Virus record (IMG/VR): IMGVR_UViG_3300040815_000716
Span: 1-33,745 of that record
Direction: 5' to 3' (one strand)
From: a virus
DNA length: 33,745 bases
Position numbers and translations under genes: made by a program. Every line of letters starts with the position of its first letter. The first letter of the stretch is position 1. The notes under the pieces are model-generated. The model was given only the letters and a program-made list of their open reading frames with translations. It was not told the origin of the DNA and made no database searches. Below are positions 1 through 33,745 of this stretch, in pieces.

Positions 1-66
1 CGCCTTGCAGGTAAAGACTTCTACGTTGCTGGTGTTCTTGATTGTGTCTACCTTAATTGTACTCAT
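1..66 (-). CDS. Tail fibre protein, N-terminal fragment (cut by window edge)
   Basis: Only the first 22 residues are inside the window (MSTIKVDTIKNTSNVEVFTC then KA); the gene runs off the left edge. The leader resembles the starts of three other fibre genes here (224-841, 30944-31990, 33337-33735), all beginning MST-I/L. The gene at the right end has a KAWVNFDGTG block where this fragment stops at KA, so I infer that this is a paralogous fibre gene continuing with a similar block. The ATG overlaps the TGA of the preceding gene (ATGA), so it belongs to the same coupled transcript. Function as a distal fibre or host-recognition subunit is inferred from context. Confidence 0.6.
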   Translation of the reverse strand, partial: MSTIKVDTIKNTSNVEVFTCKA

Positions 67-224
67 GGCTTAGGATTCTCAGTCTTAACATTGTTTACAT
101 GATTATAAAAATCAGCAAACTTTATTTTTAAATCTTCGTCTGCATCAATAGCGTGCCATAACATATCTAGTTGCTCTCCTATAGAACCATATTCAATAAT
201 TCTAGTTGCCTCCCAGTTTTCCAT
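63..224 (-). CDS. Small fibre-associated protein with QLDxLWHA motif (53 aa)
   Basis: A short ORF lies between two fibre genes. It starts with an ATG whose A is the last base of the upstream TAA (TAATG) and ends with a TGA overlapping the next ATG. Residues 11-26 read EYGSIGEQLDMLWHAI, nearly the same motif as EYPAIGDQLDALYHAG in the 88-aa gene at 31987-32253. I know this motif from small proteins next to phage tail-fibre genes, sometimes called tail assembly or chaperone proteins. It is acidic and has no membrane segment or signal peptide. The role in fibre assembly is an inference from position and motif. Confidence 0.7.
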   Translation of the reverse strand: MENWEATRIIEYGSIGEQLDMLWHAIDADEDLKIKFADFYNHVNNVKTENPKP

Positions 225-841
225 TATGCTATCGCCTTTATTGATATTGAAGGAAGAGAAAATTGATTACTAGTTCCTCCGTCCCAGTATATAGTGCCGT
301 GTAAGTTACGACCATTGCCCGACACGCTGTAATCTCTACCTTGCCATTTTAAATATAAATTAGGTCTATCTTCTGTAAATACTCCAGCAGTTGTATCTGC
401 AGATGACGCACCTAATTCAAAAACCCACCGAAATAAAGGAGTGCCTTCTGGATAATATCCAGATTGGTTATGCCTTGCCTTTGTAACTTCTGTGTATCCG
501 CTATCCCCATTTGTTGCAAAGTACAGCTTCCAATGACTAATTGCATGAGCACCTTGCCAATACATTGATGGATTGTATTCATACACTAGTGTTTTTGTAC
601 CCACAGGAGGAGTATAGTTTTGAATTTTTGATCCTGTAGCATCTGCATAAGTTGGAGTTAACAACTGTGCAGTAGTAACATTTTCTATTGTAGCTCTACC
701 GTGTAAGGACGTTTTGTTACACATAGAATGCAGTTCTTCAATAACTTGACCAGTTCTATAACTACCAGATAAAGGCGTTGCTAAAGAAATATCAGAAGAA
801 CCATCTACACTAGATAAGTTGTTAACCTTTAGCGTACTCAT
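224..841 (-). CDS. Tail fibre / receptor-binding protein (205 aa)
   Basis: It starts MSTLKVNNLSSVDGSS, the short leader shared by several fibre genes in this window. It is followed by a Gly/Ser/Thr-rich, beta-strand-like body with many aromatic residues (for example MYWQGAHAISHW and LYLKWQGRDY), typical of trimeric fibre tips. There are no cysteine-rich or enzymatic motifs. The start overlaps the TGA of the 60-aa gene above by 4 nt (ATGA), and the end overlaps the 53-aa gene by one base. The likely role is an exchangeable receptor-binding subunit at the end of the tail fibre. The body itself is not recognised as a named family. Confidence 0.65.
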   Translation of the reverse strand: MSTLKVNNLSSVDGSSDISLATPLSGSYRTGQVIEELHSMCNKTSLHGRATIENVTTAQLLTPTYADATGSKIQNYTPPVGTKTLVYEYNPSMYWQGAHAISHWKLYFATNGDSGYTEVTKARHNQSGYYPEGTPLFRWVFELGASSADTTAGVFTEDRPNLYLKWQGRDYSVSGNGRNLHGTIYWDGGTSNQFSLPSISIKAIA

Positions 842-1020
842 AAGATCACCCAGTTCCCGCCAGATGCTACAGTTACTGTAACGCCAGTGCTAATCTCTAT
901 GTCACCTATGCTCGCAGCATTCTTAGTTGCAGCAATAGTGTAGTCAGCGTCAATACTTTGTTCGTTTTCTATAAAGTTAGGAAACTGTATTCCTGATGAT
1001 CCGTTTAATGTGATTGCCAT
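838..1020 (-). CDS. Free-standing tail-fibre C-terminal cap-like protein (60 aa)
   Basis: The last 44 residues (from ENEQSIDADYTIAATKNA to GGNWVIL) align without gaps to the last 44 residues of the neighbouring 582-aa fibre (ENGQTITTSYSITANTNA to GSRWVVL). It is thus a detached copy of the fibre tip, with an N-terminal leader MAITLNGSSGIQF of a kind common in phage fibres. It starts right after the fibre stop codon and overlaps the next gene by 4 nt. It may form a separate small trimeric tip or accessory subunit, or be a relic of fibre duplication. The coding status is well supported by the tight overlaps. Confidence 0.7.
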   Translation of the reverse strand: MAITLNGSSGIQFPNFIENEQSIDADYTIAATKNAASIGDIEISTGVTVTVASGGNWVIL

Positions 1021-2769
1021 TTATAACACCACCCATCTTGAGCCACTTGGAACTGTTACTGAAACACCACTATTAACTGTTAGTGGTCCTGTAGACATTG
1101 CGTTTGTATTTGCTGTAATAGAATAACTTGTAGTTATCGTCTGACCATTTTCATAAAAGATTGCATCAGATCCACCACCACTAGCACCTCCGCTACCACC
1201 ACCGATAGCTCCCCAAGCAGACCCATCGTATCCTTCAAAAGAACTATCAGTAGTATTAAATCTTAGATAACCAGCATCAGGTGAAACATCACGCTGTGCT
1301 GTAGTGCCAGCAGGGATCTCGGCAGATCCGGTAGCAGACGTCTCAGAAACTAAATTATTAATATTAAAAGTTGCTTGGTCCCAATTAGACCCGTTCCAAA
1401 GAAATAATGTACTTTGCGTTGTATTAAAATATAAAGCCCCGGTAATAAGTGCATCACCATCATTATCAGTAGTAGGCGCAGATGCCTTAGCTCCTAGATA
1501 TCTATCATCAAAATCATCATAAGATGCTGCGGCATTAGTGGCACTTGTAGCAGCAGATGTAGCACTTGTAGCTGCAGATGTGGCACTTGTAGCCGCATTA
1601 GTTGCTGACGTTGATGCATTTGTCTCGGATGTTGCGGCATTAGTAGCGCTGTTCGATGCGTTGGTTTCCGATGTTGCAGCATTGCTTTCTGAGGTTGATG
1701 CGTTTGAGGCGCTATTAGCAGCATTGGTGGCACTGGTTGCAGCATTAGTAGCACTGGTTGCAGCTGCCGTAGCGCTATTAGTAGCACTAACACTCGGCGA
1801 TTCCCAGGATGAACCATTATAAAATTTAATTACATTGCTTGCACTGTTATAGTACATCGCGCCTTCTACTAATGGATCGCCATCATTATCAGTAGTAGGA
1901 TCGGATGATTTTGTTCCTAAAAATTTATCATCAAAATTATCAAAAACTAATTCTGTCGCGGCTTGAGCTGTTTGAGCTGAAGTAGCAGATGCGGCGGCTG
2001 CAGATGCAGATGTTGCTGCCTCGGATGCTTTAGTTGTTGCAGTTGCAGCATTAGTCGCTGCGTTTTGTATTGCTGATAAATTGTCTGTTATTGTAGTGGC
2101 AACTCCAGCAACAGCTGTAACATCAGAGGAAATATTTAAAACACTAGTCACATCACTAGCAATACCCGCAACAGTTTGTATTGAGTCTGTTGCATCAGTC
2201 CCATCCTCAATATGAGCTAGGGTTGTTATATCAGCAGTAATCGCCGCTAATGTTGCGACGTCTGCTGTATTAGGTCCGGCCTCAGGAGCTCCAGTTGATG
2301 AGTTAAAAGCAAGATATTTGCCCTTTCTATCGTTGACAGACGGAAGGGTCATATCTAAATTTGGAGAGTCAGATATACTTCCAATTAGAGCCCTATCGAC
2401 GCGCTCAGATATTTGCTGATCAAAGATTACAAGACTGTCTAATTGCTCATTAAGAGATGAGGCAATTAAATCGCCAGCAGTCACAAAATCAGTTGTTCGC
2501 TCAATATCCCTTGCGCCGATAATTGTGATGATATCGCTTACTGTTGGCGTAGTAGCAATATTAGTCCCAAGAACTAGATTGACTTGCCCAGTACCATTTT
2601 CATTAATGGTAACGGTATAATCCGATGTTAGTGTTAATAATGTTTCGTTGAGATATACTTGGATATCAGTTTGAACTAAAATCTCAAACGTAAAAATGTA
2701 AGGGCCAAGCCCCACACTACCAGTGGCAACTAACCTTCTTGGTACTGCATTTATACTATAATTTGCCAT
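1021..2769 (-). CDS. T7 gp17-type tail fibre protein (582 aa)
   Basis: Residues 1-165 resemble the T7 tail-fibre N-terminal domain that attaches to the tail: YSINAVPRRLVATGSVGLG, then a YTVTINENGTG stretch and a REDxx-like segment around ARDIERTTDF. Residues 165-275 are Ala/Thr-rich and likely helical. Two related blocks (276-324 and 417-464) carry D-x-F-D-D-(K/R)-(F/Y)-L-G and a Trp near the end, separated by an Ala/Ser/Thr repeat. The C-terminal 45 residues form a beta-rich cap. It directly follows the ejection-protein genes, as gp17 does in T7-like phages. The upstream gap 2770-2831 holds a GGAG 12 nt before the ATG and nothing else clear. Confidence 0.88.
   Translation of the reverse strand: MANYSINAVPRRLVATGSVGLGPYIFTFEILVQTDIQVYLNETLLTLTSDYTVTINENGTGQVNLVLGTNIATTPTVSDIITIIGARDIERTTDFVTAGDLIASSLNEQLDSLVIFDQQISERVDRALIGSISDSPNLDMTLPSVNDRKGKYLAFNSSTGAPEAGPNTADVATLAAITADITTLAHIEDGTDATDSIQTVAGIASDVTSVLNISSDVTAVAGVATTITDNLSAIQNAATNAATATTKASEAATSASAAAASATSAQTAQAATELVFDNFDDKFLGTKSSDPTTDNDGDPLVEGAMYYNSASNVIKFYNGSSWESPSVSATNSATAAATSATNAATSATNAANSASNASTSESNAATSETNASNSATNAATSETNASTSATNAATSATSAATSATSAATSATNAAASYDDFDDRYLGAKASAPTTDNDGDALITGALYFNTTQSTLFLWNGSNWDQATFNINNLVSETSATGSAEIPAGTTAQRDVSPDAGYLRFNTTDSSFEGYDGSAWGAIGGGSGGASGGGSDAIFYENGQTITTSYSITANTNAMSTGPLTVNSGVSVTVPSGSRWVVL
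1522..1788 (-). repeat. Imperfect Ala/Ser/Thr/Asn heptad-like coding repeat in tail fibre
   Basis: This encodes fibre residues 328-416, made almost only of A, T, S, N and a few E in units such as ATNAATS and ATSAATS. The DNA shows matching imperfect copies of about 21 bases (for example repeated GCACTTGTAGC on the plus strand). Such stretches form long trimeric shafts and change length by slippage or recombination. The repeat also creates long open frames on the other frames and strand, which are not genes. Confidence 0.8.
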
Positions 2770-2831
2770 TTTATCTCATAAGCTCCACATCAATGTTTTA
2801 TCACGAAATTACTTAAAATTCCACGATTAAG

Positions 2832-5318
2832 TTAGTCACCTGTTACGGCTTGGATGTTAGGTGATCGCTCAGGAGTAAGCTCTCCAGGACGCCAAAAGTA
2901 TTCCTGCCCGTACTCCCTTTGCCTTTTTCTTTCAATTTCTCTAAATTTTTGTGATGCCTCTGGGTCTGCCCACTCTCGCAATCTATCTAACACCGATCTT
3001 TCAAATCCTAATCTAGCGTACCAAAGAGAATTACCTGGCAAATAACGCCCAAAAAAATTAACTGATTCTTTACCAAAGTTTGTTTCTTTTCTCATGGCTA
3101 ATTCAAACACATTACCTATTGTTAAATTAGCTAAATCATTTAAAAAACCAAATTGAGGACCTGCTATTGTTTCTGTTAATCCACCGCCAAAACGATTTCT
3201 ACCAGAGAATAAAAAGTCACCCCATATCCCTAGCCCTCCGCTAGAAAGCATAGCTGACCCCCAAAACCTTTCATCTGTCATATCTCTTGGGTCACGTCCT
3301 TTAGCCACCTCTCTCATCTGCATACCCAATGCGGCCAATATTGTAGATGAAATTAAAAGATCTCCAGCTATACTTGCTTTTCTTGGAGCACCTTTTTGTG
3401 TTATTGCGGCCATGATGTTTCTTTGCATAAAAGTCACTGGGAAACTTTTATACATTGCGAATGATCTTGACATTATTCCCGTATAGCTTCCAGGTTGAGA
3501 GGAACCTATTAAAGTAGTCCTAGCTCTAACCGATGCTACAGGAACCGCGTAATTTGTTTGATCTTGGATCATATCTAACACTTTATATGCAAGATCAGAT
3601 TCTGTTGCCAACATATCATCAGGTCTTAAAAATTTAGAACCTTTAAAGTCATATTGTTTAAAGCTAGGCATTTTTGCCCAATCCGACTCAGTAATCCCGT
3701 ACCTTCCAAGAGTATCTTTAAAGGCGTCATTTAATTTTGCATAAGGAACTTTGGCGTTATCAGCTATAAATCCCATAAACTCCATACCAAAAGCCCATCG
3801 ACCCGCCTGTGTAAATGGAGATAGCAAGCTGGCATTAAGAACCGCATTAGATATCATTTCAGATACTTTACCGCCCATGAATTCTGCAGTAAATCTTGCT
3901 TGGCCGTAGGCTGCAGCAGACCAATGCTCTGCGATCAATCCCATTCTTATAGCTTGTTTTTTGGTTGTCTTGTTAGCTGTTAGCATTTTTAAACTAGCAA
4001 AAACCGCAGATTTAAGTTGCGACATCCCTGCCATTCTTTTTGTGATTCTAGTGTAATTTGGATCAGTTGTTATTGCCAAGAGAGAAACTGAACCTAATTG
4101 AGCAGATGTTAAAAAATTACCCAATCCTGCAAAACTTCTTGCTAAAAATTCATTTGCTGGCTGATTGGTTTTCCCGGTTATGTAATTGTACATATCATCA
4201 AATTGCTTAATCTTGCGAGCCAGTGCGTTAGTTGCTTTGCTATTTTTGTTTTTAGCGTCTGTTTGAGCAGCCATTTTGCGAACTTTATTCTGCATGACCC
4301 TAACAGTAGACGTTGGATTTGGGCCGAGTATTTGGAGCATAGCAATATCTTTGCTCATCCCATCAATATGACTCATCATTAAGTCAAAAATATCTCCACT
4401 ACCAAATGACTCGTCATACTTCATGAATGAGTCAGCATCTCTGAAAACCAAAAATCTGTGGTCTTGGCGTCTTTTAGATAAAGATTTACCTTGCCCCGCT
4501 ACCGATGTTTCACTTATCTTGCTCCATCCTTCAGTAGATATTGTTTCCCAAATTTCAGACAAAACTTCGTCAAATTCTGCCTCAGACATTGGTTTCCCAG
4601 TTCTAAAGCTAACCATTTTTTCAACATCTAGCAAAGGCAGAATAAACTCTTTCCACGCCTTTGCCCCTGCCAACCTTACTGCTGTGCTGTCATGAACCTG
4701 AGGCATACCCCAATCTGATCTTTTGGGGATGTCACCACCAGCTTGATTAAATTTAATTCTTAAAAACTCTGCTGTTTCTTTCCAAGCAGCAGCAAGACTT
4801 TTTGCAGATGCGTCCTCAGTAGCCTCTCCAAAAATTTCTCGCACCATGTTTATTGATTTTGCCCTAGCCTTTCTGGTAGTTCGACCTAGAATTTTTGTTT
4901 TCCTAAGTTTTTCAATAACATCTGCCATTTTAGCGTGAGCCATACCTCTAATAACGGCAGCTCGACCCATGACATTTGACCAAGGAGTATTTCCCCTCCC
5001 GTCTCTTTCTAAATGAGAAACTATAGCCTCTCCAATGTTTTTACCTTGATAAGACTCTATATTTTTTAATATTCTATTTTGAGCAGCACGTTGCAAAATC
5101 ATGCGTTTTTTGTTTTGTTGCGCCTCACGTTCTAACACATCAAAAGTATCTCTCGCCGCTTGCGCATTAGCCTCATCAGGCCCCATATTCATATCCTTAG
5201 AGTTTTTACTTTCAAACTCTTGGAATAATTTACGAGCTTTTTGAGCTTGCTCTTTAGTCAGTCCACCATTATCTGGACCTTCTTTCTCAGCGTTATTAAT
5301 ACAATCCAGTAAACTCAT
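2832..5318 (-). CDS. Large internal virion / ejection protein (828 aa), gp16-position
   Basis: I recognise the C-terminal third as a conserved family in podoviruses of aquatic bacteria: a segment with GDFLFSGRNRFGGG, then FGRYLPGNSLWYARLGFER, then RREYG-like and YFWRPGE near the end. The family is usually unnamed or called an internal virion protein. The N-terminal 120 residues are highly charged and likely helical. A hydrophobic stretch near residues 655-680 (IAGDLLISSTILAALGM) could contact membrane. It lies last of three giant genes between the gp14-like gene and the fibre gene, the place of T7 gp16. The start overlaps the stop of the upstream gene by 4 nt. The inferred role is part of the internal core ejected into the host envelope. 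No catalytic motif was found. Confidence 0.75.
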   Translation of the reverse strand: MSLLDCINNAEKEGPDNGGLTKEQAQKARKLFQEFESKNSKDMNMGPDEANAQAARDTFDVLEREAQQNKKRMILQRAAQNRILKNIESYQGKNIGEAIVSHLERDGRGNTPWSNVMGRAAVIRGMAHAKMADVIEKLRKTKILGRTTRKARAKSINMVREIFGEATEDASAKSLAAAWKETAEFLRIKFNQAGGDIPKRSDWGMPQVHDSTAVRLAGAKAWKEFILPLLDVEKMVSFRTGKPMSEAEFDEVLSEIWETISTEGWSKISETSVAGQGKSLSKRRQDHRFLVFRDADSFMKYDESFGSGDIFDLMMSHIDGMSKDIAMLQILGPNPTSTVRVMQNKVRKMAAQTDAKNKNSKATNALARKIKQFDDMYNYITGKTNQPANEFLARSFAGLGNFLTSAQLGSVSLLAITTDPNYTRITKRMAGMSQLKSAVFASLKMLTANKTTKKQAIRMGLIAEHWSAAAYGQARFTAEFMGGKVSEMISNAVLNASLLSPFTQAGRWAFGMEFMGFIADNAKVPYAKLNDAFKDTLGRYGITESDWAKMPSFKQYDFKGSKFLRPDDMLATESDLAYKVLDMIQDQTNYAVPVASVRARTTLIGSSQPGSYTGIMSRSFAMYKSFPVTFMQRNIMAAITQKGAPRKASIAGDLLISSTILAALGMQMREVAKGRDPRDMTDERFWGSAMLSSGGLGIWGDFLFSGRNRFGGGLTETIAGPQFGFLNDLANLTIGNVFELAMRKETNFGKESVNFFGRYLPGNSLWYARLGFERSVLDRLREWADPEASQKFREIERKRQREYGQEYFWRPGELTPERSPNIQAVTGD

Positions 5319-7570
5319 ACTACACAGCCTCTTAATCGATCTATCATTTGTTGTTCTTGAGCTAATTCTTTTTTAATCTCAGCTCCAGTTAGCGTTTTAG
5401 ATACCACTTGGTCATCAATTATTAAATCAACATTAATAATTTCATCATCTGACAAATTATCAAAATCGGTATCTTTCGCAACTTGATCTACAAAATTATC
5501 TACATCAGACTCAACAACCTCAGTTTCTTTAGGGGCTGGCCGTCTGCTAGTCGTTGAAACGTCATCATCTGGAAGGTTACCCTTCTCCATGTTTATTTGA
5601 GCTTTAGCCGTTTTTGCTATACGCTCCTCTATGCGTGATATACTGTCAACAAAAGGAGGTGTTATGTCTAAAAGTTCTTTCTCAGATCCAGTGTTTACAT
5701 CTTGGGATGGTCGGCCAGCAATTCTTTCTCGACCTCCAGGAGCTGCTCTATCAGCTGTTGCTATTTTAGAACCAGGAGGTGATTGGGTGGCTGTAGATGC
5801 ATCAGATGTTGCCAACTCAGCTGCAGTCATATCAGGAGAAGCTGCTTTTAAGCGAAGATTTGCTAAGCGATTTGGGTCATTTAATATGCCCAGCAATGTA
5901 GCAAAAGATTGATTTTCTTTCGATAAAGCCTCTTCATAAAGGCTTTGCATTTCAATTTCTAATTGCTCCCTTTCTGCATCATTTGTTGATGACCTGTGCT
6001 TTTCATAAAGTGCATGGCCTTTAGAGTCTTTTGCTTCAAGTAATTTCTTGGGCCATATTTGAACCTCCCCTAATAGCCCATCATCATTTTTTATTACGAC
6101 TTTTCTATCAAAATAACCAAGTCCAGTTAATTGCCAGCCTTCATCTATAACATCAAAAGTTTTTGACAACTTAGCTACAACTTCATCAGCTTGTCTTGCT
6201 GTGGTAACAATAAACCCAGATCGAACAACATCTGATAATTTATTTGGTGAAGATAAAGATCTTCTTTTTATTTTTTCAGCAGATGTTTTTTTGTTTTTTA
6301 AGCCAGGGCTTTTAAACTTAATTTTTAATTCTTTAGCAATGATTCTCCCTGAATTTTCTAATTTTGCTTGGAATATAGGCGCAATCTCATAAAGACGATC
6401 TAGTGTGTTAAAAGGCTGATTAATCCTTGCTTCATTAACAATGGGATCTATATTTTCTGAAAACTGTAATGGCTGAACTTCTTTAGGTGGATTGGCCATA
6501 AATACTTCATCTGCAGAATGATTGTTTATAGTTTCAATGTTGTATATTTGATTTACATATAAATTATTATCATCCAACCTTTCCCATTGCGTAGAATCTA
6601 AATCAATTATTCTAGGCCCCGTCTCATCTCTAGCAGCCTCAACAGGAATAATAGGACCACCCGGCCCATCTGGAGATTCTAGATCGTCTAAATTGTCTAA
6701 AGCATTTATTTGAACATCGGCCTCTTTAGGATCAATACCTCTACCCTTAAAAGCCTCAAAACCTTTTCTTATTTGATCTCGGGTTAATCTAATGCCAGAA
6801 GTAACGCCTCTAACACCAACAGGAAATGCAGCTCCTAAAATACCACCAGCTGCTACGGCTTTAAAAAAATCCTCATAAGTGTATTGCAGGCCTAAAGAGT
6901 TATACCAATCTTTAATATCTGTTTGCAATATAGCCTCAGAACCAGCGCCTAAAATACCTTCCTTTAAAACCAATTGACTAAGTTTTTGCTTTCCTGATCC
7001 ATAAAATATTTCTGCATAAGTCAAAGGTTGTATTATCTCAAATAGTCCTTTATCAGTAGCTACGCCTGCTAATGATCCAAAAAATGATCCAATATCCCCT
7101 GCCGTTGACGCTCTTTGCGAAGTTTCTTCATTGAGCTTCATAAGCTCTAATGCTCTGTTTTTTATATTCTCGGTTAACTTTTCTTCATTATAATCAGCAT
7201 ATTCAGGGTATAAATCAGGATATTTTCTTAAATGATTAAAAACCTCTTCTAATTTAGAAATTCTTGCTTTTTCGTAGGTTTCATCAAAAATAGAAAAATA
7301 ATGACCAGGGTTTTCAAATCCAAGATCTGGCTCATACCATGATCTTTCAGGACCATCAACAATTCCTGCGTCTAAATTTTTATTCATTTGAATAATTAAT
7401 GGCCGTAACTCCTCAGTCATCAATTCGGTCATGCTGTCAGTGTTAGACCCCATCATTTGGGTTTCTAAAGATCGCACAAAAGCATCAATATAGCCTATCT
7501 CTTCTCCACCATAAGGTAACGGAGTTGACCCTATTCCTGTGTTGTAATAATCATCAAAGAAAACAGTCAT
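5315..7570 (-). CDS. Ejection protein with RelA/SpoT-like segment (751 aa)
   Basis: It lies between the gp15-like and gp16-like genes, so it is probably a virion core protein ejected at infection. Residues 1-150 are acidic and helical; residues 155-260 contain Gly/Ala-rich hydrophobic stretches that may interact with membrane. Residues about 385-527 resemble the RelA/SpoT (p)ppGpp synthetase fold: a Lys/Arg/Ser-rich segment (KIKFKSPGLKNKK), LSDVVRSGFIV with Asp447 and Arg450, GYFDRKVV with Tyr486, GEVQIW with Glu502, and GHALYEKHR with His519. This order matches the family's basic ATP-binding segment, Mg-binding Asp, stacking Tyr, E-x-Q and H-x-x-Y-K motifs. Residues 560-751 are low-complexity and acidic. 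The fold is an inference from motif order; activity is unknown. Confidence 0.72.
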   Translation of the reverse strand: MTVFFDDYYNTGIGSTPLPYGGEEIGYIDAFVRSLETQMMGSNTDSMTELMTEELRPLIIQMNKNLDAGIVDGPERSWYEPDLGFENPGHYFSIFDETYEKARISKLEEVFNHLRKYPDLYPEYADYNEEKLTENIKNRALELMKLNEETSQRASTAGDIGSFFGSLAGVATDKGLFEIIQPLTYAEIFYGSGKQKLSQLVLKEGILGAGSEAILQTDIKDWYNSLGLQYTYEDFFKAVAAGGILGAAFPVGVRGVTSGIRLTRDQIRKGFEAFKGRGIDPKEADVQINALDNLDDLESPDGPGGPIIPVEAARDETGPRIIDLDSTQWERLDDNNLYVNQIYNIETINNHSADEVFMANPPKEVQPLQFSENIDPIVNEARINQPFNTLDRLYEIAPIFQAKLENSGRIIAKELKIKFKSPGLKNKKTSAEKIKRRSLSSPNKLSDVVRSGFIVTTARQADEVVAKLSKTFDVIDEGWQLTGLGYFDRKVVIKNDDGLLGEVQIWPKKLLEAKDSKGHALYEKHRSSTNDAEREQLEIEMQSLYEEALSKENQSFATLLGILNDPNRLANLRLKAASPDMTAAELATSDASTATQSPPGSKIATADRAAPGGRERIAGRPSQDVNTGSEKELLDITPPFVDSISRIEERIAKTAKAQINMEKGNLPDDDVSTTSRRPAPKETEVVESDVDNFVDQVAKDTDFDNLSDDEIINVDLIIDDQVVSKTLTGAEIKKELAQEQQMIDRLRGCVV

Positions 7571-7574
7571 TGAG

Positions 7575-10265
7575 TTACATTCCTAAAGTGTACATCATCG
7601 GATCGTCAGCACCAGGCCCTAATGTTTTTAGATCGATTAAATACGGCTGACCATCTGGGCCGTATATTTCCAACCCTGACTTTAGCCGCAATTTATATAT
7701 CCCATCGCCAACAGTAATTAACTGAGCAGATTTTAAAACATCTATTGATACACCAAGCCCGTTTTCAGCGCCAACAGGTTTACTATTATATTTAACATAT
7801 CTACCGTCTTGATTAGGCTGATAAACTGCATACGGCACAATATCATCTGCGGTTTTCATATTGTCAAAAATAGCCTTTAAGCCGCCGTCGCTGAGAATAT
7901 TATTTGGAATGATTACTTGCCTATCATTGTATTTAACAATGCCGCCATTCTTTCCAACCTTCCCAGCAGCTAATTGCAATGCCTCTTCATACACATTTTT
8001 ATCAAGTTTTCCTCGATTTCTTTCTGTCCCGAGATATATAAACCCAGCAACTTTTTTAATATTATTAACAGCACTAACCATTGATGGCTCTAAATTTATG
8101 CCTGATAATATTTCTACTCTTTCTTCTTGTTGATCTGTATATTCAGTGTATGCTTGGTCCTTCATACCCTGTGCAATTTTTCTTCCAACTAAAGCCCTCT
8201 GAATTACATCTGGTGATGACCCTAAATCTATTAGGCCTCCAATATGCATTAATTCACCAGCTGTTTTATTAGACGCAATCTGTTTAAACACTTCTCTAGA
8301 ATCAGTGCCAAAAGTTTTAGATATTCTTTGTAAAAATGCACCTTGAACTTCAATCGGAGTGTCTGGGTCATTCAAAATTTGAGCCATAGAGTCAGCTTCA
8401 TTTTGAGTAAAATACTTTATTGGAGATCCATAATGCTCAGCTGTTGCTAATGCGGCATCCTTCCTGCGAGTTATAGATGCGCCCAAAGATTCGTCCGTTT
8501 GATCTTCAGCTGGATAAAATAATTGGTCTACTAAGTTTGCTTCAATCTCAACCCGTCCAGAATCATTTGCCCACAAAAGTGGATCGCTATTGACTCCAGA
8601 GTTAATTGCCTTTTCTCTTTCCTTTAAAATATTTTGCAATTTAATTAAACGTGCGCCTTCAGCTAAATTGTAATCAAAATCAGGACTAGAAACCCCCTCT
8701 ACAGCAGTTTGAACCGCAGTTAACTTAGCCTCTATTTCAGATAGATTATCGTCTTTAATATCTACAGCAAGATTAGTAAAAAACTTTAACTCTGCAAGAT
8801 TTTCTTTTACGTCATTTAACATTCCTGAGGGAAAGGCAGAATCTTCTTCTAAACTATTTATTGCTATATCAAGACTCTCGAAATAAGTTTGATCTATCAC
8901 TTCCCCGCTATCTACTATTTCTTGAATAGTAGACATTTGTTTTTCTATATCATCTACCATTGGCTGAAATTCAGCTTTTATAGCTTTAAGTTCTCCTGCC
9001 CTTTTTTGAAATTCTTTTTCTGCCTGCGTTAATCTAAATTTAACTACAGGAGTTGCTTGCTCATTAAAGAGCTTTTGCAAACCTTGTACTTCATTATTGA
9101 GCTCTTCTATGTTGTATTTTTTTATTTGCTTAAGATAATTTGTATTTTCCTCAAGATTTAAAAAATCTTTTTTAAGCGCATTGATTAATTCGAGGTCAAG
9201 TCCTTCCTCTTCTAAATCGTTAATTCGCTGCTCTAATGCAGTAAATTTTTCATCCGATACCACGCCACCGCTTTTAACGACAGATGCAATTTCTTCTCTC
9301 ATAGTGACGCCTATTGCATTTGCTTTAGCAGTCATAGTTTTACTATCGAAATTATATTCTTGCACTAAACTACTTAGAACTGCCTCGGCCTCTGAGGTTA
9401 AAAGTCCTCTAGATAATCCCTTACCTTTACTTCCATCAGTCTTAGAAATGTTATCTTCTAATGATTCTAAAAATTCTTTTTTCTCGGCTAGAGTCCCTCT
9501 AGATCTATAATCACCTCTAAGGCGCTCAGCATTAGCAGTCACCGTCATTGAATTAACTTTTCTAGCAACTTCCTCTGGGCTGAAATTCCCGGCCAATAAG
9601 TATGCCTCGTACCGAGCAATTTCGCCCCCCATAAAAGAGTCCCAATCGACATAAGAGCCTTTTGATAAATCTTCTATGTTTCTTCTAAATTCGCGCTCAC
9701 CCTGAATGACCTCAGCTTTTCTTTTTGCATTTTGTTTTTTCTGATACTTTTCAGAGTAATCCAAGAAAAACCCATTCTTGGCGTTTTCCATATTTAACTT
9801 AAACGACTCTGCCGCAACTGGGTCAAACAATCCCAATGACTCAGAAAATCCTTCGACAACAGCGCTTAAGTTCATATTAAGATCTGACGGATCAATGTCA
9901 TCATTTTGAGCATTGAACAAAACCGTTCCCATAGTCTGCCTAGCCAAAACTTCCATTTTTAAACTTATGGTTTCCTTAGCGGCATCGTATGCAGCACGTT
10001 CCTCAATATTAAAGCTAGACTTATCTCTTCCCTCAAAGGACTCTAAAGTCGATTGAGCATCAAGCATTCCCCTTTCAGCGCCTGCTACCTTTTTTTGCCG
10101 AGAGGCTGTTTCAAAAGCAAAATTTGAAATTTGTTGTAGCGCCGCAGCAGTTCCCGATTGAGATCTAATTATTTCTTTGTTGGCAGCAAAATCAATTGAT
10201 GGGACTCCTCTTGGCCCAGCAGTTCTTATCGGCTGATATAATAACTTTTCAAATATCTCACTCAT
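7575..10265 (-). CDS. Internal virion protein, gp15-like position (896 aa)
   Basis: A very long, mainly helical and charged protein with extensive coiled-coil-like stretches, roughly residues 140-500 (many Glu, Lys, Leu and Gln at heptad spacing). It has no signal peptide or clear membrane helix. The C-terminal 60 residues look globular (VGDGIYKLRLKSGLEIYG and a Gly/Pro-rich end). It is placed directly after the gp14-like gene and before two more giant genes, matching T7 gp15, which forms part of the ejected core and tube. Sequence similarity to T7 gp15 itself was not recognised, so the assignment is by size, composition and order. The gap to the next gene is only 4 nt. Confidence 0.7.
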   Translation of the reverse strand: MSEIFEKLLYQPIRTAGPRGVPSIDFAANKEIIRSQSGTAAALQQISNFAFETASRQKKVAGAERGMLDAQSTLESFEGRDKSSFNIEERAAYDAAKETISLKMEVLARQTMGTVLFNAQNDDIDPSDLNMNLSAVVEGFSESLGLFDPVAAESFKLNMENAKNGFFLDYSEKYQKKQNAKRKAEVIQGEREFRRNIEDLSKGSYVDWDSFMGGEIARYEAYLLAGNFSPEEVARKVNSMTVTANAERLRGDYRSRGTLAEKKEFLESLEDNISKTDGSKGKGLSRGLLTSEAEAVLSSLVQEYNFDSKTMTAKANAIGVTMREEIASVVKSGGVVSDEKFTALEQRINDLEEEGLDLELINALKKDFLNLEENTNYLKQIKKYNIEELNNEVQGLQKLFNEQATPVVKFRLTQAEKEFQKRAGELKAIKAEFQPMVDDIEKQMSTIQEIVDSGEVIDQTYFESLDIAINSLEEDSAFPSGMLNDVKENLAELKFFTNLAVDIKDDNLSEIEAKLTAVQTAVEGVSSPDFDYNLAEGARLIKLQNILKEREKAINSGVNSDPLLWANDSGRVEIEANLVDQLFYPAEDQTDESLGASITRRKDAALATAEHYGSPIKYFTQNEADSMAQILNDPDTPIEVQGAFLQRISKTFGTDSREVFKQIASNKTAGELMHIGGLIDLGSSPDVIQRALVGRKIAQGMKDQAYTEYTDQQEERVEILSGINLEPSMVSAVNNIKKVAGFIYLGTERNRGKLDKNVYEEALQLAAGKVGKNGGIVKYNDRQVIIPNNILSDGGLKAIFDNMKTADDIVPYAVYQPNQDGRYVKYNSKPVGAENGLGVSIDVLKSAQLITVGDGIYKLRLKSGLEIYGPDGQPYLIDLKTLGPGADDPMMYTLGM

Positions 10266-10277
10266 CTTTATCCGATC

Positions 10278-10826
10278 CTATCCAATACTTTGCTCAACAA
10301 TTGGCGCTGGTCTGCCAGTTCTTCGCCCAAATGGTGATGAGCTAAAAACACCTAATTCACTACCCATTTGATAAGCACTGCCAAACTGAGCTAATGCATT
10401 CATATATCCCTGCCGCTTAGCAGTAGTACCTGCAGATTGATATTGTGCAACTTGTATCAACCCTCCAGCCTCAATTAACTGTGCCTGCTCTTGACTTAAA
10501 TTTTTATTTTCTTGACTGGTATAAAAATCTGTCAAACCCTTTTCTAAATTTGCTGTAACCAAGTTATCAACAGAACCAGAAAAAGGATCAATAGACCCAG
10601 CAGCTGCCCTGGCGTTTACAGTGCCTAAATTTCTTGCCAAGTTTTTTAGCACCTCTACTCCATCTTGCCTATATTTTAATGTATCTGCTCTTTGCGATAA
10701 GGCCGCACTTCTAGCTTGTATAGCAGCCTGCTGCGCCTGCTGATTGTACATTGCTTGTTGAGCTTGACCCTGCCTTATACTGGATATACCACCAACAACT
10801 GCCGCTGCTACCGCTACATATTGCAT
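10278..10826 (-). CDS. Internal virion protein, T7 gp14-like (182 aa)
   Basis: It begins with a hydrophobic helix (QYVAVAAAVVGGISSI) followed by a Gln/Ala-rich helical region (QQAQQAAIQARSAALSQRAD). It continues with GTVNARAAAGSIDPFSGS and an end rich in small residues. This layout is the one I know for gp14-type internal virion proteins of T7-like phages, which enter the outer membrane during DNA ejection. Size is close to T7 gp14 (196 aa). It sits between the gp12-like gene (1 nt between stop and start) and the gp15-position gene. Confidence 0.82.
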   Translation of the reverse strand: MQYVAVAAAVVGGISSIRQGQAQQAMYNQQAQQAAIQARSAALSQRADTLKYRQDGVEVLKNLARNLGTVNARAAAGSIDPFSGSVDNLVTANLEKGLTDFYTSQENKNLSQEQAQLIEAGGLIQVAQYQSAGTTAKRQGYMNALAQFGSAYQMGSELGVFSSSPFGRRTGRPAPIVEQSIG

Positions 10827-10827
10827 A

Positions 10828-13200
10828 TTATTGCCCCACTGAAACTTTATAATCCAAAGCGAGAACCGTCATATCAAGCGGGACACTTTGAGTAATTGTG
10901 ATTTGACCCTCTTTATTAAAACCAAGCAAAGGGCCTACGGTTTTTATTCCAGTAAATGGAGGCACAGATGTATCTAAATTAGATTCTCCAAATTGCAAAA
11001 AAGACACTTGCTGACCATTTACTGTTAGAGCTTGAGTTTCATACAACTCAGCGTTTACCTCTAATATACGTTTTTTAAATCCCCTCATAGAACCAGATTG
11101 AATCTGGGGCTCAACAGGCATTGTTTTTATTTCAACATCAAAATTAAATCCTACCTCATAAGAGGTAACACTTGGCCTATCAAAATATATTCTAGCTGGA
11201 GAAGAAGAAAGGTCAGTTATTTCATCTGGCTGAATAGTCCCATCTAATATAACTTTAACTGTTTTATTTGCTAAATTTGGTGCTGCTACATTACTTGCCA
11301 CAGCATTTTCCTGAATTGCCATATCCAAGTGTAAAGAATCGTCAAAATATTCAACACTATAAGTAGTTGGCTTTAAAAAATCTGTGACAGCTAATCTTGT
11401 TGCATCTGTAGTAGTAAGTTCTAAATTTTCCATCCCTGGATCAAGCCTATTAATAGTAACTTGAGCACCACTCTTACCAACGCCAAATGATCCGTTACTA
11501 TCAAGCGCGTTGAATATATTTAATGCTGTTGTGCTGTCGCTACTAAAAGGCCTAAAGAAATAAGTATTTCCGCTTGGAGAGCTTGGAGGCGATGACCCAG
11601 CAGCCTCGGCTTGAAGCAAAATTGTTGTGCCATCATTTTTCTTAAATGTAACTTGAGCACCAACTGCTATATTGGCGTAGTCTGTAACAGTAATTGTTGC
11701 GCTAGTTAAAGAGCCTGTTGTTCTTTTTACTACAACAAAAATTCTATCAACATCAACACCGACAGATATAAACTCACCATCAGTTGTAAACTGCGAAGGA
11801 GCTGTTACTTCTTGCGATCTCAATAATGAAAAAACAATCATTGAGCCATCATCGCCATTAACAATCATCAGGCGATCACTCTCGTCAGTTGATGTTGCAC
11901 GTCTAATTGCCATTTCAACTGGAGTTCTAAATAGATGCCCAGAAAGCATAGATACGTTACTTGTGTTGTATGCAAGCTCTGTATCAGTAAATGCTAACTC
12001 ATTAAGAGATTTACCTTCCCGTTGAATAAAAAGAGTGCCGCTATCAACACCAACAATAGAAACATCAGGTTTCGATCCATTTCTTGTAGCAACTTTTACG
12101 ATAAAGTTTGCAGGGGTTATTGGTTCTAAATTTGCTTGAGGTACATAAAACTCGCCACCAGTAGTAAATATTTGTAAATCTCTACCGGAAAATATATCTG
12201 TTACTGAGTTAAGATTTGCAGTAGAAAGAGTAGCCTCAAGCGCAGCGTCATCCAAACCCTCGCCTTTGTCGAAATTAAAGAAATCATTAACTCTAGAAGC
12301 CCACACAGTAGATGGTAAAGATTTTGACCCAGCAAGCCAAAGCCTTCCTTCATGAAATGTAACTGCCTTTGGCCAACCCCTTGAACTAGACCAAGCCTCT
12401 TCGTACCCCCTTTCTAATTCAAAATTTGCTTTAGTTATGATGTCAGTATTAAATAATGGGACCTCTGCTACGCATTCAAGGGTATGGTTATCCACCTTTC
12501 TGACAATTCTTAAACGGCCGAAAGGAGTAACATTTATATATTGATTTTCGTAGTAAGAAGCAGCTTGAGTAAATACATTACTTTCACTAGATCCGCCACT
12601 TTTCATGGCTTCTACTTTTATATTTCCAGAAGTTGTATCAACTTTCAAATGGTCAAAACTATCAGCAGTAAGTGTACTTCCTGCTACCGTAGTTATTGTA
12701 AAAGCAAAATATGGAACATTAGTAAATGGAATAGTAGATTTTGTCCATTCATCGTGATCTGCCCCTCTAATTAATTTTAGTGGTGGTAAATCCTCATGAA
12801 CAAAAATTATAGTATCAGCTGATTGAGCAAAACGTAACTCTGGCAGTATTGCCGCTGTTAACTCAGGGATAACAACAAACTTATTTGATGTCCCATTTAT
12901 ATTTTCTACTAATACCCCATCCCTATAAACGTACAGATAACCTGGGATAATGACAAACATATAACTGTCATCAACATTAAATTCAAATGGGACAAGCCTA
13001 ACGCCATTACCAGCGGCTGGGCCTATGTTACTAACATATCTTAAGCCCTCTCTTCGCCTGGCTCCACCTTGAGGCTGAATGATTACATTTTTGGCTGTTT
13101 CTAATGCAGAATAATATTGCTTTAAATCAATCCTAGCCCTAAGTAATGGATCGATTTCTCCAACAGCAAAGTTTGTTTGCATTTGGACAATTCTACTCAT
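10828..13200 (-). CDS. Tail tubular protein B, gp12-like (790 aa)
   Basis: The start MSRIVQMQTNFAVGEIDPLL, followed by RIDLKQYYSALETAKNVIIQPQGGARRREG, is the hallmark opening of gp12/stabilisation-type nozzle proteins in podoviruses. Further in are the typical VRLVPFEFNVDDSYMFVIIPG and FHEGRLWLAGS stretches and a C-terminal beta-rich region ending with TVLALDYKVSVGQ. Its length is near that of T7 gp12 (794 aa). It overlaps the gp11-like gene start by 4 nt, consistent with the paired gp11-gp12 tail tube genes. The product forms the distal tail nozzle on which fibres sit. Confidence 0.9.
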   Translation of the reverse strand: MSRIVQMQTNFAVGEIDPLLRARIDLKQYYSALETAKNVIIQPQGGARRREGLRYVSNIGPAAGNGVRLVPFEFNVDDSYMFVIIPGYLYVYRDGVLVENINGTSNKFVVIPELTAAILPELRFAQSADTIIFVHEDLPPLKLIRGADHDEWTKSTIPFTNVPYFAFTITTVAGSTLTADSFDHLKVDTTSGNIKVEAMKSGGSSESNVFTQAASYYENQYINVTPFGRLRIVRKVDNHTLECVAEVPLFNTDIITKANFELERGYEEAWSSSRGWPKAVTFHEGRLWLAGSKSLPSTVWASRVNDFFNFDKGEGLDDAALEATLSTANLNSVTDIFSGRDLQIFTTGGEFYVPQANLEPITPANFIVKVATRNGSKPDVSIVGVDSGTLFIQREGKSLNELAFTDTELAYNTSNVSMLSGHLFRTPVEMAIRRATSTDESDRLMIVNGDDGSMIVFSLLRSQEVTAPSQFTTDGEFISVGVDVDRIFVVVKRTTGSLTSATITVTDYANIAVGAQVTFKKNDGTTILLQAEAAGSSPPSSPSGNTYFFRPFSSDSTTALNIFNALDSNGSFGVGKSGAQVTINRLDPGMENLELTTTDATRLAVTDFLKPTTYSVEYFDDSLHLDMAIQENAVASNVAAPNLANKTVKVILDGTIQPDEITDLSSSPARIYFDRPSVTSYEVGFNFDVEIKTMPVEPQIQSGSMRGFKKRILEVNAELYETQALTVNGQQVSFLQFGESNLDTSVPPFTGIKTVGPLLGFNKEGQITITQSVPLDMTVLALDYKVSVGQ

Positions 13201-13814
13201 CCTCTAACCGATATAAGACTGAAATCTTCAATCGCCTCTATTTGTTTATTTTGACCGTCTATTGATGATGCAACCCTGAAAAAACCTCCTCTCATGTTTT
13301 CTGATGGAGATCCATTGGCCAAGACTCTAAAATATTCAGCTTTTGTAATTTGATCGGTAACTGTTTCAGCTATATTCCAAGCCATAGTGTACTTTAACAG
13401 TTGCACAAAATATGTAGGCATCTCACCCTCTGGCGGAGAATATTGATAATCAACATAAACCTCTTCATAAGAACTGAGTAATTTATCGCCTAATATTTCC
13501 CATCCATATTGAATTGGCCTAGCGCCTGAAGAGCTTGAGTTGAAAACAGCTCTTACATTATTAATTCTATCCCCCGGGAGTTGATACTCATATCTAAACT
13601 CATTTATAGGGGTGTTAACTGTTCTAGTTAGTTGTATCTTTTTGTACGAAAAACTCCAGGGATACATACCTAATGTGCTATCCCTAATATCGTCATATAG
13701 ACGATCTGTAATCTGAGCGCTATCTGTCCCCTCAGAAAATGAAGAGAGAGGCGCAGCTCCCAGCATTATCAAAGCGTCTGAACAAATAGACAATTTGGTA
13801 TCACCAGATGCCAT
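13197..13814 (-). CDS. Tail tubular protein A, gp11-like adaptor (205 aa)
   Basis: The N-terminus reads MASGDTKLSICSDALIMLG followed by APLSSF and a TDRLYDDIRDSTLGMYPWSF block, a pattern I recognise from gp11/tail tubular protein A of T7-like phages. YEYQLPGDRINNVRAVF follows, also typical. Length fits (T7 gp11 is 196 aa). The product joins the portal to the gp12-like nozzle. A GAAGGAGAGG ribosome site directly precedes the ATG. It precedes and slightly overlaps the gp12-like gene. Confidence 0.9.
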   Translation of the reverse strand: MASGDTKLSICSDALIMLGAAPLSSFSEGTDSAQITDRLYDDIRDSTLGMYPWSFSYKKIQLTRTVNTPINEFRYEYQLPGDRINNVRAVFNSSSSGARPIQYGWEILGDKLLSSYEEVYVDYQYSPPEGEMPTYFVQLLKYTMAWNIAETVTDQITKAEYFRVLANGSPSENMRGGFFRVASSIDGQNKQIEAIEDFSLISVRG

Positions 13815-13830
13815 ACCTCTCCTTCAAGTT

Positions 13831-13854
13831 GGGGCAACCTATTACAGCTGCCCC
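13831..13854 (-). terminator. Short hairpin between head and tail-tube genes (possible attenuator)
   Basis: In the 53-nt gap between the 91-aa head gene and the gp11-like gene, GGGGCA (13831-13836) and TGCCCC (13849-13854) form a perfect 6-bp stem with a 12-nt loop. There is no U run after it on the minus strand, so it is not a classic terminator. It could be an RNA-stability or attenuation element following the strongly expressed capsid gene. Confidence 0.35.
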
Positions 13855-13867
13855 TGTTTGTTAAAAA

Positions 13868-14143
13868 TTAATCTGCGTCAGTTACAGCAATGGCCGTACC
13901 ATCAGACACATCAACTACACCCGAGGCATTGCTTAACACAATGACCAAACTGGCAGTTGGTGTGCTACTGTCATAGACGTAAATTAAATCTCCTACCTTA
14001 AGCAAGTCAGACGCATTATTAAAATACCCAGTGGTATTTACTGTTGCTATTGCATCTGCTGAGCTATATGACCACATTTGTGGCGCACTTCCAGCCTTGC
14101 TTTGACCGCCGATAGGCTGGAGACCAGTTTCAGAATATGCCAT
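13868..14143 (-). CDS. Small head-region structural protein (91 aa)
   Basis: Begins MAYSETGLQPIGGQSKAGSAP, an opening I recall from small proteins encoded just downstream of podovirus capsid genes. The remainder is rich in Ser, Thr, Val and Asp and beta-strand-like (DLLKVGDLIYVYD, then ASLVIVLSNASGVVDVSDG). Position directly after the major capsid gene suggests a capsid decoration or other minor head protein, but this is inference. A ribosome site (AAAGGAG) lies before the ATG in the 14-nt gap. Confidence 0.7.
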   Translation of the reverse strand: MAYSETGLQPIGGQSKAGSAPQMWSYSSADAIATVNTTGYFNNASDLLKVGDLIYVYDSSTPTASLVIVLSNASGVVDVSDGTAIAVTDAD

Positions 14144-14157
14144 AAATTAATCTCCTT

Positions 14158-14997
14158 TTAGCTTTCACGACAAGTGATTTTAGTAATACCCTCTGCATCA
14201 ATTGCAACAGATCCAGCAGAAAACATAGATGCTACCAAGAATGAAGTTTTCTCTGGGATGTAATCAACTCGACTCTGCTGGTTCATACCGATACCCAAAC
14301 CAACCGCATCTTTGTGGAATGCGTAAACGATTCGGTCACTAGAACCATCAATTGCCAAGCCGCCTTCATCACGATCGCCAAGGTTTACAAACTTAAATCC
14401 TAGGAAAGTATCAACCTCACCTTGGACTAAAGCCTTGACTGTGTTGAAGTCTGAGCTTGTGACAGAAGTTTCGGCCAGTAGCGAATCCATGTTATTAGCG
14501 TGAGCAATAATACATCGGCCTTCAGCTGGGACATTTTTAGCGTCCATAACCTTCTTAGCGGCTCGTAATTTTGCTACGTTAAGATTTGTATCCGTACCAC
14601 CAATATCGTTAGTTACTGCATTAGTGCCTGAAGCAGCAACCAATGCATCAATAACAACTTGGTCCATTCTTCGGCCAATTGCTCCAGATACAACCTGAAC
14701 CAACTCAGCACGATCTTGGAAATTAACTTTAGCCTGGTTAAAGATATCGCTGTATTCTGCTGCGATATAATCTTCCATTGTTGCAGTTACTTGGCTATAA
14801 GTTACGCTCATTGGCGTTACATCTGTTTGTGGCACTCGAATGCTTGCAGTACCCTTACCAATTTTTGGAAATTTTACAGTTGAACCCTCAACAGTTCGCT
14901 CTCGCGTCAATCCTGCCAATGCACGCTGGCCCTGGTAGGCTTGCTTAACCTCGCTGTCGAAAAGGGTTACAAATGCATTGCTGATAGATACAGCCAT
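14158..14997 (-). CDS. Major capsid protein (279 aa)
   Basis: The product looks like a HK97-fold capsid protein of the short type in this phage group. MAVSISNAFVTLFDSEVKQA and the QRALAGLTRERTVEGSTVKFPKIG block match the family's N-arm region. The SRVDYIPEKTSFLVASMFSAG segment and final GITKITCRES are likewise typical ends. It follows the scaffold gene and is followed by small head and tail-tube genes, the usual order. A strong AAAGGAGAAACAA ribosome site precedes the ATG, and a sigma70-like promoter lies about 110 nt upstream, suiting very high expression. Confidence 0.9.
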   Translation of the reverse strand: MAVSISNAFVTLFDSEVKQAYQGQRALAGLTRERTVEGSTVKFPKIGKGTASIRVPQTDVTPMSVTYSQVTATMEDYIAAEYSDIFNQAKVNFQDRAELVQVVSGAIGRRMDQVVIDALVAASGTNAVTNDIGGTDTNLNVAKLRAAKKVMDAKNVPAEGRCIIAHANNMDSLLAETSVTSSDFNTVKALVQGEVDTFLGFKFVNLGDRDEGGLAIDGSSDRIVYAFHKDAVGLGIGMNQQSRVDYIPEKTSFLVASMFSAGSVAIDAEGITKITCRES

Positions 14998-15104
14998 TTG
15001 TTTCTCCTTTAATAATTCAAATAAGGTTTAACATCGCTACGGTTGTCCATCTTGGGCCGCGTATTGCGAGGACTGGCCGAATAAACGGTTGTCAGTCAAT
15101 AATG

Positions 15105-15133
15105 AATATATAGATGATAAAATCAATATGCAA
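15105..15133 (-). promoter_or_regulatory. Sigma70-like promoter upstream of major capsid gene
   Basis: On the minus strand, TTGCAT (15128-15133) and TATATT (15105-15110) are separated by exactly 17 nt; the -10 matches consensus at 5 of 6 positions and the -35 at 3 of 6. It lies in the 155-nt gap 14998-15152, the second-longest non-coding stretch here. The same gap holds a 9-bp direct repeat ACGGTTGTC at 15039-15047 and 15085-15093, downstream of the -10 in the leader. It would drive capsid expression from host RNA polymerase. Confidence 0.5.
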
Positions 15134-15152
15134 CTATTTATTGTTTATCATG

Positions 15153-16007
15153 TTACGCATTATGTGTGTCGAATGCCTCCACAAATAAATCTTCAACCTT
15201 CTTCGTAAACACCATATCCTTGCCATATCTAGGATCAGCCACCATAGCATCAAGCTCAGCTTTATCATGTTTGCTGCCCTCTTGTATATCAATTGCAGGG
15301 ATTGGGGACTCGTTATACGATTGCCTAATCTTATTTAATGCAGTAATGAAACTAGCATTTGTAGATGCGTTAGCAATAGCTTCAGTTTCTTTATCGTTAA
15401 TAACTCCAGCTGTACTCAATTTTGTAAGCCAAGTGCTGGTCTCCGTAATGATTTTATCTGCGTTACGGCCTAACTTGCTTTTCTCTTCTTGAACGCTGGT
15501 TTGTGCAAAATCATCAGCAGCCCCAGCAGCATCAAAATACAATGAGGCAAAATCATTAAATGCTTCTTGGCTGATGCCATGTTTTTTAGCAAGATCCTTA
15601 TAACCAGCAAGCATCTCATCATCATCAGGAACATTAGCCTCGGCAAACATCTCTATAGCATATTCACCGTCTTTAGGTGCTTTATGCAATCCCTGAGACA
15701 TCTTTGTCCTGAGTTCTTTGTAATCTTTAGTTACCTTGTTGAGCTCGTTGAATGCCGCCTCAATATCTGGGCCATCATCATCAGACCAAAAGTTATCTGG
15801 AATCCAGCTCGGCCTTTCTCCCCAATCGTAAGAATCTTCTTCTGTTTTCTCCGAATCAAGATGAGGCATCGGATCAGGTTCTTTAGATTGCTCATCTTGG
15901 GCAGGTTCTTTATTAAGATTTAATAAAGTTTCTGTCTCCTGGTTATCGCTCTGCGGCTCCTGATCCTGCTCGGAGTTATCGCTCCCGGCCAGTGTTTCGT
16001 CTGTCAT
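15153..16007 (-). CDS. Capsid scaffolding protein (284 aa)
   Basis: A very acidic, Glu/Asp/Gln-rich, low-complexity N-terminal 75 residues, then a helical part, with a basic patch and short motif at the end. This is the usual make-up of T7 gp9-type scaffolds, which guide assembly and are removed. It lies between portal-side genes and the major capsid gene, as expected. Residues 63-75 (ERPSWIPDNFWSD) recall similar W-P-D-x-F-W segments seen in phage scaffolds. The start overlaps the Bbp19-like gene by 4 nt. Length is close to T7 gp9 (307 aa). Confidence 0.82.
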   Translation of the reverse strand: MTDETLAGSDNSEQDQEPQSDNQETETLLNLNKEPAQDEQSKEPDPMPHLDSEKTEEDSYDWGERPSWIPDNFWSDDDGPDIEAAFNELNKVTKDYKELRTKMSQGLHKAPKDGEYAIEMFAEANVPDDDEMLAGYKDLAKKHGISQEAFNDFASLYFDAAGAADDFAQTSVQEEKSKLGRNADKIITETSTWLTKLSTAGVINDKETEAIANASTNASFITALNKIRQSYNESPIPAIDIQEGSKHDKAELDAMVADPRYGKDMVFTKKVEDLFVEAFDTHNA

Positions 16008-16213
16008 AAGTTACGTCCTCTTTTTAAGCGCTTTTCAATATCCCTAACGATAGAATTTTGACCCTCCCTATGGAAACCATAAGAGGAATCATCGCCCGGG
16101 AACCAAGTAGGCTGTTCAATAGTAATGCTACGCAAATACTCTAAAACAGCCTGACCTTCTTTCGTGGAAAAGCAACGCACGAAAACCTTATCAATCTCTT
16201 CGGATTCATTCAC
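16004..16213 (-). CDS. Bbp19-like small head protein (69 aa)
   Basis: The pattern F-x-x-C-F-S-T-K-E-G-Q-A-V-L-E-Y-L followed by a spacer and a HREGQNSIVRDIEKRL ending fits the small family known from Bordetella phage protein Bbp19: an FxT-x-x-G-x-x-VL-x-x-L half, then a D/H-R-E-G-x-R-x-V-V half. Members are usually encoded beside the portal gene, as here. Its function is not established. It overlaps the portal gene end by 8 nt and the scaffold start by 4 nt. Confidence 0.7.
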   Translation of the reverse strand: MNESEEIDKVFVRCFSTKEGQAVLEYLRSITIEQPTWFPGDDSSYGFHREGQNSIVRDIEKRLKRGRNL

Positions 16214-17759
16214 TTGGCGCTACCCCGCCTTGTTGAATTTGCTGCATTGAACCCTGCATTTCTTGTATCACCTCGGCTCTTTGCTCAGCATTATTAACCA
16301 CTTTACGCGGTATGCCCATTTTTTCAATAATGTAGTCAATAAGCTCATCTTGATTAATTGCTACTTGACCCATAGGTCCTGCAGATTGTGCTATTTGTAC
16401 AAATTGCAATACATTTTGCAAATCATCCATGCTCTGAGATTGAGCAAGAGGCGATACCGGAACAATCCTGACGGCTTTACCGTCAGCCTTTATAGGCATA
16501 GATATTATGTTTTTCTCATCCATAACATAAAGTATGCGATTAACTAATGGCATCATGCACTCAGTAATTAGCCTTCCGTAAGCCGCGCCCATATTTTGAG
16601 ACAGCTCTTTCATGCGCTCAACAATTTCGGTGGCGGATCTAGCTGACTGAGTATCAAGCGGCAATGTGTCATCAAGCAACATTTTCTTGATACCCATCAC
16701 TAAATCGTTAATAATTAACTGGCTGACATTAAAATCAGCTGCGGCTCGCAAAGGTTTTAAACTTTCGCCTTGTGGTCCACCATTCCTAGCAACAGGGATA
16801 ATTGCGCCCGGAGCAATCGTAATGTTTTGAGGATTAAGGACTCCATCATCAGCTGCGGTATAAACACCACTAACCGCAATAGACGCATTCTTTAAGATCA
16901 TCTCTTTTACTTTGTTGAGCGTCTTAATATCTGGGAGCGCACTAACCAAAGGCCCTCGGCCATATACTTCGCCAGCAACCTTCATATATCGAGCTACAAT
17001 CCAAGGGCTTACATCCATAGTCCTATAAACTAACTCTGTTGCCCCAGATCCTTTTTGATCTCTTGAATGAATGATGTGATAACAATAAGTTTGCATTGAT
17101 TCAGACCAAATAGTTGCCTCAATCAAATCAACCTCTTCCTCAGGTTGCTGCTCAACCCTTCTTAACAAATCATCTGGTATTTTTGCGTCAGGCCATTGCC
17201 TCTGGATAACATCCAGTCTGAGTCGCATCTTGCGGTATACGTTATCCACAACACCATGAGGGCCTTCCTCAAGGCTAACCAAGTATTGCGGCACTGCCGT
17301 AAATCTTACTGGGGCATCATCATCGCCAGGCTGTACCAGCATTACAGCCGTTCCAACGCATAAGTCCAGCAAGAACTCAGACATAGCCAAGTCAAAATTA
17401 GTTTGACGTATAGTGTCAAACATTATTTCAGTATAAAGATCTAACGCCTGCCCGATATTGTCCTCATCCTCAGCAGGAACTTCATTGCCAGCCTGTAGTT
17501 TGCACCAGTTTCGATAAGGGGGGAAAAGAGCCGACTGAATGCGATTAGCAAACCTTTGTGTCGAGTTGATAGCAGTAGCATCAAAAACCCTAGCCATCTT
17601 ATTCTGACCCGGGGTTTTTCCTTCATAGTAACCGGAATATAAATTCCTTTGAGGCAAAGCAAACTCATAACACTCTTCATATATGTTTCGCCACTGGTCT
17701 TTTCTAGCCTCTGCTTTCTCAGCTCTTTTTAAAATTTCTCTTGGTTCAAGTTGAGCCAT
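16206..17759 (-). CDS. Portal (head-tail connector) protein (517 aa)
   Basis: N-terminal residues 8-60 contain the typical podovirus portal opening: helical RAEKAEARKDQWRNIYEECY, then FALPQRN and RVFDATAINSTQRFANRIQ. Later, the FDLAMSEFLLDLCVGTAVMLV and MDVSPWIVARYMKVAGEVYGRGP stretches match T7 gp8-type connectors. Length is near that of T7 gp8 (536 aa). The C-terminal 60 residues are Gln-rich. It forms the dodecameric DNA entry port and binds terminase and the gp11-like adaptor. Its start overlaps the 99-aa gene by 14 nt. Confidence 0.93.
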   Translation of the reverse strand: MAQLEPREILKRAEKAEARKDQWRNIYEECYEFALPQRNLYSGYYEGKTPGQNKMARVFDATAINSTQRFANRIQSALFPPYRNWCKLQAGNEVPAEDEDNIGQALDLYTEIMFDTIRQTNFDLAMSEFLLDLCVGTAVMLVQPGDDDAPVRFTAVPQYLVSLEEGPHGVVDNVYRKMRLRLDVIQRQWPDAKIPDDLLRRVEQQPEEEVDLIEATIWSESMQTYCYHIIHSRDQKGSGATELVYRTMDVSPWIVARYMKVAGEVYGRGPLVSALPDIKTLNKVKEMILKNASIAVSGVYTAADDGVLNPQNITIAPGAIIPVARNGGPQGESLKPLRAAADFNVSQLIINDLVMGIKKMLLDDTLPLDTQSARSATEIVERMKELSQNMGAAYGRLITECMMPLVNRILYVMDEKNIISMPIKADGKAVRIVPVSPLAQSQSMDDLQNVLQFVQIAQSAGPMGQVAINQDELIDYIIEKMGIPRKVVNNAEQRAEVIQEMQGSMQQIQQGGVAPSE

Positions 17760-18045
17760 TTTTCTTACCCTTTAATCGTTTAGAGATTGCGGCACTTTTA
17801 CGCCTAGCATCAGATTTAGATGATGCGCCCCAAGCCTGCAGTGATAAAAGAAGTCTGGTAGGTTTACCCTTGCTATCTCTTTCAGGCCCTGCGTTAGCAG
17901 ACATCCTCGCCAAAAATGATGCCCTGCGCGGATTATCACCAGACTTTACAGGAGGTTTTAAGTTGGACCCTGTGGTTCTTTTGTAATGAGCTCTGCCAGC
18001 AGCATTTAATCCACCCTTAGGGTTTTGATGCCTCTTCAAAGTCAT
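17746..18045 (-). CDS. Small basic phage protein, DUF6321-like (99 aa)
   Basis: It opens MTLKRHQNPKGGLNAAGRAH and has the GLNAAGRxxY plus LKPPVKSGDNPRRASFLARM pattern I associate with the DUF6321 family, which is widespread next to portal genes of aquatic podoviruses. It is strongly basic, with a Lys/Arg-rich C-terminus (SKRLKGKKNG), so nucleic-acid contact is possible. No function is known. It overlaps the portal start by 14 nt. Confidence 0.72.
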   Translation of the reverse strand: MTLKRHQNPKGGLNAAGRAHYKRTTGSNLKPPVKSGDNPRRASFLARMSANAGPERDSKGKPTRLLLSLQAWGASSKSDARRKSAAISKRLKGKKNGST

Positions 18046-18051
18046 TGCGAT

Positions 18052-18315
18052 TTAACCCAAAGTAGTTGATCCGCCTTTAATTCCTTGAGCAGCCTCTCCG
18101 CCTCTAGCTGGGGAAAGCAAAAGTCTGTAAGCACCTCGGCCCATCCTTCTTGACTTAGCTCTAGATGCAACCTGCCTTTTAGCTTCAGCCTCTTGAGATT
18201 CAATTCTAGCTTCCTGCTTATCCAATATTTCTGTTTGCTTCTCCATCGCCTTTCTTTGAGCTTCCTGTTGTCTAGAAGTATCTGGCATCTTTGGTTTAGG
18301 AAAAATAGCTCCCAT
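18052..18315 (-). CDS. Small coiled-coil protein of unknown role (87 aa)
   Basis: Short N-terminus MGAIFPKPKMPDTSRQQ, then a charged coiled-coil (residues 15-55: Glu/Lys/Gln/Ala) and a glycine/arginine-rich end (RRMGRGAYRLLLSPARGGE). The GRGAYRLLLSPARGG ending resembles a family of small podovirus proteins whose C-termini have (G)R-x-S-L-L-x-x-x-x-x-G-G, found near the terminase-portal interval. Start and upstream stop overlap (TGATG). Role unknown; a minor head component is possible. Confidence 0.6.
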   Translation of the reverse strand: MGAIFPKPKMPDTSRQQEAQRKAMEKQTEILDKQEARIESQEAEAKRQVASRAKSRRMGRGAYRLLLSPARGGEAAQGIKGGSTTLG

Positions 18316-18791
18316 CAGTAAAACCTCGCATAAATATAATAATCATCACCGCCTGGCCCATAACGAGATAAGACGGCCTCTCTCTTAAATTGTAACACCT
18401 CAGCAAATCTTGCTGCCTGCACATGAGATGAACGAACCGTGAACTGCAATCTATGTAATTGCATTACACTATTAATATTCCTAAACACATTCCTTGCACC
18501 TTTGATCAATGCAATTGCTTTGCGATCAATGCAGTTGCTTGGGATCATCCAACCTTCAGCAACCCCGGGCCATAGTGGGTAAATACCAAAAGATAGCAGC
18601 AGCTTACCCTTATCCATGACCGTAAATGACGGCGTTTTTTCAGTCATGCTTTGCATATACTTCATATAATTAGGGATTGATTCCTTTATTTCATTGGCCT
18701 CTTTCCCCAAGCTCATCAAAGCTATATGCCCGTAATGGAAAGGCACTGTTTTGTGGCCGCACCATTGCTCAACATGATCAACTGTTACCAT
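18315..18791 (-). CDS. GNAT-like protein, T7 gp13/DUF2833-like (158 aa)
   Basis: Residues 55-150 follow the gp13/DUF2833 pattern: a hydrophobic strand (KLLLSFGIYPLWPGVAEGWM), a helix (IALIKGARNVFRNI), strand HRLQFTVRSSHVQAARFAEVL and a final DDYYIYARFY. This is an acetyltransferase-like fold; T7 gp13 is a small protein implicated in virion assembly. Here the gene lies between large terminase and portal rather than after the gp12 gene as in T7. A classical acetyl-CoA-binding R/Q-x-x-G-x-G/A loop is not evident, so catalysis is doubtful. The first ATG is used because it overlaps the terminase stop by 7 nt; no good ribosome site was seen. Confidence 0.65.
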   Translation of the reverse strand: MVTVDHVEQWCGHKTVPFHYGHIALMSLGKEANEIKESIPNYMKYMQSMTEKTPSFTVMDKGKLLLSFGIYPLWPGVAEGWMIPSNCIDRKAIALIKGARNVFRNINSVMQLHRLQFTVRSSHVQAARFAEVLQFKREAVLSRYGPGGDDYYIYARFY

Positions 18792-20335
18792 ACAGAGAAA
18801 TCAGTCTTAGCTACGGTTTGATTAAACCCATTGCTTCGCGGCCCTCGGGTTATACGCCTATGCTCACCAGCCCCAAGCAATAAATACCCATAAGCATCGC
18901 CAACGTGAGATGAATCATTCTTATTCGGCGCATCCCTGAAACGATCATTACCACCAGAGATGCCAATACGTTTAAAGTGATACCCGCCAGACAACGCCTT
19001 TCTCAATTTGGTGCAGCGTGAGTGAACCCTTAGTCCTGGCTTCCCATCTACTAATCGCAACATGGGTGCGGCTCCCGCCTCTCGCCTAACCTGAAAATCA
19101 TTTGATGCAGTTGGCTGCGCCGTCATACCAATCGTTCGCAAATGGTCAAAAGCAGTCACCTCAAAGATCTCATCCCGCTTCATACCCGCAGGATCTCCCC
19201 AAACCTTCACATCTAACCTTGGGTACTTCATGTTCAATTCATACAACAACATCTGGCCAAAACGCTCAAGACCCATGTCCTCAGTCACTATCTCTTCCAA
19301 AATGTGCCATTTACCAGACGGATACCTTTGACCTATCACAGCCGCAGGTGTTAATCCAAAGTCCAAACCAACGTGCAGTGGCAAAGACTGATCAACGCTA
19401 ATGTCTTGATCAACCATGATTGTGTCATCGTACTCATGCCAAACAGGTTTACCCTCCTTCACATAAACATATTTGCCGCCAACATAACACTCAATCCAAT
19501 CAAGCTCCTTATCCCCGATCTGCTGCTCATAATAACCATTAGGCAAATTCTTGACGTTCTCAGCCTTAGGATTATTTATCCACCATCTACTGGCCCCAGG
19601 CATAGCATCGGGAGATTCACTAGTCCCCTCAATCATTCCGGGTGGCTGCTTGTAGAAATTCCACTTGTACTTTCCCCGCACAGGATCGCGCTCAGACAAC
19701 CTATGCCACCAATGATCATCAGCCATCGGGTTCGTATCAGCCCATATACCACGCCAGGGCGCTCCGCCGTTAGACTTGGTAGGATAACGTCCAACTCGAT
19801 GGGTAAGGCCCTGGACGATGCTGAGCGGCAATTCTCGGGCTTCGTTAACCCAAGCGCCAGTAAGCTCTAAAGATAGCAACTTCCTGACATCCTTGGGTTG
19901 GTCCAAGGCCAAAAATATAACCTCACAATCAATCCCCGCAGCATCACCTCTAGATGGCAACTTGATATGATGCGTCAGCGGGGGGCTCCAGCGCATCGGG
20001 CCAAATGTATGCTCGGGGAACAACTCAAGCCAAGTCTTAATAGTCGTAGTCCTCAGCTCGGGATAACTATTCCGCACCACAACATACCTGCTATAACGAA
20101 TCCCATCCTTAGGAGACACAGGTTGTTTGACTGCCCTCAACATTACCTCAGCCGCACACGCATAAGACTTGCCAGAGCCAACTGGCCCCATCAAGCCGCG
20201 AAAAAATGCGTTATCGCTAAGGAAATTCCATACAGTTGGGCTGGTACTAAAATCTAAATCTAAGCCACCAAACAGACTTTCAGCCTCTACCTTACGTCTG
20301 GTTGACCGGTCACTTGCCGCTTTCTTCCTCGCCAT
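18785..20335 (-). CDS. terL: Terminase large subunit (516 aa)
   Basis: It has an N-terminal ATPase with Walker A GPVGSGKS (residues 50-57) and a likely Walker B with catalytic Glu in WVNEAREL (Glu165). The C-terminal nuclease has acidic residues at HVGLDFG (Asp325), WGDPAG (Asp381) and SHVGDAYGY (Asp480). This is the motor that packages and cuts phage DNA. I chose the ATG at 20335, which has a GAGGAAAAAA ribosome site, over an in-frame ATG at 20350 that has none. It overlaps the small terminase gene by 26 nt. Confidence 0.95.
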   Translation of the reverse strand: MARKKAASDRSTRRKVEAESLFGGLDLDFSTSPTVWNFLSDNAFFRGLMGPVGSGKSYACAAEVMLRAVKQPVSPKDGIRYSRYVVVRNSYPELRTTTIKTWLELFPEHTFGPMRWSPPLTHHIKLPSRGDAAGIDCEVIFLALDQPKDVRKLLSLELTGAWVNEARELPLSIVQGLTHRVGRYPTKSNGGAPWRGIWADTNPMADDHWWHRLSERDPVRGKYKWNFYKQPPGMIEGTSESPDAMPGASRWWINNPKAENVKNLPNGYYEQQIGDKELDWIECYVGGKYVYVKEGKPVWHEYDDTIMVDQDISVDQSLPLHVGLDFGLTPAAVIGQRYPSGKWHILEEIVTEDMGLERFGQMLLYELNMKYPRLDVKVWGDPAGMKRDEIFEVTAFDHLRTIGMTAQPTASNDFQVRREAGAAPMLRLVDGKPGLRVHSRCTKLRKALSGGYHFKRIGISGGNDRFRDAPNKNDSSHVGDAYGYLLLGAGEHRRITRGPRSNGFNQTVAKTDFSVW

Positions 20336-20723
20336 CACTTTTTTCCTCATATTCAGTTACTGTTGGACCATGCAGATTAATACCCAAGACCGATGGCCTA
20401 TCCGACTTATCAAGTCCGGGCTCTAGCAACCCATGATGCTTGGCCAGCATCCTCAATGCGGAAACCTTATCATGCATCTCTACCTCGATAGCGTTCCCCA
20501 TCCTAGTCGGCGTCACCTTAACCTTCTTAATTGCCTTTCTAGTATGTATTGGGACATCTTTAGCATCTTTCAGCGTTACCCTGCCCTGCTCATCCCAAGA
20601 CATCACCTGAGTGATATCAGACGCGGCAATCGTTGATAGCTCTTGCTTAACGGCTTCTTTCTCGTCATCTGAGCCCATAACTAGCGCCCTTCTAGCTCTT
20701 CTAGCTGGTAACTTTTTATTCAT
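20310..20723 (-). CDS. terS: Terminase small subunit-like protein, short N-terminus (137 aa)
   Basis: Residues 25-105 match the central and C-terminal part of Terminase_2-type small subunits: VKQELSTIAASDITQVMSWD, LKDAKDVPIHTRKAIKKVKV, then a EVEMHDKVSALRMLAKHHGL block. In longer relatives this follows an N-terminal DNA-binding helix-turn-helix, which seems absent here. The start is secure: TAGGAGGTTTTAGGTT precedes the ATG, and no longer frame exists upstream. The C-terminus is acidic. It lies directly before the large subunit. DNA recognition might instead use the basic N-terminus (KKLPARRARRA). Confidence 0.8.
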   Translation of the reverse strand: MNKKLPARRARRALVMGSDDEKEAVKQELSTIAASDITQVMSWDEQGRVTLKDAKDVPIHTRKAIKKVKVTPTRMGNAIEVEMHDKVSALRMLAKHHGLLEPGLDKSDRPSVLGINLHGPTVTEYEEKSDGEEESGK

Positions 20724-20766
20724 AACCTAAAACCTCCTATTGAAAAACACTAAAATTTTGAGCAAG

Positions 20767-20800
20767 ACCCCCCTATGGGTGAGAGGTGGGTAGGGGGGGT
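20767..20800. repeat. G/C-rich hairpin and possible G-quadruplex before terminase
   Basis: Within the 160-nt non-coding gap 20724-20883, ACCCCCCTA (20767-20775) and TAGGGGGGGT (20791-20800) are inverted copies that can form an 8-9 bp stem with a bulged G. The plus strand here also holds four G runs (GGG at 20777, GGG at 20788, then seven G), so a G-quadruplex is possible. It lies 44 nt upstream of the small terminase start and 84 nt after the stop of the winged-helix gene. It could attenuate transcription into the packaging genes or mark DNA for terminase. No U run follows on the minus strand. Confidence 0.55.
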
Positions 20801-20864
20801 AAGGCATAGGCATCCCAAAACCAGCTAAGCCGTTGATTTTAAAGAGATTATCAATCGCCATACT

Positions 20865-20879
20865 AGCGTTTGGCTATTG
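20865..20879 (+). promoter_or_regulatory. Copy 1 of AGC(A/G)TTTGGCTATTG motif (possible operator)
   Basis: Reads AGCGTTTGGCTATTG and matches the motif at 25123-25137 at 14 of 15 bases. Both copies lie in non-coding DNA at the two ends of the replication block 20884-25090. It is 5 bp beyond the stop codon of the winged-helix gene. A shared regulator site is an inference. Confidence 0.45.
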
Positions 20880-20883
20880 TAAA

Positions 20884-21546
20884 TCATAGCAGCGCAGCCC
20901 AGGTTGCAACTTGCTCAAGGGTTATTGGTGGGACCCGGCCAGACTTAAGGTTTGCCTTGCTCATTTCAACGGTTGCAGCCTTGACCTCATCAGCTGTAAC
21001 CCCATGATCTGCAAGTCTTTTTGCGAACTCATGGTTGGCCTCTGCAATTCTTCGCTGCCCGGAAACCAATTCCACGCCTAAAACGAATGCTTGTGAGAGT
21101 ATCTTAAAGTCGCTATTTTCACCCCCAGACCCCCTTCTATTATGCGTTACATCCAAGGCCTCAGGTGTATCGATATCCTCTGCCACTTTTGGCCTCGGGC
21201 TGTAGAACTGCTCCTTACTCGGCAACTTAGTCTGCGCCCCATCAAATAGAACTTGATATCTATTAGTTCGCCAAGTGTTCTTCGCTTTAATCGGATAGGC
21301 TTTAGGCTGTAGCTTCCTGACATATCCCGCCTTGATCAATCGAGCAACATGAACACTGACAGTCTTGGTACTCCTGCTGATATGTCTCGCCAAAGTAATT
21401 CGGGACGGCCAGCAGATGCCGTATGCGTTCGTATGCAGGCATAAAGCCCCGAGCAGTCTGAGGGTTGTCCAATGCAAATCGTCATCCTGTATTGCACGAG
21501 CTGGCATGACGCTGTACTTTCTAATTTCTGGCTTAGATTTCGTCAT
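20884..21546 (-). CDS. Winged-helix DNA-binding protein, likely replication initiator or regulator (220 aa)
   Basis: Residues 20-100 form a winged helix-turn-helix: LHWTTLRLLGALCLHTN, then GICWPSRITLARHISRSTKTVSVHVARLIKAGYVRKL and a wing ending in NRYQVLFDG. This resembles HTH_36-type and phage O-like N-terminal domains. Residues 145-220 are helical and may mediate protein contacts. It is encoded two genes after the primase-helicase, so I infer a role in replication initiation, perhaps at the pentamer array 22002-22129. I start at ATG 21546, which has GGAGCTATCAA before it, rather than an in-frame TTG at 21582. It overlaps the upstream gene by 14 nt. Confidence 0.75.
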   Translation of the reverse strand: MTKSKPEIRKYSVMPARAIQDDDLHWTTLRLLGALCLHTNAYGICWPSRITLARHISRSTKTVSVHVARLIKAGYVRKLQPKAYPIKAKNTWRTNRYQVLFDGAQTKLPSKEQFYSPRPKVAEDIDTPEALDVTHNRRGSGGENSDFKILSQAFVLGVELVSGQRRIAEANHEFAKRLADHGVTADEVKAATVEMSKANLKSGRVPPITLEQVATWAALL

Positions 21547-22108
21547 TTGATAGCTCCATTTGCTTGATCTTACACCCTGCAAACGTTTCTTTAATACTTA
21601 TCACATCAGCAGGCACGAACTTCATCAACTCACCCACTGACAAATACGCCACGCCATCGGGCTTCTCTCTCGGCATTTCTTCGTCAGTCTTAACCAGCCT
21701 CACTTCAATCCCTTCAACCTCGACACTCCAATAATCAGTTGGATCGATAACCTTGGCCCCTTGCTTTTCTGCCTCTCTATCTAGCACCTCATAGGCCTTG
21801 ATCATTCCTCGCCCATGCTTTTGTATTCCAGCTTGGTCATCATTCCTAAACGCCCTGCGGAATCTCTCTTGCTGTTTGCGGTATTTATCCGCCAAATCTT
21901 GTGGGACTAAATCCGGCAGTTTGTCGGTTCCCCATTTGACATCCATCTGCATAGATTTTATGTCGTGATCGCTAATCACTTCGAAAGTAGCGTCAGACCA
22001 TGGGACAGTGGGACAGGACTCTAGAGAGTGTCCTGTCCGTCCCGTCTGTCGGACACCTGTCCTGCTTTTGTCCCGATTGCTGTAACTCTTTGATTTTAAA
22101 CTGGACAT
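21533..22108 (-). CDS. Unknown protein with origin-like DNA in its 5' end (191 aa)
   Basis: Not recognised. Residues 1-40 are Ser/Arg/Thr/Gly-rich and look disordered; this part of the gene is the dense pentamer array described separately, so its sequence may be set by DNA function. Residues 45-190 look globular: a Lys/Arg-rich helical section (LADKYRKQQERFRRAFRND), then KAYEVLDREAEKQGAKVID and a EVEGIEVRLVKTDEEMP strand region. A strong AAGGAGGACAAAA ribosome site precedes the ATG. Lying between primase-helicase and the winged-helix protein, a replication role is plausible but unproven. Confidence 0.7.
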   Translation of the reverse strand: MSSLKSKSYSNRDKSRTGVRQTGRTGHSLESCPTVPWSDATFEVISDHDIKSMQMDVKWGTDKLPDLVPQDLADKYRKQQERFRRAFRNDDQAGIQKHGRGMIKAYEVLDREAEKQGAKVIDPTDYWSVEVEGIEVRLVKTDEEMPREKPDGVAYLSVGELMKFVPADVISIKETFAGCKIKQMELSNDEI

Positions 22109-22129
22109 TTTTGTCCTCCTTGTTGTCCC
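22002..22129. other. GGACA/TGTCC pentamer array (candidate replication origin)
   Basis: Ten copies of GGACA or its complement TGTCC occur in 127 bp, starting at 22003, 22011, 22029, 22034, 22051, 22058, 22069, 22103, 22112 and 22124; chance would give about 0.25. They include a perfect 9-bp inverted repeat GGACAGGAC (22011-22019) / GTCCTGTCC (22030-22038). An AT-rich patch lies at 22087-22100 (TTGATTTTAAA within it). The array covers the start of the 191-aa gene and its ribosome site, just after the primase-helicase stop. By analogy with lambda, whose origin iterons lie inside gene O, I infer an origin or initiator-binding region. Confidence 0.6.
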
Positions 22130-22130
22130 A

Positions 22131-23957
22131 TCATGTTGAGCGCTTCCAAACGTAATTCCCCCACTTTCCTACGATTTTTCGCTGAATCAGCACATCAGCA
22201 GCCCTTGCAAAAGCCTTTCTTTCTGCGTCTGGATTTCCTGTACTGATCGATTGTAATAATGCAATCCTTCGCCATGCTGACTCGCTGACCACCTTGACCC
22301 CAATTGGATAGTTCTCTCCCCCAGGTGATGGCTCTCCACTTGTTCCGAGCGCTTCATTAAGTGAGTCAAGCACTAACCTTTGCGCTGGCCTCAGGTTTTG
22401 TTCTTTTGACTTCCCTGGGGCTTTATCTGATCGCCGCAGTACCAAGCTAGTCTCTTCTTCTAGAGCCAGGGGATCATCTGCCAGCTCAATCGATATTGAA
22501 TCCATCCACACTGGCGGCATCATCTCCGCATCTTTCTGCTTTTCCACTGTAAGCGATACCGCATTACCCACCCGCTCAACCCTCAGGCTTGCATCTACTG
22601 CCCCGAGGATCGCACTTGATCCCCTTGCCCCTCGGCTTGAATCCTTGCCGCTGTGGTGTATCGCCATGACCGCACAGTTAAACGCCTCCCGCACTTGATC
22701 CATTGCCCTGACTGCCTGCCCTATATCCTGTGAGCTGTTTTCGTCTCCCGTCATTGATCTGGCCAAGGTATCGAATATCACCAGCCGTACAGGTCCCGAG
22801 CTTGCCGCCTTGATTGTCGTATGTAAGTCCTGAGTGTTGAACTCATCCATCAGGTCCACACTAGAAGGCACTACAATAAATGGGGCTCGGGCGTCTTTAA
22901 TGTGGTGTTTATGCCAAGCAGCAATTCGCTTCTTTAGGCCGCCAACTCCCTCACCTGCAACATACACCACCTGACCGCCCATAACAGTCTGCTCCTGCCA
23001 TTCCTTGGAATGCGAAATACTTAGCCCCATATCTAAAGCAATGAACGTCTTACCGCATCCTGGCTCGCCGTACATCATGGACAGCGATCGATCAGGTATA
23101 AGCCCCTCAACCAGCCACTCCACAGGCGGCAGACGCTCAATATCCTGCAGCGTTAGAACTGGTAGCGGGGTTACTAGCTCATTGATTACCTCTTGCGCCT
23201 TAATCAAAGCCTTCAGCTGTGAGCTGTCACCCCCCGCCCTGATCCAATCCGAAACATCGCCCTTTTCTGCAACTGGCAGCCGCACAACTTTGATCCTGTT
23301 CGCTGTCCCCTGCAGGTTGCCAAGCAATGTCCTAACGTGCGCTTCTCCAGCCTCATCATTGTCCGGCAGTATGATGACATTCCGCCCCTCAAAATACTGG
23401 TTCAAAGACTCCGCCCACTTCCCAGCGCCGCCACTGTTACAGGTAGCAACAAATCCAAGACCCGCCAGGTTGTCCGCGTCTTTCTCACCCTCAACAATCA
23501 ATATTGGCTTCGCTGGGTTGTTAACGATATCCGGCAACCTGTACGGTAATGGCTCGGTATCGCCTAAACCCCAGACAGCTCGCCCATCGATAATCCGGCG
23601 CTGCCTGAATGTCTTGGGCTCATAACGTAACACCTCATAGGTAACAACCCCGTCTTGATCTGTGTAACTGTATGTCGCAACTAGTGACGCCTTGGCGCTC
23701 CCGTTTGTTTGCCCTGTATCAATGCCCAGCTCTTTTAATTTTTCGCCTATGTTCGCGTCTGGGTTATCTCGGCGCAAAAGGTCGACCACTCCGCCGCCCT
23801 GCTCCGCCTCATGGTCAAACCATGTCCCCTTTTTTAAATCAACACTCATGGAACCATGCGACCCCCATCGCAACTCCCCTTCGCTTGATAGTTTCGCGTT
23901 TGGCTCTCCAAGTAGCGCCTTCGCTACCGTTTCAATATGTTCCCCAATATCTGACAT
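22131..23957 (-). CDS. TOPRIM primase - RepA-like helicase (608 aa)
   Basis: Residues 1-80 are a small primase-like N-terminal part (GSMSVDLKKGTWFDHEAEQG, GGVVDLL) without zinc-finger cysteines. Residues about 151-235 form a TOPRIM domain: LIVEGEKDAD (Glu156/Glu158) and ILPDNDEAG (Asp199/Asp201). Residues about 280-460 are a RecA-like hexameric helicase of RepA type: Walker A GEPGCGKT (297-304), Walker B RLVIFD (Asp396), AIHHSGKDSSRGARGSSAI. The C-terminus may be helix-turn-helix-like. It should prime and unwind DNA for a replicative polymerase, probably the host's since none is encoded here. A strong terminator lies just before its start. GGGG lies 6 nt from the ATG. Confidence 0.93.
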   Translation of the reverse strand: MSDIGEHIETVAKALLGEPNAKLSSEGELRWGSHGSMSVDLKKGTWFDHEAEQGGGVVDLLRRDNPDANIGEKLKELGIDTGQTNGSAKASLVATYSYTDQDGVVTYEVLRYEPKTFRQRRIIDGRAVWGLGDTEPLPYRLPDIVNNPAKPILIVEGEKDADNLAGLGFVATCNSGGAGKWAESLNQYFEGRNVIILPDNDEAGEAHVRTLLGNLQGTANRIKVVRLPVAEKGDVSDWIRAGGDSSQLKALIKAQEVINELVTPLPVLTLQDIERLPPVEWLVEGLIPDRSLSMMYGEPGCGKTFIALDMGLSISHSKEWQEQTVMGGQVVYVAGEGVGGLKKRIAAWHKHHIKDARAPFIVVPSSVDLMDEFNTQDLHTTIKAASSGPVRLVIFDTLARSMTGDENSSQDIGQAVRAMDQVREAFNCAVMAIHHSGKDSSRGARGSSAILGAVDASLRVERVGNAVSLTVEKQKDAEMMPPVWMDSISIELADDPLALEEETSLVLRRSDKAPGKSKEQNLRPAQRLVLDSLNEALGTSGEPSPGGENYPIGVKVVSESAWRRIALLQSISTGNPDAERKAFARAADVLIQRKIVGKWGNYVWKRST

Positions 23958-23968
23958 TTTTTCCCCAA

Positions 23969-24004
23969 CAAAAAAAGAGGGGCAGGGATATCACTCCCCG
24001 CCCC
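23969..24004 (-). terminator. Intrinsic terminator upstream of primase-helicase
   Basis: On the minus strand, GGGGCGGGGA (24004-23995) pairs with TCCCTGCCCC (23988-23979), a 10-bp stem with one G-U pair and a 6-nt loop, followed by TCTTTTTTT. It is a textbook Rho-independent terminator for leftward transcripts from the SSB-like gene. It sits 12 nt before the primase-helicase start, so read-through or a regulated antitermination step would control replication and late genes. Confidence 0.85.
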
Positions 24005-24013
24005 AAAAATCGA

Positions 24014-24535
24014 CTACTCAAAAAGAGCGTCATCATCCTCCACAACCTCAGGCGCTGGGGGAACCGCCGCAGGCTCGTTTGGAGTGTCAACCCACCGTAT
24101 CAACTCAAAGTTAGGGATTCGAGTTGGACCCTTCCCGATACGTTGAGCAGTCGAACCGTTATATTTTAACCCGGCAACTTTCCCTTTATTCTTGCTTTGC
24201 CCCTCGTGAATAGCTGGCCAGATTGCTCCGATGCCTTGGTTAACACCCGCCCCATTGCTGGACCATTCGCGCCAGCCATGATCCTTAAGGTAAACCATCA
24301 CGCTGAAACCGCGCTTATATTCACCTTCGGGCCGTTTGCCTTTAACTCCGAGCTGCTCATCCCATACCCACTGGGGAGCCTCTCCCTCTTGAATAAGCCC
24401 CCAACCTGTACGCATTGACGCAGGATCAAGAGAAAACCCTTTAAGGTCTATCTCTTCGCCGTCCACATACCACGCATTCGCTGACGGTTTAAATCTTATG
24501 TACTCGCCGCCACTTCCATTATCTAAATCAAGCAT
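24014..24535 (-). CDS. SSB-like single-strand DNA-binding protein candidate (173 aa)
   Basis: The body (YIRFKPSANAWYVDGEEIDL, FSVMVYLKDHGWREWSSNGA) is rich in aromatic and basic residues and could be an OB-fold-like strand protein. The C-terminal tail is Pro/Ala-rich and ends VVEDDDALFE, like the acidic tip (DDDIPF) used by bacterial SSBs to recruit partners. It lies directly between the nuclease and primase-helicase genes, the usual place for a phage SSB. I did not recognise the core family, so the call rests on the tail and position. Start overlaps the nuclease gene by 8 nt; GGAGAAAAAG precedes the ATG. Confidence 0.6.
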   Translation of the reverse strand: MLDLDNGSGGEYIRFKPSANAWYVDGEEIDLKGFSLDPASMRTGWGLIQEGEAPQWVWDEQLGVKGKRPEGEYKRGFSVMVYLKDHGWREWSSNGAGVNQGIGAIWPAIHEGQSKNKGKVAGLKYNGSTAQRIGKGPTRIPNFELIRWVDTPNEPAAVPPAPEVVEDDDALFE

Positions 24536-24890
24536 CTTCTTTTTCTCCTAACTGTTTACTATTTTTTAACCACCCCATCGCCTCTGCAAATTTAAGCATT
24601 AAAGACTCAGGGAGAACATACAGGCGCGGGGATCGGTCAGCCCTAATAACTAAAAGATCCGCGTCATCCTGCTCAAACCAGGTGTACAGGCTTTTAAACC
24701 CTGCCGCACCTTTTCTCCGCTTACACTCAACCAGTAACCCATTCAGATTCAAGTCACCAGCTAAGTCAGCAGAATACGCCTTGAAAGCACCAGAGCCCAA
24801 AACTCTTTTACACTCGACCCCATGCTCTCGCCAAAAATCCTGCACTTCTTTTTCTAACTCATAGCCTCGCTTCTTGTTCCGGGCGCTCAT
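24528..24890 (-). CDS. PD-(D/E)XK nuclease, Holliday-junction-resolvase-like (120 aa)
   Basis: The order is characteristic of Hjc-like endonucleases: N-terminal RGYELEKEVQDFW with Glu11/Glu13, a basic segment CKRVLGSGAFKA, SADLAGDL with Asp41, then LLVECKRRKG with Glu54-x-Lys56 and a later FEQDDADLLVIRADR stretch. These residues form the metal centre of PD-(D/E)XK nucleases. It would resolve branched DNA made during replication or recombination before packaging. It overlaps its neighbours by 4 and 8 nt. Confidence 0.85.
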   Translation of the reverse strand: MSARNKKRGYELEKEVQDFWREHGVECKRVLGSGAFKAYSADLAGDLNLNGLLVECKRRKGAAGFKSLYTWFEQDDADLLVIRADRSPRLYVLPESLMLKFAEAMGWLKNSKQLGEKEDA

Positions 24891-25090
24891 TTTTTAACTG
24901 ACCGCGCCAACTCCTGCAAGGTAGACAACTGCGATTGCTGATCTTGCCCAGATCTCCCACGCCGCGAAAGCCCATCAATTAACAATTCCTCGGCAAGACT
25001 TGAAACACTGCGCCGCTGTGATTTGGCTGAGGTTTTAAGCGCCTCCCGGAGCTCTTGGGTGAGATATAACTGTTGCTGTTCAACTTTCAT
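24887..25090 (-). CDS. Ribbon-helix-helix (CopG/Arc-like) regulator (67 aa)
   Basis: Residues 1-45 fit the ribbon-helix-helix fold: a strand (QQQLYLTQEL) then two helices (REALKTSAKSQRRSVSSLAEELLIDGLSRR). The C-terminal part is polar and Gln-rich. I start at ATG 25090 because AAGGACACAC precedes it; the longer frame to 25156 begins inside the control region and has no ribosome site. It is the first leftward gene beside the divergent region 25091-25200 and probably represses promoters there. It overlaps the nuclease gene by 4 nt. Confidence 0.78.
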   Translation of the reverse strand: MKVEQQQLYLTQELREALKTSAKSQRRSVSSLAEELLIDGLSRRGRSGQDQQSQLSTLQELARSVKK

Positions 25091-25122
25091 GTGTGTCCTT
25101 TTTACAACATTTAAAAAAAAGT

Positions 25123-25137
25123 AGCATTTGGCTATTG
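25123..25137 (+). promoter_or_regulatory. Copy 2 of AGC(A/G)TTTGGCTATTG motif, overlapping early promoter
   Basis: Reads AGCATTTGGCTATTG, 14 of 15 bases identical to 20865-20879. Its last three bases are the TTG of the -35 hexamer TTGACA of the early promoter, so a protein bound here would block transcription. It is the best candidate operator for the adjacent ribbon-helix-helix protein; this pairing is inferred. Confidence 0.5.
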
Positions 25138-25163
25138 ACACAGTACCAGAGAACAACTAACGT
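25135..25163 (+). promoter_or_regulatory. Early rightward promoter, sigma70-like
   Basis: A perfect -35 TTGACA (25135-25140), a 17-nt spacer and a weak -10 TAACGT (25158-25163; 3 of 6 positions). It lies in the 110-nt divergent gap 25091-25200 and points at the first early gene. Host RNA polymerase should read it directly. The gap also holds a run of eight A at 25113-25120. Confidence 0.6.
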
Positions 25164-25200
25164 AACACCTGAAACAAACATAAACCAAAGGAGAACAAAG

Positions 25201-25455
25201 ATGAGACGAGAAACAATGATTAAAAACCTAGCAAAGAAATTCAACCTTTTGGCAGTCCCTCGGGAAGAGTTTGATGGACTTGGAACTACCGGGCTTTGGA
25301 TTAGGGATAACATCTGCAAGCCAGAAACAGACTACTACAACGGCGCTGCGGACACTATGACAGAAAACAAACTTAACAGCTTTCTCAAAAAGAATGGCTG
25401 GTGGGCCGAGCCATACGATGCAGAAACAATCATGCTAATCAACGACAACGTATAA
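25201..25455 (+). CDS. Early unknown protein (84 aa)
   Basis: First gene of the rightward operon. It starts MRRETMIKNLAKKFNLLAVP and has GLWIRDNICKPETDYYNGA and a C-terminal WWAEPYDAETIMLIN. It is small and mixed charged, with no membrane segment or metal motif. I do not recognise the family. The ATG at 25201 is preceded by AAAGGAGAACAAAG; a longer frame to 25093 is only promoter DNA. The ribosome-site block AAGGAGAACAAA is repeated exactly before the next gene (25454-25465). A host-takeover or DNA-modification role is possible by position only. Confidence 0.75.
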   Translation: MRRETMIKNLAKKFNLLAVPREEFDGLGTTGLWIRDNICKPETDYYNGAADTMTENKLNSFLKKNGWWAEPYDAETIMLINDNV

Positions 25456-25466
25456 GGAGAACAAAT

Positions 25467-25961
25467 ATGACTCAATTAATCTACACAGCAAAAGACTTCG
25501 ACAGCGCATACATCGTCCCGAACTGGCCTTGGGGATTCAAGCTCAAGACTGAGGCTCGATTTTGGATCGAAACCACCAAGGTTGGCGATAGGTTTGTGCA
25601 GCAGACCAAGAACCCAAAAACTGGCAAATGGTGCAAGCCTAAAAAAAGCACTTATGACGCGGTTCTAGTCTTGGCCATCAAGGACGGCAACAGGCCCAGC
25701 AGGGTTGGCTTTGCCAAGGGTGCAAGTGGTGAGGCCATCGCCAAAATGATTGACGTTTTAGATTGGGACAAGTTGAGCGATATGCAAAAAAAGCAGGTTT
25801 GCAAGTGGACCGCCTGGGATGATGTCATGCAAAACGTAGAGTTCGAGTGCAAGCCATACGACCCAGACGCCCAAGAGAATCAGGATAAAGTTATGGCAAA
25901 CATTGTCAAGGCTGCGAATCAAAGAACCGCTCAATGCCTTATTAAAAATAACTTAGTCTAA
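25467..25961 (+). CDS. Early unknown protein (164 aa)
   Basis: Not recognised. Residues 8-55 have several aromatic residues (YIVPNWPWGFKLKTEARFWI) and a Lys-rich stretch NPKTGKWCKPKKSTYDAVLV; the middle has DWDKLSDMQKKQVCKWTAWDD. It looks like a soluble globular protein. The ATG at 25467 is preceded by AAGGAGAACAAAT, the same leader as the previous gene. Its second position in the early operon suggests a host-directed function, but nothing more can be supported. Confidence 0.78.
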   Translation: MTQLIYTAKDFDSAYIVPNWPWGFKLKTEARFWIETTKVGDRFVQQTKNPKTGKWCKPKKSTYDAVLVLAIKDGNRPSRVGFAKGASGEAIAKMIDVLDWDKLSDMQKKQVCKWTAWDDVMQNVEFECKPYDPDAQENQDKVMANIVKAANQRTAQCLIKNNLV

Positions 25962-25970
25962 GGAGCAACA

Positions 25971-26138
25971 ATGGAACCAATGAAGATAATTGCTAAAGCG
26001 CTGGGGGTTGAGCTTATTAGGGCCGGGTCAAGGTATAAGCTCCATTTCCCAGACGGGAGAGAGCGGACCGCCCATAGCTTAGAGGATGTAGCGTATTTCC
26101 TGAGCTTCGAAATAAAAAACTCGCTGGTGAAAAAATAG
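25971..26138 (+). CDS. Early unknown small protein (55 aa)
   Basis: A short basic ORF with the GTAAGGAGC-type ribosome site AAGGAGCAACA before the ATG. It reads KIIAKALGVELIRAGSRYKL followed by HFPDGRERTAHSLEDVAYFL: a helix, a two-strand hairpin and a final helix. This could be a tiny DNA- or protein-binding domain, but I know no family. It is 9 nt after the previous stop, so in the same operon. Confidence 0.65.
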   Translation: MEPMKIIAKALGVELIRAGSRYKLHFPDGRERTAHSLEDVAYFLSFEIKNSLVKK

Positions 26139-26166
26139 TATAATAAGAGAGAAAGAGAGGTAAACA

Positions 26167-26331
26167 ATGGAAGTCAAAGAAAAGATCAAGGCTGGCAAAA
26201 GTTACAGGGTTTTTCAGTTCGACTACTTCGAAGAATGCGCCGAGTATTGGCAGGATGCGTTTTTGTTCAATGATGATTGGAGCACTAAGGTTATTGGGAA
26301 AACAATCATCGCATGGAAAAGGGATAGATAA
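26167..26331 (+). CDS. Early unknown small protein (54 aa)
   Basis: A short ORF rich in aromatic residues (YRVFQFDYFEECAEYWQDAF). It has an AGAGAGG ribosome site 7 nt before the ATG and ends TAATG, sharing a base with the next start, which argues for a real coupled gene. A TATAAT at 26139-26144 just upstream has no convincing -35. The function is unknown. Confidence 0.65.
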   Translation: MEVKEKIKAGKSYRVFQFDYFEECAEYWQDAFLFNDDWSTKVIGKTIIAWKRDR

Positions 26332-26501
26332 TGGTTACTACTGCGCTTGAGTTCCTTGCTTTTATGGTTAAGCATCCAGAATATAATTTTGAATATGTCA
26401 TACAGATTTGGGATGGATTGCCTCCAGATGAGAAAGAGGCTTGCAGGGATGCGCTGCACGCCATTGACGCAATGCACGAAATAGATACTAGTTTAAATTA
26501 A
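26331..26501 (+). CDS. Early unknown small protein (56 aa)
   Basis: The start overlaps the preceding stop (TAATG). The sequence VTTALEFLAFMVKHPEYNFE followed by YVIQIWDGLPPDEKEACRDA is helical and acidic, with no membrane or metal motif. It ends at 26501, just before the nine-G run and recombinase start. The function is unknown; the coupled start supports coding. Confidence 0.65.
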   Translation: MVTTALEFLAFMVKHPEYNFEYVIQIWDGLPPDEKEACRDALHAIDAMHEIDTSLN

Positions 26502-26503
26502 GT

Positions 26504-26512
26504 GGGGGGGGG
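26504..26512 (+). repeat. Run of nine G directly before recombinase start
   Basis: Nine consecutive G lie between the TAA of the 56-aa gene (26499-26501) and the recombinase ATG (26514). They probably serve as the ribosome-binding purine tract. A GTG at 26502-26504 is in frame with the ATG only at this run length, so slippage could change spacing or frame of the alternative start. Confidence 0.75.
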
Positions 26513-26513
26513 T

Positions 26514-27191
26514 ATGAAATACGTTAGTTATCTCAGGGTTTCAACTCAAAGACAGGGAAAATCTGGTCTTGGTATTGAGGCTCAAAAAAAGATTATAGAC
26601 AATCACCTGAGCGGCAGTAAGTACGAAATACTGCAGGAGTTTGTAGAGTATGAGAGCGGCAAACGATCCGACAGGAAAAGAAAAGAGCTCAAGGCTGCGC
26701 TTGAGTATTGCAAGAAAACAGGCGCAACTTTGATCGTTGCCAAGATTGACAGACTTATGAGGAACCTGGCTTTTTTAACCAGACTACTTGAGCAAGGCGT
26801 CCCGGTCATTGCCTGCGATATCCCGCAGATGCACAACCCGGCAGCTACTAAATTTGTACTGCAGCTCATGGCTAATATTGCTGAGTATGAGGCTGATCTG
26901 ATCAGCGAGAGAACGACAGCCGCATTAGCAGCCAAGAAAGCTAGGGGCGCAAAACTAGGTTCCCCAGCCCCAGAGATCGGCGCTGCGATTGGCGGCCAAG
27001 CTACCAAGTCATCTGTCAATGATTGGGCTCAGGAGCTCAGGCCATTAGTTCAAGAGCTGAGAAAGTATGGCTGCAATACAATTCAAAAGATAAGCGAAGG
27101 CCTGCAAGCTAGGGGAGCCAAGACTTTCAGAGGTAACAGCACCTGGGCTCTATCATCAACCAGAAACCTAATCAACAGATTGGAGGCATGA
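26514..27191 (+). CDS. Serine recombinase, resolvase/invertase family (225 aa)
   Basis: The N-terminal catalytic domain has YLRVSTQRQ with nucleophile Ser10 and Arg8, followed by GIEAQKK, AKIDRLMRN (Asp79, Arg80, Arg84) and LISERTTAALAAKKARG with Arg133. The C-terminal 45 residues (LRKYGCNTIQKISEGLQARG, then W at 211) form a Recombinase-type DNA-binding helix-turn-helix. The length is that of small resolvases rather than large serine integrases (over 400 aa), so it may invert or resolve DNA, or act as a minimal integrase. I start at ATG 26514; GTG 26502 is an alternative. No att site was identified. Confidence 0.92.
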   Translation: MKYVSYLRVSTQRQGKSGLGIEAQKKIIDNHLSGSKYEILQEFVEYESGKRSDRKRKELKAALEYCKKTGATLIVAKIDRLMRNLAFLTRLLEQGVPVIACDIPQMHNPAATKFVLQLMANIAEYEADLISERTTAALAAKKARGAKLGSPAPEIGAAIGGQATKSSVNDWAQELRPLVQELRKYGCNTIQKISEGLQARGAKTFRGNSTWALSSTRNLINRLEA

Positions 27192-27319
27192 TGAATAAAA
27201 TATTTACAGTTATAGGCGAAGGTATTGCAGTTGCATTTATGCTTTTTGTACTGTGGGTTGTACTGCAAATAGATGCAATGCAATTCAATCAATCATTAAT
27301 TAAATTATGGGGTGGCTAA
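27191..27319 (+). CDS. One-transmembrane peptide (42 aa)
   Basis: MNKIFTVIGE followed by a hydrophobic stretch GIAVAFMLFVLWVVLQI (about residues 11-27) and a polar tail. GGAGG at 27182-27186 lies 4 nt before ATG 27191; ATG 27188 is also in frame but too close. The start overlaps the recombinase stop and the stop abuts the YqaJ-like ATG. It may act on the host membrane or as a superinfection or lysis regulator; no family is recognised. Confidence 0.62.
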   Translation: MNKIFTVIGEGIAVAFMLFVLWVVLQIDAMQFNQSLIKLWGG

Positions 27320-28303
27320 ATGGTAGGCAAACTTACATCAGACAGTAAACTCTCGGGGTCTATGGCTCCGGTACTTATGAATCAATCGCACCCGACTTAC
27401 GGGATGAGCCGCAATGACTTGATGGCCAGAGTGCTCAATGCCCAGGGAAGGGGTAACTACAGCACAGAGCAATTCTCTGGCAATGAGGCCGCATACTTCG
27501 GCAATGAGTTCGAGGAAAAGATTATTACAGAGGCAGCTGGGCGCTTGGGCATCGATGAATTCAATACCGATGTAACTGAGGTCTATCATTATGAGGATCT
27601 ATTTTCGGTCAGCCTAGACGGTATCCTAAAGAACACCAGCTTAGCACTTCAGGCCAGCGATGGTTGTATCCTAATGGATGGATCTCAGGCCATGATATTA
27701 GAGGGTGACGGCATTTGCGAGGCGAAGTTGACCTCTGCCCCATATAGCGAGGTTCCGCCGCCGTACCGAGGCCCTTGGCAGCTCCAGATGCAAATGATGT
27801 GCTACGGAGCCAGCTGGGGGGTTATCGCTACGTTGTATCAGGGAGTTAGGCTGGTCCTTAACGTATATCAAAAAGATGAGCAGATGCAGCAGCAGATGAT
27901 TGAGGCCGCTAAAGATTTTTATTCGAGGCTCGATGGCCCAGATTGGTATCCTGCCCTCGATGGTGCAGATGCTGCGAGGACCTGGGAGAAAGGTGAGAGC
28001 GATTTGCCTGAGCTCGATCTTGAGCCTATAGGTACAACAGTTATTCAATACATGGATGCCAAGAGAGCGGCGAAGGCTGCCGACAATTATGCTAAAAGCC
28101 TAGAGCCCAGAATTATGGAACACATGGCATTGCATGAGAAAGCATTTCTAAAAGATGAGACGGGAGAAACAATGGTGGAGATTAAATGGCCGACCAGGGC
28201 GTATAAGGCGCAGCCTGAAAAAATAACACCAGCAAAGCCAGCTAGAGTTGAGAGGCAAAAGAGCATCACAATCGCGGCTAAGTGGATTGGAGGTGCAGAA
28301 TGA
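27320..28303 (+). CDS. YqaJ-like phage recombination exonuclease (327 aa)
   Basis: The YqaJ/lambda-exonuclease PD-(D/E)XK motifs are in order: GNEFEEKI (Glu63-Glu66), FSVSLDGIL (Asp100), ICEAKLT (Glu134-x-Lys136) and WQLQMQMMCYG with its Gln ladder (154-158). These form the two-metal site used to resect dsDNA ends in phage recombination. No Beta/Erf-type annealing partner is visible here, though the SSB-like protein could help. About 30 residues lie between Asp100 and Glu134. It directly follows the one-TM gene and overlaps the LexA-like gene by 4 nt. Confidence 0.9.
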   Translation: MVGKLTSDSKLSGSMAPVLMNQSHPTYGMSRNDLMARVLNAQGRGNYSTEQFSGNEAAYFGNEFEEKIITEAAGRLGIDEFNTDVTEVYHYEDLFSVSLDGILKNTSLALQASDGCILMDGSQAMILEGDGICEAKLTSAPYSEVPPPYRGPWQLQMQMMCYGASWGVIATLYQGVRLVLNVYQKDEQMQQQMIEAAKDFYSRLDGPDWYPALDGADAARTWEKGESDLPELDLEPIGTTVIQYMDAKRAAKAADNYAKSLEPRIMEHMALHEKAFLKDETGETMVEIKWPTRAYKAQPEKITPAKPARVERQKSITIAAKWIGGAE

Positions 28304-28548
28304 GCATGACGCCAAGGCAGAAAGACGTTTTGGATTTTGTTGTAGATTTTCAGCAAGAGTATGGGTTTAGCCCTACGTTTAGAGAAATTGGCGCAGGTAT
28401 CGGCGTTCGCTCAGTGAGTCGTATTGCTACGCTGGTGAATGCCCTTCAGGATAGAAAGTATATAACTTACAGGAGCGGGGGGCATAGATCTATTGAGATT
28501 CTGAGGACCCAGCCTCTAGATCCAAAAGTTGTAGCGCCTGGTTCCTAG
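28300..28548 (+). CDS. LexA-type DNA-binding domain protein (82 aa)
   Basis: Residues 4-70 match the N-terminal winged helix of LexA: MTPRQKDVLDFVVDFQQEYG, FSPTFREIGAGIGVRSVSRI and LVNALQDRKYITY. The C-terminal peptidase domain of LexA is absent, so it could bind LexA-like sites without being cleaved. The start ATG 28300 has GGAGGTGCAG before it and overlaps the exonuclease stop by 4 nt. Its last 59 nt overlap the convergent endolysin gene. The likely role is a regulator of phage or host SOS genes. Confidence 0.85.
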   Translation: MSMTPRQKDVLDFVVDFQQEYGFSPTFREIGAGIGVRSVSRIATLVNALQDRKYITYRSGGHRSIEILRTQPLDPKVVAPGS

Positions 28549-29071
28549 TTTCTTTATTCCTGCGGCTCCAACCTCTACCAAAGGTATCAAATGTTTTTAG
28601 ATTTTCATAAAACCGTTGCCGCCTTTGGTAGAAATGCTCAATCAAATCCTCTTGATCATAGCTTTTTACTGCGCGAATTGTCATTGGGCCTATCGCCCCA
28701 TCAGCTGTAACTTCTACAGCTTTTTGCAATGCTCTAGATGATCTACCTACCCCAGAGTTTACAGCCCAATCAAAGACGCACCAGTCTATCCCGGACGGCA
28801 GGCTGTCACCATTAACCCGGTTCCAATATTCCTGCTTATAAATTTGGTGAACGTGGTCCATAGGAATCCCTTTGATAAATGCCTCGGTTATATCTTCAGG
28901 CCAAGGATCGTCTACCTCATTTGCAAGGTCTTTAGTTTCTGATAGCCAGCGCTGATAAGTTTTAGCAGTGATCCCGTAATTTGTCATGCCTCCAGGATCA
29001 TCAGGATGATTTACAAAACCCCCCTCATGCTCTAGCAGCCATTCCATGCACTGATCAAAATTCTGTTTCAT
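28490..29071 (-). CDS. Endolysin, GH108 N-acetylmuramidase type (193 aa)
   Basis: The N-terminal motif EHEGGFVNHPDDPGGMTNYGI is the GH108 signature, with catalytic Glu16 in the E-G-G element. Later VFDWAVNSG and GAIGPMTIRA match the family's C-terminal part and a peptidoglycan-binding-like end. It cleaves peptidoglycan at lysis. No signal peptide is seen, so holin is needed for release. The start overlaps the holin stop (TAATG). The 3' end overlaps the LexA-like gene by 59 nt on the opposite strand. Confidence 0.92.
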   Translation of the reverse strand: MKQNFDQCMEWLLEHEGGFVNHPDDPGGMTNYGITAKTYQRWLSETKDLANEVDDPWPEDITEAFIKGIPMDHVHQIYKQEYWNRVNGDSLPSGIDWCVFDWAVNSGVGRSSRALQKAVEVTADGAIGPMTIRAVKSYDQEDLIEHFYQRRQRFYENLKTFDTFGRGWSRRNKETRNQALQLLDLEAGSSESQ

Positions 29072-29472
29072 TACTTGGCAACACCTTTGCTTTTCTCAAA
29101 ACTCCTCAAGCCGCCAAGCCCTAGCATACCCATAAGCACAGTCATCAGCTGCCCCATGTCGAACTCAGGTAATTCAGGGATCTCCATACCATAGGCAGCA
29201 ACAACAAAAATAGCCAGAGGCTGAATAACAAAATGATAAGCAAAGGCAGTACCACATACCCATCCAACAAAAGGTCTCCAGCCACCTTTCCAAACCGAGT
29301 TGCTCGCTGCCTCAGCTTTGTTAACCTCAATTTGAGCCAAAGCCAAGTCTTGAGCGTGACGATCTGCCATTGTAGAAATTTCATGAGCCAGCTTTGCCTT
29401 TTGGTCTTTATCCTCAACAAACTTATCTAAAAGCCCTGTAACGGGTCCAATGAGTGCGTTAAGTATAGCCAT
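29071..29472 (-). CDS. Holin, three-TM-type family (133 aa)
   Basis: The organisation fits the 3TM holin family: an amphipathic start (AILNALIGPVTGLLDKF), a Lys/Glu/Asp-rich middle (KDQKAKLAHEISTMADRHAQ), WKGGWRPFVGWVCGTAFAYH leading into FVIQPLAIFVVAAYG, and a final GQLMTVLMGMLGLGGL. The W-R-P-x-x-x-W segment is typical. It forms membrane holes that let the neighbouring muramidase out. GAGGAAATAA precedes the ATG. It overlaps the endolysin start by one base. Confidence 0.88.
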   Translation of the reverse strand: MAILNALIGPVTGLLDKFVEDKDQKAKLAHEISTMADRHAQDLALAQIEVNKAEAASNSVWKGGWRPFVGWVCGTAFAYHFVIQPLAIFVVAAYGMEIPELPEFDMGQLMTVLMGMLGLGGLRSFEKSKGVAK

Positions 29473-29892
29473 TTATTTCCTCATTTTATTTTTGATTTTT
29501 TGTTTTAAATCATTATTTGGTTTCGGAACTCTTAATTCTGTTGGTCCAGCAAATGGGCTCTTACCCTCTTTAATTCTTGACTCGGCATGATCAATGGCTT
29601 TCATTCTTATGGCATTAGGAACTTTTGCAATCTCGCCATTTTCTACTTTTTTTAAAACATTAATTTCATCAGCAGTTAATGTGGGAACTATCAATGGAAT
29701 TTCTCTCTCACGACCAAGCAAGGGAACTGTCATTGAAAATTCGGTCATGTGTCCACCACGACTGTTATTGATCTCTCCGAAATAACCTTTTCCCTTAGGG
29801 GCCGAGCCATCATGCCTTATCCCGTATGGATCCAAGCCACTCTTGCTGTATAGCCTTCTTAATCCCTGCCCTGTAAATCTTTTTTCAGCCAT
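29473..29892 (-). CDS. Conserved SPFAG-type phage domain protein (139 aa)
   Basis: Residues 35-115 match a domain I know from phage virion proteins: KGYFGEI, GGHMTEFSMTV, EIPLIVPTLTADEINVL, AIRMKAIDHAESRIKEGKSP and FAG. It is often found as one part of large internal proteins; here it stands alone in the lysis cassette. The N-terminus is basic and may be flexible; the C-terminus is Lys-rich. No enzymatic motif is evident. A virion or lysis-associated role is inferred from position. It abuts the holin start. Confidence 0.7.
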   Translation of the reverse strand: MAEKRFTGQGLRRLYSKSGLDPYGIRHDGSAPKGKGYFGEINNSRGGHMTEFSMTVPLLGREREIPLIVPTLTADEINVLKKVENGEIAKVPNAIRMKAIDHAESRIKEGKSPFAGPTELRVPKPNNDLKQKIKNKMRK

Positions 29893-29893
29893 A

Positions 29894-30064
29894 TCAATAC
29901 TTTCTGACTGCTTTCTTTTTCATCGCGGTAAGAGCTGACTTCTTGAATGCTGAAGCGGTTGGCGCACCTGCAGACCCAGGCTTCCTCATTTTCTCACCAC
30001 TGCCGGACGCTATTCTTTCTCTTTTGGCATGAATGTTGGCATATAATCCTTTTTTCCCTGGCAT
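29894..30064 (-). CDS. Small basic GLYANIHAKRER-type protein (56 aa)
   Basis: Reads PGKKGLYANIHAKRERIASG and SGEKMRKPGSAGAPTASAF, a pattern I recall from a very widespread family of tiny basic proteins in aquatic phages with no known function. The start overlaps the previous stop (TAATG) and an AAGGGATAAAT ribosome site precedes it. It is Lys/Arg-rich and may bind nucleic acid or membrane. Confidence 0.78.
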   Translation of the reverse strand: MPGKKGLYANIHAKRERIASGSGEKMRKPGSAGAPTASAFKKSALTAMKKKAVRKY

Positions 30065-30228
30065 TATTTATCCCTTCTATTGTTCCATAGTTCATATAGA
30101 GTTGCTATTTTTTGTTCCATGTACTTGAGCCTTATTAAAACTTCACTTCTAAAGCCCACAATTATTGCGGCTAAAACACCAACCGCAGAAATGATAGGCC
30201 ATAGCTCTAAAAAATTTTCATAGCTCAA
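30064..30228 (-). CDS. Single-TM small protein with TTG start (54 aa)
   Basis: It starts at TTG (SYENFLELWP follows), with AAAGGG before it and no ATG possible upstream because TAA lies five codons above. Residues 9-25 form a hydrophobic segment (LWPIISAVGVLAAIIVGF), followed by a charged helical tail (IRLKYMEQKIATLYELWNN). This order (membrane helix then coiled coil) is typical of small phage lysis or spanin-like accessory proteins. It shares one base with the next gene (TAATG). No start-codon competitor is better. Confidence 0.55.
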   Translation of the reverse strand: MSYENFLELWPIISAVGVLAAIIVGFRSEVLIRLKYMEQKIATLYELWNNRRDK

Positions 30229-30229
30229 T

Positions 30230-30391
30230 TTAATTGCCCTTTAAAATCATGGTCAACAGCAATACAATTGTTGTGCCTGCTGATCCCATCATTACTGCCT
30301 CAATTCTTTTTATTCTTGTAATCGTTTCGCGCCATCTTTCCGCGCACACTGCTTCATGAGTATCTAGCTGAGCTTTCACTTGATCATTCAT
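30230..30391 (-). CDS. Holin/antiholin-like small TM protein (53 aa)
   Basis: N-terminal helical, charged region (NDQVKAQLDTHEAVCAERWR, then ETITRIKRIE) and a C-terminal hydrophobic helix (VMMGSAGTTIVLLLTMIL, about residues 33-50). This charged-coil plus single TM layout resembles XhlA-type and other small phage lysis accessory proteins. It overlaps the preceding gene by 4 nt (ATGA) and precedes the TTG-start gene. The function is inferred. Confidence 0.65.
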   Translation of the reverse strand: MNDQVKAQLDTHEAVCAERWRETITRIKRIEAVMMGSAGTTIVLLLTMILKGN

Positions 30392-30513
30392 TTTGTTTTC
30401 TTACTCCCTTTAGGTCTACCCGGGCCTCTTTTAACAGGCGGGTCATCAAATAATCCTATAATTTTGGCATACAAATTAACGCAAAAGTTTTTAAGCTTTT
30501 TAACTATTTTCAT
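30388..30513 (-). CDS. Tiny basic peptide with AT-hook-like GRPKGSKK (41 aa)
   Basis: MKIVKKLKNFCVNLYAKIIG is a short amphipathic or membrane-contacting helix; the end reads RGPGRPKGSKKTK, which includes a GRP core flanked by basic residues, as in AT-hook minor-groove binders. Its ATG shares one base with the upstream stop (TAATG), and its TGA overlaps the next ATG. With so short a chain the AT-hook could be chance. Confidence 0.55.
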   Translation of the reverse strand: MKIVKKLKNFCVNLYAKIIGLFDDPPVKRGPGRPKGSKKTK

Positions 30514-30779
30514 TAGTTACGCCTTTCCTCTAAAAGTTTAACGCGAACTTTTAAGTCATGAATATGCTCTAGCATTTCCTCTTTAAGCTCCTGCCTTGCA
30601 AATGCGTTCCCAGGGCTTGGAACAATCACCCCTTGGGGGCTAATCAACTGCATTTGATTGGCACGAATTAACTGGATGTTGGAAGTTATTTCACCAATAG
30701 AACTAATGACCCACCACATAGCCGCCAGTAAAACTGGGACTAAACTCGCTAGTGCTTTGGATAAGTCAAAGTTCTTCAT
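30513..30779 (-). CDS. Single-TM coiled-coil protein in lysis cassette (88 aa)
   Basis: Residues 12-28 (LVPVLLAAMWWVISSIG) form a membrane segment; residues 58-88 (ARQELKEEMLEHIHDLKVRV and a KLLEERRN end) form a coiled coil. This resembles inner-membrane spanin subunits or small holin partners, but no lipoprotein partner gene was seen. The ATG overlaps the preceding TAA (TAATG). It is placed upstream of the tiny membrane genes and holin-endolysin pair. Confidence 0.65.
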   Translation of the reverse strand: MKNFDLSKALASLVPVLLAAMWWVISSIGEITSNIQLIRANQMQLISPQGVIVPSPGNAFARQELKEEMLEHIHDLKVRVKLLEERRN

Positions 30780-30943
30780 TAATCTGCTGGCTCCGGTGTG
30801 TTGCCCTCAGCTAACCACGCTAAGTATTCTTGATAGTCTGTGTTGGCTTCGTCAAATGGGATGAAGGCGTTGTCTGCAAGTCGTATCACAGTATTTAAAG
30901 GTGTTCCTAGTAATGAGTCATTTCCTGTTAATTTGTATGCCAT
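30779..30943 (-). CDS. Small tail-fibre-associated protein, IPF[12 protein letters not shown] type (54 aa)
   Basis: Reads [20 protein letters not shown], then [20 protein letters not shown] and [13 protein letters not shown]. This acidic pattern ([25 protein letters not shown]) is one I recognise from small genes beside tail-fibre genes in many phages; it is sometimes called tail fibre assembly. It directly follows the 348-aa fibre stop and overlaps the next gene by one base. Confidence 0.78.
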
Positions 30944-31990
30944 TTATAACTCCGCATTTGCTTTATAATTTACATATAAATACTGTCCAGCCGGTATACT
31001 GTCTCCTGTAAAAGTTACTCCTCTTGGTCCAATAAATTGAGTTTGAGTCGTTCCAGAAATATTCCCTGCGAATGTTCCTACTACTGTAGGTGTTGCCCTC
31101 ATTGTTACTGGAAAATCCGCATGAACTCTGCGATAACCTGAATCATTTGTAGTTATAGCAGTTAACCAACGATCCGTTGCATCACGATAATAATACCTAT
31201 AACAAAGTAACTCTTCAGTCGTATACGGTCTATGCTCAAACTCAGTGGCTGACTCACCAGCTTCTAGCTGGACTCCTGTGATATTTAATGTGTTTGATGT
31301 AGAGTCTGCAAGTGCTAGAGTGACACCAGCAGCACGGTCTGTAGCAGCTTCTGCTTCCCAAGAGGTAGGAACAGCTCCAGTTGTAAAAGCACTACCAGCA
31401 TCAAAAAACATTTCTAATGTTAGCGATTCACCGTTATCGTTGTTTAATGTTCCTGTAGTGTCCCCGTCAAAAGTAATAGTTTTCTTTTCCCAAGTGTTAG
31501 CACTACTGATTGTCACAACATTTCCTATTATTCTGCTATTGTCTTTGTCTCTTAAATTAACTTGGAAATTACCTGTCTTACTGCATTTAACATAAAAAGA
31601 TAAAGTAACTTTTTTAGCAGATGTTGTACCTTTTGCTAACTGTTGTAACATCTGTCCTTCCATTCGATGCTCAAGAAACACATAAGTTGGGCTAGCAGTA
31701 GCTGTGGTGCAACTATATTTTAAAGAATTACCAAACCCATCAGGAGCATCTGTGTCTTGTGAAATAGTCCAAGTACCTGCAGTTCCTATCATTATTTTAA
31801 ATCTATCGACTGCTCGATAATCATTATTAGTAACACCTGTTACACTCGTCCCACGCTGTGCAATCTGCATCGCACCGTTGATGACTAAGTTCTTACCAAC
31901 TACGTTAGCTGAGTTAGGCGTGACTCCATTGATGGTTGTTGTGTTACCATCGTTAGCATCTGTAATTGCATTGACTGCGATTGTACTCAT
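30944..31990 (-). CDS. Tail fibre with carbohydrate-binding-like domain (348 aa)
   Basis: The start MSTIAVNAITDANDGNTTTI is the shared fibre leader. Residues 33-50 contain KNLVINGAMQIAQRGTS, then YRAVDRFKIM, the mark of a family of phage fibre/appendage proteins with a galactose-binding-like beta-sandwich (a later NITGVQLEAGESATEFEHRP stretch is also typical). The C-terminal part has YRRVHADFPVTMRATPTVV and a beta-rich end. It should help bind a surface sugar. It overlaps the upstream gene by 4 nt. Confidence 0.85.
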   Translation of the reverse strand: MSTIAVNAITDANDGNTTTINGVTPNSANVVGKNLVINGAMQIAQRGTSVTGVTNNDYRAVDRFKIMIGTAGTWTISQDTDAPDGFGNSLKYSCTTATASPTYVFLEHRMEGQMLQQLAKGTTSAKKVTLSFYVKCSKTGNFQVNLRDKDNSRIIGNVVTISSANTWEKKTITFDGDTTGTLNNDNGESLTLEMFFDAGSAFTTGAVPTSWEAEAATDRAAGVTLALADSTSNTLNITGVQLEAGESATEFEHRPYTTEELLCYRYYYRDATDRWLTAITTNDSGYRRVHADFPVTMRATPTVVGTFAGNISGTTQTQFIGPRGVTFTGDSIPAGQYLYVNYKANAEL

Positions 31991-32253
31991 GTCTTAGGAT
32001 ACCTTTCTTTAACTGCTTGGATCTGTGCAGCCATGTCCTCAGGAAACACACCAGCATGATACAGTGCGTCTAACTGGTCACCTATTGCTGGATACTCAGA
32101 TGCTCTACTAAATTTGTATGCGTCAGGATCAACCCATGCGTTAACTGCATCCATGTCTATTGTGACTAAGTTACCGTTAGCATCCATTGCGCCAGCAGTA
32201 TCATCAACAGAAACAACATTAGGATATAGTGCGTAAATAGCTTTGTGATTCAT
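31987..32253 (-). CDS. Fibre-associated protein with YPAIGDQLDALYHA motif (88 aa)
   Basis: Residues 52-88 read ASEYPAIGDQLDALYHAGVF then PEDMAAQIQAVKERYPKT, a well-known tail of small phage proteins near fibres (XkdW-like). The first half (VDDTAGAMDANGNLVTIDMD) is acidic and ends AWVDPDAY. A second, shorter protein with the same motif is at 63-224. It may be a fibre assembly or attachment factor. It overlaps both neighbours by 4 nt. Confidence 0.8.
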   Translation of the reverse strand: MNHKAIYALYPNVVSVDDTAGAMDANGNLVTIDMDAVNAWVDPDAYKFSRASEYPAIGDQLDALYHAGVFPEDMAAQIQAVKERYPKT

Positions 32254-32900
32254 CCTGCTATCTCCATAATAATAATGTTAGACGGGGTTCTCCATTCATA
32301 ATTAACTGTGTTTCTATCAGAACCTGTTCTGTTTATATAAACCGAGGAAGTGCCTGCACCTGTGCGGATTTGTATTTTATAAGTTACAGCAGAGGTAGTA
32401 GAAGGAGAATCTAAAAAATCAAGAGGTATCGGACTATTGCCATAAATAGGCGATCCATTAGGATAAAACATTGCTCCTGTAGTTTGAACACGGTTTGACG
32501 CAGCATCTCCAATATTAATTGGCGTACTGTCTCGCATTAAACGAATATATCCAAAATCAGTTGAAGCACCTAAACTTACTGAACCTAAAACAAGAATTTT
32601 ACTCGAAGTTGAACTAGGAGTAATTGTTGCAGACAAACCTGTAACATCTGTAAATGTTTGAGTGTTATGACTAAACGTGTCTGTCTTAGTAGTACTCACA
32701 ACTTGCAACACACTACCTGCTGGCATTGCACTGGATGCTATAGAACCTGAAAGGTTAGCTGCTGCAAGACTACTCACACTTGTCAGTACAGTCCCAGCCT
32801 CATCAGGTAGCGTCAGCGTCCTATTTGTGTCGCTATTAGGGGCAGCAATGGTAAAGTTACCTGTCCCACTAGCATTCCCCTGAATAACAACTTTACTCAT
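32250..32900 (-). CDS. Tail fibre-like protein (216 aa)
   Basis: The first 40 residues (MSKVVIQGNASGTGNFTIAA and SDTNRTLTLPDEAGTVLTS) form the common phage-fibre leader with NRTLTLPDEAGTVL. After a Ser/Ala hinge follows a beta-rich C-terminal domain (LQVVSTTKTDTFSHNTQTFT, LVLGSVSLGAS, and end NIIIMEIAG) like other small fibre-tip domains. The start overlaps the preceding stop (TAATG). Confidence 0.8.
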   Translation of the reverse strand: MSKVVIQGNASGTGNFTIAAPNSDTNRTLTLPDEAGTVLTSVSSLAAANLSGSIASSAMPAGSVLQVVSTTKTDTFSHNTQTFTDVTGLSATITPSSTSSKILVLGSVSLGASTDFGYIRLMRDSTPINIGDAASNRVQTTGAMFYPNGSPIYGNSPIPLDFLDSPSTTSAVTYKIQIRTGAGTSSVYINRTGSDRNTVNYEWRTPSNIIIMEIAG

Positions 32901-33139
32901 TACATATTCTCCAAAACAGTTATCAGTGTGTCTACATCTGCAGCTGCATCGATGTCAGTCTGAACTGTCTCGTACTTAGTCCTGATAGCAGCCCTAGCAG
33001 TCTCAGCAGCAGTTGCATCAGCACCGGGAATCTGCTTAGATATAACTTCATCATGTGGCTCAAACTCTTCAGCACGTTTAGCTCTACGCATATCATGTGC
33101 AATAGTCTTAGCTTTAGTTAAGTTAGTTACAATCGGCAT
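32900..33139 (-). CDS. Small fibre-cluster protein (79 aa)
   Basis: MPIVTNLTKAKTIAHDMRRA opens a family of small helical, acidic/basic proteins common next to tail fibres; later residues include AETARAAIRTKYETVQTDID. I start at ATG 33139, which overlaps the upstream TAA (TAATG); an earlier ATG at 33154 would lie inside the previous gene. It is usually paired with the neighbouring IIYP-type gene, as here. The function is not known. Confidence 0.75.
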   Translation of the reverse strand: MPIVTNLTKAKTIAHDMRRAKRAEEFEPHDEVISKQIPGADATAAETARAAIRTKYETVQTDIDAAADVDTLITVLENM

Positions 33140-33327
33140 TATGAATACTCCCAAGCATTTCTAAAAGTTCTATCACTAGGGATGTCAGCTACATCAACAA
33201 TCTGATATGCTTTGCCAGTAGGTACATCCTTCTCTGCGATCTGTTCTATTGTTAATCCACAATTAGGAGCAGGTACTATGACTGCAACTCCTCCGTCATC
33301 TGTGGGATATATAATTCTTTTATCCAT
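33139..33327 (-). CDS. Small IIYP/DRTFRNAW-type protein (62 aa)
   Basis: The sequence KRIIYPTDDGGVAVIVPAP, then GLTIEQIAEKDVPTGKAYQI and VDVADIPSDRTFRNAWE, is a widespread phage family I know in pairs with the MPIVTNLTKAKTIAHD-type protein. It is globular and beta-rich; the role is unknown but the cluster suggests tail fibre assembly. AAGGAGCAATA precedes the ATG; its stop overlaps the next start. Confidence 0.78.
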   Translation of the reverse strand: MDKRIIYPTDDGGVAVIVPAPNCGLTIEQIAEKDVPTGKAYQIVDVADIPSDRTFRNAWEYS

Positions 33328-33336
33328 TATTGCTCC

Positions 33337-33735
33337 TTATCTAAAAATTGCTAATTGATTTACATTAATATCAGCTAAAGAAGAACCTGTAGTAAAAGTG
33401 TTGTAGTACGCTTTAGATGTTGTTGCTGGATTAGATACGCACATTCGATTATAGTTAAGAGATCCACCAGAATGTGTATTTAAATTAAGTCCAGTTACGC
33501 AAACATAATTAATATCTGCAAATGCGTTTGTAAAATTAACTTCATAACGACCAACAGCAAGATCAGTAATACTGTCTACATTAAATGATTCTCTAATAGC
33601 AACTGTACCAGTACCATCAAAGTTAACCCAAGCCTTTGCAGATCCGTTAATCACATTAGTGACCGCAGTAGACTCTGTGTCTAACTCGTCAGCTATTGTT
33701 GTTGTCTTTACTTTTCCTGTTTTAAGTGTACTCAT
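33337..33735 (-). CDS. Tail fibre-like protein (132 aa)
   Basis: It starts MSTLKTGKVKTTTIADELDT, a fibre leader like those at 1-66 and 224-841. The body has SAKAWVNFDGTGTVAIRESF, then ITDLAVGRYEVNFTNAFADI and a C-terminal part DINVNQLAIFR, all beta-rich and like phage fibre modules I recall (AWVNFNGTGTVAIR). The gene starts 10 nt inside the right window edge; TAAATCAA before it is not a clear ribosome site. Confidence 0.72.
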   Translation of the reverse strand: MSTLKTGKVKTTTIADELDTESTAVTNVINGSAKAWVNFDGTGTVAIRESFNVDSITDLAVGRYEVNFTNAFADINYVCVTGLNLNTHSGGSLNYNRMCVSNPATTSKAYYNTFTTGSSLADINVNQLAIFR

Positions 33736-33745
33736 TTGATTTACC

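What the first reader, a model, noticed from the sequence alone, without database searches (positions are those of the whole stretch)
5990..6418. RelA/SpoT-like nucleotidyltransferase segment inside an injected virion protein
Seen: residues about 385-527 of the 751-aa ejection protein carry, in order, KIKFKSPGLKNKK, LSDVVRSGFIV, GYFDRKVV, GEVQIW and GHALYEKHR. Known: RelA/SpoT synthetase domains have a basic Arg/Lys-Ser ATP-binding segment, a Mg-binding Asp followed by Arg, a Tyr that stacks on the guanine, an E-x-Q strand and an H-x-x-Y-K end. Phage proteins with effector domains attached to ejected or MuF-type proteins are also known. Inferred: this phage may deliver an alarmone-synthetase-like or related enzyme into the host with its DNA, to slow host metabolism or block competitors. 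It is flanked by acidic, disordered segments, fitting a module inserted in a core protein.
Basis: partly seen in the sequence, partly recalled or inferred. Interest (0 to 1): 0.78.

Follow-up and report, generated by a model that had tools for sequence, protein, structure and literature searches.

The report
Swappable alarmone-synthetase cassette in phage protein
A virus of bacteria carries, inside a protein it probably injects with its DNA, a module folded like a bacterial alarmone-making enzyme, and close relatives carry a different toxin-like enzyme in exactly the same slot, which suggests that these viruses swap weapons in and out of one delivery protein.

Summary
Residues ~390-563 of the 751-aa protein (window 5315-7570, minus strand) fold like a RelA/SpoT-type synthetase. 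AF2 pLDDT is 86.7; Foldseek against PDB gives probability 1.0, and all 50 best hits are alarmone or toxSAS synthetases, led by SaEAS and Tas1. A profile of 21 phage homologues finds one convincing solved structure, the (p)ppApp synthetase Tas1 (E=7e-20). Asp447, Tyr486 and Glu502 are invariant.

The module is a mobile, in-frame cassette. The nearest relative is ~88% identical on both sides but carries a Zeta_toxin (E=1e-18) in the same slot. Elsewhere the same Rel cassette (94-100% identical) sits in backbones 16-52% identical, and a near-twin lacks it. Rel-like domains occur in 33 of 66 loci sampled through the neighbouring gene; cassette type changed at least 14 times on that gene's tree.

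Gene order and near-absence of cysteine mark an ejection protein. Its only cysteine is third from the C-terminus, and the next protein's only cysteine is residue 6, a conserved pairing.

Injected RelA/SpoT and zeta domains were predicted in 2017, so this is a new variant. Activity, product and delivery are untested.

The parts
5315..7570 (-). 751-aa cassette-bearing ejection protein (backbone + Rel-like module)
   Evidence: gene order gp14-like / 896 aa / 751 aa / 828 aa / fibre; one Cys in 751 aa
6578..7570 (-). Conserved N-terminal backbone, residues 1-331 (mostly helical, AF2 only pLDDT 61)
   Evidence: 87.5% aa identity to L002, DNA ~89% over a block that continues into the 896-aa gene
5633..6577 (-). 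Exchanged cassette, residues ~332-646
   Evidence: no DNA similarity to L002 between aa 331 and 647 whereas both flanks match; in L002 the same slot holds Zeta_toxin PF06414, E=1.1e-18
5882..6403 (-). RelA/SpoT-like (Tas1-like) pyrophosphate-transferase domain, residues ~390-563
   Evidence: profile vs PDB: Tas1 7e-20; AF2 pLDDT 86.7, pTM 0.82; Foldseek PDB 5.8e-7, prob 1.0
6230..6298 (-). Codons of Lys425 (6296-6298), Lys433 and Asp447 (6230-6232): donor-ATP lysines and Mg-binding Asp; Arg450 follows
   Evidence: invariant in 21 homologues; same spacing as FaRel2 K66/S70/K74 (PMC11782079)
6065..6115 (-). Codons of Tyr486 (6113-6115) and Glu502 (6065-6067): acceptor-stacking Tyr and Syn4 Glu; Gln504 adjoins
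   Evidence: invariant in 21 homologues; FaRel2 Y128, E145, Q147
5702..5719 (-). Linker motif AGRPSQ (residues 618-623) that travels with some Rel cassettes
   Evidence: [AS]GR[PQ]SQ in 11 of 43 window-type Rel proteins and in 0 of 62 others
5318..5632 (-). Conserved C-terminal backbone, residues 647-751, ending MIDRLRGCVV
   Evidence: 88% aa identity to L002, DNA identity ~0.92-0.97 in most windows; C-terminal lone-Cys tail in the family
5324..5326 (-). Cys749, the only cysteine of the 751-aa protein
2832..5318 (-). 828-aa virion structural protein (phrog_684), overlapping the 751-aa gene by 4 bases; its only cysteine is Cys6 (codon 5301-5303)
   Evidence: phrog_684 E=1.1e-167; single N-terminal Cys in homologues
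7575..10265 (-). 896-aa ejection-type protein (phrog_992), cysteine-free
10278..10826 (-). T7 gp14-like internal virion protein
   Evidence: PF24072 E=2.9e-4 (below its cut-off), phrog_418 E=8.1e-5

Best explanation
The 751-aa protein is a core (ejection) protein of a T7-like podovirus, with an exchangeable effector slot between a conserved N-terminal backbone and a conserved C-terminal tail. In this phage the slot holds a Tas1-like RelA/SpoT-fold pyrophosphate transferase. The likely course: the protein sits in the virion core, is threaded into the host with the neighbouring core proteins, and refolds in the cytoplasm. There the module moves pyrophosphate from ATP to the 3' position of an acceptor, most likely an adenine or guanine nucleotide. 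This draws down purine nucleotides and slows host transcription, translation or defence at the start of infection. Close relatives would deliver a zeta-type kinase from the same slot, so the slot is a swappable payload position, comparable to polymorphic toxins. Shown: fold, conserved active-site residues, cassette exchange, gene context, cysteine pattern. Inferred: injection, catalysis, acceptor, benefit.
For: Fold and residues. Chain of homology: the profile of 21 domains reaches a standalone cellular homologue (L136, 4.9e-26); L136 passes the PF04607 cut-off (2.8e-9) and hits Tas1 (1e-12). The same profile reaches 713-738-aa open frames, the size of long RSHs, at 4e-4 to 5e-7. Sister cassettes in the same slot pass PF04607 directly (L066, 5.8e-8). 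Exchange: the window keeps L002's backbone but has Rel where L002 has zeta; L088/L037 and L086/L042 share a cassette 94-100% identical over most of its length in much more divergent backbones; L038/L078 differ by presence or absence. At least 14 changes on the neighbour tree; 33 of 66 loci carry a Rel-like domain. Context. Cassettes obey the cysteine-poor rule of ejection proteins, whereas cellular zeta and RSH counterparts have ~0.8 Cys per 100 aa. Relatives carry SLT, lysozyme, GNAT or ART-like domains in this gene.
Against: No direct Pfam or NCBIfam match of the window protein. Syn3 (GYFDRK) matches neither RSH (SxH) nor Apk2 (GxN), so substrate or activity may differ. No immunity gene was found in the window; a very fast ATP-consuming enzyme could also harm the phage. 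The N-terminal backbone has no recognisable fold and no sequence match to T7 gp15/gp16 in PDB. Presence in virions is not shown.
Confidence: 0.68

Rival explanations
1. The module is a tRNA-targeting toxSAS (FaRel2/CapRel type) that pyrophosphorylates tRNA 3'-CCA ends and stops host translation on entry.
For: Same fold; CapRel is among the Foldseek hits. The Syn3 signature differs from known nucleotide synthetases, and FaRel2 donor and acceptor residues map onto the window protein.
Against: The only convincing sequence hit in PDB is the (p)ppApp synthetase Tas1; top fold hits are nucleotide synthetases (SaEAS, Tas1, SAS1) and CapRel ranks lower. A lytic phage needs translation too.
Confidence: 0.12
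2. The module is a catalytically dead Rel fold used as a structural or nucleotide-binding part of the ejection core.
For: It lies within a structural protein; the Syn3 motif is atypical; no immunity gene accompanies it.
Against: The full set of catalytic residues is invariant in 21 homologues down to ~23% identity. It is interchangeable with an unrelated enzyme (zeta) and can be absent from close relatives, which does not suit a structural need.
Confidence: 0.15
3. It is a classic polymorphic toxin with an immunity gene, used by lysogens against competitors and not during lytic entry.
For: MuF-Apk2 prophage toxins come with immunity genes (PMC12226406). The Methylobacterium prophage form has an extra 90-aa ORF just after the cassette gene (L125:8711-8983). 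Cellular homologues L136 and L138 have small, mutually similar ORFs behind them.
Against: The window gene overlaps the next virion gene with no room for an immunity gene. No homologue of the three candidate small ORFs was found in the window or in other phage loci, and no hydrolase in the window ORFs scanned.
Confidence: 0.08

Closest known systems
Tas1/Apk1 (T6SS (p)ppApp synthetase, PDB 6OX6) and SaEAS (exported alarmone synthetase, PDB 8VX3)
   Same: Fold, donor lysines, Asp, Tyr, ExQ; best sequence and fold hits; delivered or exported enzymes.
   Different: Carried inside a phage core protein; Syn3 is GYFDRK; no partner immunity gene found; no cysteine in the module.
Apk2, MuF-fused (p)ppApp synthetase toxins of temperate phages (PMC12226406)
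   Same: Alarmone-synthetase domain fused to a phage head-associated protein.
   Different: No MuF domain found here; module sits in the middle, not at the C-terminus, of an ejection-type protein; no IapK/Aph1 genes found.
Polyvalent proteins (Iyer et al. 2017, PMC5512222)
   Same: Predicted co-injected phage proteins with RelA/SpoT, zeta, ART, GNAT, ParB and lysozyme domains; many relatives here look like this type.
   Different: RelA/SpoT acquisitions were reported there for spirochaete and epsilon-proteobacterial (pro)phages and MuF fusions, zeta for conjugative elements and MuF fusions. Cassette exchange at nucleotide level in a podovirus ejection protein was not found in the passages read.
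T7 gp14/gp15/gp16 ejection proteins
   Same: Gene order, lack of cysteine, peptidoglycan-hydrolase domains in relatives; domain swapping between ejection proteins is known for peptidoglycan-hydrolase domains (PMC8954989).
   Different: Payload is a toxin-type enzyme, not a peptidoglycan hydrolase; lone cysteines at the abutting ends of two consecutive proteins.
Zeta toxins (PF06414)
   Same: Occupy the same slot in the closest relatives.
   Different: Unrelated fold and chemistry; not present in the window.

Membership tests
RelA/SpoT-homologue synthetase fold, Tas1-like branch | Synthetase fold of the Pol-beta NTase superfamily | tested here: met
   AF2 pLDDT 86.7; Foldseek PDB: 50 of 50 listed hits are RSH/SAS/toxSAS, prob 1.0, query TM 0.40-0.63
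RelA/SpoT-homologue synthetase fold, Tas1-like branch | Significant sequence homology to a characterised member | tested here: met
   profile vs Tas1 E=7e-20
RelA/SpoT-homologue synthetase fold, Tas1-like branch | Donor-site lysines, Mg Asp + Arg, acceptor Tyr, Syn4 ExQ | tested here: met
   K425, K433, D447, R450, Y486, E502, Q504 invariant in 21 homologues
RelA/SpoT-homologue synthetase fold, Tas1-like branch | ATP-dependent 3'-pyrophosphate transfer | not testable with these tools
   needs purified protein
Pfam PF04607 RelA_SpoT as defined by its model | Match at or above gathering score | tested here: not met
   window protein 0 hits; relatives L066 and L136 pass
(p)ppGpp synthetase (RSH/SAS) or Apk2-type (p)ppApp synthetase by signature | Syn3 SxH (RSH) or GxN (Apk2) | tested here: not met
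   window Syn3 is GYFDRK; signatures from PMC12226406
MuF-Apk2 toxins | N-terminal MuF domain and downstream iapK/aph1 | tested here: not met
   no MuF hit in Pfam; no hydrolase in scanned window ORFs; no homologue of candidate immunity ORFs
toxSAS toxin-antitoxin modules | Adjacent or fused antitoxin | tested here: not met
   cassette gene overlaps the 828-aa virion gene; no antitoxin-like ORF found
Podovirus ejection protein (T7 gp14-gp15-gp16 type) | Position between tail tube and fibre genes beside a gp14-like protein | tested here: met
Podovirus ejection protein (T7 gp14-gp15-gp16 type) | Sequence or fold match to gp15/gp16 | tested here: inconclusive
   none for the window; relatives L047 and L125 hit phrog_342, internal virion protein with endolysin domain, at 1.9e-6 and 1.1e-4
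Podovirus ejection protein (T7 gp14-gp15-gp16 type) | Present in virions and ejected | not testable with these tools
   needs proteomics
Polyvalent proteins | Several biochemically unrelated domains in one injected polypeptide | tested here: inconclusive
   window has one recognisable enzymatic domain; relatives add a ParB-like region to Rel, zeta or GNAT

The most novel reading that the evidence does not exclude
Podovirus ejection proteins are a polymorphic-effector delivery chassis. Rel, zeta and other enzyme cassettes are exchanged in frame into a core protein that must stay cysteine-poor. Its single C-terminal cysteine forms a disulfide with the single N-terminal cysteine of the next core protein, tethering the payload until the reducing host cytoplasm frees it.
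Probability: 0.28. Interest if true: 0.87.

Novelty: new variant of a known kind. Interest (0 to 1): 0.7.

Why it matters
It ties an alarmone-type enzyme to the ejection machinery of short-tailed phages and shows at nucleotide level that the payload is exchanged for an unrelated toxin. This makes the 2017 prediction of co-injected effector domains directly testable in a small, defined set of genes. It also raises the question of how a phage without an immunity gene tolerates such an enzyme. The paired lone cysteines give a simple biochemical test of how core proteins are held and released.

Tried and rejected
Direct family scans (Pfam, NCBIfam) gave nothing for the window protein; PHROGs gave only phrog_37685, unknown function, E=0.038. 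Named phage records hold no convincing relative of the domain (one weak hit, E=0.5) and only distant matches of the N-terminal part in Vibrio phages. AF2 of the N-terminal backbone was poor (pLDDT 61) and its fold search gave no match, so no fold is claimed. Profiles of the N-terminal backbone and of the 828-aa protein against PDB gave nothing. Troponin and other weak Pfam hits were dismissed as coiled-coil noise. The candidate immunity ORF of L138 had no convincing PDB relative, and none of the three candidate small ORFs had a Pfam hit, so Tis1 likeness is not claimed. Literature searches for zeta toxin with internal virion proteins and for cysteine or disulfide in ejection proteins found nothing relevant in the open library. 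The locus set L084-L118 was recruited with the Rel domain itself and is not used for frequencies.

Full report
Observation. The window is an IMG/VR virus record of 33,745 bases. ORF 5315-7570 (-) encodes 751 aa, and residues 385-527 (5990-6418) contain the quoted peptides. Its neighbours are a gp14-like protein (10278-10826), an 896-aa head protein (7575-10265) and an 828-aa virion structural protein (2832-5318). It therefore lies where podoviruses keep their ejection proteins.

What the module is. No Pfam or NCBIfam model hits the window protein. The 143-aa segment alone has Tas1, a type VI effector that makes (p)ppApp, as best PDB hit at E=0.01. Related phage proteins gave an alignment of 21 domains in which Lys425, Lys433, Asp447, Arg450, Gly485, Tyr486, Asp488, Lys490, Glu502, Gln504 and Tyr522 are invariant. 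A profile from it hits Tas1 at 7e-20 and nothing else convincing in PDB. AlphaFold2 gives pLDDT 86.7 and pTM 0.82. Foldseek against PDB returns SaEAS and Tas1 first (5.8e-7, probability 1.0), then SAS1, SpoT, CapRel, Rel and RelP; all 50 listed hits belong to this superfamily. The donor and acceptor residues reported for FaRel2 (PMC11782079) fall on Lys425, Lys433, Arg450, Tyr486, Glu502 and Gln504 by motif spacing. Homology to canonical Rel is transitive: the profile reaches a standalone cellular homologue (L136, 4.9e-26) that passes the PF04607 cut-off and hits Tas1 at 1e-12. Sister cassettes such as L066 pass PF04607 directly. The Syn3 motif, GY[FR]D[RI]K in the aligned domains, is neither the SxH of (p)ppGpp synthetases nor the GxN of Apk2 enzymes (PMC12226406). 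The acceptor is therefore open; an adenine nucleotide is only the best guess.

The module is a mobile cassette. The closest relative, L002, matches the window at DNA level up to residue 331 and again from 647 onward, with no similarity between. There it has a Zeta_toxin domain (PF06414, 1.1e-18) with an intact GPPASGKS loop. Conversely, L088 and L037 share a Rel cassette that is 94-100% identical over about 250 residues and 84% in the next stretch, in backbones 16-52% identical. L086 and L042 share one 94-98% identical, falling to 70% at its end, in backbones of mostly 24-66% identity. L038 is 86-100% identical to L078 across most of the backbone but lacks the Rel cassette. Of 66 loci recruited only through the 828-aa neighbour, 33 carry a Rel-like domain (three subgroups), 12 zeta and 21 others or none. 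Others carry SLT, phage lysozyme, GNAT, or a sub-threshold ART-PolyVal match in the same gene. On a tree of the neighbour protein, cassette type changes at least 14 times (this tree includes loci recruited by the Rel domain and has some long branches). Of 36 loci recruited by the domain, most carry it in the gene directly upstream of the 828-aa homologue; L091, L096 and L118 show it in other or unclear contexts.

Ejection-protein signature. Cysteine counts are striking. Homologues of the cassette protein have exactly one cysteine in 62 of 64 cases (mean length 1,017 aa). Homologues of the 828-aa protein have one in 80 of 89, nearly always near the N-terminus. The 896-aa family has none in 39 of 40. 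As controls, T7 gp15 and gp16 and Sf6 gp12 and gp13 have none, while T7 and Sf6 tail, portal, coat and terminase proteins have two to thirteen. Cellular zeta and RSH counterparts have about 0.8 per 100 aa, and the phage zeta cassettes have none in 2,405 aa. The lone cysteines sit at the abutting ends of the two proteins encoded by the overlapping genes: 90 of 105 locus pairs strictly, and most exceptions (Cys at 2 and 9) look like an upstream start codon being counted. I infer that the cassettes are held to the rule of proteins that pass through the channel, and that the two cysteines may form a disulfide; the latter is a hypothesis.

Mechanism. Shown: fold, conserved active-site residues, cassette exchange, gene context, cysteine pattern. 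Inferred: packaging in the virion core, ejection, refolding in the cytoplasm, pyrophosphate transfer from ATP to a purine acceptor, and benefit through early host shut-down. A difficulty is that related enzymes are very fast (about 100,000 per minute for SaEAS, PMC12691689) and no immunity gene was found. Reduced activity, a different acceptor, or inhibition inside the full-length protein would resolve this. In a Methylobacterium prophage the cassette gene is followed by an extra 90-aa acidic ORF, a candidate immunity gene. Cellular homologues L136 and L138 also have small downstream ORFs, mutually similar at E~0.002-0.007 in a small search.

Relation to known systems. Iyer et al. 2017 (PMC5512222) predicted RelA/SpoT and zeta domains in co-injected polyvalent or MuF-fused proteins, and MuF-Apk2 enzymes have been shown to make (p)ppApp (PMC12226406). 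The kind is thus known. The variant here is a Tas1-like module as an exchangeable cassette in a podovirus ejection protein, with direct evidence of swapping and a cysteine-pairing pattern that I did not find described. It should not be filed as an Apk2 toxin, a toxSAS toxin-antitoxin module or a PF04607 match, since those tests were not met.

Noticed in passing
window 5324-5326 and 5301-5303; loci: Each of two consecutive core proteins has a single cysteine, one at the C-terminus of the first and one at residue ~6 of the second; 90 of 105 locus pairs strictly. Suggests an interprotein disulfide.
   Followed up: partly
L125:8711-8983: 90-aa acidic ORF between the Rel-cassette gene and the 828-aa homologue in a Methylobacterium jeotgali prophage; candidate immunity gene, no Pfam or PHROG match.
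   Followed up: partly
L136:1175-1375 (-) and L138:2203-2463 (+): Small, weakly similar ORFs directly behind cellular homologues of the Rel-like domain; L138 also fuses an HD hydrolase domain to it. They look like toxin-antitoxin or immunity pairs.
   Followed up: partly
window 5702-5719; Linker motif [AS]GR[PQ]SQ about 130-150 residues after GYxD in 11 of 43 window-type Rel proteins and in none of 62 others; it appears to travel with the cassette.
   Followed up: partly
L091:6927-14558: 2543-aa phage protein with the same Rel-like domain near its N-terminus, in a different gene context from the podovirus core module.
   Followed up: no
L018, L031, L042, L047 and others, e.g. the FIADGHQRLGLAKRL region: Many relatives add a ParB/DdrB-like region before the effector slot (phrog_10691, and phrog_21 named portal protein); no Pfam hit, assignment by motif and by annotated fold neighbours only.
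   Followed up: partly
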